Made by a program: the position numbers and the translations under genes. DNA of 64,000 nucleotides, taken from positions 54,342-118,341 of the forward strand of contig CADCJO010000003.1 in the NCBI GenBank assembly GCA_902801765.1. The letters are read 5' to 3'. Under the pieces are notes generated by a model, which worked only from the letters and a program-made list of their open reading frames with translations, did no database searches and had not been told where the DNA came from. Below, in pieces: positions 1 to 64,000 of the stretch. Each line of letters starts with the position of its first letter. The stretch's first letter is position 1. The stretch comes from an uncultured Eubacteriales bacterium (GTDB lineage: Bacteria; Bacillota; Clostridia; Christensenellales; Aristaeellaceae).

Positions 1-732
1 CTTGTTCGCGGCGTCCACCAGGCGGGTTTCGCCCTTGCCCACGCCGATGCCCATATGGGCCATGCCGCCGGATTCCATGATGGTCTTGACGTCGGCGAAG
101 TCTAGGTTGATCATGGCGGGCACGGCGATCAAATCGGAAATGCCCTGGATGCCCTGGCGCAGCACGTCGTCCGCGATGGAGAAGGCTTCCAGCATCGTGG
201 TGCCCTTGCTGACCACCTGCAAAAGCCGATCGTTGGGGATGACCACCAGGGTATCCACGCACTGCTTGAGGTCGTTGATGCCCATTTCAGCGTTCTTCAT
301 ACGCTGTTTGCCTTCAAAAGCGAAGGGCTTGGTCACCACAGCGATGGTGAGGCAGTTCATTTCCCGGGCGATTTCGGCCACCACAGGCGCAGCGCCGGTG
401 CCGGTGCCGCCGCCCATTCCGGCGGTAACGAACACCAGGTCGGCGCCCTTGAGCGCCTGGGCGATTTCCTCGCGGCTTTCCTCGGCGGCGCGGCGGCCCA
501 CCTCGGGCACGGCGCCCGCGCCCAGACCCTTGGTCAGCTTTTCGCCCAGCTGGATTTTCACATCGGCGTTGCTTAAAGACAGCGCCTGGCGGTCGGTGTT
601 CAGGGCGATAAACTGGACGCCCCGCAGGTTGGATTCCACCATGCGGTTCACGGCATTTGTACCGCCCCCACCGCAGCCCACGACTTTAATGGAGGCAAAG
701 GAAGGCTGTTCTACTTGTACTTCAAAAGGCAT
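1..732 (-). CDS. ftsZ: Cell division protein FtsZ, N-terminal part (runs off window)
   Basis: Tubulin-like GTPase that polymerises into the Z ring at midcell. The first 244 residues are present; the C-terminal half and the FtsA-binding tail lie beyond base 1. The protein opens [19 protein letters not shown], followed by the glycine-rich [13 protein letters not shown] nucleotide-binding stretch and the tubulin signature [10 protein letters not shown] near residue 108. The start at 732 follows a good ribosome site (AGGGGG about 8 nt upstream). It lies 42 nt after ftsA on the same strand and should be co-transcribed with it from the ftsA promoter. The identification is secure. Confidence 0.97.
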
Positions 733-774
733 GATTTTGTCCCCCTAATAATGAATCGGTGATTGCGGCGTTTG

Positions 775-1950
775 TCAGCCGCCAAATAAGCTGCGGAAGA
801 AACCGCCGATCCCGCCGGATGCGCGGGCGGAAGCCGTGGTGTCAATCAATAGATCCAGCAGGCCCAAAGCGCTGGAGTAGGCGGGGCTGGACAGCTTGAC
901 CGCTTTACGCGGCAGCTCGCGCACGGTGCGCTCCAGCTTCGCGGCCAGGAATTCACGGCCGCCCCGGTTGATAGCCAGGCCGCCGCCCGTCAGATACACG
1001 GGCGACCACTGGCCCATCTTCACCCCGGAATCGGCGATGGCGTCGCGGACGGCTTCGCAGATTTCCTCAGCCCGGGGCTCCAGCACCTGCTCCACTTCTT
1101 CGCGGGAGAAGGTCTTGGGGTTGCCGGCGGTATCGGTGCCGTCGAAGGTGGCTTGTCCCGCGGACAGCCCGTAGACGTAGCTGCGCTTGATCTGCTCCGC
1201 CACGGGGAGGGACACCTCCAGGCCATAGGCCAGGTCGGCGGAAATATGACCGCCGCCGATGGGAATAATGGTCAGCGACGTAATCGCGTCGCCCTGAACG
1301 ACCATCACTTCCGTGTTCAGATACCCCACGTCCACCAGCACGGCGGCGCGGTCACGGTCCTCCTCGGGCACAAAGAGCATCGCCTCTCCAATGGGGGTGG
1401 AAAGGCAGCCCGCCACCGTGATGTCCAACGCACGGAAACGCTCCTGCACATCCTCCAGGAAAAACTGATCGGCAATCACAAAGGAGATCATGGCCCGCAG
1501 TTCATAACCGCGCACGCCCATGGGCTCCAGGGTCTTTTTGCCGTCATCCACAATGAACCACGCGGGGCTGCGATGGATGATGCTGCCGCGGATTTCGCCC
1601 AGTTGTTCGGCCGCCTTGTCGAACAGATCGCTCAGACTCTTTTCCGTCACGCGGGGATCTGCTCCCTGCAGTTCCACTTTTACTTCCACCGTGCGAACCT
1701 GGGAAAAGTCTCCCGGCACGCCCACAAAGATTTCCTTCACGCGGCTGTGGGCCTGTTCCTCGGCGTCGCGCACCGCTTCTTCAATAGCGGCGTTGAGCTG
1801 ATCCGGCGCGTTCCAGCGTCTGTCCATAAAGCCATCGTATGGCACGGTGCCCGCGCCGATAATATCACAGCGCTGCTGGCCGCTGGTTTCCGCGATCAGC
1901 GCCACAATCTTGCTGGTTCCGAAATCCATTGTGGCAACTGTGTTTTTCAT
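775..1950 (-). CDS. ftsA: Cell division protein FtsA
   Basis: Actin-fold ATPase that tethers FtsZ filaments to the membrane and recruits late division proteins. The 391-residue protein is somewhat shorter than the Bacillus protein of about 440. It opens with the phosphate-1 loop MDFGTSKIVALIAE, has an internal DVGYLNTEV phosphate-2-like motif, and the late YLTGGGLAINRG adenosine motif. The C-terminus GGFFRSLFGG is short, hydrophobic and basic, as expected of the amphipathic membrane-targeting helix. A consensus-like promoter and a terminator-like hairpin lie upstream, so this gene probably starts the ftsA-ftsZ transcript. Confidence 0.95.
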   Translation of the reverse strand: MKNTVATMDFGTSKIVALIAETSGQQRCDIIGAGTVPYDGFMDRRWNAPDQLNAAIEEAVRDAEEQAHSRVKEIFVGVPGDFSQVRTVEVKVELQGADPRVTEKSLSDLFDKAAEQLGEIRGSIIHRSPAWFIVDDGKKTLEPMGVRGYELRAMISFVIADQFFLEDVQERFRALDITVAGCLSTPIGEAMLFVPEEDRDRAAVLVDVGYLNTEVMVVQGDAITSLTIIPIGGGHISADLAYGLEVSLPVAEQIKRSYVYGLSAGQATFDGTDTAGNPKTFSREEVEQVLEPRAEEICEAVRDAIADSGVKMGQWSPVYLTGGGLAINRGGREFLAAKLERTVRELPRKAVKLSSPAYSSALGLLDLLIDTTASARASGGIGGFFRSLFGG

Positions 1951-1996
1951 TCATCCATCATCCCCTGTTCATACTTCCGGCAAAGATTCCCCTGAC

Positions 1997-2035
1997 CGGA
2001 AAAAGCCGAAGATATAAAAGCGCCTACTTCGGTCA
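1997..2035 (-). promoter_or_regulatory. Terminator-like hairpin in the ftsA leader
   Basis: Read on the minus strand, CCGAAG and CTTCGG pair around a loop of about 15 nt and are followed by CTTTTT. This lies between the ftsA promoter (2040-2068) and the ftsA start (1950), so it could act as an attenuator of the division operon. The stem is only six base pairs, so function is uncertain. Confidence 0.4.
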
Positions 2036-2039
2036 CTTT

Positions 2040-2068
2040 ATTGTAACCGTTTTGTGATTATTTGGCAA
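2040..2068 (-). promoter_or_regulatory. Sigma-A-type promoter of ftsA-ftsZ
   Basis: Minus strand: -35 TTGCCA (2063-2068), 17-bp spacer, -10 TACAAT (2040-2045). The transcript would begin about 80 nt upstream of ftsA. The gap 1951-2229 holds this promoter, the leader hairpin and AT-rich sequence; I see no gene in it. Confidence 0.7.
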
Positions 2069-2229
2069 GTGCTAAAACTTAAAAAGCAGGGGAATTTTTA
2101 AAAAATTTTCAATTTAGGCAAAGTTTCCAGTTTTTGGGGACCATTGATTCGTTATCCGCTGTTCTTTATCGGCTGTCATCCTTATTGGTTTTCAATCGAA
2201 AAACAAAAAGCTATCATGTTCACCCACTC

Positions 2230-3030
2230 TCACGGCGACAGCGGCGAATAGATCACTTCGCCGGGGATATTGGCCTCCATCATCCCGCCATGATAACCCT
2301 CACTTCGCAAATATGCGGTCACGGCGCGCACGGTACCGATCTTGGCACGCAGATTTTCGGCGTTTCCCAGATGCGCGGTATACTGATCGACCGTGATCAG
2401 ATATAGGTTTTCCGGGTCAGCAAGGTTCAATTCAGAGATTTCGTCCGTGATGCCCTGCAAAATCACTTCCCGCACCAGCGCTTTGAACGCTTCCGTCTGT
2501 ACGACGGTGCCGGCCTGCATGATCTGTCCGACGCGCATATCCTTGGGTTTGAGGCCCGTGATGTACATCAGGCCGTCATAAGCGTCTTCCTTCCCTACCG
2601 CAAAGTTTTCCAGCACCATGCCTTCCTCGTCCAGCACAAATTCCGTGCCCATATCCTGCACCCGGGCGATGGGGGTTCGTTCATGCACATAAAGGGTCAC
2701 GCGGTTGGGAAACTGCTTTTCCATCCGTTCAAACACCAGGTAATGGCTGGCGCTCATGTTGCGCCTGATGGTCTGCTCGTTTACGGTGAAATAGCTGGTA
2801 GGGCGATCCAGCCCCGCCGCGGTGACGACCTGCTCCCACGTAAACCGCTCGTTGCCGACCACAGCAACGGGCTGAATTTTCAGCATGGTTTCGTTCAGAA
2901 TGACCAGAATAGCAAAAATCAGCACCACCATCGCCAGCATGGTCATCACGCCGGTGCGCGCTGGGGCTTTGGGAGGCGTCTGCGGCGGCGGGGCCATGAA
3001 GCCGCTGTTACCGGGATACTGCTGGGACAT
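2230..3030 (-). CDS. ftsQ: Cell division protein FtsQ/DivIB
   Basis: Bitopic membrane protein of the divisome (FtsQ-FtsB-FtsL subcomplex). The 266 residues show a proline-rich cytoplasmic tail (about 1-28), one membrane segment (about 29-47, VMTMLAMVVLIFAILVI), then a POTRA domain opening with IQPVAVVGNERFTWEQVV and a FtsQ/DivIB domain with the FPNRVTLYVHERTPIA segment. The start is set by AAAGGAGGT seven bases upstream. It follows murA in the order usual for Firmicutes division-wall clusters, separated by a heptamer-array locus. Confidence 0.9.
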   Translation of the reverse strand: MSQQYPGNSGFMAPPPQTPPKAPARTGVMTMLAMVVLIFAILVILNETMLKIQPVAVVGNERFTWEQVVTAAGLDRPTSYFTVNEQTIRRNMSASHYLVFERMEKQFPNRVTLYVHERTPIARVQDMGTEFVLDEEGMVLENFAVGKEDAYDGLMYITGLKPKDMRVGQIMQAGTVVQTEAFKALVREVILQGITDEISELNLADPENLYLITVDQYTAHLGNAENLRAKIGTVRAVTAYLRSEGYHGGMMEANIPGEVIYSPLSP

Positions 3031-3043
3031 GGAAACCTCCTTT

Positions 3044-3160
3044 GGTTAGGCAGAAGGTTGGAAGTGGGAGGTTTATCATGATGCCGATTCGCTCAAAGCA
3101 AACGTGACAGATAAGCGAAAGCTATCTAAACCTCCAACCTCTTGCCTCCTACTTCCTCAC
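3044..3160. repeat. Heptamer inverted array, locus A (murA/ftsQ)
   Basis: Left arm 3044-3075 is built of 7-bp units such as GGTTAGG, TTGGAAG and TGGGAGG. Right arm 3127-3160 is the reverse-complement type (TCCAACC, TCTTGCC, TCCTACT). The arms pair imperfectly around an unrelated core of about 50 bp. The right arm contains the last codons and stop codon of murA, and the left arm abuts the ribosome site of ftsQ. Confidence 0.75.
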
Positions 3161-4414
3161 TCTTTCAATCTTCGCGCCAAATGTCTGGAGCGTCCGCTCC
3201 AGCCGTTCATAGCCGCGGTCGATCAGCTCCGCGTGCTCCACGGTACTTTCGCCCTTCGCGGCCAGCGCAGCCAGCACCAGCGCTGCCCCGCCCCGCAGAT
3301 CACGGGCGGAAACGGTCATGCCGCTGAGGCGCGGCACGCCGGTCACCACCGCCATGCGCCCGTTCACCCGGATGTCCGCGCCCATGCGGCACAGGTCGGT
3401 CACATGGCTGAGGCGGTTTTCAAACACATTTTCCACGATCACCGAGGTGCCCTCCGCCACGCAGGCGGCGGCCAGCATCTGGGCCTGCATGTCGGTGGGG
3501 AAACCGGGGTGGGGATTTGTCTGCAATTGGGAAAAGGCCCGCAGGCGTTCCGGCGCGGCGAGCGCGACCGCGTCCTTTTCTTCCGTGATGCGGCAGCCCA
3601 TTTCCTTGAGCTTATCGCACACGGGAATCACATCCCAGGGCCGGGCGTTGGTGAGGCGGATTTCGCCCCCGGTCATCGCCGCCGCGCACAGCAGCGTGCC
3701 CGCGGCGATGCGGTCGGGAATGGGGGTATAGCAAACGCCGCGCAGCGACTTCACGCCCTCGATCTCAATCAGTTGGGTGCCCGCGCCGCGGATGCTGCCG
3801 CCCATGGCGTTGATGAAATCCTGCAAATCGGCGATTTCCGGCTCCCGGGCGGCGTTATGGACGATGGTGGTTCCCGGCAGCAGCGCTGCCGCCATCATCA
3901 CGTTTTCCGTCGCGCCGACGCTGGGATAATCAAAGTACACGTCCCCGGCGCGCATGTTCCTGCCGTCGCAGTAGATCACGCCGCCGTCCTCCACGATGCT
4001 CACGCCCAGCGCCCGCAGACCCTTCAAATGCAGGTCAATGGGCCGGATGCCGATTTCGCACCCGCCGGGATAGGTGACCGTGGCGCGGCGCAGCTTGCCC
4101 AGGATCGGCCCCAATAAAAAAATGGAGGAGCGAATCTGCTTGGACAGTTCGTCCGGCATCTCCCAGTGGTGCAGGTTGGCGGCGTCGATGCGCATCTCCC
4201 CCGCGTTCCATTGGCATTCGCAGCCCAGCTTGCCCAGGATCTCCGCCATCGCGTGGGCATCCCGGATATCCGGGCAATCCCGGATCACTGTTTCCCCTTC
4301 CGGCAGAATCGCCGCCGCCAGGATGGGCAGCACCGCGTTCTTCGCGCCCTGCACCCGCGCTTCGCCCCGTAACCTTTCGCCGCCGATCACCCGAAATCCT
4401 TCCATGGCATCCAC
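3149..4414 (-). CDS. murA: UDP-N-acetylglucosamine 1-carboxyvinyltransferase
   Basis: Catalyses the first committed step of peptidoglycan synthesis, transfer of enolpyruvyl from PEP to UDP-GlcNAc in the cytoplasm; this enzyme is the fosfomycin target. The length of 421 residues is typical. The N-terminal VQGAKNAVLPILAA motif holds the substrate-binding Lys-Asn pair. The catalytic cysteine sits in PGGCEIGIRP, so the enzyme is the fosfomycin-sensitive Cys type. Repeated inside-out alpha/beta units follow. The second Met (4405) could also be the start. The final codons (VRK-stop) lie inside heptamer array A. Confidence 0.97.
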   Translation of the reverse strand: MDAMEGFRVIGGERLRGEARVQGAKNAVLPILAAAILPEGETVIRDCPDIRDAHAMAEILGKLGCECQWNAGEMRIDAANLHHWEMPDELSKQIRSSIFLLGPILGKLRRATVTYPGGCEIGIRPIDLHLKGLRALGVSIVEDGGVIYCDGRNMRAGDVYFDYPSVGATENVMMAAALLPGTTIVHNAAREPEIADLQDFINAMGGSIRGAGTQLIEIEGVKSLRGVCYTPIPDRIAAGTLLCAAAMTGGEIRLTNARPWDVIPVCDKLKEMGCRITEEKDAVALAAPERLRAFSQLQTNPHPGFPTDMQAQMLAAACVAEGTSVIVENVFENRLSHVTDLCRMGADIRVNGRMAVVTGVPRLSGMTVSARDLRGGAALVLAALAAKGESTVEHAELIDRGYERLERTLQTFGAKIERVRK

Positions 4415-4469
4415 CTTCTTTCTTCTTTCAGGCTATGCCGGAAGAGAAATAAGGTGAGTGGCCAAGAGA

Positions 4470-4583
4470 TGAGTGTGGAAAGTGAAGAGTGGAGAGTGGA
4501 GAGTAGAGAGAAGAGTAAAAAGACAGCCATATTGATAATCTGTATAAATCTTAACTCTTCACTCTTCACTCTCCGCACTCACT
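4470..4583. repeat. Heptamer inverted array, locus B (ABC exporter/murA)
   Basis: Left arm 4470-4515 consists of 7-bp units AGTGTGG, AAAGTGA, AGAGTGG, AGAGTGG, AGAGTAG. Right arm 4551-4583 is the inverse (TAACTCT, TCACTCT, TCACTCT, CCGCACT). The core between them is about 35 bp and AT-rich. The whole locus fills the gap between the exporter stop and the murA start. Confidence 0.8.
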
Positions 4584-6350
4584 TTACGCGCTCTTTCCGC
4601 TGTACATGCTGTACAGCGAATGATACAGCCCGCCTTTCTCCATCAGCTCTTTATGGGTGCCGGTTTCCTCGATGCCCTTTTCGGTGAGCACCCAGATCAC
4701 GTCCGCGTTGCGAATGGTGGTGAGGCGGTGGGCGATGGTAAACGTCGTGCGGCCCTTGGCCAATTCCTCCAGGGACTTCTGCACCAGCAGTTCGCTTTCG
4801 TTGTCCAAGGCGCTGGTGGCCTCGTCCAGGATCAGGATGGGCGGATTCTTCAGGAACACCCGGGCAATGGACAGGCGTTGCTTCTGGCCGCCGCTGAGCT
4901 TCACGCCCCGTTCGCCGATATAGGTGTCATAGCCGTTGGGCAGGCGGCAGATGAATTCGTGAGCCCCCGCCCGCTTGGCGGCCAGGATGATTTCGTCTTC
5001 CGTCGCGCCGGGCTTGCCATAGGAGATGTTGTCCCGCACGGTGCCGGAGAAAAGGTACACCTCCTGCTGCACCATGCCGATGGAATTGCGAAGCGACGAC
5101 AGCGTGATGCCCTGAATGTCCTTCCCGTCGATGGTGATGCGGCCGCTGGTCACGTCGTAAAACCGGGGGATCAGGTTGCAAAGCGTGGTCTTGCCCGCGC
5201 CGCTGGGCCCGACCAGCGCCACGTTTTCGCCCGCATGAACAGTCATGTCCAGCCCGGCCAGCACTTCGTGCTCCTTGTCGTCGGCGTAGTGGAAGCCCAC
5301 CTTTTCAAATCTGACTTCGCCCTTTACCTCGCCCAGGGGCTTGGCGCCGGGATTGTCCTTGATTTCCACCGGCGCATCCATGATTTCGCAGAAGCGCTCG
5401 ATGCCGGTCATGCCGCGCTCGAACTGCTCGGAGAAGTCCACGATGCGGCGGATGGAGGTGAGCAACGTGGAAATATACAGCAGGAACGCGATGTAATCGC
5501 CCACGGTGATTTTGCCGTCCTTTAAGAACAGCGCGCCGGCCACCACCACCATAATGTACATGGTGCCCTCGAACATGCGGGTCACGGTGTTGAACCCCGC
5601 CATGTAGCGATACTGGTTGCGCTTGAAGCCGAAGAACTTTTCGTTGCCGTGGTCGAACTTATCGATTTCCAAATCCTCGTTAGCGAAGGATTTCACCACC
5701 CGGATACCCAGCAGGCTGTCCTCCACCTGCGCGTTGATTTCGCCCACCTGATGCCGGGCATCCTTAAACGCCACGCGCATTTTCTGGCGGAAGTAGCGCG
5801 TGCCGATCAGCATGAAGGGCAGCAGAAGGAAAATCATCAGGGTGAGCCACACGTTGGTGCGGCACAGGATGATAAAGGAGGCTGTAATCTTCACCCCGGC
5901 GATCAGGAATTCTTCCGGACAATGGTGGGAAAACTCCGTCACGTCAAACAGGTCGCTGGTGATGCGGGCCATGATCTGACCCACCTTGGTTTCGTTGTAA
6001 TAGGAAAAGGACAGCTGCTGCAAATGGTTGAACAAATCGCTGCGCATGTCCGTTTCCAGCTTGGCCCCCGTCACGTGGCCCCAGTATTGCATGAAGTGGT
6101 TGGCGGCGGTGTCGATGATCCGCAGCAGCAAATACACCCCGCCCAGCGTCAGCACCCAGGAGGTGGTGATCCGGGTGTAGTCCTCCACCGCCTGGTTGGT
6201 GATCATCTTCACGATCTGGGGGAAGATGATTTCGCACCCCGTGGTCATGAGCGCGCAGAATAAGTCCAGCGCGATTTCTTTTTTATACTTGCCGTAGTAG
6301 GGCAGAAAGCGCTTCAAGAGGTGGCGAAGCGGCATGCGGGCTTGGGACAT
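4584..6350 (-). CDS. ABC exporter, fused permease and ATPase (MsbA/LmrA type)
   Basis: Half-transporter expected to homodimerise in the cytoplasmic membrane and export lipids, drugs or peptides; the substrate is not deducible. It has 588 residues, usual for the class. About 310 residues of six-helix membrane domain come first, then a nucleotide-binding domain with Walker A GPSGAGKTT (about residue 375), signature LSGGQKQR, Walker B ILILDEATSALD and the H-loop IAHRLTT. It has no close partner gene: downstream lies heptamer locus B, upstream a GIY-YIG element. Confidence 0.93.
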   Translation of the reverse strand: MSQARMPLRHLLKRFLPYYGKYKKEIALDLFCALMTTGCEIIFPQIVKMITNQAVEDYTRITTSWVLTLGGVYLLLRIIDTAANHFMQYWGHVTGAKLETDMRSDLFNHLQQLSFSYYNETKVGQIMARITSDLFDVTEFSHHCPEEFLIAGVKITASFIILCRTNVWLTLMIFLLLPFMLIGTRYFRQKMRVAFKDARHQVGEINAQVEDSLLGIRVVKSFANEDLEIDKFDHGNEKFFGFKRNQYRYMAGFNTVTRMFEGTMYIMVVVAGALFLKDGKITVGDYIAFLLYISTLLTSIRRIVDFSEQFERGMTGIERFCEIMDAPVEIKDNPGAKPLGEVKGEVRFEKVGFHYADDKEHEVLAGLDMTVHAGENVALVGPSGAGKTTLCNLIPRFYDVTSGRITIDGKDIQGITLSSLRNSIGMVQQEVYLFSGTVRDNISYGKPGATEDEIILAAKRAGAHEFICRLPNGYDTYIGERGVKLSGGQKQRLSIARVFLKNPPILILDEATSALDNESELLVQKSLEELAKGRTTFTIAHRLTTIRNADVIWVLTEKGIEETGTHKELMEKGGLYHSLYSMYSGKSA

Positions 6351-6470
6351 AGGGCCTCCTTTAGGATGTCGGGCGATAGGGGGAGGAGCTTTTTAGAATA
6401 AAGCATTCAATTGCTTCGTTTCATTCAAGTAACAAAACCGGTCAAGTCACTTCTTGTTTCGTTCCTCTGC

Positions 6471-6924
6471 TGTCATCCCGAGCGAAGTGGAGCCAGAGGC
6501 GACACGAAGTCGAGGGACCTGAGAGCAACAATCCCAGCGCTGTTACATCATATTCAACAGCAGAATTTCCTTCCATTTCGGATTAACTGTTTCAACCAGT
6601 CCATTCTTTTTCGTCCTTGACCATTTCTTTAACTGCTTTTCCCGTTCAAGAGCAGCGCGGACATCTTCAAACTGTTCAAAGTACACCAGCTTGTGCGCGC
6701 GGTATTGCTTTGTAAATCCTTCGATCACACCGCTTTTATGCTCGTACACTCTCCGTACAAGATCGTTCGTAACCCCGATGTACATTGCGTTTCCGTTGTA
6801 GCTGGTAAGAATATAAACGAAAATGTGGTAATCCCGCATCGTTATATCCTTTCACTGATGCAAATAGCTGCTCTCAGGTCCCTCGACTCCGTTTCGCTCT
6901 TGCTCCACTTCGCTCGGGATGACA
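6471..6924 (-). mobile_element. 454-bp inverted-repeat element with GIY-YIG gene, copy 1
   Basis: The outermost 23 bp (6471-6493 and 6902-6924) are perfect inverted repeats reading TGTCATCCCGAGCGAAG inward. A second inner inverted block (6508-6527 with 6869-6888, containing GTCGAGGGACCTGAGAG) is also exact. A single GIY-YIG gene fills the middle. A second element of exactly the same length lies at 8920-9373. Similarity to that copy continues about 80 bp past the right end, so the duplicated unit may be larger. No clear target-site duplication is visible. Confidence 0.65.
6543..6839 (-). CDS. GIY-YIG nuclease-domain protein (UPF0213/YhbQ-like), copy 1
   Basis: Small 98-residue protein consisting almost only of the GIY-YIG nuclease fold. 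It has FVYILTSYNGNAMYIG, where the usual GIY and YIG appear as VYI and YIG, then TNDLVRRVYEHKSG with the catalytic-type Arg, and YFEQFEDVRAALEREKQLKKW, which carries the conserved Glu. AAAGGA eight bases upstream sets the start. It differs from the copy at 8992-9288 at 11 of 98 residues. Solitary genes of this family are common in Firmicutes and Bacteroidetes and have no proven role. Its place between terminal inverted repeats suggests it is the passenger or mobility gene of the element. Confidence 0.85.
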   Translation of the reverse strand: MRDYHIFVYILTSYNGNAMYIGVTNDLVRRVYEHKSGVIEGFTKQYRAHKLVYFEQFEDVRAALEREKQLKKWSRTKKNGLVETVNPKWKEILLLNMM

Positions 6925-6978
6925 AAGTTCGTTGAACGACAAAATGTTTGTCTGCCTGCTTCAAAGCACACAGTATAT

Positions 6979-7009
6979 TAAACTGTACTCTGCACTTTGT
7001 ACTCTTTTA
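6979..7009. repeat. Single heptamer arm, locus M (downstream of tsaD)
   Basis: Units ACTGTAC, TCTGCAC, TTTGTAC of the same type as the right arm of locus J. No matching left arm is visible. It sits at the same offset from GIY-YIG copy 1 as locus N does from copy 2, so it was probably duplicated with the element. Confidence 0.55.
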
Positions 7010-8062
7010 TAACCTCAGCGCCGGTTTCGCGTTCAAATCCAAATCCGCGATCTCTCCGCGTATCAAATGATAATACGCCGCCGAACCGATCATGGCGGCG
7101 TTATCGCCGCAGAGTTTCAGCATCGGCATATACAGCTCAATCCCGCGTTTTTTGCAGGCGGCTTCCATTTCCCGTCGCAGCAGGCTGTTGGCCGACACAC
7201 CGCCTGCCAGCGCCATCTTTTTTAGATTCAGTTCCTCGGCGGCCAGCATGGCTTTGTCCACCAGGAAGCTGACCACCGCGGCGCGGAAGGATGCGGCCAA
7301 GTCGGCGTCGTTGAGCGTTTCGCCCTTCTGCCGGGCGTTGTGGATGGCGTTGATGAAGGCGGTTTTTAAGCCGGAGAAGGAATAGTCGTACCGCCCTTCG
7401 GTCTTGGGCCGGGGCAGTTTCAGGGCGTGGGGATCGCCGGTTTCGGCCAGCTTGTCCAGCAGCGGCCCGCCGGGATAGGGGATGTTCAGCACCCGGGCGG
7501 CTTTGTCAAAGGCTTCGCCCGCGGCGTCGTCCTGGGTCTGGCCGATGATGCGGAACACGCCGTAGTCCTCCACGGAAAAGAGGTGGCTGTGCCCGCCGCT
7601 GACCACCAGGCAGGCGAAGGGCGGCTTCAAATCCGGGTGGGTGAGGAAGTTGGCACAGATGTGGCCCTCAATGTGGTTCACCGGCACCAGGGGCTTGCCC
7701 GTGGCATAGGCCAGCGCCTTGGCGCAGGAAACGCCGATCAGCAGCGCGCCTACAAGCCCGGGGCCGTAGGTGATGCCGATGGCGTCCACGTCCTGAAGCG
7801 TCATTCCCGCGTCCTTCAGCGCTTGATCCACCATGAGATCGACCTTCTCCACGTGGGCGCGGCTGGCAATTTCCGGCACCACGCCGCCGTACAGGGCGTG
7901 CAGGTCGATCTGGGTATAGACCGCGTTGGAGAGGATTTTCCGCCCGTCCTCGATCACCGCCGCGGCAGTTTCGTCACAACTGGATTCGATGGCTAAAATG
8001 CGTAGGTGATCTTTATTTTTCAGGGCGGGCAATTGCTGACGGCAGGATTCAAAGTAGGTCAT
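7007..8062 (-). CDS. tsaD: tRNA N6-adenosine threonylcarbamoyltransferase
   Basis: With TsaB and TsaE it transfers the threonylcarbamoyl group to A37 of ANN-decoding tRNAs (t6A). The opening ILAIESSCDETAAAVI is diagnostic. The metal-binding HIEGH motif (HxxxH) sits mid-protein, followed by CLVVSGGHSHL and GGVSANSLLR. About 351 residues, typical. The start is ambiguous: the first ATG (8071) is almost touching AAAGGG, and the Met three codons later (8062) has better spacing, so 8062 is used. The partners tsaB and tsaE are not in the window. Confidence 0.95.
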   Translation of the reverse strand: MTYFESCRQQLPALKNKDHLRILAIESSCDETAAAVIEDGRKILSNAVYTQIDLHALYGGVVPEIASRAHVEKVDLMVDQALKDAGMTLQDVDAIGITYGPGLVGALLIGVSCAKALAYATGKPLVPVNHIEGHICANFLTHPDLKPPFACLVVSGGHSHLFSVEDYGVFRIIGQTQDDAAGEAFDKAARVLNIPYPGGPLLDKLAETGDPHALKLPRPKTEGRYDYSFSGLKTAFINAIHNARQKGETLNDADLAASFRAAVVSFLVDKAMLAAEELNLKKMALAGGVSANSLLRREMEAACKKRGIELYMPMLKLCGDNAAMIGSAAYYHLIRGEIADLDLNAKPALRL

Positions 8063-8082
8063 CAAGTTCATTCCCTTTTATC

Positions 8083-8174
8083 AGTTCTAAGTTCCAAGTT
8101 CCATGTTCTAAGCAAAATCGTGTTTCCAATTTGTCTGCTGATTAGCTTAGGACTTGAAACTTAGAACTTGGAGC
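8083..8174. repeat. Heptamer inverted array, locus C (DUF1461/tsaD)
   Basis: Left arm 8083-8112 is AGTTCTA, AGTTCCA, AGTTCCA, TGTTCTA. Right arm 8146-8174 is TAGGACT, TGAAACT, TAGAACT, TGGAGCT. The core is about 33 bp. The right arm encodes the final residues and the stop codon of the DUF1461 protein. Confidence 0.8.
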
Positions 8175-8853
8175 TTTTCTTTATTCTCGAGGTTGCCACG
8201 ATCACCAGCGCCATCATGATGAGCACCGGCAGCATGGATTTGAGGATTTCCACCACGTACCAGGTGAAGAACGGCAGGGGCATGAGGGCCAGGAGCACGT
8301 CGGTGTTGGGGTTCAGCAACCACAGGTCGTTGGCAAAGGCGACCTTGTGGAACGTGACGAACAGGCCGTCGAAGTTCACGATGCCCCACACCGCCAGCGC
8401 CGAGGCAAACAAAAGCAAAAACAGCGCGGAGTGGGAAAAGCCGCGCACCGCATCCATCAGCATCCGGGGCTGCTCCTGCTTTTGCAGGAAATACAGCAGC
8501 GAAAGTGCCGCAATCACCAGCCCGCCGCCCGCGTACCGGGCCGCTTTCAGGAACCCCACGATGCCCCGGACGTCGGAAAGGTGGGCGTTTTCCTTATCGG
8601 AAAAGGCGTTGACCCATTCACCGGTTTCGGGGTCTTTAATCTGCGTCACCGGCGTTTTCCCGTCCAGGTATTGGCACAGGCCGTGGGCATAGTCTCCGTA
8701 CCGAGACGTGGGCGCGCCCAGATGCGCCGTCTGGGAAAATTGCAGAAAGCCCTGCTTCATCAGGGCTTCATTGGTCACCGCCGTCGCCGCGATGGAGCAG
8801 AGCATCGAGAGCCAGGCAGTAAGGCCGATCAGGAAGTAAAAAATTCGTTTCAT
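8161..8853 (-). CDS. DUF1461 (TIGR01906-type) integral membrane protein
   Basis: Polytopic membrane protein of unknown function. In 230 residues it has an N-terminal signal-anchor (about 5-27), a long extracytoplasmic loop, two closely spaced helices (about 108-125 and 137-157), then the family hallmark FVTFHKVAFANDLWLLNPNTD and a final hydrophobic segment before RIKKSSKF. Proteins of this family are widespread in Firmicutes without assigned role. The last residues (SSKF-stop) are read from heptamer locus C, so the C-terminus may have been altered by the repeat. Confidence 0.8.
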   Translation of the reverse strand: MKRIFYFLIGLTAWLSMLCSIAATAVTNEALMKQGFLQFSQTAHLGAPTSRYGDYAHGLCQYLDGKTPVTQIKDPETGEWVNAFSDKENAHLSDVRGIVGFLKAARYAGGGLVIAALSLLYFLQKQEQPRMLMDAVRGFSHSALFLLLFASALAVWGIVNFDGLFVTFHKVAFANDLWLLNPNTDVLLALMPLPFFTWYVVEILKSMLPVLIMMALVIVATSRIKKSSKF

Positions 8854-8919
8854 AGTTTTTATTTTAGGGTTTGGGGAATAGATACAGCTTTGTCATCTTG
8901 AACGAAGGAGCCCCTCCGC

Positions 8920-9373
8920 TGTCATCCCGACCGAAGGTGAGTGGGACGCGAACCGCAGTGGAGGGACCTGAGAGCAACAACCCCATTGCTGTTACATCAT
9001 ATCCGACAGCAGAATTTCCTTCCATTCCGGATTGGCTGTTTCAACCAGTCCATTCTTTTTCGCCCTTGACCATTTCTTTAACTGCTTTTCCCGTTCAAGG
9101 GCAGCGCCGACATCTTCAAACTGTTCAAAGTACACCAGCTTGTGCACACGGTATTGCTTTGTAAATCCTTCGATCATACCGCTTTTATGCTCGTACACTC
9201 TTCGTATAAGATCATTCGTCACCCCGATGTACATAGCATTTCCGTTGTAACTGGTAAGAATATAAACGAAAAAGTGGTATTCCCGCATCGTTATATCCTT
9301 TCGCTGGTGCAAAGAGTTTCTCTCAGGTCCCTCGACTCCGTTTCGCTCTCGCTCCACTCCGCTCGGGATGACA
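8920..9373 (-). mobile_element. 454-bp inverted-repeat element with GIY-YIG gene, copy 2
   Basis: Same length and layout as the element at 6471-6924. The right end (9351-9373) differs by one base from copy 1. The left end (8920 on) begins TGTCATCCCGA but is more diverged (ACCGAAGGTGAGTGGG). The inner GAGGGACCTGAGAGCAAC block is intact. Homology with copy 1 continues to the right past the repeat through TGTTTGTCTG and TTCAAAGCACACAG to about 9455. Confidence 0.65.
8992..9288 (-). CDS. GIY-YIG nuclease-domain protein, copy 2
   Basis: 98-residue paralogue of the protein at 6543-6839, with 87 of 98 residues identical, including all GIY-YIG positions (VYI, YIG, the Arg in NDLIRRVYEHKSG, the Glu in FEDVGAALEREKQ). 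An open frame extends 54 codons further upstream, but AAAGGA eight bases before the ATG at 9288 and equality in length with copy 1 fix the start. Conservation of the protein despite drift of the left repeat suggests purifying selection or recent duplication. Confidence 0.85.
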   Translation of the reverse strand: MREYHFFVYILTSYNGNAMYIGVTNDLIRRVYEHKSGMIEGFTKQYRVHKLVYFEQFEDVGAALEREKQLKKWSRAKKNGLVETANPEWKEILLSDMM

Positions 9374-9428
9374 AAATCAGTTGAATGATAACATGTTTGT
9401 CTGTCTGTTTCAAAGCACACAGCATACC

Positions 9429-9457
9429 ACTTTGTACTCTGCACTCTCATGCTCTTA
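9429..9457. repeat. Single heptamer arm, locus N (prfB end)
   Basis: TTTGTAC, TCTGCAC, TCTCATG units, ending at the prfB stop codon. It is the counterpart of locus M at the same distance from the neighbouring GIY-YIG element. Confidence 0.5.
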
Positions 9458-10564
9458 TTGCATTTTCAGGTACGCCGTGGTAAACCCTTCCAGATTCCCG
9501 TCCATCACGTCGTCAATATTGCCGGACTCGAAGCCTGTGCGGTGATCCTTGACCATGGTGTAGGGCTGGAACACGTAGGAGCGGATCTGGCTGCCCCATT
9601 CGATCTTCTTCATTTCGCCCTTGATGTCGGCCATTTCCTGTTCCTTGGCGCGCTCGCGCAGCTCCAGCAGCTTGGCCTTTAACATCTTGATACAGGTGGC
9701 GCGGTTCTGCACCTGGTCGCGTTCCGTCTGGCAGGAAACCACGATGGTCACGTCGTCCTTCACGTAGGTCATGCGCACGGCGGAGGAGGTCTTGTTCACG
9801 TTCTGGCCGCCCGCGCCGGAGGAATGGTAGGTGTCCACCCGCACGTATTTCATGTCGATTTCAATTTCGCTGTCGTCCTCCTCCAGCATGGGGGCCACGT
9901 CCAGGGACGCGAAGGACGTATGCCGCCGGGCGTTGGCGTCGAAGGGCGAGATGCGCACCAGCCGGTGCACGCCCTTTTCCCCGCGGAGGTAGCCGTAGGC
10001 GTGGTCGCCGCTGACCTCGAAGGTAACGGACTTGATGCCCGCTTCGTCGCCGTCCAAGAGGTCCAGGAGCTTCACGGTAAAGCCCATGCGCTCGCAATAC
10101 CTGGTATACATGCGGTACAGCATGCTGGTCCAGTCCTGGGCCTCGGTGCCGCCTGCGCCGGCGTGGAGGGACAGCACGGCGTCGTTGTCGTCGTACGGAC
10201 CGCGCATGAGGGTTTCCAGGGCCAGGGCCTCGGTTTCCTTTTCCAGGCGTTCCAATTCGGCGGAGATTTCCTCCACCATGCTTTCGTCGTTTTCCTCCTG
10301 GGCCAGCTCCATCATGGTTTCCACGTCGTCGCAGCCGGACACCAGGGAATTGTAGTGCTTGATTTTTCCTTCCAGGCTGGCGATGCGGCGGTTCACGTGG
10401 GTGGAGCGCTCCAGGTTGTCCCAGAAGCCGTCGGCGTTCATTTCCTCGTGGAGCTCCTGCAGCTCCCGCTCCATATCCTCGATGTGCAGGCCGCCGCCCA
10501 CTTCCTTGAGCTGGGCGCGGAGGCTGTCCACCCGCTGGGTGAACTGATCCAATGCTAAAATCAT
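9455..10564 (-). CDS. prfB: Peptide chain release factor 2, encoded without frameshift
   Basis: Releases finished peptides at UGA and UAA. The SPF tripeptide that reads the stop codon is present in VRISPFDANARRHTS, and the catalytic GGQ in SSGAGGQNVNKT. 369 residues, full length. The segment where most bacteria have an in-frame UGA and a +1 shift (around residue 23-26) is here an uninterrupted frame (KEVGGGLHIEDMERE), so the usual autoregulatory frameshift is absent. AAAGGAG nine bases upstream supports the start at 10564. Downstream of secA and a secreted protein on the same strand. Confidence 0.96.
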   Translation of the reverse strand: MILALDQFTQRVDSLRAQLKEVGGGLHIEDMERELQELHEEMNADGFWDNLERSTHVNRRIASLEGKIKHYNSLVSGCDDVETMMELAQEENDESMVEEISAELERLEKETEALALETLMRGPYDDNDAVLSLHAGAGGTEAQDWTSMLYRMYTRYCERMGFTVKLLDLLDGDEAGIKSVTFEVSGDHAYGYLRGEKGVHRLVRISPFDANARRHTSFASLDVAPMLEEDDSEIEIDMKYVRVDTYHSSGAGGQNVNKTSSAVRMTYVKDDVTIVVSCQTERDQVQNRATCIKMLKAKLLELRERAKEQEMADIKGEMKKIEWGSQIRSYVFQPYTMVKDHRTGFESGNIDDVMDGNLEGFTTAYLKMQ

Positions 10565-10585
10565 GCTGATCTCTCCTTTTGGTTC

Positions 10586-10660
10586 AGTGTGGAGTTTGGA
10601 GGATGGAAAGTGGAGTTTGCCGCGTCTGCGCGGTCATACAATAACTCCAAGCTCCGAAAT
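10586..10660. repeat. Heptamer inverted array, locus D (upstream of prfB)
   Basis: Left arm 10586-10620: GTGTGGA, GTTTGGA, GGATGGA, AAGTGGA, GTTTGCC. Short right arm 10641-10660: ACTCCAA, GCTCCGA. It lies just upstream of the prfB ribosome site. Confidence 0.65.
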
Positions 10661-10689
10661 GGTTTATTTGGATGGCGCAGCGAGCCGTC

Positions 10690-11601
10690 TCATTCATTCG
10701 CCGGGGTCAGATGCAGCGAACCGTCGCGGTCGCTCCGGAACAGGTTCCAGGAGCGGGAAAAACCATCAAAATCCGTATAGACGATGCGCAGTTCGGAAAG
10801 CGGATCGGCAAAATCAAAGCTGATTTTCAGCCAGTCACCGGGGATCAGCCCTTCGGCGGCATAAAGCGGCTCGGTATGGAAGACCGAGGGATTTTCCTCC
10901 TCCCGGACGATTTTTTCCAGGGTGAACTCCGTCACATTCCGCAGCGTCTTGAGCACGATCGGTTCCGCGTCCGGGTTCGCCGCAATATCCGTATACCGCG
11001 CCCAGGGATCGGGCTCCCCGCGCCGAAGGAAATCCGGCCGGAAGTCGGCGCAGACAGCAGGCTGGCCCGTGATTTCCAGTCCGTTCAAGGCATCCAGCAG
11101 GCTGTCCTGCCAGCCGTCCGGATCGCCGTCGGGGCAGCTGACCTCCGCGCACAGCGTGGATTCCGGCAGGATCACAAACAGGCTGCAGATTTGATAGAGG
11201 CCCAGGACTTCATCATCCACAAAGCTGATGGTGCAGGCATACGGCCAGTCAATGTCCAGCTCCATGTCGATGGGCTCATACCCGGGCGGGGGCGTCCAGT
11301 TATCAGGCAGGGGGGGCCAGAAGGAATCAATGCTCAGAATTGCCTGGTGATTTGCATCCTTTGGCACAAAAAGCCTGCCAAGCTCGTCCCGTTCTTCCTG
11401 CTGAGTAAACAGGGTTTTGGGGTACAGGGCGGCTGTACCGTTTTCATACTTGTCATCCAGAAAGAAACGGCTTGCGTCGTACCGCAGGGAATACCCGAAT
11501 TCGCTCTCATACAGCGCCCAGGTCTCCCCGGTTCCCTCCGCAAGGATGGATGCGGGCCATGCCAGGCACAGGATCAGCAAGACGCAGAACACCTGCTTCA
11601 T
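10690..11601 (-). CDS. Putative secreted protein of unknown function
   Basis: 303 residues opening with a clear signal peptide (MKQVFCVLLILCLAWPASILAEG). The ATG at 11601 is preceded by AAAGGAGAAAGCACC. A longer frame to 11685 exists but puts this signal peptide inside the protein. The mature part is acidic, rich in aromatic residues and prolines, and has no motif I recognise; two cysteines (in YQICSLF and TLCAEVSCPDG) could form a disulfide. It sits between secA and prfB on the same strand, which says nothing firm about its role. Confidence 0.7.
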   Translation of the reverse strand: MKQVFCVLLILCLAWPASILAEGTGETWALYESEFGYSLRYDASRFFLDDKYENGTAALYPKTLFTQQEERDELGRLFVPKDANHQAILSIDSFWPPLPDNWTPPPGYEPIDMELDIDWPYACTISFVDDEVLGLYQICSLFVILPESTLCAEVSCPDGDPDGWQDSLLDALNGLEITGQPAVCADFRPDFLRRGEPDPWARYTDIAANPDAEPIVLKTLRNVTEFTLEKIVREEENPSVFHTEPLYAAEGLIPGDWLKISFDFADPLSELRIVYTDFDGFSRSWNLFRSDRDGSLHLTPANE

Positions 11602-11745
11602 GGTGCTTTCTCCTTTCGGTTTTTCTCCAAAAGCCTTCCCCCTTGTTGGCAATACCGTCAACGCAAGGAGAACCAGCGCGAACAAAAAGGCTTGATAAAA
11701 CAGGAAACCCTGCCCTCCCGGATGATGGGTGATAATTCTGATCTC

Positions 11746-14532
<2,787 letters not shown>

Positions 14533-14597
14533 CGGTTTACTCCTTATCTGCGTTCCTGGGTGAAATGCCGCTTCTATACCGCATTACACCATTTTTG

Positions 14598-14627
14598 ATT
14601 ATACCACGCAAACAGCCCTCTTAGCAA
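14598..14627 (-). promoter_or_regulatory. Promoter of secA
   Basis: Minus strand: -35 TTGCTA (14622-14627), 18-bp spacer, -10 TATAAT (14598-14603). Confidence 0.65.
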
Positions 14628-14756
14628 GTCCGGCGGGAAATATTTCATCCCAGGCGTTTTTCCCCTCTCCCCGACATTCTTTTCACGGCCCTTCGACGCT
14701 TGTTTCCCTACGCATTCGCTATGATGACAGTATACATGCAGGATGGAGGCGGAAGC

Positions 14757-17108
14757 ATGGAGCAGGTGGAAGTGGAGCTGGAAAAACCAACGATCAAACG
14801 ATACAAAACCTGGAGCGTGAAAAAGGAAGCGCCCCGGCGCGGCGCGCGGGAGACGGCTAAAGAGCTGCTGCATGGCGTGCCGATGGCCGCAGCGTTCTTT
14901 TTGCTCAGTCTGGCGCAATGCTTTTCCGTGCCCTCTCCCTTTACGATCAGCATGCTGACGGCGCTGCTGTGCGAAGGCGTGGCGGTGGGCAGCGCGTTTT
15001 CAGGACTGGCGGCTGGCCTGATCTTCCGGGTACTGTGGAAGCTGCCGCTGGACGCAGGCCAGTTCGGGGCCTGCGCCGCCTGCTTTCTGCTGATCCGGCT
15101 TATCGGGAAAACGGAGGGTCAGGCATATCTGCTGCTTACCGCGCTGCTGATCATCCGGGCGTTTCCGGGCATCGTGGCCTCCCCGGACGGACAAACGGTG
15201 ATCCTGTACGCCTCCGGCGCCGCGCTGGGGCTGGCCTCCTTTCCCGCGCTGCGCCGGTGTGCCCAGCTGCTGCGGGATCAGCCCGCGAAAATCGGCCAGG
15301 ACGATCTGCTGTGCCTGCTGCTACCCTTTCTGCTGCTGATCGCTGGGCTGGGGCGGCTTTCGGTGTTCGGGGTAAACCTGGGGTATCTGTGCGCCGCGCT
15401 GTGCACGCTGACAGTGTCCTGGCTGTGCGGCGGAGCGTGGGGCATGTGCCTGGGCCTGGGCAGCGGACTGGCGCTGCTGGTGAGCGGACAGAGCGCGCTG
15501 CTGCTGGTGAACCTGACGTTCAGCGCGGTGCTCTCCGGTCTGTTTCAGGGCAGGAACCGACCTGTCACGGCGTTGGTGTTCTTCCTTGCTTCCGTGATCT
15601 CCACCTACCTGATCGCGTCGGTGTTCTATCCCTTCCTGCTGGCGTCGGAGGGCATGGCGGCGGCGGTCTTCTGCCTGCTGCCCGGCAAAGGACTCAGCCG
15701 CCTGGGAAAACGCGCCCGGCAGATCAGCTGGTTCGTCCCGCGGGAAAACGCCTACATGCGGATGCGGATGAACCGCTGGCTGCAAGCGGTGGAGCGCATG
15801 GCCGACGCCCTGCCCGCGCCTCAGGTCGCGCCCGCCGATCCGGAGGAGGAAAGCGCGGCGCTGTGCGAGGAGCTGTGCGCGGCATGCGACCGGCTGCCCA
15901 TCTGCTGGCATGACAATGCCGCAGACACCCAGGCGGGCATGGAAGCCCTGGCCGCGCGGCACGGGGACGCGGAAGATTATCTTTCCATCATCAACCGGTT
16001 TTTCTCCCAGTGTCCGCGCATTGCCCGGCTGCCGGAGCTGCTTTCCCGCCTGGACGCGGACCGGGAAAAGCGCACGCGCCAGGCTCTGTGCGCCGCCTAC
16101 GAGCGCGACATGCTGCGCACACACCTGACCGCCATTTCCCAGGCTGTGGGAGCCATTTCCGTTTCCGGCGGGGAGGGCGGCGAGGAGGCAGCGCTGCTGT
16201 ACAAGACAGAAGGCGCGCTGCAGGCCCTGCGCTTTCCGGGTCACGCCGCCTTTGCCAAAGTGGAGGACGGGCATATGGTGGTGGGCTTAAAGTGCGACCC
16301 CCTCACCCTGCCCCTCTCCTCCGGGGACGATCTGGCCGCGCGGCTGAGCATTCAGCTTCGCGCCCCGCTCTCCGTTACCTGGCAGGAGCAGGGCCAGGTG
16401 GTGCTGGAGGAGGAGCCGCCCATGACCCTGGAAATCGGCATGGTAACCGCCTGCGCCGTCAGCCGCGAAAGCAAGCACCGACATTTCCGCAAGCCGGACA
16501 ACGGCGATGCGGTGCTGACCAAATACCTCCCCGGCGGGCTGGAGCTGCTGGCCCTCAGCGACGGCATGGGCCACGGCGCGGGCGCGCAGGAGGAAAGCCG
16601 CAAAACGCTGGAGCTTTTGTCTCTGTGCCTGGAAGCGGGCTACACCCGGACTCAGGCCATGACTGCCGTCAACGGGGCCATGCTGTCCGCCACCGGCGGG
16701 GAAAAGTTTGCCACGGTGGATCTGTGCATGATGAACCTGTGGACGGGCGAAACGGTGATGAACAAGCTGGGGGCCTGCGCTTCCTATATTTTGCAGGGCC
16801 AAAAGCTGCAGACCGTCGAAGGAGCCGCTCTGCCGCTGGGTATCATCGAGCATGCAACCCCAATGGAGCACAGCTTCACCCTTGGGGAGGGCGATATGCT
16901 GCTGCTGGTCAGCGACGGCGTGACCGACGCCTTCCCGGAGGAGGAATCCATTCCCCGCCTGCTGCGCCAGCACCGGGGCCAGCCGCCCCAGCGCATCGCC
17001 GACACCCTGCTCAGGGAGGCGATCATGCAGGAAAACGGCCTGCCCCGGGACGATATGACCGTGCTCTGTGCCCGGGTCACACCCAGGGAAAAAAGGAAGA
17101 AAACGTAA
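14757..17108 (+). CDS. spoIIE: Stage II sporulation protein E (PP2C-type phosphatase)
   Basis: Membrane Ser/Thr phosphatase that dephosphorylates SpoIIAA and so activates sigma-F in the forespore; in Bacillus it also interacts with FtsZ during polar division. 783 residues from the ATG at 14757, which GGAGG precedes by seven bases. About ten hydrophobic helices occupy residues 40-300, then a linking region, then a PP2C domain with LALSDGMGHGAGA and DMLLLVSDGVTDAFPEE metal-binding motifs. A near-match to the Spo0A box lies at 14692-14698 (CGTCGAA on the minus strand). It is followed by its own terminator. Confidence 0.93.
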   Translation: MEQVEVELEKPTIKRYKTWSVKKEAPRRGARETAKELLHGVPMAAAFFLLSLAQCFSVPSPFTISMLTALLCEGVAVGSAFSGLAAGLIFRVLWKLPLDAGQFGACAACFLLIRLIGKTEGQAYLLLTALLIIRAFPGIVASPDGQTVILYASGAALGLASFPALRRCAQLLRDQPAKIGQDDLLCLLLPFLLLIAGLGRLSVFGVNLGYLCAALCTLTVSWLCGGAWGMCLGLGSGLALLVSGQSALLLVNLTFSAVLSGLFQGRNRPVTALVFFLASVISTYLIASVFYPFLLASEGMAAAVFCLLPGKGLSRLGKRARQISWFVPRENAYMRMRMNRWLQAVERMADALPAPQVAPADPEEESAALCEELCAACDRLPICWHDNAADTQAGMEALAARHGDAEDYLSIINRFFSQCPRIARLPELLSRLDADREKRTRQALCAAYERDMLRTHLTAISQAVGAISVSGGEGGEEAALLYKTEGALQALRFPGHAAFAKVEDGHMVVGLKCDPLTLPLSSGDDLAARLSIQLRAPLSVTWQEQGQVVLEEEPPMTLEIGMVTACAVSRESKHRHFRKPDNGDAVLTKYLPGGLELLALSDGMGHGAGAQEESRKTLELLSLCLEAGYTRTQAMTAVNGAMLSATGGEKFATVDLCMMNLWTGETVMNKLGACASYILQGQKLQTVEGAALPLGIIEHATPMEHSFTLGEGDMLLLVSDGVTDAFPEEESIPRLLRQHRGQPPQRIADTLLREAIMQENGLPRDDMTVLCARVTPREKRKKT

Positions 17109-17120
17109 TTTCATTTCCGC

Positions 17121-17146
17121 GCTTCCCCCCAGGGGAAGCCTTTTTT
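17121..17146 (+). terminator. Terminator after spoIIE
   Basis: GCTTCCCC and GGGGAAGC form a perfect 8-bp stem with a 3-nt loop, followed by C and six T. Confidence 0.85.
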
Positions 17147-17169
17147 GTTTTCTCCGACGGGAAAAAGAT

Positions 17170-17198
17170 TTGCCAAATTCCCGCGAATGTTATACAAT
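17170..17198 (+). promoter_or_regulatory. Promoter of the DHH phosphoesterase operon
   Basis: -35 TTGCCA (17170-17175), 17-bp spacer, -10 TACAAT (17193-17198), about 34 nt before the first start codon. Confidence 0.7.
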
Positions 17199-17231
17199 AA
17201 CATCACAAAAGAAAGCGCTGGGAGGAACGTC

Positions 17232-18173
17232 ATGTTTGAAGCCATCAAGCGCGCCATCGAGGCGCATGACACCGTGATTCTGCACCGCCACGCCACCCCG
17301 GACGGCGACGCGCTGGGCAGCCAGATCGGATTAAAGCACCTGATCCTGGAAAACTATCCCGGCAAAACCGTCTACACCGTGGGCGACGCCGCCATGCGAT
17401 ACAGCTTCATGACGGACAGCGTGATGGACGATATTCCCGACGCGGCGTATGAAAACGCGCTGGCGATCATCCTGGACACCTCGGGGAAAACCCTCATCAG
17501 CGACGGACGCTACACCCAGGCCAAAACCACCGCCCGCATCGACCATCATCTGTTCATCGAGCAGATCGCCCAGATTGAGGTCACTGATTCCAGCTTTGAA
17601 AGCTGCTGCGGGCTGGTCACCCAGATGGCGCTGGAAAGCGGATGGCGGGTGAACCTGCCGGCCGCGCAATCGCTGTTCACCGGCATGGTGACGGACTCCG
17701 GGCGCTTCCGCTATGATTCCACCAGCGCCCGCACCTACCGCCTGGCCGCGTTCCTGATGGAGCAGCCCATCGACACCAACGCCATTTACCGCGACCTGTA
17801 CGCCAGCGATCTGGAGCAGGTGAAGCTGCGGGCGCATTACGTGGAAAAAATCCAGCTGACGGAAAAGGGCGTGGCGTACATTTACACCACCCGCGAGGAA
17901 ATGGCGCAGATAAAAACCGATCTCTTTTCCATCTCCCGGGGCATGGTGAGCGTGATGAACGATATCCGGGGCGTGGACATCTGGGTGAATTTCACGGAAG
18001 CGGAGCAGGGCGTGCTGTGCGAGCTGCGCTCCGGCAAATACAACATCAACCCCATTGCGGTAAAATACGGCGGCGGCGGACACATGAAAGCCAGCGGCGC
18101 CACTCTGAAGGACCGGGCCGAAGCCATGGCCATGCTGCGCGACCTGGACGCGATGACGGAGGGAAACACATGA
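17232..18173 (+). CDS. DHH-family phosphoesterase (NrnA-like nanoRNase/pAp phosphatase)
   Basis: Expected to hydrolyse short oligoribonucleotides, pAp or cyclic-dinucleotide linear products using two Mn ions. 313 residues. It has the HRHATPDGDALGSQ metal site at the N-terminus, the DHH motif in ARIDHHLF, and the DHHA1 substrate loop GGGGHMKASGA at the C-terminus. The ATG at 17232 follows GGGAGGAACGTC; the open frame to 17145 has no ribosome site. Its stop overlaps the next start (ATGA), so the two DHH proteins are translationally coupled. NrnA is the closest functional guess. Confidence 0.88.
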   Translation: MFEAIKRAIEAHDTVILHRHATPDGDALGSQIGLKHLILENYPGKTVYTVGDAAMRYSFMTDSVMDDIPDAAYENALAIILDTSGKTLISDGRYTQAKTTARIDHHLFIEQIAQIEVTDSSFESCCGLVTQMALESGWRVNLPAAQSLFTGMVTDSGRFRYDSTSARTYRLAAFLMEQPIDTNAIYRDLYASDLEQVKLRAHYVEKIQLTEKGVAYIYTTREEMAQIKTDLFSISRGMVSVMNDIRGVDIWVNFTEAEQGVLCELRSGKYNINPIAVKYGGGGHMKASGATLKDRAEAMAMLRDLDAMTEGNT

Positions 18174-19156
18174 GCGAAGACATCCTGCGGACGATTCTCG
18201 AAAAAATCAAAGCGTATCCCCGCATCCTGCTGTTCCGCCATATCCGGATGGACGGGGACTGCGCGGGCGCGTCCAAGGGCATGAAGGAGCTGATCAAAGC
18301 CACCTGGCCCGATAAGGACGTGCGGCTGATCGACGCCCAGAAATCGGACTTTCTTTCCTTCCTGGGGGAAGATGACGCGGAAGCGCCGGACGAATTCTAC
18401 CGCGATGCCCTGGGCATCGTGGTGGACACAGCGACGCACGACAGAATTTCCAACCAGAAATACGCCCTGTGTAAGGAGATCGTTAAGATCGACCATCATA
18501 TTGATATGGACGCGTACGGCGGGCTTAACTGGGTGGAGCCGGAGCGTTCCTCCGCCTGCGAGATGATCGCGGCATTTTATCAGCAGTTCTGTCAGGAACT
18601 GACCCTGACCGCCCAGGCAGCCACCTATATCTTCATGGGCATGGTAACGGACTCCGGCCGTTTCCGGTTCAGCGGCGTAAACGGCGACACCATGCGTTTG
18701 GCCGGGCTGATGCTGGACAAGGGCGTGGATGCGGAAACCCTCTACGCCAACCTGTACCTGCACAGTTACGATTCCCTCAAGTTCAGGGCCTACGTCTACG
18801 AACGCATGGAACGCACGGAAAACGGCGTGGCGTATATCTTCGTTTCCAAGGAAATGCAGGAGAAATTCGGCCTGAACACCGAAGCGGCCAGCAACGTGAT
18901 TTCCTTCCTGGAGAATATCCGGGGCTGCCTGTGCTGGCTGGCCTTCATCGAGATGGACACGCCCCGGGAGGGCATCCGCGTGCGCCTGCGCAGCCGGTTC
19001 ATGACCATCAACCAGGTGGCGGAGAACCACCACGGCGGCGGCCATGCCATGGCGGCGGGGGCCACCGTGTACAGCCGCGGCGAAATGGACGTGCTCATCC
19101 GCCAGGCCGACGCCGCCGCTAAGGCGTATAAGGAAAGCCACAGCGGGTGGATGTGA
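18170..19156 (+). CDS. Second DHH-family phosphoesterase
   Basis: 328 residues, same architecture as its upstream neighbour: FRHIRMDGDCAGASKG metal motif, VKIDHHIDMD with DHH, and NHHGGGHAMAAGAT at the end. ATGA overlap with the preceding gene fixes the start at 18170. The pair probably arose by tandem duplication but is now well diverged. An adjacent pair with coupled translation could form a heterodimer or split substrates (nanoRNA against pAp or pGpG); the sequence alone does not say which. Confidence 0.88.
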   Translation: MSEDILRTILEKIKAYPRILLFRHIRMDGDCAGASKGMKELIKATWPDKDVRLIDAQKSDFLSFLGEDDAEAPDEFYRDALGIVVDTATHDRISNQKYALCKEIVKIDHHIDMDAYGGLNWVEPERSSACEMIAAFYQQFCQELTLTAQAATYIFMGMVTDSGRFRFSGVNGDTMRLAGLMLDKGVDAETLYANLYLHSYDSLKFRAYVYERMERTENGVAYIFVSKEMQEKFGLNTEAASNVISFLENIRGCLCWLAFIEMDTPREGIRVRLRSRFMTINQVAENHHGGGHAMAAGATVYSRGEMDVLIRQADAAAKAYKESHSGWM

Positions 19157-19193
19157 TATAATGCTTTGATTTCATTTCATTGAGGTGAGGCTT

Positions 19194-19466
19194 ATGCGCT
19201 GCGGATGCCCGAAATGCGGCACGGACAGCTACATGGTGCACTCCGAGCGGGACAATTGCTGCGTGTGCCCCGAATGCTTATACCGCTGCTACGCCTGTCA
19301 GGGCGACGGCCAGGCCCTGAGCCGGGAAGCCATATTGCAATTAAAGAACGAAACACCCGACGAGCAGGCGTTTTTCCTGCGCCAATACGCCGCGGAGGAC
19401 GCCTCCGATCAGGCGGTGGAGCCGGGCCTGCAATCCATTCGGCGGCGGGAGGAGGAATGGGAATGA
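19194..19466 (+). CDS. Small zinc-ribbon protein
   Basis: 90 residues. Four CxxC-type knuckles in the first 40 positions (CGCPKCG, CCVCPEC, CYAC) suggest one or two structural zinc sites; the rest is a charged helix ending RRREEEWE. The ATG at 19194 follows GAGGTGAGG; a GTG three codons earlier overlaps that ribosome site. Its stop overlaps the thioesterase start (ATGA), so the two are coupled. No function can be assigned. Confidence 0.7.
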   Translation: MRCGCPKCGTDSYMVHSERDNCCVCPECLYRCYACQGDGQALSREAILQLKNETPDEQAFFLRQYAAEDASDQAVEPGLQSIRRREEEWE

Positions 19467-19885
19467 GGCCTTATTGCCGCAAGGTGCAGTATTACGAAAC
19501 CGATATGATGGGCCTGGTGCACCACAGCAACTACATCCGCTGGATGGAGGAGGCCCGGGTGGACTTTCTGGATCAGCTGGGGTTTCCCTATGCGGAGATG
19601 GAGGCGAGGGGCGTGCTGTCCCCCGTCAAAAGCCTGGCCTGCGATTACCTGAAGCCCTGCGCCTTTGGAGACGAAGTGGAAATCACCGTTACGCCCGCCG
19701 CGTTCAACGGTGTCGTGCTCTCCATCCGCTACGAAATGCGCAATCAAAAAACCGGAGAGCAGGTATGCTCGGCCCGGTCTGAACATGTGTTTCTGAACCG
19801 CGAAGGGCATTTCGTGCGCATGAAGCGGGAAATGCCGGATTTCTGCGCCGCGATTGCCGCGCTCCTTCCAGAGGAAGGCGAATAA
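19463..19885 (+). CDS. Acyl-CoA thioesterase, YbgC/4-hydroxybenzoyl-CoA type
   Basis: 140-residue single hot-dog domain that hydrolyses acyl-CoA thioesters. The N-terminal YYETDMMGLVHHSNYIRWMEEAR carries the catalytic Asp and the GxVxxxxY family signature. The start at 19463 lies within the stop of the zinc-ribbon gene. The acyl substrate is unknown. The next gene converges from the other strand and no convincing T-tailed terminator lies between them. Confidence 0.88.
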   Translation: MRPYCRKVQYYETDMMGLVHHSNYIRWMEEARVDFLDQLGFPYAEMEARGVLSPVKSLACDYLKPCAFGDEVEITVTPAAFNGVVLSIRYEMRNQKTGEQVCSARSEHVFLNREGHFVRMKREMPDFCAAIAALLPEEGE

Positions 19886-19930
19886 CAGATGGGAAAGCTG
19901 GGGAGCGAAGGATTCCCATGCTCCGCAGTC

Positions 19931-20413
19931 TTAATCCGGCAGCACGCTTTGCAGCTCAGTCAGGTGCTTTTGCAGCAGGGTGCGCGCGTCAAGGGTAGAG
20001 GTGGTGGACAGCTGAATCAGGTTTTCCACAGTTTCCAGATCCGTATACAGGGTTGTGAACCGGTCGGCGGATACAAGCCTGCCTCCCTCGCCGCCCGCAA
20101 GAGAAATGCTGAGGCTGTTGAGCTGATCCATGTAATACACATACTGCCGCACGCGGGCAAGGCGGGCGGAGGCGTTGGACGTGACAATGCTGCCCAGCCT
20201 GTCCACCTCGTCGATCGCGGAAGCGCAGGCGCTGTACATGCGCTGACCGATTTGGCCGTGCACTTTGCCCTCGTACCCCATGCTGCGGATTGTGAAAAAG
20301 CCTAATACCGCCGACAAAACGAGCAGCACCGCGCAAAAGATCAGCAGCACGCGGCGCTGCGTTTTCAGGTTTTCATTCGTTACCTGAAAGCGGGGAGTCG
20401 TTTTCCGATACAT
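19931..20413 (-). CDS. Putative single-pass membrane protein, unknown
   Basis: 160 residues. A basic N-terminus (about 1-22), one membrane helix (about 23-43, RVLLIFCAVLLVLSAVLGFF), then an extracytoplasmic, mostly helical domain of about 115 residues without cysteines. GGAGA eight bases before the ATG at 20413 makes this a better start than 20443. It resembles in outline the N-terminal half of germination protein YpeB, but I see no decisive motif. It has its own promoter (20503-20531). Confidence 0.6.
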   Translation of the reverse strand: MYRKTTPRFQVTNENLKTQRRVLLIFCAVLLVLSAVLGFFTIRSMGYEGKVHGQIGQRMYSACASAIDEVDRLGSIVTSNASARLARVRQYVYYMDQLNSLSISLAGGEGGRLVSADRFTTLYTDLETVENLIQLSTTSTLDARTLLQKHLTELQSVLPD

Positions 20414-20502
20414 AGCAAAATTCTCCTTCTTTCGCCCATTCAAGTGGGGGCTTGCTTCCGAATTGACGCCATTTTTACTTCAAATGTGGGCGCCGTGAAC
20501 CT

Positions 20503-20531
20503 ATTATAGCACACTTTGCCGTCTTTCGTAA
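20503..20531 (-). promoter_or_regulatory. Promoter of the single-pass membrane protein
   Basis: Minus strand: -35 TTACGA (20526-20531), 17-bp spacer, TATAAT (20503-20508) preceded by TGC, an extended -10. Confidence 0.6.
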
Positions 20532-20611
20532 AGCGCTTCGCCAAAACTGGACAGCTTTCGCATCCGTTTCCGCGGGCTTTACAATTTGTTCACGTTTTTT
20601 TCAGCTGTATG

Positions 20612-20620
20612 TGCTATAAT
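20612..20620 (+). promoter_or_regulatory. Extended -10 promoter of the Gld-type ABC operon
   Basis: TGCTATAAT with no good -35; about 40 nt before the ATPase start. It is divergent from the promoter at 20503-20531. Confidence 0.5.
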
Positions 20621-20660
20621 AATCTGGCAATTTGGAAGCCAAAACGCGGGAGGCGTACCG

Positions 20661-21593
20661 ATGATTGCTTTTGACCATGTATCCAAACGCTATGGCGCGC
20701 TGAACGCCTTGCAGGACATTACGTTTTCCGTGCCCAAAGGGCAGGTGCTTGGCCTGCTGGGGCAGAACGGCGCGGGCAAAACCACAGCCATGAATATTCT
20801 GACCGGGTGCCTGGCGCCCTCCAGCGGCAGCGTGTCCATCGGCGGAAAGGATGTGCTCCTTCATCCGCGGGAAGCCAAGCGGATGATCGGGTATCTGCCG
20901 GAAGCTGCCCCGGTGTACGATGAAATGACCGTGCGCGCTTATCTTCGCTTCGCATGCGAATTGAAGGAAGTGGAGAGAAAAGCAATGAACGGTCATGTGG
21001 AAGCGGTAGCGGAAAAGACGGGCTTATCGGACGTGCTGGACAGAAAAATCGGAAATCTTTCCAAGGGTTATCGCCAGCGTACCGGCGTGGCCCAGGCGCT
21101 GTGCGGCACGCCGGAGGTGATCGTGCTGGACGAGCCCACCGCGGGCCTGGACCCCCGGCAGAACAGCGAAATGCGAAATCTGATTCTGTCCCTGGCAGGC
21201 GAGCACACCATCCTTTTTTCTTCGCATATTCTCAGCGAGGTGCAGGCGGTATGCAGCCGCGTGATTATCCTGCACCACGGTAAAATGATCTGCGACAAGG
21301 CGCTGCGCGATTTGCAAAGCAAGGAACACAGGCTGCGCGTGGTCATCGACAGCCGCGATGAAAAGCTGCTGTCCGCCCTGCGCCAGCTGCACAGCGTGCT
21401 GCGGGTGGAAATCGAAGCCAATCCAAACCCTGGCCTGACCCAGGCCGTGCTGACGGTTGACGGCAGCGGGCTGGCGGAGCGCGAGCTGTTTACCCTTTTG
21501 TCCGCTCTGCAGACGCCGCTGCTTCGCCTCTCCCCTGTGGAGGACAGCCTGGAGGACGTGTTCCTGCGGGCGACAATGGACGAAACGGTGTAA
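20661..21593 (+). CDS. ABC transporter ATP-binding protein (GldA-like)
   Basis: 310-residue ATPase of a multigene ABC-2 system. Walker A GLLGQNGAGKTT, signature LSKGYRQR, Walker B VIVLDEPTAGLDP and H-loop ILFSSHIL are all intact, followed by a C-terminal extension of about 90 residues typical of GldA-like ATPases. ATG at 20661 after GGGAGGCG. It heads a four-gene set with a permease, a GldG-like protein and a DUF4340 protein, the standard order for these systems; the substrate is unknown. Confidence 0.92.
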   Translation: MIAFDHVSKRYGALNALQDITFSVPKGQVLGLLGQNGAGKTTAMNILTGCLAPSSGSVSIGGKDVLLHPREAKRMIGYLPEAAPVYDEMTVRAYLRFACELKEVERKAMNGHVEAVAEKTGLSDVLDRKIGNLSKGYRQRTGVAQALCGTPEVIVLDEPTAGLDPRQNSEMRNLILSLAGEHTILFSSHILSEVQAVCSRVIILHHGKMICDKALRDLQSKEHRLRVVIDSRDEKLLSALRQLHSVLRVEIEANPNPGLTQAVLTVDGSGLAERELFTLLSALQTPLLRLSPVEDSLEDVFLRATMDETV

Positions 21594-21733
21594 GCGGAGC
21601 GGGACGCGGAAGGCGGGAGATTTCCACGGCCTTTCATCGGGTTATCCATCGGACTGCCGACCCTGAGCCCTTGGCAGATACCTGACCTGACAGCGATTCA
21701 TTCCTTGCTCCTTACCGATCATGGAGGTTTTTT

Positions 21734-22444
21734 ATGTTCGCCATTTACCGGCGTGAAGTGCAAAGCTATTTCTACACATCGGCCGCCTATGTGTTCCTGG
21801 GCGTTTTTCTGACACTGGGAAGTATCTTTTTCGGGGTAACGAATCTGGCCTCGCGCTCCGGGAATCTGCTGGCGCTGTTTGCTGAGCTGAGTTATCTTTG
21901 GATGCTGCTTTCCCCCATTCTCACCATGCGCCTGATTGCAGGCGAGCGGCAGCGGAATACGGATCAGATGCTGTTTTCGTCGCCCTGCCCATTGAGCGGA
22001 ATGGTGCTGGGCAAGTATTTGGCCGCGTGCACGGTGCTCCTGCTGGCGGTGGCGTGCAGCGTGATGTACGCGCTGGTTGTGGCGGTTTACGGCAAACTGT
22101 ATATCGGCGAAACAGTCGTAGGATACCTGGGGCTGGTGCTGCACGGCTGTGCGTTCATCGCGCTGGATTTATTCGTGTCCTGCTTTGCCAAAAGCCAGAT
22201 GACCGCCGTGGTGCTGGGGATCGGCGTCAACCTGCTGGTCTGGATGTCCGACGTGCTGGCGAGGGCCGTCACAATCGAGCGCATCAGCCAGGCGCTGAAT
22301 TTCATCAGCCTTTACCAGCGTCTGTCCCCCTTCGTGCGCGGGCAGCTGAGCCTGAGCAGCGTGGTATATTATCTGCTGTTTATCGTGGTTATGATATTCT
22401 TGAGCGTGCGGGCGCTGGACGCCCGCCGGTGGAGCGAGGCGTGA
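21734..22444 (+). CDS. ABC-2 permease (GldF-like)
   Basis: 236 residues with six hydrophobic helices and the N-terminal MFAIYRREVQSYFYTSAAYVF found in this permease group. GGAGG precedes the ATG. Expected to be the membrane channel partner of the ATPase at 20661-21593. The 140 bases before it hold nothing I recognise. Confidence 0.88.
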   Translation: MFAIYRREVQSYFYTSAAYVFLGVFLTLGSIFFGVTNLASRSGNLLALFAELSYLWMLLSPILTMRLIAGERQRNTDQMLFSSPCPLSGMVLGKYLAACTVLLLAVACSVMYALVVAVYGKLYIGETVVGYLGLVLHGCAFIALDLFVSCFAKSQMTAVVLGIGVNLLVWMSDVLARAVTIERISQALNFISLYQRLSPFVRGQLSLSSVVYYLLFIVVMIFLSVRALDARRWSEA

Positions 22445-22449
22445 CCGGC

Positions 22450-23919
22450 ATGAAGAAACAAAATGCCCTGTGGAACAGAATCATCAGCAGCCGGAAGCTG
22501 CGCTGCGGCGGTTTCTCCGTCGTGCTGACCGCTTTTCTGGTGCTGCTGACAGCGCTGGTGGCAGCGCTGTGTGATGGACTGGAAAACCGCTTCGCTTTGC
22601 AGGCGGACTATTCATTCAACGGCGCCACTTCCCAGGGGGAAATCACGCGAAACGCGATTGCCCAATTGGAAAAGGACGTGCGCATCTATGCCGTTGTGCC
22701 GGAAAGCGGAGCCGATGAAAACCTGCTGTCCCTCCTGAACCGGTACGACGCGTCCTCCGAGCATTTGACTGTGAGCAGGGAAAGTCTGATGAAAAACCCG
22801 GTGCTCAAATCCCATTTTACCGACGCCGCTGGAAGCAATCAGGTGACGGACGACTGTCTGATCGTCAATTGCCAGGAAACCGGCCTGTCCCGCGTACTGG
22901 CAGAATCAGACTTTTCCTATCGTTCCTTCAATATGGAATCCGGTTTTTTTGACGAAGTCATGCTTTCCTACGAAAAGGCCATCACGGAAGCCATCCTGTA
23001 TGTGACCCAGGAAAGCGTCCCCACCATCCAGGTTCTTTCCGGCCACAGAGAAAAGAGCCATGACGATACGGACGTGCTGGAGGAAACGCTGACTGAATCC
23101 AATTATAGGATCACCCGCGTGAATCTGGCCGCAGGGGACAAGCTGAACCCGGCTGACCCGCTGATGATCCTTGCTCCGCAGTACGACCTGACGGAGGATG
23201 AACTGAACATCCTGATCGCCTTTGCCCAGGCAGGAGGAGATTTCTTCTTTGCTTCGGAGTACAGCGCGCCTGCCGATCTGAACAATTTCAACGCGCTGCT
23301 GCGCGCTTACGGGATTGAACAGCTGCCCGGCCTGACAGTGGCAAAGGAAGAAGATGTAAACAGCTATTATGCCGATTATCCTGTCATCCTCATGCCGGCT
23401 ATGCAGGATACGGACGTGACCCACAGCCTGGTTTCAGCGCATGAAACCATCCTGCTGATTTCGGAGGCGCGGGCCTTTCGCATTCAGGAGCCCCAGCCGG
23501 ACGGCGTGATGGCGTATCCGCTGCTGATGACCGGGGAAGCCTATCTGCGCGCCGCCATGAACGGCGACGACACCGTGGAGCAGCAGCCCGGCGACGCGGA
23601 AGGCCGGTTCGCCGTGTCCGTCTGGTCGGACAAAATGTTTGAGGATGGCACCGTGTCCCATTTCTTTACGCTGGGCGACTGCAACGTCATCATGGATTAT
23701 TGGATGCAGATGAACACTTCCTCCACGGCCTTCCTGCTGCAAATCATCCATTCCCTCCAGGAAAAAGAGCCCGTCAGTCTCGATATCCTGCCCAAGCCCG
23801 CTCAGCGCGAAAGCCTCTCCCTGGGCGACATCACCCCCGCTGTGATCGTGATCGTCATGCTGCCGCTGCTGGTTCTGCTGGGGGCTTTGCTGGTGCTGAT
23901 TCCCCGAAAGAATATGTAA
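22450..23919 (+). CDS. GldG-like ABC system protein
   Basis: 489 residues: an N-terminal membrane helix (about 20-45), a large extracytoplasmic domain of the GldG/ABC-type uncharacterised family (ADYSFNGATSQGEITRNAI, then a stretch with IQVLSGHREKSHDDTD), and a C-terminal membrane helix ending LVLIPRKNM. A GTG at 22441 overlapping the permease stop is an alternative start. In Bacteroidetes GldFG work with GldA; in Firmicutes this set is uncharacterised. Confidence 0.82.
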   Translation: MKKQNALWNRIISSRKLRCGGFSVVLTAFLVLLTALVAALCDGLENRFALQADYSFNGATSQGEITRNAIAQLEKDVRIYAVVPESGADENLLSLLNRYDASSEHLTVSRESLMKNPVLKSHFTDAAGSNQVTDDCLIVNCQETGLSRVLAESDFSYRSFNMESGFFDEVMLSYEKAITEAILYVTQESVPTIQVLSGHREKSHDDTDVLEETLTESNYRITRVNLAAGDKLNPADPLMILAPQYDLTEDELNILIAFAQAGGDFFFASEYSAPADLNNFNALLRAYGIEQLPGLTVAKEEDVNSYYADYPVILMPAMQDTDVTHSLVSAHETILLISEARAFRIQEPQPDGVMAYPLLMTGEAYLRAAMNGDDTVEQQPGDAEGRFAVSVWSDKMFEDGTVSHFFTLGDCNVIMDYWMQMNTSSTAFLLQIIHSLQEKEPVSLDILPKPAQRESLSLGDITPAVIVIVMLPLLVLLGALLVLIPRKNM

Positions 23920-23970
23920 TACGCAACTCATATTTTACATTTTAACAAAATAGAATTGGAATAGCATAAC

Positions 23971-25443
23971 ATGGAAAAAGCTCCGAAAAAAAAAGCCCGC
24001 CGCCCGCTGCGCGGTCGAACGGTTCTGGCGCTGCTTTTGTGCGCCTGCGCGGTGACAGGCGGCGCGGTTCTTCTGCTGCGTTCTCTGCCCCATGGTTTGC
24101 CACTTCCCGAAGAAAAGGAAACGATCCTGCTGCTGGCCCGCCCGGCAGAGGAAATTTCTTCTGTCGTAATCGCGCCGCGGGACAGCGCCGCGTATCCGCT
24201 CGTCCGAAAGGAGGGCGGGTTTGTGCTGCAAGGGCAGGAAAACGCGGAGCTGCGCGCGTCGGTGATGGATGAAATTACGCTGTCGCTGGGCAAGGTACCC
24301 GCAGAAGCGGTGGTACTGACCGAGCTGAACCCCGCCCAGGGCTTGACAAAGGCGGCGTTCGGCCTGGAACCGCCGCAGGCGCGGATCAGCATCATCTATC
24401 AGGATGGAGAAACGAAGGAACTGCTGCTGGGCGACCTGGCCCCCAATGAGGACAGGCCCCAGCGTTATTGTATGATCGCGGGCGACCCCAGGCTGTATAC
24501 GATGCTGGAAGCGGACAGCACGGTATTCTTCCATGAAATGGAATACCTGCTGGCCTTTGATCAGCCGTCCATCGACCCGTCGCTGCTGGACAGCATTGAC
24601 GTTACAGGCGGCGTGGTATGGCAGGCCGACTATACCCCCTCCGGCTGGCTGATGGAAAAGCCGTTTCGTTATCCCCTTTCCCTGACGCGAATGGACGCCC
24701 TGCTGAATCGCATCGAAAATATGGGCTTTGAAGCGCTGCTGGGGGACGAAGCATCGGTGGATCTGGCTGCCTACGGCCTGGACACCCCCGAAGTGACGGT
24801 CAAGCTGACTCAGGCCGCGACGATGATTACCGGCGAAACCGAGAACGGCCAGCAGGTTGCTTTTCCCGTAGCTGAACGCGAATATCTTCTGAAGTTAGGA
24901 AAGGATACCGGAAAAAGCGGTGTATATCTCAGCTGGGAGGGCAGGGTGTTCAAGGCCAGCAATTTCCTGCTGGGCTTCTGGAAAACGCTGAATCCCCGCG
25001 ATCTGGTGCTGCTCAATCCCATCAACCTGCAAGTGAACGATTTAAGCGAAGTAAGCGTTGCTGCGCCGGGCATTTCCGCAGCGTTTGCGGTGCGGATGGT
25101 GGAAAGCATCGCGGAAAACAACCAGATCGCTACCGACGAATACGGCCAAACGCTGTACGACATGGCCGTGCGCCGCGCGGGTGAAGCCAACGACATGGAT
25201 GCGGAAGCGTTCGCGGCGTGGTATACGAAGCTGGCGTCGCTGTCCGGCGATGGGACGCTGCCGGAAAGCTTTACGCTGTCCGGTGAAAGCCGCGCCACGG
25301 TCATCCTGACCAACAGCCATTTGACCCGCGCCATTGACTTTTATCCTTACGACGCGCTCCACGACGCCATGGCGGTGGACGGCGTCGCCCTGTTCTATAT
25401 CCAGAAGGAGCGGGTGGATCAGATTCTTTCCGCGGTTCCATAA
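23971..25443 (+). CDS. DUF4340 domain protein of the Gld-type ABC operon
   Basis: 490 residues, a lysine/arginine-rich N-terminus, one membrane helix (about 17-36), then a long extracytoplasmic part with repeated beta-rich units (for example TKAAFGLEPPQARISIIYQDGE and AAYGLDTPEVTVKL) characteristic of DUF4340. It is the usual fourth member of GldA/F/G-like operons. Function unknown; probably part of the same envelope complex. Confidence 0.8.
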   Translation: MEKAPKKKARRPLRGRTVLALLLCACAVTGGAVLLLRSLPHGLPLPEEKETILLLARPAEEISSVVIAPRDSAAYPLVRKEGGFVLQGQENAELRASVMDEITLSLGKVPAEAVVLTELNPAQGLTKAAFGLEPPQARISIIYQDGETKELLLGDLAPNEDRPQRYCMIAGDPRLYTMLEADSTVFFHEMEYLLAFDQPSIDPSLLDSIDVTGGVVWQADYTPSGWLMEKPFRYPLSLTRMDALLNRIENMGFEALLGDEASVDLAAYGLDTPEVTVKLTQAATMITGETENGQQVAFPVAEREYLLKLGKDTGKSGVYLSWEGRVFKASNFLLGFWKTLNPRDLVLLNPINLQVNDLSEVSVAAPGISAAFAVRMVESIAENNQIATDEYGQTLYDMAVRRAGEANDMDAEAFAAWYTKLASLSGDGTLPESFTLSGESRATVILTNSHLTRAIDFYPYDALHDAMAVDGVALFYIQKERVDQILSAVP

Positions 25444-25461
25444 ATTTCTTCGGTTTCCTTC

Positions 25462-25490
25462 TTTTCATCTGATCGCAATTGGGTTATAAT
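25462..25490 (+). promoter_or_regulatory. Promoter of galM
   Basis: -35 TTTTCA (25462-25467), 17-bp spacer, -10 TATAAT (25485-25490). Confidence 0.5.
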
Positions 25491-25528
25491 GGCATTAAGC
25501 AATCCATTTCAAAGGAGAAGATGAGTTC

Positions 25529-26575
25529 ATGAGCATCACCCAAAAGCCCTTCGGCATCGACCAGATTGGCCGCCAGATGACCCTGTACACCATGACCAAC
25601 AAGCTGGGCGCGTCCGTGTCCGTGCTGGATTTCGGGGCGCATATCGTGTCCGTGAAGGTGCCGGACAGGAACGGAAAGCTGGGCGAAGTATGCCTGGGCT
25701 TTGACACCCTGGAGGAATACGACCAGAAGCCCTCCTTCCTGGGCGCAACCATCGGCCGCGTGGGCAACCGCATCGGCGGAGCGAAGTTCACCCTGAACGG
25801 CACGGAATACACCCTGTTTAAAAACGACGGGCCCAACACCCTCCACGGCGGCCGCGAAGGCTTCGACAAGAAATGGTGGCGGGGCGAAACCCTGGAAGCC
25901 GACGGCGAGGACGCCGTGATCTTCACCTACGTCGCCCACGACATGGAGGAGGGCTTCCCCGGCAAGCTGCACGTGCAGGTCACCTTCGCCTGGGACGATC
26001 AATGCAGGCTCTCCATCCGCTACCTGGCCCAGAGCGACAAGGATACCGTGGTGAACCTGACCAACCATTCCTATTGGAACCTGTCCGACAAGGCCACCAT
26101 GCTGGATCATACCCTGCAGGTCAACGCCGACTGCGTCACTGACGTGGACGAAGGACTTATTCCCACCGGCGAATACCTGGCCGTGGACGGCACGCCGCTG
26201 GATCTGCGCGCGCCGAAAAAAATCGGCGACGGCGTGGCCCGGCGCAAGGAATGCCGCCTGATCGACGCGGTAGACGGCTACGACGTGAACTATGTATTGA
26301 ACGGCGAAGGCATGAAGGAAGCGGGCGTCCTGCGCGATCCGGAAAGCGGCCGGGAGATGCGCGTGCTGACCACGGAACCCGGCATGCAGGTGTATTCCGG
26401 CCAGGGCCTGAACACCACGGGCCACGGCGGCAAGGTCTACGGCGCTTACGCGGGCGTCGCCCTGGAAACTCAGCATTATCCCGACAGCCCCAACCATGAA
26501 AACTTCCCCACCATCACCCTGAAAGCCGGGGACTCTTACCAGACCACCACTGTATACGCTTTCAGCGTGAAATAA
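25529..26575 (+). CDS. galM: Aldose 1-epimerase (mutarotase)
   Basis: Interconverts alpha and beta anomers of galactose and glucose in the cytoplasm. 348 residues. Family motifs: GRVGNRIGGAKFTLNG, NDGPNTLHGGREGFDKKWW with the catalytic His, VNLTNHSYWNLS with the second His, and the late VALETQHYPDSPNHENFP with the catalytic Glu. The ATG at 25529 follows AAAGGAGAAG; another ATG at 25521 opens a three-codon frame only. Single gene with its own promoter and a terminator shared with the convergent gene. Confidence 0.95.
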   Translation: MSITQKPFGIDQIGRQMTLYTMTNKLGASVSVLDFGAHIVSVKVPDRNGKLGEVCLGFDTLEEYDQKPSFLGATIGRVGNRIGGAKFTLNGTEYTLFKNDGPNTLHGGREGFDKKWWRGETLEADGEDAVIFTYVAHDMEEGFPGKLHVQVTFAWDDQCRLSIRYLAQSDKDTVVNLTNHSYWNLSDKATMLDHTLQVNADCVTDVDEGLIPTGEYLAVDGTPLDLRAPKKIGDGVARRKECRLIDAVDGYDVNYVLNGEGMKEAGVLRDPESGREMRVLTTEPGMQVYSGQGLNTTGHGGKVYGAYAGVALETQHYPDSPNHENFPTITLKAGDSYQTTTVYAFSVK

Positions 26576-26614
26576 TACAAAATATACTCGTCAACGAATT
26601 ACAATACCGTGTGA

Positions 26615-26713
26615 AACCCCTCAGTCGGCTACGCCGACAGCTCCCCTGATAGGGGAGCCTATATTTGCCTCCCCTATCAGGGGAGGTGCCCCCGCAGGGG
26701 GCGGAGAGGTTTT
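26615..26713. repeat. Palindromic intergenic repeat (AACCCCTCAG...GGAGAGGTTT)
   Basis: About 99 bp with nested inverted repeats: outer AAACCCCTC with GAGAGGTTT, then TCGGCTACGCCGA, CTCCCCTGATAGGGGAG, CTCCCCTATCAGGGGAG and CCCCCGCAGGGGG. I recall very similar sequences scattered between genes in many Clostridia. No gene. It lies downstream of galM and may contribute to termination. Confidence 0.75.
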
Positions 26714-26747
26714 GCCATACGCTGGACAAATGGAATCGGCAATGAAT

Positions 26748-26791
26748 AAAAAGCCTTTGCAGGAATGGAAATCTTCTTGCAAAGGCTTTTT
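26748..26791. terminator. Bidirectional terminator, galM / NAGPA-like gene
   Basis: AAAAAGCCTTTGCA and TGCAAAGGCTTTTT form a perfect 14-bp stem, extended by four further pairs, with T-runs on both strands. It sits between convergent genes. Confidence 0.85.
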
Positions 26792-26793
26792 CT

Positions 26794-28350
26794 TTATGGA
26801 ATCATGATCTGCTCGGAAATGCCGAAGCCGCTCATGCTGCCAACGCTGCGGGTGCTGTTGGCGGATTTATTGATTTTCTTGCCCATGAACATGAGGCAGG
26901 CCGTGCCGCCACCATCCAGGTTGATGGCCTCCTGCACGCCATGCTCCTTCATGTTGTCGGCCAGCCAGTTCAGGAACACGCCCTTGGAACGGCCGCTGTC
27001 GCCCATACGGCCTTCCACGCAGAGCACGTAATAATGCCAGGGTTCGATCATGCCCATGGCCATGCGCGGTTCACGGTAGGAATAGTATTCATCCCGCAGC
27101 ATAAATTCGCTCAGTTCCCCATCCCGCAGCAGCGTCGGGCCGAAAGCATAGGTGCTCACCACGCCCATGTCCAGGTATTCCTGGGCGGTGTGGGCGGAGG
27201 CGGGGTAGGTTTTCATGCTGCCGTCAGGGAACACGGCCAGCACGTCCAGGTTCGGGAAGGACTCCCGGCTCCAGGTTTTGTCGTAAATGATCTGCCGGTT
27301 CCGGATCACGACGCCCGGCGGGATGCCCTTGTCCTTTTCCTCGATGCGGAAGCCGAAGTGGTCGTCGTTGAAGGCCAGCACCATGCCATATTTCTCCACA
27401 AACTTTGCGGGCTGAATCATGGCTGTGCCGGGGTTCTTTGTGCCGTTGACATAGGACAGCAGCGGGGACGCCGGGCTGGCATGCACATCGGCCTCATACC
27501 AGGTCAGCACTTCTTTTTTGTCCTCGTACCGCCGCAGCACGATGGAAAGGGAGGACGTGACATAAATCCACACGCCCTCGTTTTCGTCCACGTACACGTA
27601 TTCGCCGGTGTCCGCGTCATCGGAAAGGAAGCCTTCCCCGTTCAGCGGCGGCATGAGGGCGTTGATGTCCAAAGGCGGCTTGGGCGTGGGCGGCACGGAG
27701 GAGGGCCGCGGTGCGTTCTTCGTTTTCACCGCGTTCCCGGAATACACCAGCGCCTGCAATATGGGGTCGGCTTCGCCCGTTTCAGGCAAGCCATTGGCCT
27801 TCTGCAATTGCTTTACCCGGTTGACCGTGACCTCGTTGTATTCGTCACTGAGGTTTTCGGAATTGAAGTATCCCAGCCAGTACATGGCCTTTTTCAGCTT
27901 TTGCACCGCATCGCCGGTCATGCCCTCGGTGAGCGTTTCATAAGGGGATGTATCATAGGGGAAGGGTGTGGGTTCCGGGGTGGCGGTGGGCACAGGCGTG
28001 GGCGGCGGGACAGGAGAGGGGGACGGCGCGGTATCCGTGCCCACGGCGTTGCCGGAGAACACCAATTCCTGCAAGGCCGCGTCGGCGATGCCCGTTTGCT
28101 TGAGGCCGTTGTTCTTTTGCAGCTTCTTCACCCGGTCGGCGGTGGTGGCGGTGTAAGTGCCGTCCAAATCCTCGGTGCTGAAATAGCCCAGCCAGAACAT
28201 GGCTTTCTTGAACCGCTGCACGTCGTCGCCCTTGGAACCGTATTTCAGTTCCCGGTACTCCTCGGAAACGGCGGGCGTAAATAAGCCGCAAAGCAGCAGG
28301 GCGCAAAGCCCTGCTGCTATCATTTTTTTCACAATATGCTTACCGCGCAT
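26794..28350 (-). CDS. Secreted NAGPA-like phosphodiester glycosidase with two peptidoglycan-binding repeats
   Basis: 518 residues. After a signal peptide (about 1-29) come two peptidoglycan_binding_1 repeats (about 34-98, LKYGSKGDDVQRFKKAMFWLGY; and about 140-205, LTEGMTGDAVQKLKKAMYWLGY), separated by proline-threonine linkers. The C-terminal part matches the NAGPA/DUF2233 fold, with VVIRNRQIIYD and AINLDGGGTACLMFMGKK. The enzyme should act on glycosyl phosphodiesters of wall polymers. It is last in the polyamine operon; its start overlaps potD by 11 bases, so co-translation is likely. A GTG six codons on could also start it. Confidence 0.85.
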   Translation of the reverse strand: MRGKHIVKKMIAAGLCALLLCGLFTPAVSEEYRELKYGSKGDDVQRFKKAMFWLGYFSTEDLDGTYTATTADRVKKLQKNNGLKQTGIADAALQELVFSGNAVGTDTAPSPSPVPPPTPVPTATPEPTPFPYDTSPYETLTEGMTGDAVQKLKKAMYWLGYFNSENLSDEYNEVTVNRVKQLQKANGLPETGEADPILQALVYSGNAVKTKNAPRPSSVPPTPKPPLDINALMPPLNGEGFLSDDADTGEYVYVDENEGVWIYVTSSLSIVLRRYEDKKEVLTWYEADVHASPASPLLSYVNGTKNPGTAMIQPAKFVEKYGMVLAFNDDHFGFRIEEKDKGIPPGVVIRNRQIIYDKTWSRESFPNLDVLAVFPDGSMKTYPASAHTAQEYLDMGVVSTYAFGPTLLRDGELSEFMLRDEYYSYREPRMAMGMIEPWHYYVLCVEGRMGDSGRSKGVFLNWLADNMKEHGVQEAINLDGGGTACLMFMGKKINKSANSTRSVGSMSGFGISEQIMIP

Positions 28351-29386
28351 TCTTGACCTGGCTCCAGAAAGAATTGTAGATCGTCAGGAAGTTGTCGGGA
28401 ATGTCGTGGAAGAATTCGCAGCGGTCGATCACTTCCTGGGAAGGATTGATGGTGGGGTTCTCGGTGTAATCCTCGCCCATCAGCTCGATAGCCGCGGCGT
28501 TGGGGGAAGAATACCAGATGTATTCACAGTTCATCTGGGCGATGTCGGGGCGGCACAGGAAGTTGATCAGCTTTTCCGCGTTTTCCTTGTTCTTGGCGGT
28601 GGCAGGGATGACCATGGGGTCGATCCACACGTTGCTGCCTTCCATGGGCACAACGTAGTCCAGGTCTTCATTCAGTTCCATGGCATAGAGCGCGTCACCA
28701 GAATACACAACAGCCAGGGCGGCTTCACCCGCCACCATCTTGTCCTTGGTTTCGTCCACGTAATAAGCCTTCACGATGGGCTTCTGCTCGATCAGCTTAT
28801 CGGCGGCGGCCTTCAGCTCGGTGATGTCGCGGCTGTTCATGGAGTAGCCCAGGTATTTGAGGGTGACGCCCAGGGTGTCGCGGATGGAATCCAGCATGAA
28901 AATGCTGTCGGCGTACTTGTCGTTCCACAGGATGCTCCAGGAATCCACGGGATCATCCACCAGCTTGGTGTTGTACAGGATGCCCACGGTGCCCCACATG
29001 AAGGGAACGGAATACTTGTTTTCGGGGTCGTAGTCCGCGTTCAGCTGATTGGGGTCGATGTTGGTGATGTTGGGGATATTGTCCATATTGATTTCCGCCA
29101 GCATGTTTTCCGCGATCATGCGCTCCACGCAGTAATCGGAGGGGAACACCAGGTCATAAGCGCCGGGGCTGACGCGCACCTGCACCATCATGTCCTCGTT
29201 GGTGGTGAAGTACATTTTGTTCACGTGAATGCCCGTTTCCTGCTCGAAAATTTCAAAAACGGTTTCGTCCATGTAGTCATACCAGTTGTACACGTTCACC
29301 ACTTCCTGAGCGGCGAAAGCGCTGTTCAGGGGCAACATGGACAGGCACAGCACCAGGGCGAGGGCCAGAGAGACGATCTTTTTCAT
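28340..29386 (-). CDS. potD: Spermidine/putrescine ABC transporter, substrate-binding protein
   Basis: 348-residue extracytoplasmic polyamine-binding protein, with a signal peptide (MKKIVSLALALVLCLSMLPLNSAFA; no lipobox cysteine at the expected place) and the PotD/PotF hallmarks VNVYNWYDYMDE at the mature start and YDLVFPSDYCVERM. Last transporter gene of the potABC-hydrolase-potD operon. The missing lipobox is odd for a Gram-positive binding protein, which is normally lipid-anchored. Confidence 0.93.
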   Translation of the reverse strand: MKKIVSLALALVLCLSMLPLNSAFAAQEVVNVYNWYDYMDETVFEIFEQETGIHVNKMYFTTNEDMMVQVRVSPGAYDLVFPSDYCVERMIAENMLAEINMDNIPNITNIDPNQLNADYDPENKYSVPFMWGTVGILYNTKLVDDPVDSWSILWNDKYADSIFMLDSIRDTLGVTLKYLGYSMNSRDITELKAAADKLIEQKPIVKAYYVDETKDKMVAGEAALAVVYSGDALYAMELNEDLDYVVPMEGSNVWIDPMVIPATAKNKENAEKLINFLCRPDIAQMNCEYIWYSSPNAAAIELMGEDYTENPTINPSQEVIDRCEFFHDIPDNFLTIYNSFWSQVKNAR

Positions 29387-29427
29387 GGGTCATTACCTCC
29401 ATATATGAAATTCATTGACCGCGTTGT

Positions 29428-30600
29428 TTATTCCGCTCCGCACAGGAAGCTTTCCAGGTCGATCCGCGTCCAGGCGGAACCGCCCACGATTTGCAGCCAC
29501 AGGGTCAGGGTTTCGGGCTCCACCGCCAGCTGGTACACGGTGAGCTTATTCATGGCTCCGCCGTTCTCCAGGGGCGTTTCGATGATGCGCATCATGGCTT
29601 CGGGATCGATCCTGCCTTTGTCCGCTTCGCACAGGGAAATCAGGTTGGCCCGGCGGGTCAGCCCCTCCCAGGACGCGCTGTCGGAGGGTGTGGCAAAGAG
29701 CCAGTCGGGGTGCACGTAGTAGTTGGTGGAAACCAGCAGCCCGTCGCCGTCCACCCGCTTCACCCCCACGGGGCACCACTCGTAGGAACGGCCCTCGTTC
29801 CTGTCCGCCACGTTGATGATGTAGGAAGAACTGCAATTGACGGTGTTGAAGAACAAGTCCAGGTCGTCCAGCTCGTCCGCTTCAAACAGGACGGAAAACA
29901 GCATGGTGGTGCCGGTGACACGCGAGTCGGGAGACTTGATGTTCGCGGAGGGCTTGCCGTTGTTCAGCTCCAGGAAAATCCCCTTTTCGTTCAGGCCGTT
30001 CACCGTGTAGATTTCGCCCACATAACCGACGGTGGCGGTGGCCAGGGAGCCGTCTGCGGGATGGTAGACCGTGACGGCAATGTCGTTATGCAGCAGGGCG
30101 AAGGCTTCGGAGTAATCGTAATTCCGGCCGATGATCAGTTTGTCGGCGGCGTAATCCTTCCAGGCGATGGCCGCGCTGCAATGGGGCAGGCCGCCGATTC
30201 GTTCCACTGCGTTGACCTTTTGCAGCTGCTCCACCGTCAGGCCGGAGGTTTCCGCCGCGCCTTCAAAGAACTGGGCAATTCGGTAGGGCGTTTGCTTCGT
30301 TTGCGTTTTCACAATGGAATCCGCTCTTGCCGTGTTTCCGATGCTGTAATCGATGATGATATCCAGGAATTCGCACAGGTCGATCAGTTCGCTTTTCATC
30401 AGCGCGCCGTACTGGCGGCCCATTTCCCGCCAAGTGCCATGCAGATCAACTACCTTGATATCGCCGCGAACCGCCTTGCGGCCCTGCTCGAATGTTTCCG
30501 CCGCGTCAGACAGGGACAGAGGCGTTTCTTCCGCCAGGGCGGAGAAGCCGAAGGATAGAACCAGGCAAAACGCCAGCAGAAGAACGGTCAATCGTTTCAT
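29428..30600 (-). CDS. Secreted Ntn hydrolase, C45 / linear amide C-N hydrolase type
   Basis: 390 residues with a signal peptide (about 1-23). The pattern GGLPHCSAAIAW followed by LIIGRNYDYSEA matches the nucleophile of Ntn hydrolases of the acyl-CoA:isopenicillin acyltransferase / choloylglycine hydrolase group, with Cys141 as predicted nucleophile and the GRNYDY loop as oxyanion element. Such enzymes cleave or form amide bonds on bile acids, N-acyl amino acids, acyl-homoserine lactones or peptides. It lies inside the pot operon between potC and potD, suggesting release of polyamines or amines from N-acyl conjugates outside the cell; this is inference. Confidence 0.8.
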   Translation of the reverse strand: MKRLTVLLLAFCLVLSFGFSALAEETPLSLSDAAETFEQGRKAVRGDIKVVDLHGTWREMGRQYGALMKSELIDLCEFLDIIIDYSIGNTARADSIVKTQTKQTPYRIAQFFEGAAETSGLTVEQLQKVNAVERIGGLPHCSAAIAWKDYAADKLIIGRNYDYSEAFALLHNDIAVTVYHPADGSLATATVGYVGEIYTVNGLNEKGIFLELNNGKPSANIKSPDSRVTGTTMLFSVLFEADELDDLDLFFNTVNCSSSYIINVADRNEGRSYEWCPVGVKRVDGDGLLVSTNYYVHPDWLFATPSDSASWEGLTRRANLISLCEADKGRIDPEAMMRIIETPLENGGAMNKLTVYQLAVEPETLTLWLQIVGGSAWTRIDLESFLCGAE

Positions 30601-30603
30601 GCT

Positions 30604-31368
30604 TTATTCTTCCTCCGCTGTACGCTTGTTGACCACCAGCAGGAGCAGCAGCAGCGCCACGAACATGAGAGCGCTCAAGGCGTTCATGGTTGGCTTGATA
30701 CCCTTGCGGGCCTGGGAATAAATGAGGGTGGACAGGTTCTGCACCAGGGGCGAGGTGGTGAAGTAGGAAATGGTGAAATCGTCCAGGCTCAGGGTGAAGG
30801 CCAGCATCGCGCCGGTAATGACGCCGGGCATCACCTGGGGCAGAATCACGTGGAACAGCGCGTACATGGGCGTCGCGCCTAAATCCAGCGCCGCTTCATA
30901 GGTGTTCTTGTTCATCTGCTTTAATTTCGGCATGATGGACAGGATCACATATGGCACGTCGAAAGTGATGTGGGCCAGCAGCATGGTCACGAAGCCGCGC
31001 TCCACCTGGGTGAAGATGAACAGCAGCATGAGCGAAATACCGGTCACGATGTCCGGCATCGTCATGGGGATGTTGTTCAGGGTCAGCATCAGCTGCTGCG
31101 GGCGGCGCTTCATGGCGTGAATGCCGATGGCAGCCAGGGTGCCGATGATGGTGGCGAACAGCGCCGCCAGCACGGCGATGGCCAGGGTGATGACCAGGGA
31201 GTTCATGATGTTGGGGTCTTTGAACAGCTCTTCATACCAGCGGAAGGAGAAGCCTTCCCACTTGGCGCGGCTCTTGCCCGCGTTGAAGCTCTGCACGATC
31301 AGCACCACGATGGGGATATACAGGAAGGCCAGCACCAGGCCCAGGTAAAACCGCTTGATGAATTTCAT
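30604..31368 (-). CDS. potC: Spermidine/putrescine ABC transporter permease PotC
   Basis: 254 residues, six membrane helices and the binding-protein-dependent permease EAA loop near YEAALDLGATPMYALFHVILPQVMPG, which contacts PotA. Its start overlaps the potB stop, the usual coupling. The short C-terminus ends LLVVNKRTAEEE. Confidence 0.95.
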   Translation of the reverse strand: MKFIKRFYLGLVLAFLYIPIVVLIVQSFNAGKSRAKWEGFSFRWYEELFKDPNIMNSLVITLAIAVLAALFATIIGTLAAIGIHAMKRRPQQLMLTLNNIPMTMPDIVTGISLMLLFIFTQVERGFVTMLLAHITFDVPYVILSIMPKLKQMNKNTYEAALDLGATPMYALFHVILPQVMPGVITGAMLAFTLSLDDFTISYFTTSPLVQNLSTLIYSQARKGIKPTMNALSALMFVALLLLLLVVNKRTAEEE

Positions 31369-32384
31369 ACCATCCCGCCTCCTTCATTATCGGGGTCGAC
31401 CTTATTGAGCAGCCCCAGGGAGAGCAGAATCAGAATCATCATCACCAGCGACAGGGCGGAACCTCCATTCCACTCGTTCAGGCTGGTGGACAGGAACTTG
31501 GCTTCGATCAAATCGCCGAACAGCTGCACCTTGCCGCCGCCCAGCAGGCGGGAAATGTAGAACGTCGTCACGGCGGGCATGAACACCATCGTGATACCGC
31601 TCACCACGCCGGGCACGGACAGGGGCAGCGTGACCTTATAGAACACCTGCCACTTGTTGCAGCCCAGGTCCATGGCGGCCTCGCTGAGCTTGTAGTCCAT
31701 CTTGTTCAGCACGTTGTAGATGGGGAACACCATGAAGGGCAGGAAGTTGTAAATCATGCCCACCTGCACGGCGGGGATGTTGTTGAGCAGCTTTTGCTTG
31801 CCCAGGCCCAGCCACTCAAAGATGGTGTTGAGCAATCCGCCGTCCTCCATCAGGCTCATGAGTGCGATGGTGCGCAGCAGGAAGTTCATCCACATGGGCA
31901 CCACGAAGAGGATGACCAGCGTGGGGCCCAATTTGAATTCCCGGTCGGCCATGATGTGCGCCGCGGGATAGCCCAGCAAAAGACAAATCGCCGTGCACAG
32001 AAACGCCATCCACAGGGAGAACACCAGGGTGTCGATGTTGATGGAGTCCCGGGCCAGGCCCAAGTCCTCCAGCGACAGGCCCATATCCTGGTACATTTTC
32101 AGGTCTTCCGGGGCAATGGCCTTACGGGCGTTGTAGTTGCTGTCCCAGAAGTTTTTGAAGTTGTCGAAGGTGAAATTGCCCTGGGGGTCGGTGAAGGAAA
32201 AATACGCCACCAGGAAGCAGGGAATCACCGTAAACACGATCAGCCACAGCACATACGGCGAGGCGAACACCGGGCGGCGGAAGCCCCGGTTCTTATGGAT
32301 GTAAGCGATCAGCATCGCCACGAAGGCAGCGAAGCCGATGCCCATCATCCAGTAGCCCCAAACGGGCACCTTGAAATTGGTCAT
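31365..32384 (-). CDS. potB: Spermidine/putrescine ABC transporter permease PotB
   Basis: 339 residues, longer than the usual 275-300 because of an extra N-terminal hydrophobic segment (about 9-26, [18 protein letters not shown]) before the standard domain. The EAA loop is [26 protein letters not shown]. The sequence [19 protein letters not shown] precedes a loop of about 40 residues before the second membrane segment. It overlaps potA by four bases and potC by four. Confidence 0.94.
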
Positions 32385-33454
32385 TTCTTCGCTTCCTCCT
32401 GGGGCTTTTCTTCTTCCATGCGGTGCATGATGTGAATGTTGAACGGCACCACGGCCAGGCCCACCCGGCTGCCCTCGGGCTGCATGGTGGTGGAATGCAC
32501 CTTCCAGATGGAGTGGCCCGCGTCGATGATCATTTCATAATGCACGCCCTTGAACAGCACGCTCTTGATGGTGCCCGTCACCTGGCCCACGTCCTCGCCC
32601 ACCAGCAGAATATCTTCGGGCCGAATCACTACGTCCACGGGGTGGTCTTCGCCGAAACCGGAGTCCACGCAGGGGAAGTCCGCGCCGCAGAAATGCACCA
32701 GCTCGTCCCGGATCATGGTGCCGGGGAAGATGTTGCTTTCGCCGATGAAGTTGGCCACGAAGGCGTTCTTGGGTTCATCGTAAATGGACTTGGGCGTGCC
32801 GATCTGCAAAATCCTGCCGCCCTGCATGACCACGATGGTGTCGCTCATGGTGAGGGCTTCTTCCTGGTCATGGGTCACATAAAGGAAGGTAATGCCCAAA
32901 CGCTGCTGCATGGCTTTCAGCTCCAGCTGCATTTCCTTGCGCAGCTTTAAGTCCAGGGCGCCCAGGGGTTCGTCCAGGAGCAGCACCTCGGGCTCGTTCA
33001 CCAGCGCCCGGGCAATGGCGATGCGCTGCTGCTGGCCGCCGGACAGGGAATCCACCCCGCGCTTGCCGTAACCCTTCAGGTTCACCAGATCCAGCATGTA
33101 ATCCACCTTGCGGTCGATTTCAGCCTTGGACATCTTTTTCAGCTTCAGGCCGAAGGCGATGTTGTCTCGCACGTTCAGGTGAGGGAACAGGGCGTACTTC
33201 TGGAACACGGTATTCACCCGGCGCTTGTAGGGCGGGATGCCGGAAATGTCCTGGCCGTCAAAAATTACGCGGCCGGAATCCGCCGTTTCAAACCCGCCGA
33301 TGATGCGCAGGGTGGTGGTTTTCCCGCAGCCGGAAGGGCCCAGCAGGGTGACGAACTCCTTCTTGCGGATATACAGGTTAATGTGATCCAGCACCGTCGT
33401 GCCGTCGTACTGCTTATAAATGTCCTCCAGGGTAATCAGGCGCTGTTCTTCCAT
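32381..33454 (-). CDS. potA: Spermidine/putrescine ABC transporter ATPase PotA
   Basis: 357 residues. Walker [12 protein letters not shown], signature SLSGGQQQR, Walker [13 protein letters not shown] and H-loop VTHDQEE, then a C-terminal TOBE domain (about 270-345) that couples transport to regulation. Preceded by heptamer locus E and the regulator gene on the same strand. Confidence 0.96.
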
Positions 33455-33487
33455 GATTGTGGCCCCCTTGTCGTTGCTATGGTGATC

Positions 33488-33596
33488 GTTCTAAGTTCCA
33501 GGTTCAAAGTTCTAAATTCAAAGCTTGATTGTCGTATCGTGATTTGTTGATGAAACAAAACAGGTTAGAACTTGGAACTAAAAACTTGGAACTGAC
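33488..33596. repeat. Heptamer inverted array, locus E (regulator/potA)
   Basis: Left arm 33488-33524: GTTCTAA, GTTCCAG, GTTCAAA, GTTCTAA, ATTCAAA. Right arm 33564-33595: TTAGAAC, TTGGAAC, TAAAAAC, TTGGAAC. Core about 40 bp, AT-rich. It fills the gap between the regulator stop and potA, so it is transcribed within the polyamine operon. Confidence 0.8.
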
Positions 33597-33598
33597 AT

Positions 33599-34141
33599 TC
33601 AAAATTTCGGCGGCGTGGAAACCCAAATGAACTGCGCTTTGCGCTTGCCGCTGTTTTCGATGTAATGGCTGGCGCTGGGATGGAGGCAGAAGCTCTCCCC
33701 CGTTTTGATTTTGTGCGCCTTGCCGTCCGCGTGGAGCGTCACCGTGCCGGACAGCACGTAGCCGAATTCCTCCCCCTCGTGGGGCAGGATTTCTTCCGTC
33801 ACGCCGCCCTCGCCCAGCTCCACCAGAATAGGCTCCATCTCGTTTTTCTGGGCGCTGGGCACCAGCCAGGTGATGCTGCCCCGCAGGGTTTCCTCGTCTT
33901 CCTTCACGAACATATCGCTCTGGGAAAACACGGTTTTCTCGTCGTCGGTTTCCGAGAAAAACTCTTTCAGGTTGCTGCCCAGGCATTCCAGCATGTCCGT
34001 CAGCGTGGCGATGGAGGGAGAGGCCAGGTCGCGCTCCACCTGGGAAATGAAGCCCTTGCTCAGCTCGCACCGATCCGCCATTTCCTCCTGGGTCAGCTCC
34101 CGCTGCAGCCTTAACTTCCGCAGCTTTTCGCCGATATTCAT
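33599..34141 (-). CDS. XRE-family regulator with C-terminal cupin (PuuR-like)
   Basis: 180 residues: an N-terminal helix-turn-helix (about 1-60, LRKLRLQRELTQEEMADRC, LSKGFISQVERDLASPS) and a C-terminal cupin (about 105-178, LPHEGEEFGYVLSGTVTLHADG). This is the architecture of PuuR and other polyamine or amine repressors. The ATG at 34141 follows AAAGGGGTGACGGCAGGG. It is first in the operon with potABCD, and two perfect palindromes just downstream of its promoter are the likely autoregulatory operators. A cupin ligand, perhaps a polyamine, is expected but not shown. Confidence 0.9.
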   Translation of the reverse strand: MNIGEKLRKLRLQRELTQEEMADRCELSKGFISQVERDLASPSIATLTDMLECLGSNLKEFFSETDDEKTVFSQSDMFVKEDEETLRGSITWLVPSAQKNEMEPILVELGEGGVTEEILPHEGEEFGYVLSGTVTLHADGKAHKIKTGESFCLHPSASHYIENSGKRKAQFIWVSTPPKF

Positions 34142-34170
34142 CCCTGCCGTCACCCCTTTCCATAGAATCG

Positions 34171-34187
34171 GTTTAGCTGTACTAAAC
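34171..34187. promoter_or_regulatory. Palindromic operator 1 of the pot regulator
   Basis: GTTTAG-CTGTA-CTAAAC, a perfect 6-bp inverted repeat with a 5-bp centre. An identical half-site pair recurs 34 bp upstream. Confidence 0.7.
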
Positions 34188-34204
34188 GAACAATCGGCCC
34201 TTGA

Positions 34205-34221
34205 GTTTAGAATCACTAAAC
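34205..34221. promoter_or_regulatory. Palindromic operator 2 of the pot regulator
   Basis: GTTTAG-AATCA-CTAAAC, same half-sites and spacing as operator 1. It lies just downstream of the expected transcription start. Confidence 0.7.
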
Positions 34222-34236
34222 TTTAAGGCAGAAAAC

Positions 34237-34265
34237 ATTAAACCACAGGCGTATAGGAATGTCAA
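34237..34265 (-). promoter_or_regulatory. Promoter of the polyamine operon
   Basis: Minus strand: -35 TTGACA (34260-34265), exactly 17 bp, -10 TTTAAT (34237-34242). Both operators lie between it and the regulator start codon. Confidence 0.85.
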
Positions 34266-34289
34266 TACACTTTGAAAATTTTTGTCATA

Positions 34290-34319
34290 AAAAAGCGAAC
34301 GTTCGGAAATGAACGTTCG
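34290..34319 (-). terminator. Terminator after the three-SH3 protein
   Basis: Minus strand: CGAACGTTC, 6-nt loop, GAACGTTCG, then C and six T. Confidence 0.85.
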
Positions 34320-34342
34320 TAAAAACCAGGTTCACGATTTAT

Positions 34343-35278
34343 CTACTTTAAATATCTGCTCACCATATACCCCTCCAGTCCGCCATACCGCACCCGGCAC
34401 CAATACTCCCCCGGCTCCAGCATCATAACCTGCGCGCCGACAGGAACCTGAGCCAAAATATTGTCCTTTCGGTCGGAATCCCGCGAAGAACGAAGATACA
34501 CGAACGTACTGTTCCGGTTTCGCACCGTGATGACCGCGCCTGCATAGAGTGAAGACGCGGGCGAAGCTGTCGGAGCGGGAGGCAGCTGGGGATAATAAAC
34601 CGCAGACTGAGGCGCGGCCGTGGGTTGGATGTACCAGTACCGATACGTGACCCTCGGCGTCGGGCTTGCGGTAGGCGTATACCGATACACATACGGCGCG
34701 GCGGTTGGCTGCGCGGCAGACCAGGAATACATGGAAGGCGGCACGGGGCTTAAGCAGCCTGTCAGCATGAAGCCGGTGATGCCGTCCACAGTGACCTGGC
34801 TCCATCCATTGTCCAGACTGAGGGCGTATACCTGCGTCCCGTTGGCATACAGGCCCAGGGATACCGCGTCCCGGCTGGCGTCAGCACGCAGATGCAGCCT
34901 GCCGCCGTTGCCGGTGCGCACATACAGGATGGTATAGTCAGTGCCTGCGGGAAAGCTGACAGGACCTGCTTGGGCAGGAGCGCAGCCCGACAGATAATGC
35001 ACGTTCATATATCCCCGTCTGCCGTCCACCAGCACGCTTGCCCAGCTCCCATTGGCAAAGCCCTCCACCAGCACAGGCGTGCCGCTGCGGTACAGTCCCA
35101 GCGACGCATAGCTGCTGCCGGGACCGGCCCGCAGGTGCAGCTTTCCGCTGTTCCCGGTTTCGACATACATATACATGCTTCCCCAACCACCATCCGCCAG
35201 CGCGGGATGAACCGCAAAGAAAGCTGTCAGGGCAATCAGCAAAGCACAAAGAACACCAAGCACTTTTTTCATCATCAT
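34343..35278 (-). CDS. Secreted protein with three bacterial SH3 repeats
   Basis: 311 residues. Signal peptide (MMMKKVLGVLCALLIALTAF, cut near AHPALA-type site), then SH3b repeats at about 25-85 and 95-155 (each with TGNSGKLHLRAG or TGNGGRLHLRAD) and a third at the C-terminus (about 248-311, VYLRSSRDSDRKDNILAQ, ending MVSRYLK). A proline/threonine/tyrosine-rich linker joins the second and third. SH3b repeats usually bind peptidoglycan. The first of three Met codons (35278) is spaced best from AAGAAGG. Divergent from a larger relative at 35735. Confidence 0.82.
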   Translation of the reverse strand: MMMKKVLGVLCALLIALTAFFAVHPALADGGWGSMYMYVETGNSGKLHLRAGPGSSYASLGLYRSGTPVLVEGFANGSWASVLVDGRRGYMNVHYLSGCAPAQAGPVSFPAGTDYTILYVRTGNGGRLHLRADASRDAVSLGLYANGTQVYALSLDNGWSQVTVDGITGFMLTGCLSPVPPSMYSWSAAQPTAAPYVYRYTPTASPTPRVTYRYWYIQPTAAPQSAVYYPQLPPAPTASPASSLYAGAVITVRNRNSTFVYLRSSRDSDRKDNILAQVPVGAQVMMLEPGEYWCRVRYGGLEGYMVSRYLK

Positions 35279-35436
35279 TTTCATCCTTCTTTCTTTTCCA
35301 TATATATGCATGCATCGGCTGTTTTATCCCAGCCGGACAGGAGGACTGTGAAAAAAGCGGAACAAATTTTTTCCAAACTTATGAAACCAAATTGCCTTTT
35401 CAATCGTCATATAAGAGAAGAGAGAGGAGCGTGAGC

Positions 35437-35583
35437 ATGGAACGGATTGGAGGCGCAATAAATTTCGGCCGCCTGTTGTGCATCCTTACGGCATATATTC
35501 CGATGGAACGCCAGGCTGCCGGACAGCCGAATCTATCCAGACGAAGCAAAGGAACGTTTTTATGCATGGAAAACCGGTTTTGA
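35437..35583 (+). CDS. Possible small protein, 48 residues
   Basis: ATG at 35437 has AGAGGAGCG upstream at good spacing, and the frame of 48 codons opens MERIGGAINFGRLLCILTAY. It is the only gene candidate in the 456-base gap between the two SH3 proteins (35279-35734). There is no homology I recognise. It could be chance. Confidence 0.25.
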   Translation: MERIGGAINFGRLLCILTAYIPMERQAAGQPNLSRRSKGTFLCMENRF

Positions 35584-35664
35584 AAACGTAATTTGAAAAA
35601 AGTAAGAAGTGTAAAAACCTGAGAAACATTCCTTAGAGGGGTAGTTTTTTCCAGGGGATTGTGT

Positions 35665-35700
35665 TATAATTATGGCATATGAGAAGGAAGTTCTCATATT
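35665..35700 (+). promoter_or_regulatory. -10 element and stem-loop before the eight-SH3 gene
   Basis: TATAAT at 35665-35670 (no good -35). Immediately downstream ATATGAGAA (35677-35685) and TTCTCATAT (35691-35699) form a perfect 9-bp stem with a 5-nt loop at the expected 5' end of the transcript, a possible operator or mRNA stabiliser. Confidence 0.5.
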
Positions 35701-35734
35701 TGCTATGAATTATATTGAAAGGAAGAGATAACAG

Positions 35735-37876
35735 ATGAACAAAAAGGGTTTGCTTTCCCTCTGCGCCATTCTGCTGGTGCTGGTGCTGGCTATGCCCGCC
35801 ATTCCCGTACTTGCGGAAAACAACGCTTATGTCAAGAATACGGACGCGGGCAAGATCAATCTGCGTTCCGGCCCCTCGTCGTCGTACCGGGTGCTGACCG
35901 CCATCGAGCCGGGCACACCGCTTGAGGTGCTGGACGTCGTAGGCAAATGGGCCCACGTCTACGTCGCCGATCCGCAGGGGTACGGGAAACTGGAGGGCTA
36001 CATGTACACAGATTATATCGAAGACATGTCCGGCCTGATCGTTCATTCTTACCCCATGAAGACTGATTACACCGCCACGAACAGCACTGCCGCATCCCCT
36101 TATTATGCTTTCCCCTCTGTGACGGAACACACCACGATGTACGTCTACACCGGCAACAGCGGCCGGCTGCACCTGCGTGAATACGCCGGCCAGGGCGCCC
36201 GCTCTCTGGGCTTGTATCCCACCGGTACCGAGGTGCTCGTGCTCAATCGCAGCGGCAATTGGGCGTATGTATATGTGAACGGCGTATACGGCTACATGAT
36301 GCTGTCCTACCTGTCCTTCCAGCAGTATCAGCCCATTCAGCCCATCGTCCCCATTCCCGGGGCGGTGATAAAATACATCTATACCGGAAACTCCGGCCGG
36401 CTGCATCTGCGCGAATACGCCAGCCAGAACGCCCGCTCCCTGGGCCTGTTCCCCAACGGCACGCAGGTTTACGCGTCGGATCTGGGCAATGGCTGGAGCT
36501 ATGTGACTGTTAACGGATACGCCGGATATATGATGACCCGGTATCTGTCCACGTCTCCTTATTCCCCGCAGCCCTATGTGCCGGGCCAATACATCCTCAT
36601 GTATGTATACAGCCCCACGGGCGCCAAGGTTGTGCTGCGCGCCGACATGAAGCAGTCCGCGGCCTCCCTGGGCAGCTATGCCAGCGGTACGCCGGCGTAT
36701 GTGCTGGCCAATTACGGCTCCTGGTCCTATGTCCAGATCGCCGGCAATCTGGGCTATATGCTAAGCAGCTGCCTGTCTGACACCCCCTATTCCCCGATCA
36801 TCCCGGGCCCGGCCATCGGAACTGCCACCGTGCAGCATCCCAACGGCTCCTTCGTCTATCTGCGCTCCTCCCGCTCCACGGACAGCCTGGACAACGTGCT
36901 GGCCAAGGTGCCCAGCGGCGCGGCAGTGACCGTATATCAAAGCGACGAATGGTATTCTCTGGTTGAGTACAACGGCATCACGGGCTACATGGTCAGCCAT
37001 TATCTCTATTACGGCACTCAGCCGGTTCCCGCTCCCACCACACCGCCGAGCGGCAGGACCGTGATCAAAATGATCGTGGGCGGCGCGACCCTGCGCTCCA
37101 GCCGTGATGAAGGCGGCGCAAACAATATCATCATGGAGCTGCCTCACGGCACAATGGTGGAGATTCTGCTCACCTATCCCGACAACTGGCGCTATATTGA
37201 CTATCAAGGCGTAAAGGGCTATATCCACGGTCAGAATGTAGCCACCGTGACCGGCGGCACCGATCCTGCTCCGCTGATGCCCACCGTGCCCGAAAGCCCC
37301 GTTATCGCCAAGGGCGTGATCTGGCATCCCAACGGTTCCTATGTGAACCTGCGCTACAGCCGTTCCACCGAGGACAATTCCAATGTGCTGGCGCAGATGC
37401 CCTATGGCTCCAAAGTGGAAGTGATGGAGCAGAGCGGCAACTGGACCAAGCTGCGCTACAACGGCATTGTTGGCTACGCGGTATCTGATTATGTTTACGT
37501 GGAAGGCCAGAGCGCGCCTGTGCCCCAGCCTACGCAGGCTCCGGCTGCGATTCCTTCCTTCCCGCTGACGCCCGCCACACCCATCATCCCTGCGGCCACG
37601 GTGCCGCCCGTCTCTGTGCCATCCACTTCTTTGCAGCCCGCCAAGCCTACCGTCTCCGACAATTCCAGCGATAAATGGGTCGTCTGGAATACCGGCAGTT
37701 CGTTTGTGTATCTGCGGTCTACCCCCAACAGCAGCTCGCAGGACAATATCCTGATGAAAATGCCGAACGGGACGAGAGTGGAGCTGCTGACGCCCGGAGA
37801 ATTTTGGTCCTACGTTAAGGTTGATGGTATCAAAGGCTATATGGCCACCAAATATTTAAAACGGACTATTCCCTGA
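35735..37876 (+). CDS. Large secreted protein with eight bacterial SH3 repeats
   Basis: 713 residues. Signal peptide (about 1-27, LLSLCAILLVLVLAMPAIPVLAE), then eight SH3b units, at roughly 30-95, 130-190, 208-270, 288-350, 365-430, 445-505, 523-590 and 645-713. Repeats 2 and 3 are closest (TGNSGRLHLREYA). Repeats 5, 7 and 8 share HPNGSFVYLRSSRSTD-like openings. A proline-rich linker precedes the last repeat. No enzymatic domain is visible, so it is probably a wall-associated scaffold. GAAAGGAAG precedes the start. Confidence 0.88.
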   Translation: MNKKGLLSLCAILLVLVLAMPAIPVLAENNAYVKNTDAGKINLRSGPSSSYRVLTAIEPGTPLEVLDVVGKWAHVYVADPQGYGKLEGYMYTDYIEDMSGLIVHSYPMKTDYTATNSTAASPYYAFPSVTEHTTMYVYTGNSGRLHLREYAGQGARSLGLYPTGTEVLVLNRSGNWAYVYVNGVYGYMMLSYLSFQQYQPIQPIVPIPGAVIKYIYTGNSGRLHLREYASQNARSLGLFPNGTQVYASDLGNGWSYVTVNGYAGYMMTRYLSTSPYSPQPYVPGQYILMYVYSPTGAKVVLRADMKQSAASLGSYASGTPAYVLANYGSWSYVQIAGNLGYMLSSCLSDTPYSPIIPGPAIGTATVQHPNGSFVYLRSSRSTDSLDNVLAKVPSGAAVTVYQSDEWYSLVEYNGITGYMVSHYLYYGTQPVPAPTTPPSGRTVIKMIVGGATLRSSRDEGGANNIIMELPHGTMVEILLTYPDNWRYIDYQGVKGYIHGQNVATVTGGTDPAPLMPTVPESPVIAKGVIWHPNGSYVNLRYSRSTEDNSNVLAQMPYGSKVEVMEQSGNWTKLRYNGIVGYAVSDYVYVEGQSAPVPQPTQAPAAIPSFPLTPATPIIPAATVPPVSVPSTSLQPAKPTVSDNSSDKWVVWNTGSSFVYLRSTPNSSSQDNILMKMPNGTRVELLTPGEFWSYVKVDGIKGYMATKYLKRTIP

Positions 37877-37880
37877 ATAG

Positions 37881-37920
37881 AAAAAACAGGGCAGCCTGCA
37901 GCGGGCTGCCCTGTTTTTTT
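37881..37920 (+). terminator. Terminator after the eight-SH3 gene
   Basis: ACAGGGCAGCC and GGCTGCCCTGT form a perfect stem followed by eight or more T. Confidence 0.9.
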
Positions 37921-37945
37921 TGCTTTTCTCCTTCCCAAAATAACT

Positions 37946-38096
37946 CTGAAACGTGTGCTCGTTCAGACTGTTTTTATGCTGTTTATGTTCTCAAGGTTAT
38001 TTTTCAAAGTCGACGGGTAGGAGACGCCGAGGCTGTTCGCCCCAGACCTTAACCAGGGTACAGGGGCCGCGAAGGCCCCTGTCTCGTCGTCTTTTC
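37946..38096 (+). ncRNA. Candidate structured noncoding RNA
   Basis: No open frame. Nested pairings on the plus strand: hairpin CTGAAACG/CGTTCAG (37946-37966), GACG (38012-38015) with CGTC (38088-38091), GAGAC (38021-38025) with GTCTC (38081-38085), and the hairpin CAGGGGCC/GGCCCCTG (38061-38081) inside, followed by a T-run. The stretch GGGTAGGAGACGCCGAGG looks like conserved RNA rather than spacer. It reminds me of the large raiA-motif RNA of Firmicutes, but I cannot confirm this. The rest of 37922-38139 has no gene. Confidence 0.5.
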
Positions 38097-38139
38097 ATCC
38101 TTTACAACGTGACTCTTAAGAATGTAAAACAGAACACGA

Positions 38140-38886
38140 TTACACGCTTAACTTCTTTTCCATGATCTGGGCGGTGAGCACATACATGACCGCGGCAATC
38201 AGCAGGGAAATACCGCCCTGCACCAGCATCGAGGTCACTACGTTCGGGATGCTCCTGGTGGCAATCCCCAGCAGCCAGCCAAAGGCCCAATTCAGCGCCA
38301 GGAAAATCACGAAGCTGATCACGCCGTTGAAAGATTTGCCGTTCAGCAGCGCGGCGCTGATCACATCCGCCAGATAAGCGGTCACGACGATGCTGATCCA
38401 GTCCGCCAACAGGCTGAAGGTAAAGGCGGCCAGCGCGTCAGCGGTCAGCGGGATTTCCTCGTTGATCGTCTTGATAAAGTCCTGAATCATCTGCCAAATC
38501 TGGTTGAGCTGCCCCTGCTTCGCAAACAGCAAGGTAATGTCCAGCGCCCCCAGGGCAAAGAAGAACCCGCCGGTCACCAGGATGGACAGGCCGTTTTCCA
38601 GCACCTTCGCGCCTAAAACCTTATAGCAGCTGTTGGGCGTCATGAACAGCATGTAGCCCTGTTTGGTGTTCATATCCCGGTGCAGGGTGATGACGCTTTG
38701 CAGCCCGATAAACAGCACGCCGAAAATGGCCAGCACCGTCAGGATGCCGATAGAGGCAGCCAGCCCGTCCTCTTTGTCCGTATACAGATTGAACAGAAAC
38801 GCGGCCTCCGCCGCGGCGGTGATGCCCAGCAGGATCAATTTGGTGATCCAGGTTTTCCGGAACTCATATTTCATCAGCTTGAACAT
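38140..38886 (-). CDS. ABC transporter permease of the YtrA-type operon
   Basis: 248 residues with about six membrane helices, opening MFKLMKYEFRKTWITKLILLG, typical of ABC-2 permeases paired with a small GntR regulator and an ATPase. Four bases separate it from the ATPase gene. Such operons often respond to wall-active antibiotics in Firmicutes; no specific substrate is visible. Confidence 0.85.
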   Translation of the reverse strand: MFKLMKYEFRKTWITKLILLGITAAAEAAFLFNLYTDKEDGLAASIGILTVLAIFGVLFIGLQSVITLHRDMNTKQGYMLFMTPNSCYKVLGAKVLENGLSILVTGGFFFALGALDITLLFAKQGQLNQIWQMIQDFIKTINEEIPLTADALAAFTFSLLADWISIVVTAYLADVISAALLNGKSFNGVISFVIFLALNWAFGWLLGIATRSIPNVVTSMLVQGGISLLIAAVMYVLTAQIMEKKLSV

Positions 38887-38890
38887 GGTA

Positions 38891-39589
38891 TCAGCCCTCC
38901 GTATGTCCGTAGATTTGGCGGTAGCGATCCGCCATGGAAACGCCCTGCCGGGTGCGCATCTCCTCCAGGTCGACGCACTCCACCAGCCTTCCTTCGCTGA
39001 TGAACACCGCCCGGTCGGCGATGGCTTCCATTTCTTCTACCAGGTGGCTGGACAGAAGCAGCAGCTTGTCCTCTGTGGCGTAGCTCAGGATGCAGGCGCG
39101 AATCTCGTCGCGGGCCAGCAGGTCGATGCCGTTGAAGGGTTCGTCCAGCATGTACGCCTGCGCGTCCCGCGCCATGGTGACGGCGATTTTCAGCTTTGCC
39201 ATCATGCCGGAGGACAGCGCTTTGGTTTTCAGCTTCTCCGTCAGCTCCATCTGCTTGAGCAATTTCAGGTAACGGTCATAGGAGAAATCCTCGAAGAAAT
39301 CCTGGTAATATTTCCCCACATCCTTCACCGTCATCCAGGTGTAGAAATAGGGTTCGGTGGACATATAAGCCACGTGCTTCCGGCTTTCAATGCTGACCTG
39401 CTCGCCGTTAAAGCACACCATGCCGTAGGTGGGCTTGAGCAGCCCCGCCGCCAGCTTCATCCAGGTGGTTTTGCCGCTGCCATTGGGCCCCAGCATGGCG
39501 TACACATGGCCCTTTTCCAGCTTCAAACTGATGTGATCCACCGCTGTTTTCGCGCCAAACGTTTTGGTTACTTCTTTGCTTTCCAGCAT
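38891..39589 (-). CDS. ABC transporter ATPase of the YtrA-type operon
   Basis: 232 residues. Walker A AMLGPNGSGKTT, a degenerate signature (ALSSGMMAKLK in place of LSGGQ), Walker B YMLDEPFNGID, and H-loop LLSSHLVEE. The unusual signature is shared by many small ABC-2 ATPases of GntR-linked operons. Three bases downstream of the regulator gene. Confidence 0.9.
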   Translation of the reverse strand: MLESKEVTKTFGAKTAVDHISLKLEKGHVYAMLGPNGSGKTTWMKLAAGLLKPTYGMVCFNGEQVSIESRKHVAYMSTEPYFYTWMTVKDVGKYYQDFFEDFSYDRYLKLLKQMELTEKLKTKALSSGMMAKLKIAVTMARDAQAYMLDEPFNGIDLLARDEIRACILSYATEDKLLLLSSHLVEEMEAIADRAVFISEGRLVECVDLEEMRTRQGVSMADRYRQIYGHTEG

Positions 39590-39592
39590 TGC

Positions 39593-39946
39593 TTATGCTT
39601 CCTCCTTTAAAATCATTCGGGCCGCGCTCTCGGGCGTTTCCCCCAATTGCGCCATGCTCCGAAGGAAATCCTGAATCGTTTGTCGGATGAACTGCTCCCG
39701 CACCGCGGCGATGACCGCTTCATCCTCCGTCACAAACGTGCCCATGCCCCGGCGGGTTTCGCACAGGTTCGCCCTTTCCAGCTCCTGATACACCCGCGCC
39801 GCCGTGTTGGGGTTGATGCCGCAGCTGAGCGCCAGGTCGCGGCCGCCCGGCAGCTTCTCCCCCGGTCTCCGCTTGCCGGTGATCACATCCATTTCCAGCG
39901 CTTTCATCACCTGCAGCCAAATCGGCCGATTCGCGTCGAACTCCAT
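39593..39946 (-). CDS. GntR-family regulator, YtrA subfamily
   Basis: 117 residues: winged helix (about 1-75, PIWLQVMKALEMDVITGKRRPGEKLPGGRDLA, GINPNTAARVYQELE) with the short C-terminal dimerisation tail of YtrA-type regulators rather than a ligand domain. AAAGGAGGG precedes the ATG at 39946. It should repress its own operon: palindromes TAGTGCACTA and ATAGTACACTAT overlap the promoter. Confidence 0.9.
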   Translation of the reverse strand: MEFDANRPIWLQVMKALEMDVITGKRRPGEKLPGGRDLALSCGINPNTAARVYQELERANLCETRRGMGTFVTEDEAVIAAVREQFIRQTIQDFLRSMAQLGETPESAARMILKEEA

Positions 39947-39970
39947 GCAGTGCCCTCCTTTCGTGTTACT

Positions 39971-40014
39971 TAGTGCACTATGTGTATAGTACACTATGTT
40001 TCTGTATTTGTCAA
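39971..40014 (-). promoter_or_regulatory. Promoter and operators of the YtrA-type operon
   Basis: Minus strand: -35 TTGACA (40009-40014), 17-bp spacer, -10 TACTAT (39986-39991). Plus strand TAGTGCACTA (39971-39980) is a perfect palindrome; ATAGTACACTAT (39986-39997) is a near-palindrome covering the -10. Confidence 0.75.
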
Positions 40015-40021
40015 TACTTTT

Positions 40022-40118
40022 TTAGTTTTAAGTTCTAAGCGATCATGAAATTACTCAATGTAAATTTGAAACAATTGGCTTGGAACTTGGAACATTAAAC
40101 TTGGAACTACTTTGAACT
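40022..40118. repeat. Heptamer inverted array, locus F
   Basis: Short left arm 40022-40040 (TTTTAAG, TTCTAAG). Longer right arm 40078-40118 (CTTGGAA, CTTGGAA, CATTAAA, CTTGGAA). AT-rich core of about 37 bp. It lies between the YtrA-type promoter and the spoVK-like promoter. Confidence 0.7.
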
Positions 40119-40134
40119 AATTCTCCCCAAACCC

Positions 40135-40163
40135 TTGATAAAACGGGAAAAGCGCTGTAAAAT
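40135..40163 (+). promoter_or_regulatory. Promoter of the spoVK-like gene
   Basis: -35 TTGATA (40135-40140), 17-bp spacer, -10 TAAAAT (40158-40163). Confidence 0.65.
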
Positions 40164-40219
40164 GTACATAACTGGGTTTTTGATCCGGTTGCCCGACGGA
40201 AGAAAAGGAGCGACGACAG

Positions 40220-41317
40220 ATGGATCGCAAAGACGAAATCATCCAGATGCAGAATGAAATCATGCAGGGCCTGCTGAACCAGCGGATGCAGCTGCTGAGC
40301 GAAGATTTGTGGGGCATCAAGCCCGTATCCCTGCAAGACACGATACCCGGCGAGCCGGTCTCCCCCGCCGTTCCCACCGCGGAAGCGGCTCCCGCCAAAG
40401 TGAAAAAGGCTGAACAGAAAGAGGAAGAAAAAAAGCAGGAAGAGGAAACGCCCTCTGAAAGCATAGAGGATTTGAAGAAAGAGCTCCACGGATATATCGG
40501 CCTGGACACCATCAAAAGCGAAGTGGACAGCCTGATCAACTGGATCGAAATCTGCAAGGCCCGAAAGGAGCACGGCCTGCCCACTCCCGACCTGTCGCTG
40601 CACATGGTCTTTTCCGGCAATCCCGGCACGGGCAAAACCATGGTGGCCCGGCTCATGAGCCGCATTTACAAGAGCCTGGGCGTCCTCAGCAAGGGCCATT
40701 TGGTGGAGGTGGACCGCTCCGGGCTGGTAGCGGGCTACGTGGGCCAGACCGCCATCAAGACGGATGAGGTGATCAAGAAAGCCATGGGCGGCGTGCTGTT
40801 CATCGACGAAGCCTACGCCCTCACCAACCGGGGCGGCACGGACTACGGCCAGGAAGCGGTGGATACGCTGCTCAAAGCCATGGAGGATCACCGGGAGGAT
40901 TTGGTGGTGATCGTGGCGGGCTACACGGAACTGATGAAGGCGTTTATCCATTCCAATCCCGGCCTGGAAAGCCGCTTCAATCGGTTCATGTTCTTCCCGG
41001 ATTACACCATCGACGAAATGGTTGGCATCTTCAACATGCGCTGCGGCAAGAGCGGCTACACCCTGGCCGATGGCGCGGAGGATACGCTGCGCGACATCCT
41101 GACGGAAGAAAGCAAAGACGTGGAGAGCTTCGGCAACGCCCGCGGCGTGCGCAACCTGTTCGAGCGCGCCATCGCCGCTCAGGCGGACCGGTTGGCAAAG
41201 GGCGAGGAGGAAATCAACAAGGATACCCTCATGCGCCTGAAATCAGAGGATTTGCGCGCCGCGCTGGAGGATAAGAAGGCAGAATCAGGAGAAAAACCGG
41301 AGGAAACACAAGAATAA
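40220..41317 (+). CDS. AAA+ ATPase, CbxX/CfqX-SpoVK family
   Basis: 365 residues. An N-terminal charged and Ala/Pro/Glu-rich stretch (about 1-85), then a single AAA+ module: LHGYIGLDTIKSEVDSLINW, Walker A FSGNPGTGKTMVARL, VEVDRSGLVAGYVGQTA (pore region), Walker B GGVLFIDEAYAL, and an arginine finger near NPGLESRFNRFMFF. Related to Bacillus SpoVK (spore maturation) and to rubisco activase CbbX; the sporulation context of the window favours the former. It has its own promoter, and a strong hairpin follows it. Confidence 0.85.
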   Translation: MDRKDEIIQMQNEIMQGLLNQRMQLLSEDLWGIKPVSLQDTIPGEPVSPAVPTAEAAPAKVKKAEQKEEEKKQEEETPSESIEDLKKELHGYIGLDTIKSEVDSLINWIEICKARKEHGLPTPDLSLHMVFSGNPGTGKTMVARLMSRIYKSLGVLSKGHLVEVDRSGLVAGYVGQTAIKTDEVIKKAMGGVLFIDEAYALTNRGGTDYGQEAVDTLLKAMEDHREDLVVIVAGYTELMKAFIHSNPGLESRFNRFMFFPDYTIDEMVGIFNMRCGKSGYTLADGAEDTLRDILTEESKDVESFGNARGVRNLFERAIAAQADRLAKGEEEINKDTLMRLKSEDLRAALEDKKAESGEKPEETQE

Positions 41318-41350
41318 AAGTGTCTCTTTACGGCTTTCTCGGAAGGGGGT

Positions 41351-41395
41351 CTGGGGGAAACCTCTCTTTGGCCTCCAAAGAGAGGTTTCCCCCAG
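41351..41395. repeat. Perfect 21-bp inverted repeat with 3-nt loop
   Basis: Arms 41351-41371 and 41375-41395 are exact reverse complements (beginning CTGGGGGAAACCTCTC). No T-run follows, so it is not a standard terminator. It lies between the spoVK-like gene and thrH. Confidence 0.8.
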
Positions 41396-41424
41396 CAATA
41401 CTTAATTTGGAAAGGATTTGTTCT

Positions 41425-42024
41425 ATGAATATTGTTTGTTTGGATTTGGAAGGCGTGCTGGTGCCCGAAATCTGGATCGCGTTTTCGCAGGCCAGCGGCA
41501 TTCCGGAGCTGCGCCGCACCACCCGGGACGAGCCGGACTATGACAAGCTGATGAAATGGCGCATCGGCATTTTGAAGGAACACGGCCTGGGGCTGAACGA
41601 AATCAAAAAAGTGATTGAGACCATCGACCCTATGCCCGGTGCGAAGGAATTTCTGGACGCGCTGCGGGAGGAAACCCAGGTGCTGATTCTGAGCGACACC
41701 TTCACCCAGTTCGCTTCCCCGCTGATGAAGAAGCTGGGCTGGCCGACGATCTTCTGCAACACCCTGGAGGTCGCCCCGAACGGCGAAGTGACGGGCTACA
41801 AAATGCGGGTTGCCCAGTCCAAACTGTCCACGGTGAAGGCGCTGCAGTCTGTGGGTTTTGACACCATCGCCGCGGGCGACAGCTTCAACGATCTGGCGAT
41901 GATTCAGGCCAGCAAAGCGGGCTTCCTGTTCCGCAGCACGGAGCAGATCAAGAAGGATCACCCCGAGCTGCCCGCCTTTGAAAGCTACGACGATCTGCTG
42001 TCCGCCATCCGCGCGGCGCTGTAA
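41425..42024 (+). CDS. thrH: Phosphoserine phosphatase / homoserine phosphotransferase ThrH
   Basis: HAD-superfamily enzyme of 199 residues that dephosphorylates phosphoserine and, in Pseudomonas, can transfer the phosphate to homoserine. Motif I CLDLEGVLVPEIW has Glu at the second catalytic position (DLEG), characteristic of ThrH. Motif II is ILSDTF, followed by Lys in SKLSTVKALQ and motif IV AGDSFNDLAM. The ATG at 41425 follows AAAGGA; the frame to 41320 runs through the hairpin and is not used. Next to an amino-acid kinase, suggesting a small amino-acid metabolism unit. Confidence 0.92.
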   Translation: MNIVCLDLEGVLVPEIWIAFSQASGIPELRRTTRDEPDYDKLMKWRIGILKEHGLGLNEIKKVIETIDPMPGAKEFLDALREETQVLILSDTFTQFASPLMKKLGWPTIFCNTLEVAPNGEVTGYKMRVAQSKLSTVKALQSVGFDTIAAGDSFNDLAMIQASKAGFLFRSTEQIKKDHPELPAFESYDDLLSAIRAAL

Positions 42025-42042
42025 TGCAAAGGACACAAAAGC

Positions 42043-42879
42043 ATGGGAATTGAATTGGTCATCAAAATCGGCTCCATGGCGCTCATCCGCCGGGAGGACA
42101 ACGATATCGACTACAATATTTTCGCGCGTCTGAGCAGCGAGCTGCGTCCCGGGATGCTGCTGGTATCCTCCGGCGCCACGGAAATCGGGCGGCTGGACTA
42201 CTACAAGCGCACCGGCTGCACCCTGACCGGCGACCCGGAGCAGAACAAAACCGACTACTCCGCCCAAGGCCAGGCCATCCTGATGGAAAACTACCGTCGG
42301 TTTGTCAAGCCGGAATATGGCATCCGGCAGGTATTGGTGGAGCACAACCACTTTAACGACCCGCAGAAGCGCGCCCACCTGTATGGGCTGCTGCAGCGGG
42401 CGGCGGCACAGCGGGCCATCCCCATCATCAACTACAACGACTGCGTCAGCGACGAGGAAAACCGCAAGATGGAACTGGCCACGCTCCAGTCCCAGCATCC
42501 CGAAACCCAGGTGGTGGAATGCGTGGACAATGACGAAACGGCGGCGGTGATCGCCGAGCTGGTGCAGACAAAGAAGCTGATCCTGCTCACCTCCACCGAT
42601 GGGATCTACGCCGACCCCAAGGACCCCGAAACGCTGGTGAAGGAAATCACCGCGCCCACAGCCGAAACGCTGGAAGAAAGCGTCCGCGAATGGCAGACCC
42701 ACTGCGTCGGCGCGTCCCGGGCAGGAGCCAACGGCGCGGGCGCCAAGCTGGAATACGCCCTGCGCTGCGCCAAGACCGGCGTGGAGGTCATCATTTCCCA
42801 CGCCCGCAACCCCATTGCCAAAATCCTGTCCGGCGAAGCCAGAAGGACGAGGATTTGTATTGAAGGTAATAGGCAATAG
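42043..42879 (+). CDS. Amino-acid kinase family protein (ProB-like, no PUA domain)
   Basis: 278 residues of the aspartate/glutamate/uridylate kinase fold: VIKIGSMALIRR at the N-terminus, LLVSSGATEIG, IINYNDCVSDEE, and the ATP-site LLTSTDGIYADPKDP. The last is close to glutamate 5-kinase, but the GTGGM-type loop is replaced by ANGAGAKLEYALRC and no PUA domain follows. The substrate is therefore uncertain (glutamate, another amino acid or a phosphorylated intermediate). 18 bases after thrH. The C-terminal residues GNRQ-stop are read from heptamer locus G. Confidence 0.8.
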   Translation: MGIELVIKIGSMALIRREDNDIDYNIFARLSSELRPGMLLVSSGATEIGRLDYYKRTGCTLTGDPEQNKTDYSAQGQAILMENYRRFVKPEYGIRQVLVEHNHFNDPQKRAHLYGLLQRAAAQRAIPIINYNDCVSDEENRKMELATLQSQHPETQVVECVDNDETAAVIAELVQTKKLILLTSTDGIYADPKDPETLVKEITAPTAETLEESVREWQTHCVGASRAGANGAGAKLEYALRCAKTGVEVIISHARNPIAKILSGEARRTRICIEGNRQ

Positions 42880-42931
42880 GCAGTAGGCATTAGGTGACAG
42901 AGATTCGTGCCGAAAACAATTGCCTAATGCT
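42868..42931. repeat. Heptamer inverted array, locus G
   Basis: Left arm 42868-42898: TAGGCAA, TAGGCAG, TAGGCAT, TAGGTGA. Short right arm 42919-42931: TGCCTAA, TGCTAAA. Core about 20 bp. It supplies the stop codon of the kinase gene. Confidence 0.75.
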
Positions 42932-42956
42932 AAAAAACAGAAAGTGAGGCATTTCC

Positions 42957-43208
42957 ATGATTGATCCCCGTTACGATACCCAATTGCTCATCGAAGGCCA
43001 TGACCTGGACGAAGACGAGATCCGCGATTACTTCATCGAAAACCTGCCCGGCGACTGTCTGCTGGTGGTGGGCGACGACGAACTGATCAAGATTCATTTC
43101 CACAGCAACGAGCCCTGGAACGTGCTCAAATACTGCGCCACCCTGGGCGAAATCCACGACATCGTGGTGGAGGATATGGACCGCCAGGCCCGGGGCCTGC
43201 AGGGCTGA
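42957..43208 (+). CDS. Solitary FakA/DegV-partner C-terminal-like domain
   Basis: 83 residues that look like the end of fatty-acid kinase subunit FakA (DAK2/YloV family): GDCLLVVGDDELIKIHFHSNEPWNVLKYC, then GEIHDIVVEDMDRQARG. In FakA this pattern is preceded by a kinase domain and a middle domain, absent here. GTGAGG precedes the start. It has its own terminator. A regulatory or adaptor role, or a relic, are both possible. Confidence 0.75.
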   Translation: MIDPRYDTQLLIEGHDLDEDEIRDYFIENLPGDCLLVVGDDELIKIHFHSNEPWNVLKYCATLGEIHDIVVEDMDRQARGLQG

Positions 43209-43226
43209 TCTCCATTGAACGCAGGG

Positions 43227-43267
43227 AAACACGGCGATTTCCACCCCGGAAAAGGCCGTGTTTTTTT
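43227..43267 (+). terminator. Terminator after the FakA-C-like gene
   Basis: AAACACGGC with GCCGTGTTT, an inner TTTCC/GGAAA stem, then a run of T. Confidence 0.85.
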
Positions 43268-43269
43268 GC

Positions 43270-43298
43270 TTGACAGACAGTGCAAAAACAGGTATAAT
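43270..43298 (+). promoter_or_regulatory. Consensus promoter of tRNA-Leu
   Basis: TTGACA (43270-43275), 17 bp, TATAAT (43293-43298); both hexamers are perfect. Confidence 0.9.
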
Positions 43299-43325
43299 GA
43301 TCAGGCAATTTGAAAGAATTGCCGT

Positions 43326-43410
43326 GCCGGCGTGATGGAATTGGCAGACGTGACGGACTCAAAATCCGTTGAGCTAATCACTCGTGTGGGTTCGAGTCCC
43401 ACCGCCGGCA
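43326..43410 (+). tRNA. tRNA-Leu (anticodon CAA)
   Basis: 85 nt, class II with a long variable arm. Acceptor GCCGGCG pairs with CGCCGGC, discriminator A. D arm with GGCAGAC. Anticodon stem ACGGA/TCCGT with loop CTCAAAA gives CAA. T arm GTGGG-TTCGAGT-CCCAC. The CCA end is not encoded. Perfect promoter upstream and terminator downstream. Confidence 0.95.
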
Positions 43411-43417
43411 CTGAAAA

Positions 43418-43446
43418 AGAAGCCTCGATGCTGAGGCTTCTTTTTT
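43418..43446. terminator. Terminator after tRNA-Leu, shared with the MATE gene
   Basis: AGAAGCCTC and GAGGCTTCT stem, T-run on plus strand and A-run before it, so it can serve both converging genes. Confidence 0.85.
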
Positions 43447-43447
43447 G

Positions 43448-44851
43448 TCACGCCATTTTCCTTTTGGGCGGCTTCCAACCCACCATTGCCCGCTGACCTT
43501 CGGGGGTGACGGGCTTGATCCACTTGCCGCGGAACAGATGCACCTGCATCATGATATACCGGATGGGTTCGTCCATATAGCAGCAGGCAAACACCAGCAG
43601 CGTCGGCAGCTTCCACACCATCCCGGTCAGCCACACGGCAGGAATCAGCATCACCCACATGAACACGATTTCCAGGATGGTGCCGAAGGAAGCGTCGCCC
43701 GCGGCGCGGAAAGTGTCGTTCTGCGTCCAGTTGCCCATGCGGATAACAGCCACCACCGCGAAGATGGCGATCATCCCAAACGCGATGGAAAAGCTGTCGC
43801 CGCTCATGCCCATCATGTTCAGAATGGGCGTATGCAGCACAATCAGCATCATGCCTACAAACGCAATGAACCCTTGGCACAGATACACCAGCCGCCAGGC
43901 ACGGCGGTACGCCACATCGATGTTCCCCGCGCCGACCTCCTTGCCCACCAGGATGGAGGCGGCGTTGGAGAATCCGGCGAAGAAGCCGATGATCAGGCCT
44001 TCCAGCGTGCGGAACACCGCCAGGGCGGCGATGGCCTCCTCCGGCTGACGGCCCAGCACCACGTTGATGACCATGTTGCCCACGCCGATCAGGATTTCAT
44101 TCATCAGAATCGGGAAGCACTTGCGGAAATACGAACGAATCAAATCCCCTGTCCAGCGGAAATGACGATGCACCGCGAACAGATAGGGATGGCGGTTGCG
44201 GATGGCCAGCAGCGCCACCACGCCCGCGCTGACGCCCTGGGCAATCACCGTCGCCAGCGCCGCGCCGCGCACGCCCATTTTCGGCGCGCCCAGATTGCCG
44301 AAGATCAGCACCCAGTTCAGGAAGATGTTCACGCCCACCGCCAGGAAGGAGCCGTACATCGGAATGGTCACGCGCTCGGTGCTGCGCAGCAGCGACGCCA
44401 TCGCCATGGTGTACACCATCAGCGGATACGCAAAGCCCACGGTGCGCAGGTATTCCACGCCGATTTCCCGGATAGCCTCCTTGTCGGTGTACAGCCGCAT
44501 GACCGTTTCGGGGAAGAACAGGGCCAGCGCGCCGAAAATCAATCCAACGGTCATCATGCAGGCCAGCGTCAGGCCATAGGAGCGGTTGATGCCGTCGTCG
44601 TCCTTCGCGCCCCAATACTGGGAAAAGAACAGCATCCCGCCGCCGACAAAGCCCCAGTAGCAGCTGAACATCAGCGAGGAAAACTGAGCGCACAGACCCA
44701 CCGCGCCGACCTCCGTTTTGCCCAGGGACGAAATCATCATCGTGTCCACCATGGAGCCGGTGGTGGTGAGCAGATTCTGCAGCGCCACCGGCACCGCGAT
44801 CACCGCGACCTTTTTCAAAAAATCTATCCAGTCAAACTTCCGTGCGTCCAT
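43448..44851 (-). CDS. MATE-family efflux transporter
   Basis: 467 residues with twelve predicted membrane helices in two homologous halves (first half opens VAVIAVPVALQNLLTTTGSMVDTMMISSLG; second half contains IRSYFRKCFPILMNEILIGVGNMVINVVLG), the organisation of Na+- or H+-driven multidrug exporters. The ATG at 44851 is five bases after GGAGG; the longer frame to 44875 has no ribosome site. An extended -10 (TGCTATAAT) lies at 44890-44898. Confidence 0.93.
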   Translation of the reverse strand: MDARKFDWIDFLKKVAVIAVPVALQNLLTTTGSMVDTMMISSLGKTEVGAVGLCAQFSSLMFSCYWGFVGGGMLFFSQYWGAKDDDGINRSYGLTLACMMTVGLIFGALALFFPETVMRLYTDKEAIREIGVEYLRTVGFAYPLMVYTMAMASLLRSTERVTIPMYGSFLAVGVNIFLNWVLIFGNLGAPKMGVRGAALATVIAQGVSAGVVALLAIRNRHPYLFAVHRHFRWTGDLIRSYFRKCFPILMNEILIGVGNMVINVVLGRQPEEAIAALAVFRTLEGLIIGFFAGFSNAASILVGKEVGAGNIDVAYRRAWRLVYLCQGFIAFVGMMLIVLHTPILNMMGMSGDSFSIAFGMIAIFAVVAVIRMGNWTQNDTFRAAGDASFGTILEIVFMWVMLIPAVWLTGMVWKLPTLLVFACCYMDEPIRYIMMQVHLFRGKWIKPVTPEGQRAMVGWKPPKRKMA

Positions 44852-44889
44852 TTCATCCTCCGCTGATTCCATCATTTGGCACGCGCATC

Positions 44890-44898
44890 ATTATAGCA
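44890..44898 (-). promoter_or_regulatory. Extended -10 promoter of the MATE gene
   Basis: Minus strand TGCTATAAT; the -35 region (TTTTCA at 17 bp) is poor. Confidence 0.5.
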
Positions 44899-44934
44899 GG
44901 ATTCATTGGAAATGAAAAGAGATTTTTCGCCATG

Positions 44935-44970
44935 AAAAAAGCGCCCGTTTCCGATTCCGGAAAAGGACGC
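44935..44970 (-). terminator. Terminator after the Crh-like fusion gene
   Basis: Minus strand: GCGTCC with GGGCGC and inner TTTCCG/CGGAAA, followed by six T. Confidence 0.8.
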
Positions 44971-44983
44971 ATTGAAGCGAATG

Positions 44984-46012
44984 CTATGCCTCGTTCAATT
45001 CAGACATCGCGTCATAGCAGAAGCTATCGGCCAGGCCTTCGTCATAGCTCATGCCAAGTCCCGTTTCATAGGCGTTCAGGGCCGCCTGAATCACCCTTTG
45101 GTGAGTGGGGTCCATGTGTTTCAAAGCCCATTCTCCGCCTTCTTTTTTGCTCAGGAACAGGTTTTCCCGCTTGAACGCCACACCCCGACAGAGGTTCAGA
45201 ACATAATACACCGGTTTTTCATGCAGATGCTCCGGCGCGTCCTGCACATCCTGGCAAATGGAGGACAGCACGTCCTCCCGCCTGGGGCGGTCAAACACGC
45301 GCGGCACGCTGGGCCCGTACAAAGAAATGCCGAACGCATGCAGCGCGGCGATGTGGCAGGTCAGATCAGGGTCTTCCCCGTGCATCCTGGCACAGAAGCC
45401 CCGGGCGTCGCGCTCGTAATCCCGCTGATGATAGTTGGAGTAATGCAGTTCAAAGGGCACGGGATAAGTCAGATGGCTGCAATGCTTTTCCAGCAGCACG
45501 CTCATCTCGAATCCTTCGGGCGGCGCTTCCGCGCCGAGGGAGTACAAAAGCTCCACCAGTTCAATTTTCTTTTCGATGGGGATGCGCTTTCGGACAACCA
45601 CGAGGAAATCAATATCGCTTCGCTCCCACAAAAAGCACCTGGCTGCCAGCGAGCCATGCAGATAGACGCCCACCAGATTGTCCTGCAGGATGTACAGATA
45701 CCGTTCCTTGACATACCGAACCAGGTTGACCGCATCGGAATAGTTCTTGGGCGGAAGCACGCCCCCCTCCAGCAAAGCGGAGATGGAGTCGAACGCTTTC
45801 TGCTCGTCTTCTCCTTCGACGGTTAATAATACCGGGTCCCTGCCCGTCACGCCAAGACACAGGATGCCCAGCATGGACTTTCCATTGAAATGGCGGTTCA
45901 GATGCTCAAACTCGATGCGCGAAGAAAACTGGGTGGCCGTGTTCACCAGCTGTTCGCTTTGTTTTCTGCTCATCGGCGTCACGCCGGACAGGTTCAGCGC
46001 CTTTTTGATCAT
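44984..46012 (-). CDS. Crh/HPr-like domain fused to an AadA-like nucleotidyltransferase
   Basis: 342 residues. Residues 1-85 align without gaps to HPr/Crh: Phe29, then GKSMLGILCLGV with Ser46 in register, and EGEDEQKAF near residue 67. The phosphotransferase His15 is replaced by Ser, so PTS transfer is impossible while Ser46 phosphorylation by HPrK remains possible, as in Crh. A nucleotidyltransferase follows: GVYLHGSLAARCFLWERSDID gives GS (120-121) and DxD (Asp133, Asp135). The C-terminal part (about 185-342) resembles the DUF4111 helical domain of AadA. The ATG at 46012 is preferred to the TTG at 46027. It is 73 bases after whiA, the place of crh in Bacillus. Substrate unknown. Confidence 0.82.
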   Translation of the reverse strand: MIKKALNLSGVTPMSRKQSEQLVNTATQFSSRIEFEHLNRHFNGKSMLGILCLGVTGRDPVLLTVEGEDEQKAFDSISALLEGGVLPPKNYSDAVNLVRYVKERYLYILQDNLVGVYLHGSLAARCFLWERSDIDFLVVVRKRIPIEKKIELVELLYSLGAEAPPEGFEMSVLLEKHCSHLTYPVPFELHYSNYHQRDYERDARGFCARMHGEDPDLTCHIAALHAFGISLYGPSVPRVFDRPRREDVLSSICQDVQDAPEHLHEKPVYYVLNLCRGVAFKRENLFLSKKEGGEWALKHMDPTHQRVIQAALNAYETGLGMSYDEGLADSFCYDAMSELNEA

Positions 46013-46056
46013 CTTTCCGTTCCCCAATCCTGTCTTTGGTTGTCTCAGTCGAAGTC

Positions 46057-46098
46057 CTTAATCCCTATTCCCTGATCCCTAATCCCTAATCCCTAATC
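46057..46098. repeat. Heptamer array, locus H (whiA end, single arm)
   Basis: CCCTATT, CCCTGAT, CCCTAAT, CCCTAAT, CCCTAAT. The minus-strand reading supplies the last codons and the TAG stop of whiA. No second arm was found. Confidence 0.7.
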
Positions 46099-47012
46099 AA
46101 TTCCATCAGCCGCCGCATCCGATGGTTCGCGCCGGATTTGCCGACAGGCTTTTGAAGCATCTGGCCCAGCTCCTCCAGCGAGGCTTCCGGGTGCAGCATC
46201 CGCAGCCTGCCGATTTCCTGCAAATCCTGAGGCAGACCGCTCAGGCTGTGGGCCAGGGAATAAGCCACGATCGCTTCGGCCTGGGTTTCCCCAACGGACA
46301 GCTGCTTTTTCAGGTTCGCTTCGTCACAGTTGCGGGCGCGGTTGGCCCGATTGCGCGCGTCCCGGCTGATCCGGGTATTTTCCATATTGAGCAAAGCGCG
46401 GTGCGCTCCCATCAGGGCCAGGCAGGCCACCACGTCGTCTCCCTTGCGGATGTATACAATTTCAGTGTCCCGACGGTGGGTGGTTTTGGCTTCGATGCCG
46501 CTTTTGGTCAGGATCTTCAGCAGCGTATCAGACCGCGTCTCGGAGGAAACGAATTCCATTCGGTATTCCTGATCAGGCGACGTGATGGAGCCGCCGCCCA
46601 GGAAGGACGCGCGGATGAACGCTGCGCGGCAGCAGCGCCGAGTCATCACCGCCCGGGGGATGCCTTTGAACACCGGCCCCGCATCCGAATCCCGGATCAT
46701 GCGCAGGGCGATCAGCAATCTCCTGCTTTCCGTTTCCGGCACGGTGAGGATCGAAAGCCGCCTGCCGCCCAGCCGCTTGTGGCGGTTGAATTCCAGCTGC
46801 GGCGTTATTTCCATGCGGTGCTTGAGCAAAAGGAAAATCCGTTTTGCCAGCGCGGGGTTTTCCGTTTCATATACGACCCGAACCTTTCCGCGCCCCGTCA
46901 GCCGCAGCGAGCCGCAGCACTGGGTAAGCGCGCTGAGCTCGGAAAGCATACAGCAGGGTTTTTCGGGCTGTACGCGCTGCAATTCTTCTTTCACATCGCC
47001 GGAGAAGCTCAT
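46086..47012 (-). CDS. whiA: DNA-binding protein WhiA
   Basis: 308 residues. LAGLIDADG-like N-terminal domain (MSFSGDVKEELQRV, then RAAFIRASFLGGGSITSP) and a C-terminal helix-turn-helix (LEELGQMLQKPVGKSGANHRMRRLMELI). WhiA controls sporulation in Streptomyces and affects division and chromosome segregation in Firmicutes. Its start overlaps the murB stop. The terminal IRD-stop lies in heptamer locus H. Neighbouring yvcK and rapZ, usual between murB and whiA, are absent. Confidence 0.95.
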   Translation of the reverse strand: MSFSGDVKEELQRVQPEKPCCMLSELSALTQCCGSLRLTGRGKVRVVYETENPALAKRIFLLLKHRMEITPQLEFNRHKRLGGRRLSILTVPETESRRLLIALRMIRDSDAGPVFKGIPRAVMTRRCCRAAFIRASFLGGGSITSPDQEYRMEFVSSETRSDTLLKILTKSGIEAKTTHRRDTEIVYIRKGDDVVACLALMGAHRALLNMENTRISRDARNRANRARNCDEANLKKQLSVGETQAEAIVAYSLAHSLSGLPQDLQEIGRLRMLHPEASLEELGQMLQKPVGKSGANHRMRRLMELIRD

Positions 47013-47914
47013 GCGTCCTCCCCCACGATACGGACTTCAGGTTCCAGCATGACCCCGTACTTATCCATCACGCGTTCCTGCACCAGCCGCATCAGCGCCA
47101 GGAAATCAGAGGCCGTTGCTCCGCCCCGGTTGATCAGGAAGCCGGCGTGCTTTACGCTCACCTGCGCCCCGCCGACGGTCATGCCCTTCAAGCCCGCGCC
47201 TTCGATCAGCGCCCCCGCGAAATGACCGGCAGGGCGCTTGAAAAAAGACCCGGCGCTGGGATACTCCAGGGGCTGTTTATCTTTACGCCGCGCGGCATAA
47301 TCCCGCATGGCGGCTTCAATCTCTTTGGGATCGCCAGGGTTCAGGCGAAAATGCGCGCCGAGGATGATCCATTGTTCGTCCATCGCGCGGGTGTGGCGAT
47401 ACGAAAAATGCATTTCGCTCCCGGGAATATCGCGCACGGCGTCCCCCGCCAGCACCCGGACAAATTCCACTGTCTGCCCCAGCTCGCCGCCATAAGCCCC
47501 GGCATTCATGTACACGCCGCCGCCGACGGAGCCGGGAATGCCCTGGGCGAATTCCAAACCGGTGAGAGACGCTTCCTGCGCCTGGCGCGCCAGTGTGCTC
47601 AGCAGCGCGCCGGCCTGGGCGTACAGACAGCTGCCTTGGCGTTCGATCGCGGAAAAGGCTTTCCCCAGCCGAATCGCCAGTCCGCGGAACCCGCCGTCCC
47701 GCACCAGCAGGTTGGAGCCATTGCCCAGCAGCAAAACAGGCATTCGCGCCGCCTTCGCTTCCCGAATCAGCAGCAGCAGTTCTTCTTCTGTTCTGGGTTC
47801 CGCAAAATAATCCGCCGGACCGCCCACGCGCAGGGTGGTAAACTTATCCAAAGGTACACATGCAAATCCCTGTGTTCCTTCACTTGTCCGGTTCAATCTT
47901 TCAAAAAAGTCCAT
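47009..47914 (-). CDS. murB: UDP-N-acetylenolpyruvoylglucosamine reductase
   Basis: FAD- and NADPH-dependent second step of UDP-MurNAc synthesis. 301 residues of the type IIb form: TTLRVGGPADYFAEP, the FAD-binding LLGNGSNLLVRDGGFRG, GIPGSVGGGVYMNAGAYG, and the catalytic YPSAGSFFKRP with Ser. First gene of the murB-whiA unit, behind a TTGCAG-17-TATAAT promoter. Confidence 0.96.
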   Translation of the reverse strand: MDFFERLNRTSEGTQGFACVPLDKFTTLRVGGPADYFAEPRTEEELLLLIREAKAARMPVLLLGNGSNLLVRDGGFRGLAIRLGKAFSAIERQGSCLYAQAGALLSTLARQAQEASLTGLEFAQGIPGSVGGGVYMNAGAYGGELGQTVEFVRVLAGDAVRDIPGSEMHFSYRHTRAMDEQWIILGAHFRLNPGDPKEIEAAMRDYAARRKDKQPLEYPSAGSFFKRPAGHFAGALIEGAGLKGMTVGGAQVSVKHAGFLINRGGATASDFLALMRLVQERVMDKYGVMLEPEVRIVGEDA

Positions 47915-47935
47915 TTTCGCTCATTCACCCGAACC

Positions 47936-47964
47936 ATTATATCAAAATTCCCGCCGCACTGCAA
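47936..47964 (-). promoter_or_regulatory. Promoter of murB-whiA, overlapped by an inverted repeat
   Basis: Minus strand: TTGCAG (47959-47964), 17 bp, TATAAT (47936-47941). An inverted repeat (47948-47976, arms TTCCCGC and GCGGGAA, 12 of 13 pairs) covers the -35 and spacer, a possible operator. Confidence 0.6.
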
Positions 47965-48093
47965 GTGCCGCGGGAACTATTTTATCATATTTTTTGCAGT
48001 TTTATACCATTTCTGACATTTTCGGAAGAACTGTTATTTTTCCCTTTCGTTCTTTGTGCATTCTGTCCAGACACACAGAAACGGAATCCGGGT

Positions 48094-49038
48094 TCAGCAG
48101 GCGGGATAGGCCAGCAGCGCGGCGGGCGCTTTGATCTGCAAATCATAGCCGTCGGCGGGCAGCAGCGCGGAGCAGCCCGCGGGCACGGTCAGCTCTCCCC
48201 CGTCCCAGGAGATATGACACTCGCGGACGGCGGTAAAGAACGCGAAGCGCCGCGGGTCGGCAGGTATGACGCTGTTATAAGCACACAGCCGGTCAAGGCA
48301 GAAATACTTCTCATTCAGCAGCCTGAACCGCCCCGGGCCGAACGGCACCTCCCGAACGGCGTTGCCCTGATACGCCAAATCCACCACGTCAATCGCCTTG
48401 TCGATATGCAGCTCACGGCGGTTGCCCCGGGCGTCCTTGCGGTCCCAGTCGTAGAAGCGGTAGGTCACATCGCTGGACTGCTGAATCTCGTACAGGATGA
48501 TGCCCGCGCCTATGGCATGCACCGTTCCGGCAGGGATAAAGTAGGTCTGCCCCGCCCGAACCTTCACCTTTCGCAGCAGCGGTTCCACCGCCGCGCCCGC
48601 TTGGGAAGCCTGGCGAAGCGTTTCCTTGTCTGTTCCGGCCCGCACGCCGTATACCAGTTCGGCGCCGGGAGCCGCGAAGAGAATATGCCAGGCCTCGGTC
48701 TTGCCCTGCTTGCCTTCCACCCGCGCGGCGTAGTCATCGTCCGGGTGCACCTGCACGCTCAGCCTGTCTTTCGCGTCGATCAGCTTCAGCAGCAGCGGGA
48801 AAGGACGGGCAAAGCCGGGGCCGGTGAGCTGTTCGCCGTACTGATCAATCAAATCGGTCAGCTTTCTGCCCTCTGGATCGCGGCTTTCCAGGCCAGGAAT
48901 GGCGCTGATCTCCAGGCTTTCGCCGGTGCGCGCGTCAGGAATATCCCGCCCGAACATCATCCGCAGCCCTTCGCCGCCCCAGGGGGTGGCGCTGCCGCAG
49001 CGGTAAGCGGGCGACATCAGAATCGGAGCAAGGGGCAT
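48094..49038 (-). CDS. manA: Mannose-6-phosphate isomerase, class I
   Basis: Interconverts mannose-6-P and fructose-6-P. 314 residues of the short Firmicutes form: [26 protein letters not shown] holds the zinc ligands (His, Glu), followed by [34 protein letters not shown]. Start preceded by AGGAGG, which is itself next to the long heptamer array I. It stands alone downstream of that array. Confidence 0.95.
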
Positions 49039-49054
49039 AAGACAGTCCTCCTTT

Positions 49055-49217
<163 letters not shown>

Positions 49218-49219
49218 TT

Positions 49220-49579
49220 TCACTCCACCGTTTTCGTCGCGATCACGTCCACACCGGTTCCGCAGACGTCGGGAATCAATACGTCGCCCGCATGGATCGG
49301 CGCTTCAAAGGGCTTTTCCATCACGATTTTCATGCAGTCGTTGATCAGCTTCTTGGGGATGGGAGTACGGGTTTTGAGGCTGACAGGCATCTGCCGATCC
49401 CTGACCGGCGCCACGGCGGTGACCATTCGCAGCGGCGCTACGCACTCCTGGCGGGCGTATGTGTCGCCGCGCTTGCAGGTGTTGCCCGTGACGGAAATCA
49501 CGGTTTCGCCCTCATGGACGACTTCCATGCGGCAGCCCACCGGACAGTTGATACAGGTGATGATTTCTTTTTCAGCCAT
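49220..49579 (-). CDS. DUF1667 domain protein
   Basis: 119 residues with ITCINCPVGCRMEV and GNTCKRGDTYARQEC cysteine clusters that probably bind metal (iron-sulfur or zinc). DUF1667 proteins are usually found next to GlpA/GlpB-type glycerol-3-phosphate dehydrogenase genes; here it follows pepV with a 3-base gap and no such genes are near. Function uncertain. Confidence 0.8.
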   Translation of the reverse strand: MAEKEIITCINCPVGCRMEVVHEGETVISVTGNTCKRGDTYARQECVAPLRMVTAVAPVRDRQMPVSLKTRTPIPKKLINDCMKIVMEKPFEAPIHAGDVLIPDVCGTGVDVIATKTVE

Positions 49580-49582
49580 GGT

Positions 49583-50962
49583 TCATTCCTCAACTTTCTT
49601 CCCGGCCAGCCGCACGATGGAGCGGGCAAAGATCCGGGCACTCTTGAACAGCGATTCTTCCGTGATGTATTCGTCGGCCTGGTGCGCCATCTCCGTTTCG
49701 CCGGGGAACAGCGCGCCGAAGGCCACGCCCTCCTCCAGGGACTGGGCGTAGGTGCCGCCGCCGATGGCGATGGTTTTCTTTTCACCGCCGGTCACTTCGT
49801 GGTAGGCCTCCAGCAATTCCTGCACCAGCTCGGTTTGGTCGCTGACAAAGTGCGGCGGCCGGGTGCCCGCGTCGGTGGCTTTCAGGTATTTGAGACGCTG
49901 GTTCAGCAGCTCATACATCCTGCCGGGATGGAACAGCACGGGATAGCGCACGTCCATCACAGCCGTCACGTGACCCTGCTCGATGCGGATGATGTCCAGG
50001 CTGCCTGTCAGGCAGCCGGAAATATCGTCCCGCATGGCGATGCCCAGGTTTTCACCGTGACAGGTCATGCCGATGGCGTCGGCCATTTCCAGCAGCGCGC
50101 CCTGCGCGCCCAGCTCCTTGAATACCAGCAGCATCTGGCCGATGGCGTTGCGGCCGTGCTCCGGGAACGCGGCGTGGCCGGTCATGCCGGTGGTTTCGAT
50201 GATCACCGCGCCGTTGCCCAGGGTGGTGGTCACCGGGAAGCCCAGCTTCTTTCCGGCTTCCTCCGCCTGCTTCGCGGTTTCCTCGTCGCCCTCCACCAGG
50301 GCGGAGGCAAAGCCCGGCACCACGTTGGTGCGCTCGCCCACCTGCATGGACAGCACCTGCAAGCCTTCCTTGCTCAGCTCGCCGTCAAACTGCACGTGGC
50401 TGCCGCCCTTTTCGATGTTGATGACGGGATAATCCGCGTCGGGACTGAACCCGGACCGGGGCATTTCCGTGACCTTCTTGTAGTACGCCATATCGGAGGA
50501 GCCGCATTCCTCGTCACAGCCCAGGATGAGCCGCACCTTGCGCCGCAGCGGAATGCCCGCTTCCTTCACCGCCCGCATGGCGTACAGCGCCGCGACAGCG
50601 GGGCCCTTGTCGTCGCTGGTGCCGCGGCCATAGATTTTGCCGTCTGTCCGTTCCGCGCCGAAGGGTTTCTTCGTCCAGCCGTCGCCCACGGGCACCACGT
50701 CCAGATGGGCCAGGATGGCCAGGGCGTCCCGGGTGTTTCCCTCGCCCAGGTCGGCGTGACCGGCGTAGCCGTCAAAGATTTCCGTTTTCAGGCCGAACTT
50801 TTCGCAATCCGCCATGGCGGTATCCAGCGCCTTGCGGGCTTCCACGCCAAAAGGCGCGCCGGAAGCGGCTTCGCCCTTCACGCTGGGGATGCGCACCCAC
50901 TTTTGCAGGGTTTCCATCATTTCTTCTTTGTATTGCAGCAGCAGTCCTTCGATCTTGTCCAT
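49583..50962 (-). CDS. pepV: Dipeptidase PepV (M20 metallopeptidase)
   Basis: 459-residue zinc dipeptidase that hydrolyses dipeptides and beta-Ala-dipeptides. Zinc ligands: His in LAILAHLDVVPVGDGW, Asp in YGRGTSDDKGPAV, Glu pair in LGCDEECGSSDM, Asp in RSGFSPDADYPV, late His in AHQADEYI. The lid domain (about 180-390) is present. Nine bases after the aminotransferase gene, so one operon. Confidence 0.93.
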   Translation of the reverse strand: MDKIEGLLLQYKEEMMETLQKWVRIPSVKGEAASGAPFGVEARKALDTAMADCEKFGLKTEIFDGYAGHADLGEGNTRDALAILAHLDVVPVGDGWTKKPFGAERTDGKIYGRGTSDDKGPAVAALYAMRAVKEAGIPLRRKVRLILGCDEECGSSDMAYYKKVTEMPRSGFSPDADYPVINIEKGGSHVQFDGELSKEGLQVLSMQVGERTNVVPGFASALVEGDEETAKQAEEAGKKLGFPVTTTLGNGAVIIETTGMTGHAAFPEHGRNAIGQMLLVFKELGAQGALLEMADAIGMTCHGENLGIAMRDDISGCLTGSLDIIRIEQGHVTAVMDVRYPVLFHPGRMYELLNQRLKYLKATDAGTRPPHFVSDQTELVQELLEAYHEVTGGEKKTIAIGGGTYAQSLEEGVAFGALFPGETEMAHQADEYITEESLFKSARIFARSIVRLAGKKVEE

Positions 50963-50971
50963 ACGAATTCT

Positions 50972-52147
50972 TTATTCCTCCTCCAGCGCCTTTCCCAGGC
51001 GCTTGATGCCTTCGGTCAGCTGGCTGCGGGGGCAGGCAAAGTTGATGCGAAGGAAGCTTTCTCCCTCTTCGCCGAAGAAGGTGCCCATGGTGAAGGCCAC
51101 CCCCGCCGCCTTGCATTTTTCTTTCAGTTGTTCGCAGGTCAGCCCATACGCCCGCATGTCCGCCCAGGCCAGATAGGTGGCCTCGATGGGCGACACCCTG
51201 GCTTTCGGAGCATATTGTTTCATCAGGTCGAATACCAGCCTGCGGCTTCCGTCGAGATACTCGATCAGCCCGTCCAGCCAGCCGTCGCTTTCCGTATACG
51301 CCGCTCGCGCTGCCAGCAGCGCGAAGGTGTTGCCGCAGGTGACACCCGCGGCGGACAGCCCGTCCCGCAGGGCTTTGAGCATATCGGGGTTCTTGCACAC
51401 CATGGCCGCCTGCTGCAGGCCCGCCACGTTAAATGTTTTACTGGCGGAGCAGAGCATCACGGCGCGCTTTTTCCCCTCGGGAATATTCAGGATGGACACG
51501 AATCTGCCCGGCTTGTACACAAAGTCCGCATGGATTTCGTCGCACACGATGGGCACGTCATACTTGTCCGCCAGGCGGCACAGCGCTGTCAGCTCCTCTT
51601 CGCTCCACAGCCGGGACACGGGATTGTGGGGGCTGCACAGCATCATCAGCTTCGCGCCGTCTTTCAGCGCTTTTTCCATCGCCTCCAGGTCGAGGGCATA
51701 GCGTCCCGTTTCCTCGTTCCGCAGCAGGCTGACCGCTATCACCCTGCGCTTGTTCAGATTGATGGAGGAATAGAACGGCCCGTACACCGGCGTGATGATG
51801 GCGACGCCGTCGCCTTCCTTCGTAAAGCACCGCACGCAGGCTTTCAGGCCCGTGATCACGCAGGGCAGCATCTGCGTCTCCCCCGGCTGAACGGTCAGCC
51901 CATGCCGCCGCTGCCAGAAGCCGATCAGCGCTTCTTCATCTTTTTTATTTTCGATATTATAGCCAAAGCAGGGATGCTTGGCCCGCTCCTGCAAGGCGTT
52001 CACGATGGCGGGGGCGCAGGGGAAATCCATGTCCGCCACCCATAGGGGGATGCCGTTTTCATCCATGATTCCCCGATCGTCCCACTTTTCGCAGTCCGTG
52101 TTCCGGCGATCCATGATCTGGTCGAAATACGCCGCGTCAAACTTCAT
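50972..52147 (-). CDS. PLP-dependent C-S lyase / aminotransferase, MalY/PatB family
   Basis: 391-residue fold-type I enzyme, usually a cystathionine beta-lyase. N-terminal DRRNTDCEKWDDRG and PLWVADMDFPCAPAI are family signatures. PLP site: IVCDEIHADFVY and SASKTFNVAGLQ with the Schiff-base Lys. MalY-type members also act as regulators in some bacteria. The start overlaps the methyltransferase stop by 11 bases. Confidence 0.92.
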   Translation of the reverse strand: MKFDAAYFDQIMDRRNTDCEKWDDRGIMDENGIPLWVADMDFPCAPAIVNALQERAKHPCFGYNIENKKDEEALIGFWQRRHGLTVQPGETQMLPCVITGLKACVRCFTKEGDGVAIITPVYGPFYSSINLNKRRVIAVSLLRNEETGRYALDLEAMEKALKDGAKLMMLCSPHNPVSRLWSEEELTALCRLADKYDVPIVCDEIHADFVYKPGRFVSILNIPEGKKRAVMLCSASKTFNVAGLQQAAMVCKNPDMLKALRDGLSAAGVTCGNTFALLAARAAYTESDGWLDGLIEYLDGSRRLVFDLMKQYAPKARVSPIEATYLAWADMRAYGLTCEQLKEKCKAAGVAFTMGTFFGEEGESFLRINFACPRSQLTEGIKRLGKALEEE

Positions 52148-52745
52148 GCTGCTTGCCTCCCCCGCAGCGGATCACCCAGAACCCGCCGCTTTTTTCGATG
52201 GTGTCCACTTCGCTGAAGATGGTTTTCAGGTATTTCAGCGCCGATTCCGCCCCCTGTTGCTTGCGGATGACCAGAAACAGTTGACCGTTTTCTGTGAGCC
52301 TGTCGGCGCTGTCCGAAAACATTTTGTAAATCACCTGTTTGCCCGCCCGGATGGGGGGATTGGTGATAATATAATCGAAGGAACCGGGCACGTTTTCAAG
52401 CCCGTCGCTTTCCACGATTTGCACGGAAACGCCGTTGGCCTTCGCATTCTTTTCAGATAATTCCAGCGCCCGGCGGTTCACATCGCTCATCACGATGTCA
52501 CAGTCGGGATACGCCTTGTCGAGGCTCACGCCCACCGCGCCCCAGCCGCAGCCCAGATCCAGCACGCGGCCCGCCATATTTTCCGGCAAAGCCTTCAGCA
52601 GCACAGCAGTGCCATAGTCCACCTCGCCCTTGGAAAACACCCCGGCATCGGTGGTAAACCGCAGGGCATGGCCCCGATACGTCCACTCCGCCGTTTGGTA
52701 CTTGTGTTCGCTGGTCGGGTCAGCGGAATAATAATGATCATTCAT
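52137..52745 (-). CDS. RsmC-like class I SAM methyltransferase
   Basis: 202 residues: LRFTTDAGVFSKGEVDYGT, SAM site VLDLGCGWGAVGVSL, catalytic NPPIRAGK and the FLVIRKQQGAESALK tail match the single-domain RsmC/YbxB group that methylates a guanine (N2) of 16S rRNA. The start overlaps the rsuA stop, fitting a shared rRNA-modification role. Confidence 0.9.
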   Translation of the reverse strand: MNDHYYSADPTSEHKYQTAEWTYRGHALRFTTDAGVFSKGEVDYGTAVLLKALPENMAGRVLDLGCGWGAVGVSLDKAYPDCDIVMSDVNRRALELSEKNAKANGVSVQIVESDGLENVPGSFDYIITNPPIRAGKQVIYKMFSDSADRLTENGQLFLVIRKQQGAESALKYLKTIFSEVDTIEKSGGFWVIRCGGGKQHEV

Positions 52746-53451
52746 GCTTTAATCCTGCCGCCGCGTAGAGCGCGGCGATTTCATCGTCCGTCAGTTCCCG
52801 GTAATCTCCCGGGTGCATGCCGTCCTCCAAAGCAAGCGGGCCAAAGCTCAGGCGGTGCAGTGCTGTCACCGGTTTGCCCACCGCCCCGAACATGCGCTTG
52901 ATCTGGTGATATTTTCCCTCCCGAACCGTCACCCGGCCCAGATTGGGCGAAAGAATTTCCAATTTGGCGGGCAGGCAGGTAAAGTCCTTAAGCGGAATCC
53001 CCTTCGCAAACTTCTCCACATCCGCATCGCTCAGACAGCCGTCCACCGTGGCAATATAAACTTTATCCACATGCCGCTCGGGAGCGATCAGCCGATGGGC
53101 CAATTCCCCGTCGGTCGTCAGGATCAGCAGGCCGGTGGTATCCTTGTCCAGCCGCCCCACGGGCATACAGCCCAGGGAGGTATATTCCGGCGGGAGCAAA
53201 TCCATCACCGTCTTTTGGCGGTTATCTTCTTTGGCCGTCAGCACCCCGGCAATCTTGTACAGCAGCAAATGCCGGGACAGCCTGGTGTCCAGCAGCTTTC
53301 CATCCAGCAGAATCTTGTCGTCCACTGCAACCTGAAACGCCGCGTCCCGGACCGCTTCCCCATTGACCCTGACGCGGCCCGCTTTCAGCACTTCCCGCGC
53401 CCCGCTGCGCGAAGCGACGCCCAGATGCGTCAGCAGTTTATCCAGCCGCAT
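52738..53451 (-). CDS. rsuA: 16S rRNA pseudouridine synthase, RsuA family
   Basis: 237 residues: N-terminal S4 domain (MRLDKLLTHLGVASRSGAREVL), then the pseudouridine synthase core with catalytic Asp in GCMPVGRLDKDTTGLLILT, and GRVTVREGKYHQIKRMFGAVG. RsuA makes pseudouridine 516. The ATG at 53451 overlaps the upstream gene by 14 bases; the longer frame to 53556 is only a shadow of that gene. Confidence 0.92.
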   Translation of the reverse strand: MRLDKLLTHLGVASRSGAREVLKAGRVRVNGEAVRDAAFQVAVDDKILLDGKLLDTRLSRHLLLYKIAGVLTAKEDNRQKTVMDLLPPEYTSLGCMPVGRLDKDTTGLLILTTDGELAHRLIAPERHVDKVYIATVDGCLSDADVEKFAKGIPLKDFTCLPAKLEILSPNLGRVTVREGKYHQIKRMFGAVGKPVTALHRLSFGPLALEDGMHPGDYRELTDDEIAALYAAAGLKHE

Positions 53452-54604
53452 GTTCGCCCTGATCCGTTTCAGCCTTGATATCCGCTTGTTCCTCTTTCGT
53501 TGGTTCCGCGGGAGCTTCGGCAGTTTTCTCCGTCTCTTTTTGCAGGCTGCTTCCATCGCTGTGAGAATGACGGGAGCGCATGCACCGCGCCATCAACGCA
53601 CCATTCCGGCATTTCCGATAAATGCAGAAGGGCAGATACAGGATCGTGAACACGGCCAGCAGCTCCAGCAGCACCAGCCAGGGAACGGGCTGGGTGACCA
53701 GGTTTCGCAGCTGCGCCAGCACCATTTCAATGCTGAGGGAAAAGTTCACCCGATCCAGGGCATACATTCCGATCACCGCCCCGAAGCCCAGAATCGCGGG
53801 CAGGGTGAGCAGGAAGTTGACGCAGGTGTTGCCCAGCATTTCCCCGCGATGCTTTTTCCGGATATGGCGCGACCAATGCAGCGTTTTGCTTGTGCCGATG
53901 GAGCGCACGGGCAGGTATTCAAAGGGAAGATCGCGCCACCAGCCGTAGGCGAACAGCAGCCCGAACAGCACGATCGCTCCGCCGATCAGCCCCCAGGCCA
54001 GCGACACATTGCCCACCCCGTTTTCGGGATTGCCCGCCAGGAGCATGGCCAGCCAATGAATCGGCGCGTTAAACGTGGGCGCATCCAGGATGGTGCGCAT
54101 CACAGTAAAATACACCACACACGCGATGAACGGCAGGCCCCACAGAATGCCGCGCAGATAACGCAGCAGCCCGGTGCCAAGCCAGCGGGAATAGGCTTTG
54201 GACTGTTTATTGTCATTATTGGAGTGACGGTAATACACCCTGCGGACTTTTTGGCGGGCCCAGAAACGCATGGGAATCAGCAGGAACACATACAACGCAA
54301 TGCTCACAGCCGCTGATGCAATCGTTGAAATCCGTTCTGCCGTATCGGGAGAAAGCTTCAAAACAGAGGATACTGCTTCCATTGAGAGAAGATACTTGAA
54401 TCCCTGAGGAAGAAAAAAGACAGAGGCAATGATCGCCGCGCGAATCAGCAGCTGCACAAGCGCCGCTTTGCTGATTTCATCGAAATTCCGCTTCAGTCCT
54501 TTGCGCGTTACCTTGCCAATGGAAGTTCTGCTCCCGTTCTCATGCGCGCTCACGCTGTCCACCCGTCCTTTCACCGACGTTTTTATCCTGATAGTATTTA
54601 CCAT
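53438..54604 (-). CDS. Polytopic membrane protein of unknown function, possibly leaderless
   Basis: 388 residues, about seven hydrophobic helices, with a positively charged N-terminus (about 1-45) and an acidic, Lys/Glu-rich tail (about 345-388). No recognised domain. The ATG at 54604 stands only five bases after a TATAAT, so the message may start at the A of the start codon; GTG codons near 54553 with AAAGGA ahead are alternatives. First gene of the rsuA operon. Confidence 0.75.
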   Translation of the reverse strand: MVNTIRIKTSVKGRVDSVSAHENGSRTSIGKVTRKGLKRNFDEISKAALVQLLIRAAIIASVFFLPQGFKYLLSMEAVSSVLKLSPDTAERISTIASAAVSIALYVFLLIPMRFWARQKVRRVYYRHSNNDNKQSKAYSRWLGTGLLRYLRGILWGLPFIACVVYFTVMRTILDAPTFNAPIHWLAMLLAGNPENGVGNVSLAWGLIGGAIVLFGLLFAYGWWRDLPFEYLPVRSIGTSKTLHWSRHIRKKHRGEMLGNTCVNFLLTLPAILGFGAVIGMYALDRVNFSLSIEMVLAQLRNLVTQPVPWLVLLELLAVFTILYLPFCIYRKCRNGALMARCMRSRHSHSDGSSLQKETEKTAEAPAEPTKEEQADIKAETDQGEHAAG

Positions 54605-54609
54605 CTTTT

Positions 54610-54638
54610 ATTATACCGCAGCCTGAATAGAATTGCAA
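54610..54638 (-). promoter_or_regulatory. Promoter of the membrane protein/rsuA operon
   Basis: Minus strand: TTGCAA (54633-54638), 17 bp, TATAAT (54610-54615). The ATG follows after 5 nt. Confidence 0.7.
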
Positions 54639-54811
54639 CTGACAATCCGAGCCTTTTTGCGGTTCAAGATGCGTTTAAGACGCATGGAAATCATTGTATA
54701 CACACAAACTGAGAAAGATGTGCTATACTGTTATGGTTGCTGCTGCAAATACGCGCGGCAGCATTGGGGCACAGTCACGCGGTATTTGGATGAAAGAATC
54801 GGGGTGAGGGC

Positions 54812-57229
54812 ATGGAGCGCCAGGGAGCGCTGGCAGCCTACGCGCGGGCGGCGGCGAAGGAGCGCGAGGAATATCTTCGGCAAAGCGCGGTCAAAAAAGC
54901 GAACGTAATCACGCGCGGCAAATCCCAGGCGGAGAGAGAAGAATACCTCCGCAGCGACGCCTTTTCCACCCTGCTTTATCAGCAAAAGCGCCGGGACAAG
55001 GCATATCAGGCCCTGCTGCGCGGGGAACTGGTGATGGACTATCATCAGGAAGAATTCCGCGAGCTGCTTCCCCTGATCGAAAGCGAACTCAAACACGGAA
55101 ATGAAATCGACCTGGCCTTCCTGCGGTCGGTGGAAAGCGCGCGGGTAACGCTGGGCCAGGCGCATAAGGCGCTGCGGATGCTCGACAAGCAGACGCCCCG
55201 CCAGTTTTTCCAGGCGCAGCAAAAGCGTCTGACAGACGAAGCGGACGCGCAGGTGGAGCGTTCTCTGCAAAAAGCGGGCTTCTCTCATCTCATAGATAAA
55301 GATCACAAAAAGGGAAGCGTACTGCAATTTATTTTGGATACGGAATTTGACAAGGGCATTACCTCCGGCTGGGTGGAAAAAGCGTTCCACCCGAAATCGC
55401 TGACGGGCGTGCTGCTGGAGGAAATCAACAAGGCGTATCCCGTGCTGGCGGCCTGCGGCAGCGTGTGCGCGCCGTCGGGCGACAGGATTTCCACGCTGAT
55501 TAAAAGTGAAATCAACCGGGCCAAGTACGCTATCTTCGGTGAAATCAAGCGCCGGTTCCCGGAAAAACGCATCCGCCGTCTGCTGCGTGACAACGCCTCC
55601 ATCCTGCATCTGCAGCGGCAGGCGGACGCAGCGCTGGCCCGGCAGAAGAAGCTGCACTCCGCGCTGCTGAATGCCATCCCCGAGCACTACCGGGATCTGT
55701 ATCCCCTGGCCCGGGCCATGAAGCGGCGGTTCATCCTGCACCTTGGCCCCACCAATTCCGGCAAAACCTACGAAGGCGTGCACCGCCTGCGCGGCGCGCG
55801 GAACGGGATTTATCTGGGTCCGCTGCGTTTGCTGGCGGCGGAGCAGTTTGAAAGCCTGAACATGGCGGACGTGCCCTGTTCGTTGGTCACTGGGGAAGAA
55901 CAGATTCGCGTACCATTCAGCCGGGTGCAGTCCTCCACCGTGGAGATGGCCGACCTGAAAGCGCACTACGACGTGGCGGTGATCGACGAATGTCAGATGA
56001 TCGCCGACCGCGACCGGGGCGGCGCCTGGACGGCGGCCATCCTGGGCCTGTGTGCCGACGAGATTCACGCCTGCGCCTCCCCCGACGCGGAAGGGCTGCT
56101 GACTCAGATGATCCAGGATTGCGGGGACGGGCTGTCCATCGTGCGCCACGAGCGCATGACGCCGCTGGAAGTGGAAAAGGAGGGCTTTCAGTTTCCTTCC
56201 TCCGTGCGGCCCGGCGACGCGCTGATCGTGTTTTCCAAGGCGCGGGTGCACGCCGTGGCGGCGGAATTAAAAAACAAAGGCTACCGGGTGTCGCTGATTT
56301 ACGGCGCGCTGCCGCCCGACGTGCGCCGCGACCAGGCTGAGCGCTTCCACCGGGGCGACACCGACGTGGTGGTGTCCACCGACGCCATCGCCATGGGCAT
56401 GAACCTACCAATCGAGCGGGTGGTATTTCTGGAATCGGAAAAGTATGACGGCGACATCACCCGCACCCTCACCGATGCGGAAATCAAGCAAATCGCGGGC
56501 CGCGCCGGGCGGTACGGCATTTATGACATTGGCTACGTGAACGCCTTCGGCTTCAAGGGGCTGGTGGCCCGAGCCTTGAAAAAGCCGCTGTATCCGCTGA
56601 CGGAAGCCATCATCCGCTTCCCGGAATCGCTGCTGGGCATTCCCCTGCCGCTGACCCAGATTCTAAATCAATGGATCGCCATGCAGGAAAAGAGCCATTT
56701 TTCCAAAGCCTCCACCATGCGGATGGAATTGCTGGCGAAGATGATGGAAACGCCGCGCACCGACAAGGAGCTGCTCTACCGTTTCATCTGCATTCCCTTC
56801 GACGAAACCGACCCCGACCTGCTGGCCCGCTGGAAAGCCATGTACCACGCGGAAGCGCATCAGGAGCACATCGAAGTGCTGCTGGAAATCCCCGGCCTGC
56901 TCAATCCCGAGGACTGCGGCATCGACATGCTGGACGGGCTGGAAGCGGACTACCGCCGGTGCGACCTGTATTACAATTACGCCCGCCTGTTCCTGCCGGA
57001 ACCCGACGAGATCCTGGAGGAGATTCAGCGCCGCAAGGATTTGATTTCCCAGGGCATCATCCACATTCTGTCCACCCAGAAGCTGCAGCAGAAGACCTGC
57101 CGCTCCTGCAAGCGCCGTCTGCCCTGGAACTGGCCTTATCCCCTCTGCGACGCCTGTTTCCGCAAGCGCTCCTACCAGGGGCGCGGGCGCGCGCCGTACT
57201 TCCCGGACAGCGCCGAGTGGGAGGAATGA
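54812..57229 (+). CDS. SUV3-like DExH RNA helicase with C-terminal zinc finger
   Basis: 805 residues. An N-terminal region (about 1-300) rich in Lys, Arg and Glu, then a helicase core: Walker A LHLGPTNSGKTYEGVHRL (about 310-327), LGPLRLLAAEQFESLN, VTGEEQIRVP, Walker B YDVAVIDECQMIADRDRGGAWT (near 392), then VVVSTDAIAMGMNLP and QIAGRAGRYG. This is the set of mitochondrial SUV3, the degradosome helicase. The C-terminus has a CxxC pair set (CRSCKRRLPWNWPYPLCDAC) that could bind zinc. SD GGTGAGG. No partner RNase is adjacent. Confidence 0.85.
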   Translation: MERQGALAAYARAAAKEREEYLRQSAVKKANVITRGKSQAEREEYLRSDAFSTLLYQQKRRDKAYQALLRGELVMDYHQEEFRELLPLIESELKHGNEIDLAFLRSVESARVTLGQAHKALRMLDKQTPRQFFQAQQKRLTDEADAQVERSLQKAGFSHLIDKDHKKGSVLQFILDTEFDKGITSGWVEKAFHPKSLTGVLLEEINKAYPVLAACGSVCAPSGDRISTLIKSEINRAKYAIFGEIKRRFPEKRIRRLLRDNASILHLQRQADAALARQKKLHSALLNAIPEHYRDLYPLARAMKRRFILHLGPTNSGKTYEGVHRLRGARNGIYLGPLRLLAAEQFESLNMADVPCSLVTGEEQIRVPFSRVQSSTVEMADLKAHYDVAVIDECQMIADRDRGGAWTAAILGLCADEIHACASPDAEGLLTQMIQDCGDGLSIVRHERMTPLEVEKEGFQFPSSVRPGDALIVFSKARVHAVAAELKNKGYRVSLIYGALPPDVRRDQAERFHRGDTDVVVSTDAIAMGMNLPIERVVFLESEKYDGDITRTLTDAEIKQIAGRAGRYGIYDIGYVNAFGFKGLVARALKKPLYPLTEAIIRFPESLLGIPLPLTQILNQWIAMQEKSHFSKASTMRMELLAKMMETPRTDKELLYRFICIPFDETDPDLLARWKAMYHAEAHQEHIEVLLEIPGLLNPEDCGIDMLDGLEADYRRCDLYYNYARLFLPEPDEILEEIQRRKDLISQGIIHILSTQKLQQKTCRSCKRRLPWNWPYPLCDACFRKRSYQGRGRAPYFPDSAEWEE

Positions 57230-57230
57230 T

Positions 57231-57343
57231 GTGGAGAGAGTGCAGAGTACAGAGTGCAGATAAAGAAACCAAAATTCAGGAGTGCTTTTTTGTCAGGCAT
57301 ACTGCATCTGAACTCTGTACTCTGTACTCTGAACTCCCTACCC
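57231..57343. repeat. Heptamer inverted array, locus J
   Basis: Left arm 57231-57260: GAGAGTGC, AGAGTAC, AGAGTGC. Right arm 57300-57342: ACTCTGT, ACTCTGT, ACTCTGA, ACTCCCT. Core about 40 bp. It directly follows the helicase stop. Confidence 0.8.
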
Positions 57344-57385
57344 GTACGCCTGCTTCATTTCCCTCAATTATTTTTCTTTTCCCCC

Positions 57386-57413
57386 TTGACAAACCGGGAA
57401 AGTCTGGTATAAT
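57386..57413 (+). promoter_or_regulatory. Promoter of infC-rpmI-rplT
   Basis: TTGACA (57386-57391), 16 bp, TATAAT (57408-57413). Confidence 0.85.
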
Positions 57414-57419
57414 ACCCTT

Positions 57420-57567
57420 GTTTCAAGCAGAAGCTGCCCGCTTCTCTCCGACGCGAATCATGTTTTGCGCGGGTCATGGCACTCTTTTTCAGGATGTGTA
57501 TGCATGGACGGGTGGCTTCACCCGTCCATTTTTTGATGGACTCAATTGATTGGGAGGTGTATCGACC
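57420..57567 (+). promoter_or_regulatory. L20-type leader of the infC operon
   Basis: About 150 nt of untranslated leader ending in a strong terminator before infC. In Bacillus an equivalent leader is bound by L20, which shifts the balance to termination. The L20-binding structure itself cannot be proved by eye. Confidence 0.6.
57504..57534 (+). terminator. Leader terminator (attenuator) before infC
   Basis: ATGGACGGGTG and CACCCGTCCAT form a perfect 11-bp stem with a 4-nt loop, followed by six T. It sits between the promoter and the first gene, so it must be conditionally read through. Confidence 0.88.
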
Positions 57568-58143
57568 ATAGCCGCAGAATTGCTCATCAACGAAGAAATC
57601 CGGGACCGTGAAGTGCGCGTCATTGGCGCGGACGGAGCGCAGCTGGGCATCATGCCCACCCGCAAGGCGCTGGAACTGGCCGAGGAAGCCGAACTGGATT
57701 TGGTGAAAATCGTGCCCACCGCGCAGCCCCCCGTCTGCAAGCTGATGGATTATGACAAGCACCGCTACGAACAGGCCAAGCGCGAACGCGAGATGCGCAA
57801 GAACCAGAAGGAACGCATCGTGTCCCTCAAAGAGGTTCAGCTGTCCGTCACGATCGAGGAAAACGACGTGGCGGTGAAAGCCAAGAACGCCGTCAAGTTC
57901 CTGGAGGGCGGCGACAAGGTAAAGGTGAGCATCCGTTTCCGTGGCCGTCAGATCGCCCACAGCGACATCGGCATGAAAGTCATGCAGGAATTCGCCGAGC
58001 GGGTGAAGGACGTGTGCACCGTCGAACGCCGTCCCATGATTGAAGGGCGCAACATGATCATGATCTTAGCGCCCAAAGCGGAAAAAGCCAGCAAGGCCGA
58101 CAAGGCCGCGAAAGCAGCCAAGGAAGAAGCCCCGCAGGCATAA
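57568..58143 (+). CDS. infC: Translation initiation factor IF-3, AUA start
   Basis: 191 residues: N-domain opening IAAELLINEEIRDREVRVIG, linker rich in Lys and Arg, C-domain with VKVSIRFRGRQIAHSDIG. The frame upstream is open to TTG at 57550, but that TTG begins inside the GGGAGG ribosome site; the first initiator-like codon at proper distance is ATA (57568). Rare AUU, AUC or AUA starts are known for infC and let IF-3 discriminate against its own mRNA. The Ala/Lys-rich tail is an unusual extension. Confidence 0.92.
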   Translation: MAAELLINEEIRDREVRVIGADGAQLGIMPTRKALELAEEAELDLVKIVPTAQPPVCKLMDYDKHRYEQAKREREMRKNQKERIVSLKEVQLSVTIEENDVAVKAKNAVKFLEGGDKVKVSIRFRGRQIAHSDIGMKVMQEFAERVKDVCTVERRPMIEGRNMIMILAPKAEKASKADKAAKAAKEEAPQA

Positions 58144-58173
58144 TCAACACTTTCCGGAAGGAGGAACTTATCC

Positions 58174-58374
58174 ATGCCCAAGCAAAAGACCCACCGCGGC
58201 GCCGCCAAGCGTTTTAGCCTGACCAAGACCGGCAAGGTGAAGCACAAGAAAATGAACGCCAACCATATCCTCAACAAGAAGACCACCAAGCGCATCCGTC
58301 ACCTGCGCATGGGCGGCAGCCTGCAGAACAACGCCGAAGCCGCCACCATCCGCAAGCTGATCCCCTACAAGTAA
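58174..58374 (+). CDS. rpmI: 50S ribosomal protein L35
   Basis: 66 residues, basic, [20 protein letters not shown] start and the [15 protein letters not shown] core. GGAGG precedes the ATG. Between infC and rplT as in nearly all bacteria. Confidence 0.97.
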
Positions 58375-58407
58375 TCCACCGCCAACCATAAGGAGGAACA
58401 ATAAACT

Positions 58408-58758
58408 ATGGCACGTATTAAGAGGGCTGTCAACGCCCATAAAAAACGCCGCAAGGTGTTCAAGCTGGCGAAGGGTTACTGGGGAAGCAAATCCAAGCAG
58501 TACCGCACTGCCAGCGAACAGGTGCGCCGCTCCCTGCGCTACGCCTATACCGGCCGCAAACTGCGCAAGCGCGACTTCCGCCGCCTGTGGATCATCCGTA
58601 TCAACGCCGCTGCCCGCCTGAGCGGCATGAGCTATTCCACCTTTATCAACGGCCTGAAGAAGAAGAACATCGAAGTCAACCGCAAGATGCTGGCTGACCT
58701 GGCCGTGAACGACGCCGCCGCGTTCGCTCAGCTGGTGGAAATCGCCAAGCAGGCGTAA
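58408..58758 (+). CDS. rplT: 50S ribosomal protein L20
   Basis: 116 residues: [39 protein letters not shown], and the globular end [21 protein letters not shown]. It binds 23S rRNA early in assembly and probably its own leader. Terminator follows. Confidence 0.97.
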
Positions 58759-58771
58759 GGAAACCGCATGT

Positions 58772-58800
58772 AAAAGCGCCCTACTGCCGGGCGCTTTTTT
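58772..58800 (+). terminator. Terminator after rplT
   Basis: AAAAGCGCCC, 7-nt loop, GGGCGCTTTTTT; also covers the end of the convergent acetyltransferase gene. Confidence 0.85.
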
Positions 58801-59347
58801 CAGTGGGAAAGGAAATGGGCTCCGGGTTTGCGGCGTGACCGCCCAGATGCTTTTCCATCCAGATCATGTCGTACCATCGGCCAAACTTATAGCCGCACTG
58901 GCGGAAGGTACCACAGAGGCGATACCCCATCCGTTCATGGAAACGGGGGCTTAAGTGGGTCAGGTATTCGTCCTCCTGCTCGACCCAGGTGATGCAGGCG
59001 TAGGCATTCAGGAAATGGCGGCGCTTGAGTTCCTCTTCCAAGGCCGTATACAGCGCCCGGCCATAGCCTTTTCCATGGGCGTCCCTGCGCAGATAGATCG
59101 TGGTCTCCACCGACCAGGCATAGGCTGCCCGGCCTTTGAACACGCCCGCGTAGGCGTAGCCCAGCGCCTCTCCCCCGTCCTCCAGCACCAGATAAGGATA
59201 CTTTTTCAGCGTGTCCGAAATGCGCCGGGCAAACTCCGCTTCCGATGGCGCTTCGTATTCAAAGGTAATGGCGGTGTCCCGGACGTAGGGCGCGTAAATC
59301 CCCAGCAGCGCCGGGGCGTCCTCAGGCTTCGCGGAACGAATCAGCAT
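58781..59347 (-). CDS. GNAT acetyltransferase, phosphinothricin/methionine-sulfoximine type
   Basis: 188 residues. LIRSAKPEDAPALLGIYAPYVRDTAITFEYE is the family opening, with the acetyl-CoA motif YLRRDAHGKGYGRALYTALEEE and the end KFGRWYDMIWMEKHLG. Homologues acetylate phosphinothricin or methionine derivatives. The ATG at 59347 (AGGGGA upstream) is preferred to the frame from 59476, which overlaps the ruvC promoter. Confidence 0.88.
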   Translation of the reverse strand: MLIRSAKPEDAPALLGIYAPYVRDTAITFEYEAPSEAEFARRISDTLKKYPYLVLEDGGEALGYAYAGVFKGRAAYAWSVETTIYLRRDAHGKGYGRALYTALEEELKRRHFLNAYACITWVEQEDEYLTHLSPRFHERMGYRLCGTFRQCGYKFGRWYDMIWMEKHLGGHAANPEPISFPTEKSARQ

Positions 59348-59457
59348 CTTCTGCGGTCCCCTTTCCTGTTCTGTCCGCGTCTTATTGTAATCTCCTTTTC
59401 TTTGCGGCGCAAGCGAAACACCGGGAAAATACAATCCGAAAAGCCAGCCCGGCTGAA

Positions 59458-59486
59458 TTGACAAAAGCGCACACATGTTCTATAAT
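59458..59486 (+). promoter_or_regulatory. Promoter of ruvCAB
   Basis: TTGACA (59458-59463), 17 bp, TATAAT (59481-59486); 28 nt before the ruvC start. No LexA box was recognised. Confidence 0.85.
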
Positions 59487-59513
59487 AATTCCGTCATCAG
59501 AAAGGGGAACCGT

Positions 59514-60008
59514 ATGCGCATTTTAGGAATCGACCCGGGGTTGGCCACGATGGGCTGGGGAGTGCTGGACAGCGTGGGCGGCAAGAGCCAATTGGTCAAA
59601 GCCGGGGCGGTGATCACCCCGCCGGATATGCCCATCCAGCGGCGGCTGCATTCCATTTTTCTGGGCGTGAAGGAACTGATTGTCACCTATCAGCCCGAAG
59701 AAATTGTGTTTGAAGAATTGTTCTTCGCCAAAAACATCACCACCGCCATGAACGTGTCCGCCGCCCGGGGCGTAGCCCTGTGCGCCTGCGCGGACAGCGG
59801 GCTGCCCATGTACGAATATACGCCCATGCAGATCAAGCAGGCTGTAACGGGCTACGGCAAGGCAGATAAAATGCAGGTGCAGCAGATGGTGAAAATGATG
59901 CTGAACCTGCCCGCCATCATCCGTCCCGACGACGCCGCCGACGCCGTTGCCGCCGCGCTCACCCATGCCGCGTCCGGCAGGATGAAGGAACAGTTTTTAA
60001 TGAAGTAG
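59514..60008 (+). CDS. ruvC: Holliday junction resolvase RuvC
   Basis: 164-residue nuclease that cuts four-way junctions as a dimer. Catalytic acids: Asp in MRILGIDPGLATMGWG, Glu in EEIVFEELFFAKN, and Asp pair in RPDDAADAVAAALTHA. The ATG at 59514 follows AAAGGGGAA. Followed by ruvA and ruvB with heptamer loci in both gaps. Confidence 0.96.
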   Translation: MRILGIDPGLATMGWGVLDSVGGKSQLVKAGAVITPPDMPIQRRLHSIFLGVKELIVTYQPEEIVFEELFFAKNITTAMNVSAARGVALCACADSGLPMYEYTPMQIKQAVTGYGKADKMQVQQMVKMMLNLPAIIRPDDAADAVAAALTHAASGRMKEQFLMK

Positions 60009-60117
60009 GAGGTAGGAAGTAGGATGTTTGGTCAGTCTGATGATTGACTCCAGCTTGAAATTCAAGCAATTTGAAATCATGATTAAACCTCCTACCTACT
60101 TCCTACCTCCTACCTTC
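60002..60117. repeat. Heptamer inverted array, locus K (ruvC/ruvA)
   Basis: Left arm 60002-60029: GTAGGAG, GTAGGAA, GTAGGAT. Right arm 60083-60116: CCTCCTA, CCTACTT, CCTACCT, CCTACCT. Core about 55 bp with AT-rich inverted bits (TTGAAATTCAA). The left arm carries the ruvC stop. Confidence 0.85.
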
Positions 60118-60134
60118 GACGAAAAGGAGCTTCT

Positions 60135-60737
60135 ATGTACGCATATCTGAACGGCAAGGTAGCCGAGAAGGGCCCAAACAGCCTGGTGATCGACGTGGGC
60201 GGGGTGGGGTATTTACTGTCTGTGAGCATGAATACCTTGCAGGAGACGCCGCCCGTCGGGGAGAATATGAAGGTGTATACCCTGCTGTCCGTGCGGGAGG
60301 ACGCCATGGAGCTGTTCGGCTTCGCATCCCAGGAGGAAAAGCGGATGTTCAGCCGTCTCCTGTCCGTCAGCGGCATCGGACCGAAGGTGGCGCTGAGCAT
60401 TTTGGGGGCCATGCCCCTGCGGGATTTAACGCTTGCCATCGTCACCGGCGACACCGCGTCCCTGTCCCGGGCACCGGGGGTCGGCAAGAAAACCGCCCAG
60501 CGCATCGCCCTGGAATTAAAAGAAAAGGTAGACGAAAGTGACCTGAGCTATATCCCCGCCAACGCCGGGCCTGTCACCCCCGTCCAGGAAGACGCCGCCC
60601 AGGAGGCTCTGGCCGCCCTGCAAGCCCTGGGCTATACCGCCGGAGAAGCCGCCAAGGCCGTGTCCCAGGTGCGGGGTCAGAGCGATTCCGCCAACGAGCT
60701 GGTGCGGCTGGCGCTGCGGAATATGGCGGGGTTCTGA
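60135..60737 (+). CDS. ruvA: Holliday junction DNA helicase subunit RuvA
   Basis: 200 residues: OB-fold domain I (MYAYLNGKVAEKGPNSLVIDVGGVGY), helix-hairpin-helix domain II (FSRLLSVSGIGPKVALSILG, LSRAPGVGKKTAQRIALELKEK), and a C-terminal domain III that contacts RuvB (AAQEALAALQALGYTAGEA). AAAAGGAG precedes the ATG. Confidence 0.96.
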   Translation: MYAYLNGKVAEKGPNSLVIDVGGVGYLLSVSMNTLQETPPVGENMKVYTLLSVREDAMELFGFASQEEKRMFSRLLSVSGIGPKVALSILGAMPLRDLTLAIVTGDTASLSRAPGVGKKTAQRIALELKEKVDESDLSYIPANAGPVTPVQEDAAQEALAALQALGYTAGEAAKAVSQVRGQSDSANELVRLALRNMAGF

Positions 60738-60739
60738 AA

Positions 60740-60865
60740 GAGTTCTAAGTTTTAAGTTCCAAGTTCTAAGTTCCAAGCATTGAACAAAACAGCAGCAGAA
60801 AAAAACATCGCCTTCGTCTGACAGCATTTGGCTAAAAACTTAGAACTTGGAACTTAGAACTAAAT
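60740..60865. repeat. Heptamer inverted array, locus L (ruvA/ruvB)
   Basis: Left arm 60740-60778: AGTTCTA, AGTTTTA, AGTTCCA, AGTTCTA, AGTTCCA. Right arm 60832-60865: AAAAACT, TAGAACT, TGGAACT, TAGAACT. Core about 54 bp. Same heptamer type as loci C and E. Confidence 0.85.
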
Positions 60866-60900
60866 TCCCCATGAATGTAACAAATCGAAGGAGAAAAAAC

Positions 60901-61953
60901 GTGCCTACCGACGATCGTTTGGTGATGACCGGGATGCGGAAAGAGGACGAGGAGCTGGACACCTCCCTCCGTCCGCATAACCTGCGGGAATACATCGGCC
61001 AGGAAAAGGTGAAAAACAGCCTGCAAATTTATATCAGCGCGGCGCTGAAGCGCCATGACGCGCTGGATCATATCCTGCTCTACGGCCCGCCTGGTCTGGG
61101 CAAAACGACGCTGGCCTGCATCGTGGCGTCCGAAATGGGCCAAAACATCCGCGTCACCTCCGGCCCCGCCATCGAGCGGCCCGGCGATCTGGCTTCCATC
61201 CTGACGAACCTGAACCAGGGCGACATTCTGTTCATCGACGAAATCCACCGCTTAAGCCGCGCCGTGGAGGAAGTGCTGTATCCCGCGATGGAGGACTACG
61301 CCCTGGATATCATGATTGGCAAGGGCCCCACCGCCCGGAGTATGCGGCTGGACCTGCCCAAATTTACCCTGGTCGGCGCCACCACCCGGGCCGGGCGTTT
61401 GTCCGCGCCTCTGCGTGATCGGTTCGGCATTGTGTTCCGGCTGGAGATGTACACGCCCCAGGAGCTGGCTAAGATCGTGGGCCGCAGCGCCGGCATTCTA
61501 GGTATGCCCTACGACGCGGACGGCATCATGGAAATCGCCCGCCGCAGCCGCGGCACACCCCGTATCGCCAACCGCCTCTTGAAACGCGTACGGGACTACG
61601 CCCAGGTGCGGGCCGACGGCCACATCACCGCCGAGGTCGCCCGGGACAGCCTGAATATGCAGGACGTGGACGCCCTGGGCCTGGACCGCATCGACCGGGC
61701 CGTGCTCTCCGCCATGATAGAAAAGTTTGGCGGCGGCCCCGTGGGCCTGGACACGCTGGCCGCCGTCACCGGCGAGGACGCCGTGACCATCGAGGACGTG
61801 TACGAGCCCTACCTCATGCAGCTGGGCTTCATCATGCGCACGCCCCGGGGCCGCGTCTGCACGCCGCTGGCCTATCAGCATCTGGGCAAAACACCCCCCG
61901 CCAACTACAACGAAAAGGTGCAGGAAGCAGAGCAAACCAGCCTGCTGGATTGA
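60901..61953 (+). CDS. ruvB: Holliday junction branch-migration ATPase RuvB (GTG start)
   Basis: 350-residue AAA+ motor: [18 protein letters not shown], Walker [19 protein letters not shown], Walker [14 protein letters not shown], sensor 1 [18 protein letters not shown] with arginine finger, winged helix at the end ([21 protein letters not shown]). The GTG at 60901 is eight bases after GAAGGAG and gives the usual length; an earlier ATG at 60871 has no ribosome site. Confidence 0.95.
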
Positions 61954-61960
61954 GGAAAAA

Positions 61961-62449
61961 ATGATGATTCGACTGGCAGCTACGCAGGATTTGGACGACA
62001 TTCTGCGGGTATACGATCAAGCCCGACAGTTCATGCGGGCGTCTGGCAACATGCTGCAATGGGTAAACGGCTATCCACAGCGGGATTTATTGGAAGCGGA
62101 CATCGAAAAAAGCCATCTGTTCGTGATCGAGGAAGACGGCAGACTGCACGGTGTGTTCGCCTTCATCCTGGGCGACGACCCTACTTACGCCTGCATTGAA
62201 GATGGACGCTGGCTCAACGACAAGCCCTACGGCACCATCCATCGCATCGGCACCGACGGCACCATTCATGGCGCGGTGCGTTTGGCGCGGGACTATGCCC
62301 TGCAATTTACCGATGAGGTGCGCGCCGACACCCACGCGGACAACAAGCCCATGCAGCACACGCTGACCAAGAACGGCTTTATCCGCTGCGGCATCATTTA
62401 CCTGGAAAACGGCGACCCGAGAATCGCTTATCAATATTCAAAGGAATGA
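61961..62449 (+). CDS. GNAT-family acetyltransferase
   Basis: 162 residues, IRLAATQDLDDILRVYDQARQFMRASGNMLQW at the start and RADTHADNKPMQHTLTKNGFIRCGI in the C-terminal half, typical of a Firmicutes GNAT subgroup of unknown substrate. GAGGAAAAA precedes the ATG. Seven bases after ruvB, and six before queA, so one operon. Confidence 0.85.
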   Translation: MMIRLAATQDLDDILRVYDQARQFMRASGNMLQWVNGYPQRDLLEADIEKSHLFVIEEDGRLHGVFAFILGDDPTYACIEDGRWLNDKPYGTIHRIGTDGTIHGAVRLARDYALQFTDEVRADTHADNKPMQHTLTKNGFIRCGIIYLENGDPRIAYQYSKE

Positions 62450-62455
62450 CTGTAT

Positions 62456-63514
62456 TTGAAAACCTCTGATTTTTACTACGACCTGCCCGAGCGTCTCATT
62501 GCCCAAACCCCCATGGAGCCCCGGGACGCCGCCCGGATGATGGTGATTCACCGGGACACGGGACTGCGAGAGGATAAGATTTTCCGCGACCTGCCGGACT
62601 ATCTGCGTCCCGGCGACGTGATGGTGATCAACCAGACCAAGGTCATCCCCGCCCGGCTGCTGGGGGAAAAGGAAGAAACCCACGTACCGGTAGAAATCCT
62701 GTTGCTGAAACGTATCGACAAGGATCATTGGGAAACCCTGGTTCGCCCCGGACGGCGCTTGAAAAAGGGCGTGACCGTGTCCTTTGGCGGCGGCCTCCTG
62801 CGGGCCGAAATCGGCGACACCACCGACGCGGGCGGACGCATCGTGACATTTATTTATGAGGGCGTTTTCGAGGAATTATTGGACAAGCTGGGCGAAATGC
62901 CCCTGCCGCCCTATATTCACGAAAAGCTGGAGGACCCCTCTCAGTATCAGACCATCTACGCAAAGCAGGAGGGCAGTGCCGCTGCCCCCACCGCCGGGCT
63001 CCACTTCACCCCCGAGGTGATGGAGCGCGTCAGAGCAAAGGGGATCGAGATCGTGCCGGTGCTGCTGCACGTGGGTCTGGGCACTTTCCGCCCCGTGAAG
63101 GCCGAGGACGTGAGCGAGCACAAAATGCACTCCGAATACTACGAAGTCACCCCCGAAGCCGCGGAGAAAATCAACGCCGCCCGGAAAAACGGCGGCCGCA
63201 TCGTCTGCATCGGCACAACGAGCGTGCGCACCCTGGAAACCGTGGCCACGGACGACGGCATCGTGCATCCCGGCATGGGCAACACCAGCATCTTTATCAC
63301 CCCCGGGGTCAAGCTGAAAGCCACTGACGTGCTTTTGACCAACTTCCACCTGCCGGAATCCACGCTGCTGATGCTCGTTTCCGCCCTGATGGGAAGGAAA
63401 GAAGCGCTGGCCGCCTACCAGGAAGCGGTGGAAAAGGAGTACCGTTTTTTCAGCTTTGGCGACTGTATGCTGATTACCGGCAGGATGCCAAGAGAGATCA
63501 AAGCAGAGGAATAA
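62456..63514 (+). CDS. queA: S-adenosylmethionine:tRNA ribosyltransferase-isomerase (TTG start)
   Basis: Makes epoxyqueuosine at the wobble base of tRNA. 352 residues: [79 protein letters not shown]. Start is TTG at 62456, nine bases after AAGGA; a nearby ATG at 62446 is out of frame and stops at once. tgt does not follow in this window. Confidence 0.95.
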
Positions 63515-63657
63515 TGCGGCTGTCTTTGGACAAGTCTTTTGCTTGGAACAGAAGACTGAAACCGGCGAATCGCTTCAGCGCTCAGCGCTTATGGGCTGTA
63601 AAGCGCCTTCCGATCCATGCGGCCTATGGACAAAATGACAGAAAATGCGTTTTGCGT

Positions 63658-63686
63658 TTGACAAAGACCTTGCCTGGTGCTACAAT
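63658..63686 (+). promoter_or_regulatory. Promoter of the 41-residue gene
   Basis: TTGACA (63658-63663), 17 bp, TACAAT (63681-63686). Confidence 0.75.
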
Positions 63687-63739
63687 ACACCCACTCAGGC
63701 GATGATACCTGGGTATACCAAGCAAGGAGGTAATCCGCC

Positions 63740-63865
63740 ATGACTTTAACCAAAATCTGGTCGAAGATCGAGCGCGAAGAGCCGCTTACCACACGCGAAA
63801 ACAAAGCTTTCACAGATGGTATTATTCGGGCGATTGACGCGCTTGCAAAGGCGCAGGGAAAATAA
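63740..63865 (+). CDS. Small protein, 41 residues, unknown
   Basis: Frame of 41 codons opening MTLTKIWSKIEREEPLTTRE and ending DALAKAQGK; about half its residues are charged, consistent with a helical peptide. The ribosome site AAGGAGG is perfect and well spaced, the promoter is near consensus, and a strong terminator follows 18 bases after the stop, so this looks like a real monocistronic gene. No family recognised. The gap 63515-63739 before it holds its promoter only. Confidence 0.7.
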   Translation: MTLTKIWSKIEREEPLTTRENKAFTDGIIRAIDALAKAQGK

Positions 63866-63882
63866 TTATTTTTTCTCAGAAG

Positions 63883-63906
63883 CCAGCCGTTTGGCTGGTT
63901 TTTTTA
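63883..63906 (+). terminator. Terminator after the 41-residue gene
   Basis: CCAGCC, GTTT loop, GGCTGG, then seven T. Confidence 0.85.
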
Positions 63907-63990
63907 TACTATTGCTCGTCTAAAATATTGAAAGATTCGGGATGGATTTTTCGTTCTGGCAAAGCTGAATGAAGGGAGGACGAACCGTCG

Positions 63991-64000
63991 ATGACCGCCT
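63991..64000 (+). CDS. Start of a gene cut by the window edge
   Basis: ATGACCGCCT after AAGGGAGGA. Only three codons are visible, so nothing can be said of the product. Confidence 0.3.

Follow-up and report, generated by a model that had tools for sequence, protein, structure and literature searches.

A gene in the window (the whole 64,000-nucleotide stretch of DNA analysed here) encodes a two-domain protein in which a Crh-like HPr domain is joined to a nucleotidyltransferase of the AadA fold. Full-length homologs of this fusion were shared by 31 genomes, and in all of them the HPr half lacks the active-site histidine and keeps Ser46. HPr-domain fusions as such are already known; among the open-access papers listed, judged by titles and openings of abstracts, none reported an HPr-nucleotidyltransferase fusion. 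The gene, its parts and its two upstream neighbors are located as follows:

44984-46012, minus strand: the whole fusion gene (342 amino acids; ATG at 46012, stop codon ending at 44984), Crh-like/HPr domain plus AadA-fold nucleotidyltransferase
45758-46012, minus strand: HPr/Crh-fold domain, residues 1-85 (Pfam PTS-HPr; Foldseek matches to HPr and Crh)
45875-45877, minus strand: codon of Ser46, which in HPr and Crh is the residue targeted by HprK (NGKS in 31 of 31 fusions)
45743-45757, minus strand: linker, residues 86-90, with a boundary set by us (block 81-90 of the structure model has a mean pLDDT of 69)
44987-45742, minus strand: AadA-fold nucleotidyltransferase, residues 91-342 (Pfam AadA_C; Foldseek matches to ANT(9)/AadA)
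45608-45616, minus strand: codons of Asp133-Ile134-Asp135, the metal-binding DxD motif (Asp47/Asp49 of AadA; both Asp in 31 of 31)
45506-45508, minus strand: codon of Glu169 (catalytic base Glu87 of AadA; 31 of 31)
46086-47012, minus strand: whiA, directly upstream of the fusion gene with a gap of 73 bp (WhiA Pfam domains; synteny in 21 fusion loci)
47009-47914, minus strand: murB, upstream of whiA (MurB_C, E = 1.5e-38; synteny in 21 fusion loci)

The initial annotation of this DNA had read residues 1-85 as an HPr/Crh domain numbered without gaps and the remainder as an AadA-type nucleotidyltransferase with a DUF4111-like end, and had proposed HMM searches and a structure prediction as checks. 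Both domains proved significant in Pfam and in a Foldseek search with the predicted structure. PTS-HPr matched residues 19-82 (E = 5.3e-14; 52.5 bits, cut-off 23), and the doubt that residues 1-85 might lack an HPr-fold match did not materialize. The predicted end was recovered as AadA_C (DUF4111; PF13427) on residues 239-317 (E = 4.4e-20; 72.2 bits, cut-off 22.2). Two further Pfam models stayed below their cut-offs, namely Polbeta on residues 111-156 (24.7 bits, cut-off 26.9) and NTP_transf_2 on residues 106-150 (15.2 bits, cut-off 21). The HPr numbering was confirmed by phmmer, which aligned residues 8-82 without gaps to the identically numbered residues of a solved HPr (3le1); Phe29, Ser46 within NGKSMLG, and Ser at position 15 were all found where they had been placed, as was the HGS...DID signature (HGS at 119-121, DID at 133-135). 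ANT and HPr models of NCBIfam also matched the protein, all 16 below their curated cut-offs.

The AlphaFold2 model, calculated with the 31 fusion sequences as input, had a mean pLDDT of 93.3 and a pTM of 0.75, the latter limiting how far the domain interface can be read. In it, HPr-type strands and helices extend to residue 82, followed by a block of lower confidence (residues 81-90) and the transferase. In a Foldseek search of the PDB with this model, ranks 1 to 13 were chains of ANT(9) and AadA (E = 3.0e-15 to 2.5e-13), and the N-terminal part retrieved HPr and Crh chains (best HPr, E = 6.0e-6; Crh in complex with CcpA, E = 8.7e-5).

Full-length fusions were found in 31 of 308 genomes of the family: 28 of the 29 genomes of the window's genus (its own included), one of genus g50 and two of genus g39. 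All 31 are free of stop codons and share 45-88% identity with the window protein. The HPr half is common to all of them, and relatives with an N-terminus unrelated to HPr, a case that the initial annotation had allowed for, did not turn up. It had likewise considered that two genes might have been joined by a frameshift or misassembly. The state of the window's assembly (81% complete, in 93 contigs) could be cited for such an artefact; it is refuted by the 31 stop-free full-length relatives at that range of identity and by their one origin on the trees described below, which leave it a negligible probability and uphold the gene as a genuine fusion. In 29 close pairs dN/dS ranged from 0.02 to 0.28 for the HPr half and from 0.05 to 0.14 for the transferase half; these are rough values from Nei-Gojobori counts, several dS being near or above 1. 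By this measure, both halves are under purifying selection.

Outside the family survey, a profile of the 31 fusions was run against 391 genomes of the class and 396 of the order. Among the matches listed, one was full-length in the class set (the window's own genome) and two in the order set (the own genome and G143), the others covering one half; both sets are even draws in which the two fusion-bearing sister genera did not appear. A search for related loci confirmed 14, of which seven were full-length and represent the same DNA as seven genomes already counted. These seven are labelled Clostridia, Clostridiales or Christensenellaceae, and several come from rumen or reticulum.

The initial annotation had placed the gene in the crh position after whiA. 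This placement holds in the window and in 21 of 21 inspected fusion loci (22 in all), where murB and whiA precede the fusion. According to the available part of PMC10714963, crh directly follows whiA in B. subtilis. The slot 3' of whiA was also inspected in 29 fusion-free loci; it held a free-standing HPr-like ORF in 19 (14 genera) and none in ten, a share that is biased, as ten of the 29 loci (L088, L090-L097, L100) had been picked for an HPr match. Among the ten loci without an HPr-like ORF, two lie less than 1 kb from a contig end and one belongs to G167, the only genome of the window's genus without the fusion. Neither half of the fusion is present in G167, and the ORF directly after whiA (locus L121) is, judged by eye, presumably guaB. 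None of the 19 free whiA-linked ORFs has His15 (Q, T, D, N, P, S or I at this position) and all 19 have Ser at position 46, with a degenerate patch in G092. A MATE gene was not a constant operon partner, its presence and direction varying among fusion loci, and no constant neighbor of the AadA-like relatives without HPr was seen in the 28 loci listed.

As a separate observation on the window, several short arrays of 7-nt tandem repeats, differing in their units, occur at 4471-4510, 42864-42894, 46055-46098, 49055-49127, 57307-57336, 60741-60777 and other positions. One such array (TCCCTAA) takes in the end of whiA and the greater part of the gap that separates it from the fusion gene.

In a tree of the transferase halves, the 31 fusions fell on one side of a branch (support 100/99) and 38 HPr-less relatives, including one pair of identical sequence, on the other. 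A WhiA tree with 36 rows united the 22 fusion rows and G167 in one group (99/94) with G167 nested inside; this tree was rooted at its midpoint, and several outer rows sit on long branches. The trees fit a single origin of the fusion followed by inheritance in the whiA slot. The simplest history would be one gain and one loss, an AadA-like enzyme having become attached to a resident Crh-like gene.

Within the HPr half, N43, G44, K45, S46, L48, G49 and L51 were invariant in all 31 fusions, with Met at position 47 in 30 of them. Arg occupies position 16 throughout and Phe or Tyr position 29; position 17 is variable, Arg not being conserved there. Position 15 is occupied by Ser, Asn, Thr or Asp and never by His, so that PTS phosphotransfer by this domain is impossible. 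HprK recognises the Ser46 patch in HPr and Crh. As far as conservation can tell, the pattern is that of a domain whose retention depends on Ser46 rather than on His15, in agreement with the Crh-like character assigned at the outset.

Within the genus, HprK scored 368-386 bits (cut-off 240) in 28 of 29 genomes. It also exceeded its cut-off in 29 of 33 further family genomes, most of them without a fusion; these 29 include all three fusion genomes outside the genus (G193 with the gene split in two at contig ends). The initial proposal to look for hprK was thus answered positively for the genus and negatively for the window's own assembly, in which PF07475 gave no match; absences in this search weigh little, since its control matched in three genomes out of 14, Bacillus subtilis not being among the three. 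When the own assembly was compared with 16 kb around hprK of the near relative G156, 34 short or weak matches were obtained, the best of about 500 bases at 69% identity. An assembly gap is the simplest reason for the missing gene, next to which a true loss of hprK from this genome may be considered. As HprK is common in fusion-free genomes, G167 included, its presence provides no specific link to the fusion.

High-scoring PTS HPr (at least 89.7 bits) and high-scoring Enzyme I (382-390 bits) were found in the same ten of the 29 genus genomes; one Enzyme I match was checked and passed TIGR01417 (384.6 bits, cut-off 341.7). Neither protein was detected in 18 of the 28 genus genomes with a fusion, many assemblies being incomplete. 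PEP-utilizer matches of lower score in other genomes, none above 264 bits and some fragmentary, are taken by us to be dikinases. Eleven of the 14 high-scoring PTS HPrs were translated (loci L046-L055 and L074; positions 1501-1740, in L074 1501-1734). All contain the active-site His and none has Ser46, position 46 being Lys in ten and Asn in one, a second copy. HprK therefore has no Ser46 target in these proteins, and a role for Ser46 would fall to the fusion or to a short HPr-like protein. Such a short ORF (about 75 amino acids), with a KSILG patch and a shortened N-terminus devoid of the His15 region, was present in 26 of the 29 genus genomes, and the patch was found in six of six translated copies (L082-L087). 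This protein may be the substrate of HprK instead of the fusion; G167 possesses HprK and the short ORF and lacks the fusion. The ccpA model TIGR01481 was not passed in any of the 29 genomes (best 229 of 442 bits; the control passed in 2 of 14), and proteins below its cut-off occurred in all 29.

AadA residues, with roles as given in PMC6065190, were mapped by MAFFT onto the 31 fusions and 18 relatives without HPr. The nine ATP/Mg and catalytic positions, equivalent to Ser36, Ser46, Asp47, Asp49, Glu87, Asp130, Arg192, Lys205 and Tyr231, are present in every fusion. Trp112 is found in none, though the column after it contains an aromatic residue (His, Tyr or Trp) in all 31; this shifted residue could possibly replace Trp112. 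Asp182 is kept in two fusions and Glu183 in none; the position of His/Asn185 is Tyr in all 31. The 18 relatives without HPr likewise have Tyr at 185 (18 of 18) and no Trp112, and five have Asp at 182. The best ANT model, ANT_9 of NCBIfam, scored 69.5 of the 340 bits required. In the available part of PMC6065190, Glu87, Trp112, Asp182 and His/Asn185 are named as determinants of spectinomycin recognition in AadA, and a third class within this architecture is described, in which the N-terminal ATP/Mg residues alone are retained and which may act otherwise. By its residues the fusion would be nearest to this third, uncharacterised class as far as it is described there, yet the C-terminal ATP contacts are also kept. 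The designation as AadA-type thus stands for fold and catalytic residues and fails for the spectinomycin/streptomycin substrate residues of ANT(3'')(9)/ANT(9) (Trp112, Asp182 and His/Asn185), whose loss makes an antibiotic of that class a less likely substrate. Most AadA-like relatives without HPr stand alone; members of the subfamily carry an APH kinase domain in one genus (L099, 2431-3891, minus strand) and GNAT domains in two others (L167, 630-1862; L172, 2022-4175). These fusions speak for small-molecule chemistry.

The reading that we prefer, and to which we give roughly even chances, is that the protein is a catalytically complete AadA-fold nucleotidyltransferase equipped with a Crh-type domain that HprK can address, with a small-molecule substrate other than spectinomycin or streptomycin, and that phosphorylation of Ser46 changes its activity or partners. 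At high levels of glycolytic intermediates, Ser46 of the fusion would be a substrate of HprK, and Ser46-P would alter how active the attached transferase is or which partners it has. The transferase would move a nucleoside monophosphate onto a hydroxyl group of the small molecule; AMP would be transferred if ATP is used, as in AadA. The initial annotation is supported in part: its assignments of fold, position and fusion hold, and the carbon-dependent switch through Ser46 that it put forward stays a proposal. As a tentative and somewhat doubtful extension, the jobs of HPr may have been split in these bacteria, the PTS HPr keeping His15 and losing Ser46 and Ser46 signalling having moved to the Crh domain of a nucleotidyltransferase, so that carbon status would switch metabolite tagging even where no PTS was detected.

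Other explanations have to be weighed against this one. An intrinsic aminoglycoside or aminocyclitol resistance enzyme, with the HPr domain carried along because the enzyme had become established at that locus, is suggested by ANT(9) and AadA as nearest named families, by the intact catalytic residues and the aromatic one column past Trp112 in all 31 fusions, and by the joining of some relatives to GNAT or APH domains, drugs being among the molecules that such enzymes modify. We regard it as unlikely, because the protein lies far under all ANT cut-offs, the recognition residues are lost (Trp112 and His/Asn185 in all fusions, Asp182 in all but two), the gene is inherited vertically in a housekeeping locus, and purifying selection acts on the HPr half too, where Ser46 is invariant.

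Rather improbable is a bifunctional housekeeping protein, the HPr half of which would do the work of Crh by binding a CcpA-like repressor or a metabolic enzyme, for instance MgsA, while the transferase acts as an independent enzyme. The Foldseek match to Crh of the CcpA-Crh-DNA complex, the free Crh-like protein in the same slot of 14 sister genera and the ccpA-model matches below cut-off in every genus genome are consistent with it, and Crh regulates MgsA in B. subtilis according to the available part of PMC10714963. However, the ccpA cut-off itself was passed in none of the 29 genomes, in a search whose control passed in two of 14, and no split gene was seen among the examined descendants of the fusion's origin, G167 being without either half. 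A third possibility is that the transferase modifies a protein recruited through the HPr domain, which might be HprK, WhiA, the HPr half itself or some other partner. HPr-family proteins function through docking to other proteins, and the substrate pocket is unlike that of drug-modifying ANTs; the fold is nevertheless that of small-molecule ANTs, and the relatives without HPr mostly stand alone, some being fused to GNAT or APH, which makes such a switch very improbable.

If the Ser46-dependent switch on a small-molecule transferase is real, HprK/Ser46 signalling would have a direct enzymatic output within one polypeptide chain that is simple to assay, and there would be a reason for the upkeep of HprK where the PTS HPr has no Ser46 or went undetected. 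The fusion also provides a handle on an uncharacterised class of AadA-like proteins that are easily named resistance proteins and may tag other molecules. In the group of gut bacteria that carry it, the combination may tie the nucleotide tagging of small molecules to carbon supply.

Among known systems, FPr and DhaM likewise combine an HPr domain with other domains in one chain. In these PTS proteins the HPr domain sits with PTS domains and keeps its active His, whereas the window fusion has neither; the FPr model of NCBIfam matches it weakly. With AadA/ANT(3'')(9) and ANT(9) the fusion shares the NTP_transf_2 plus AadA_C (DUF4111) fold, the ATP/Mg residues and the catalytic base, but not Trp112, Asp182 and His/Asn185. 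Bacillus Crh is a free protein of about 85 residues with Gln15 and Arg17; the fusion differs from it in its length of 342 residues, in having Ser, Asn, Thr or Asp at position 15 and a variable position 17, and in the attached enzyme of about 250 residues. What it has in common with Crh of Bacillus subtilis is the HPr fold, the absence of His15, the presence of Ser46, and a gene located right after whiA (B. subtilis gene order as given in the available part of PMC10714963).
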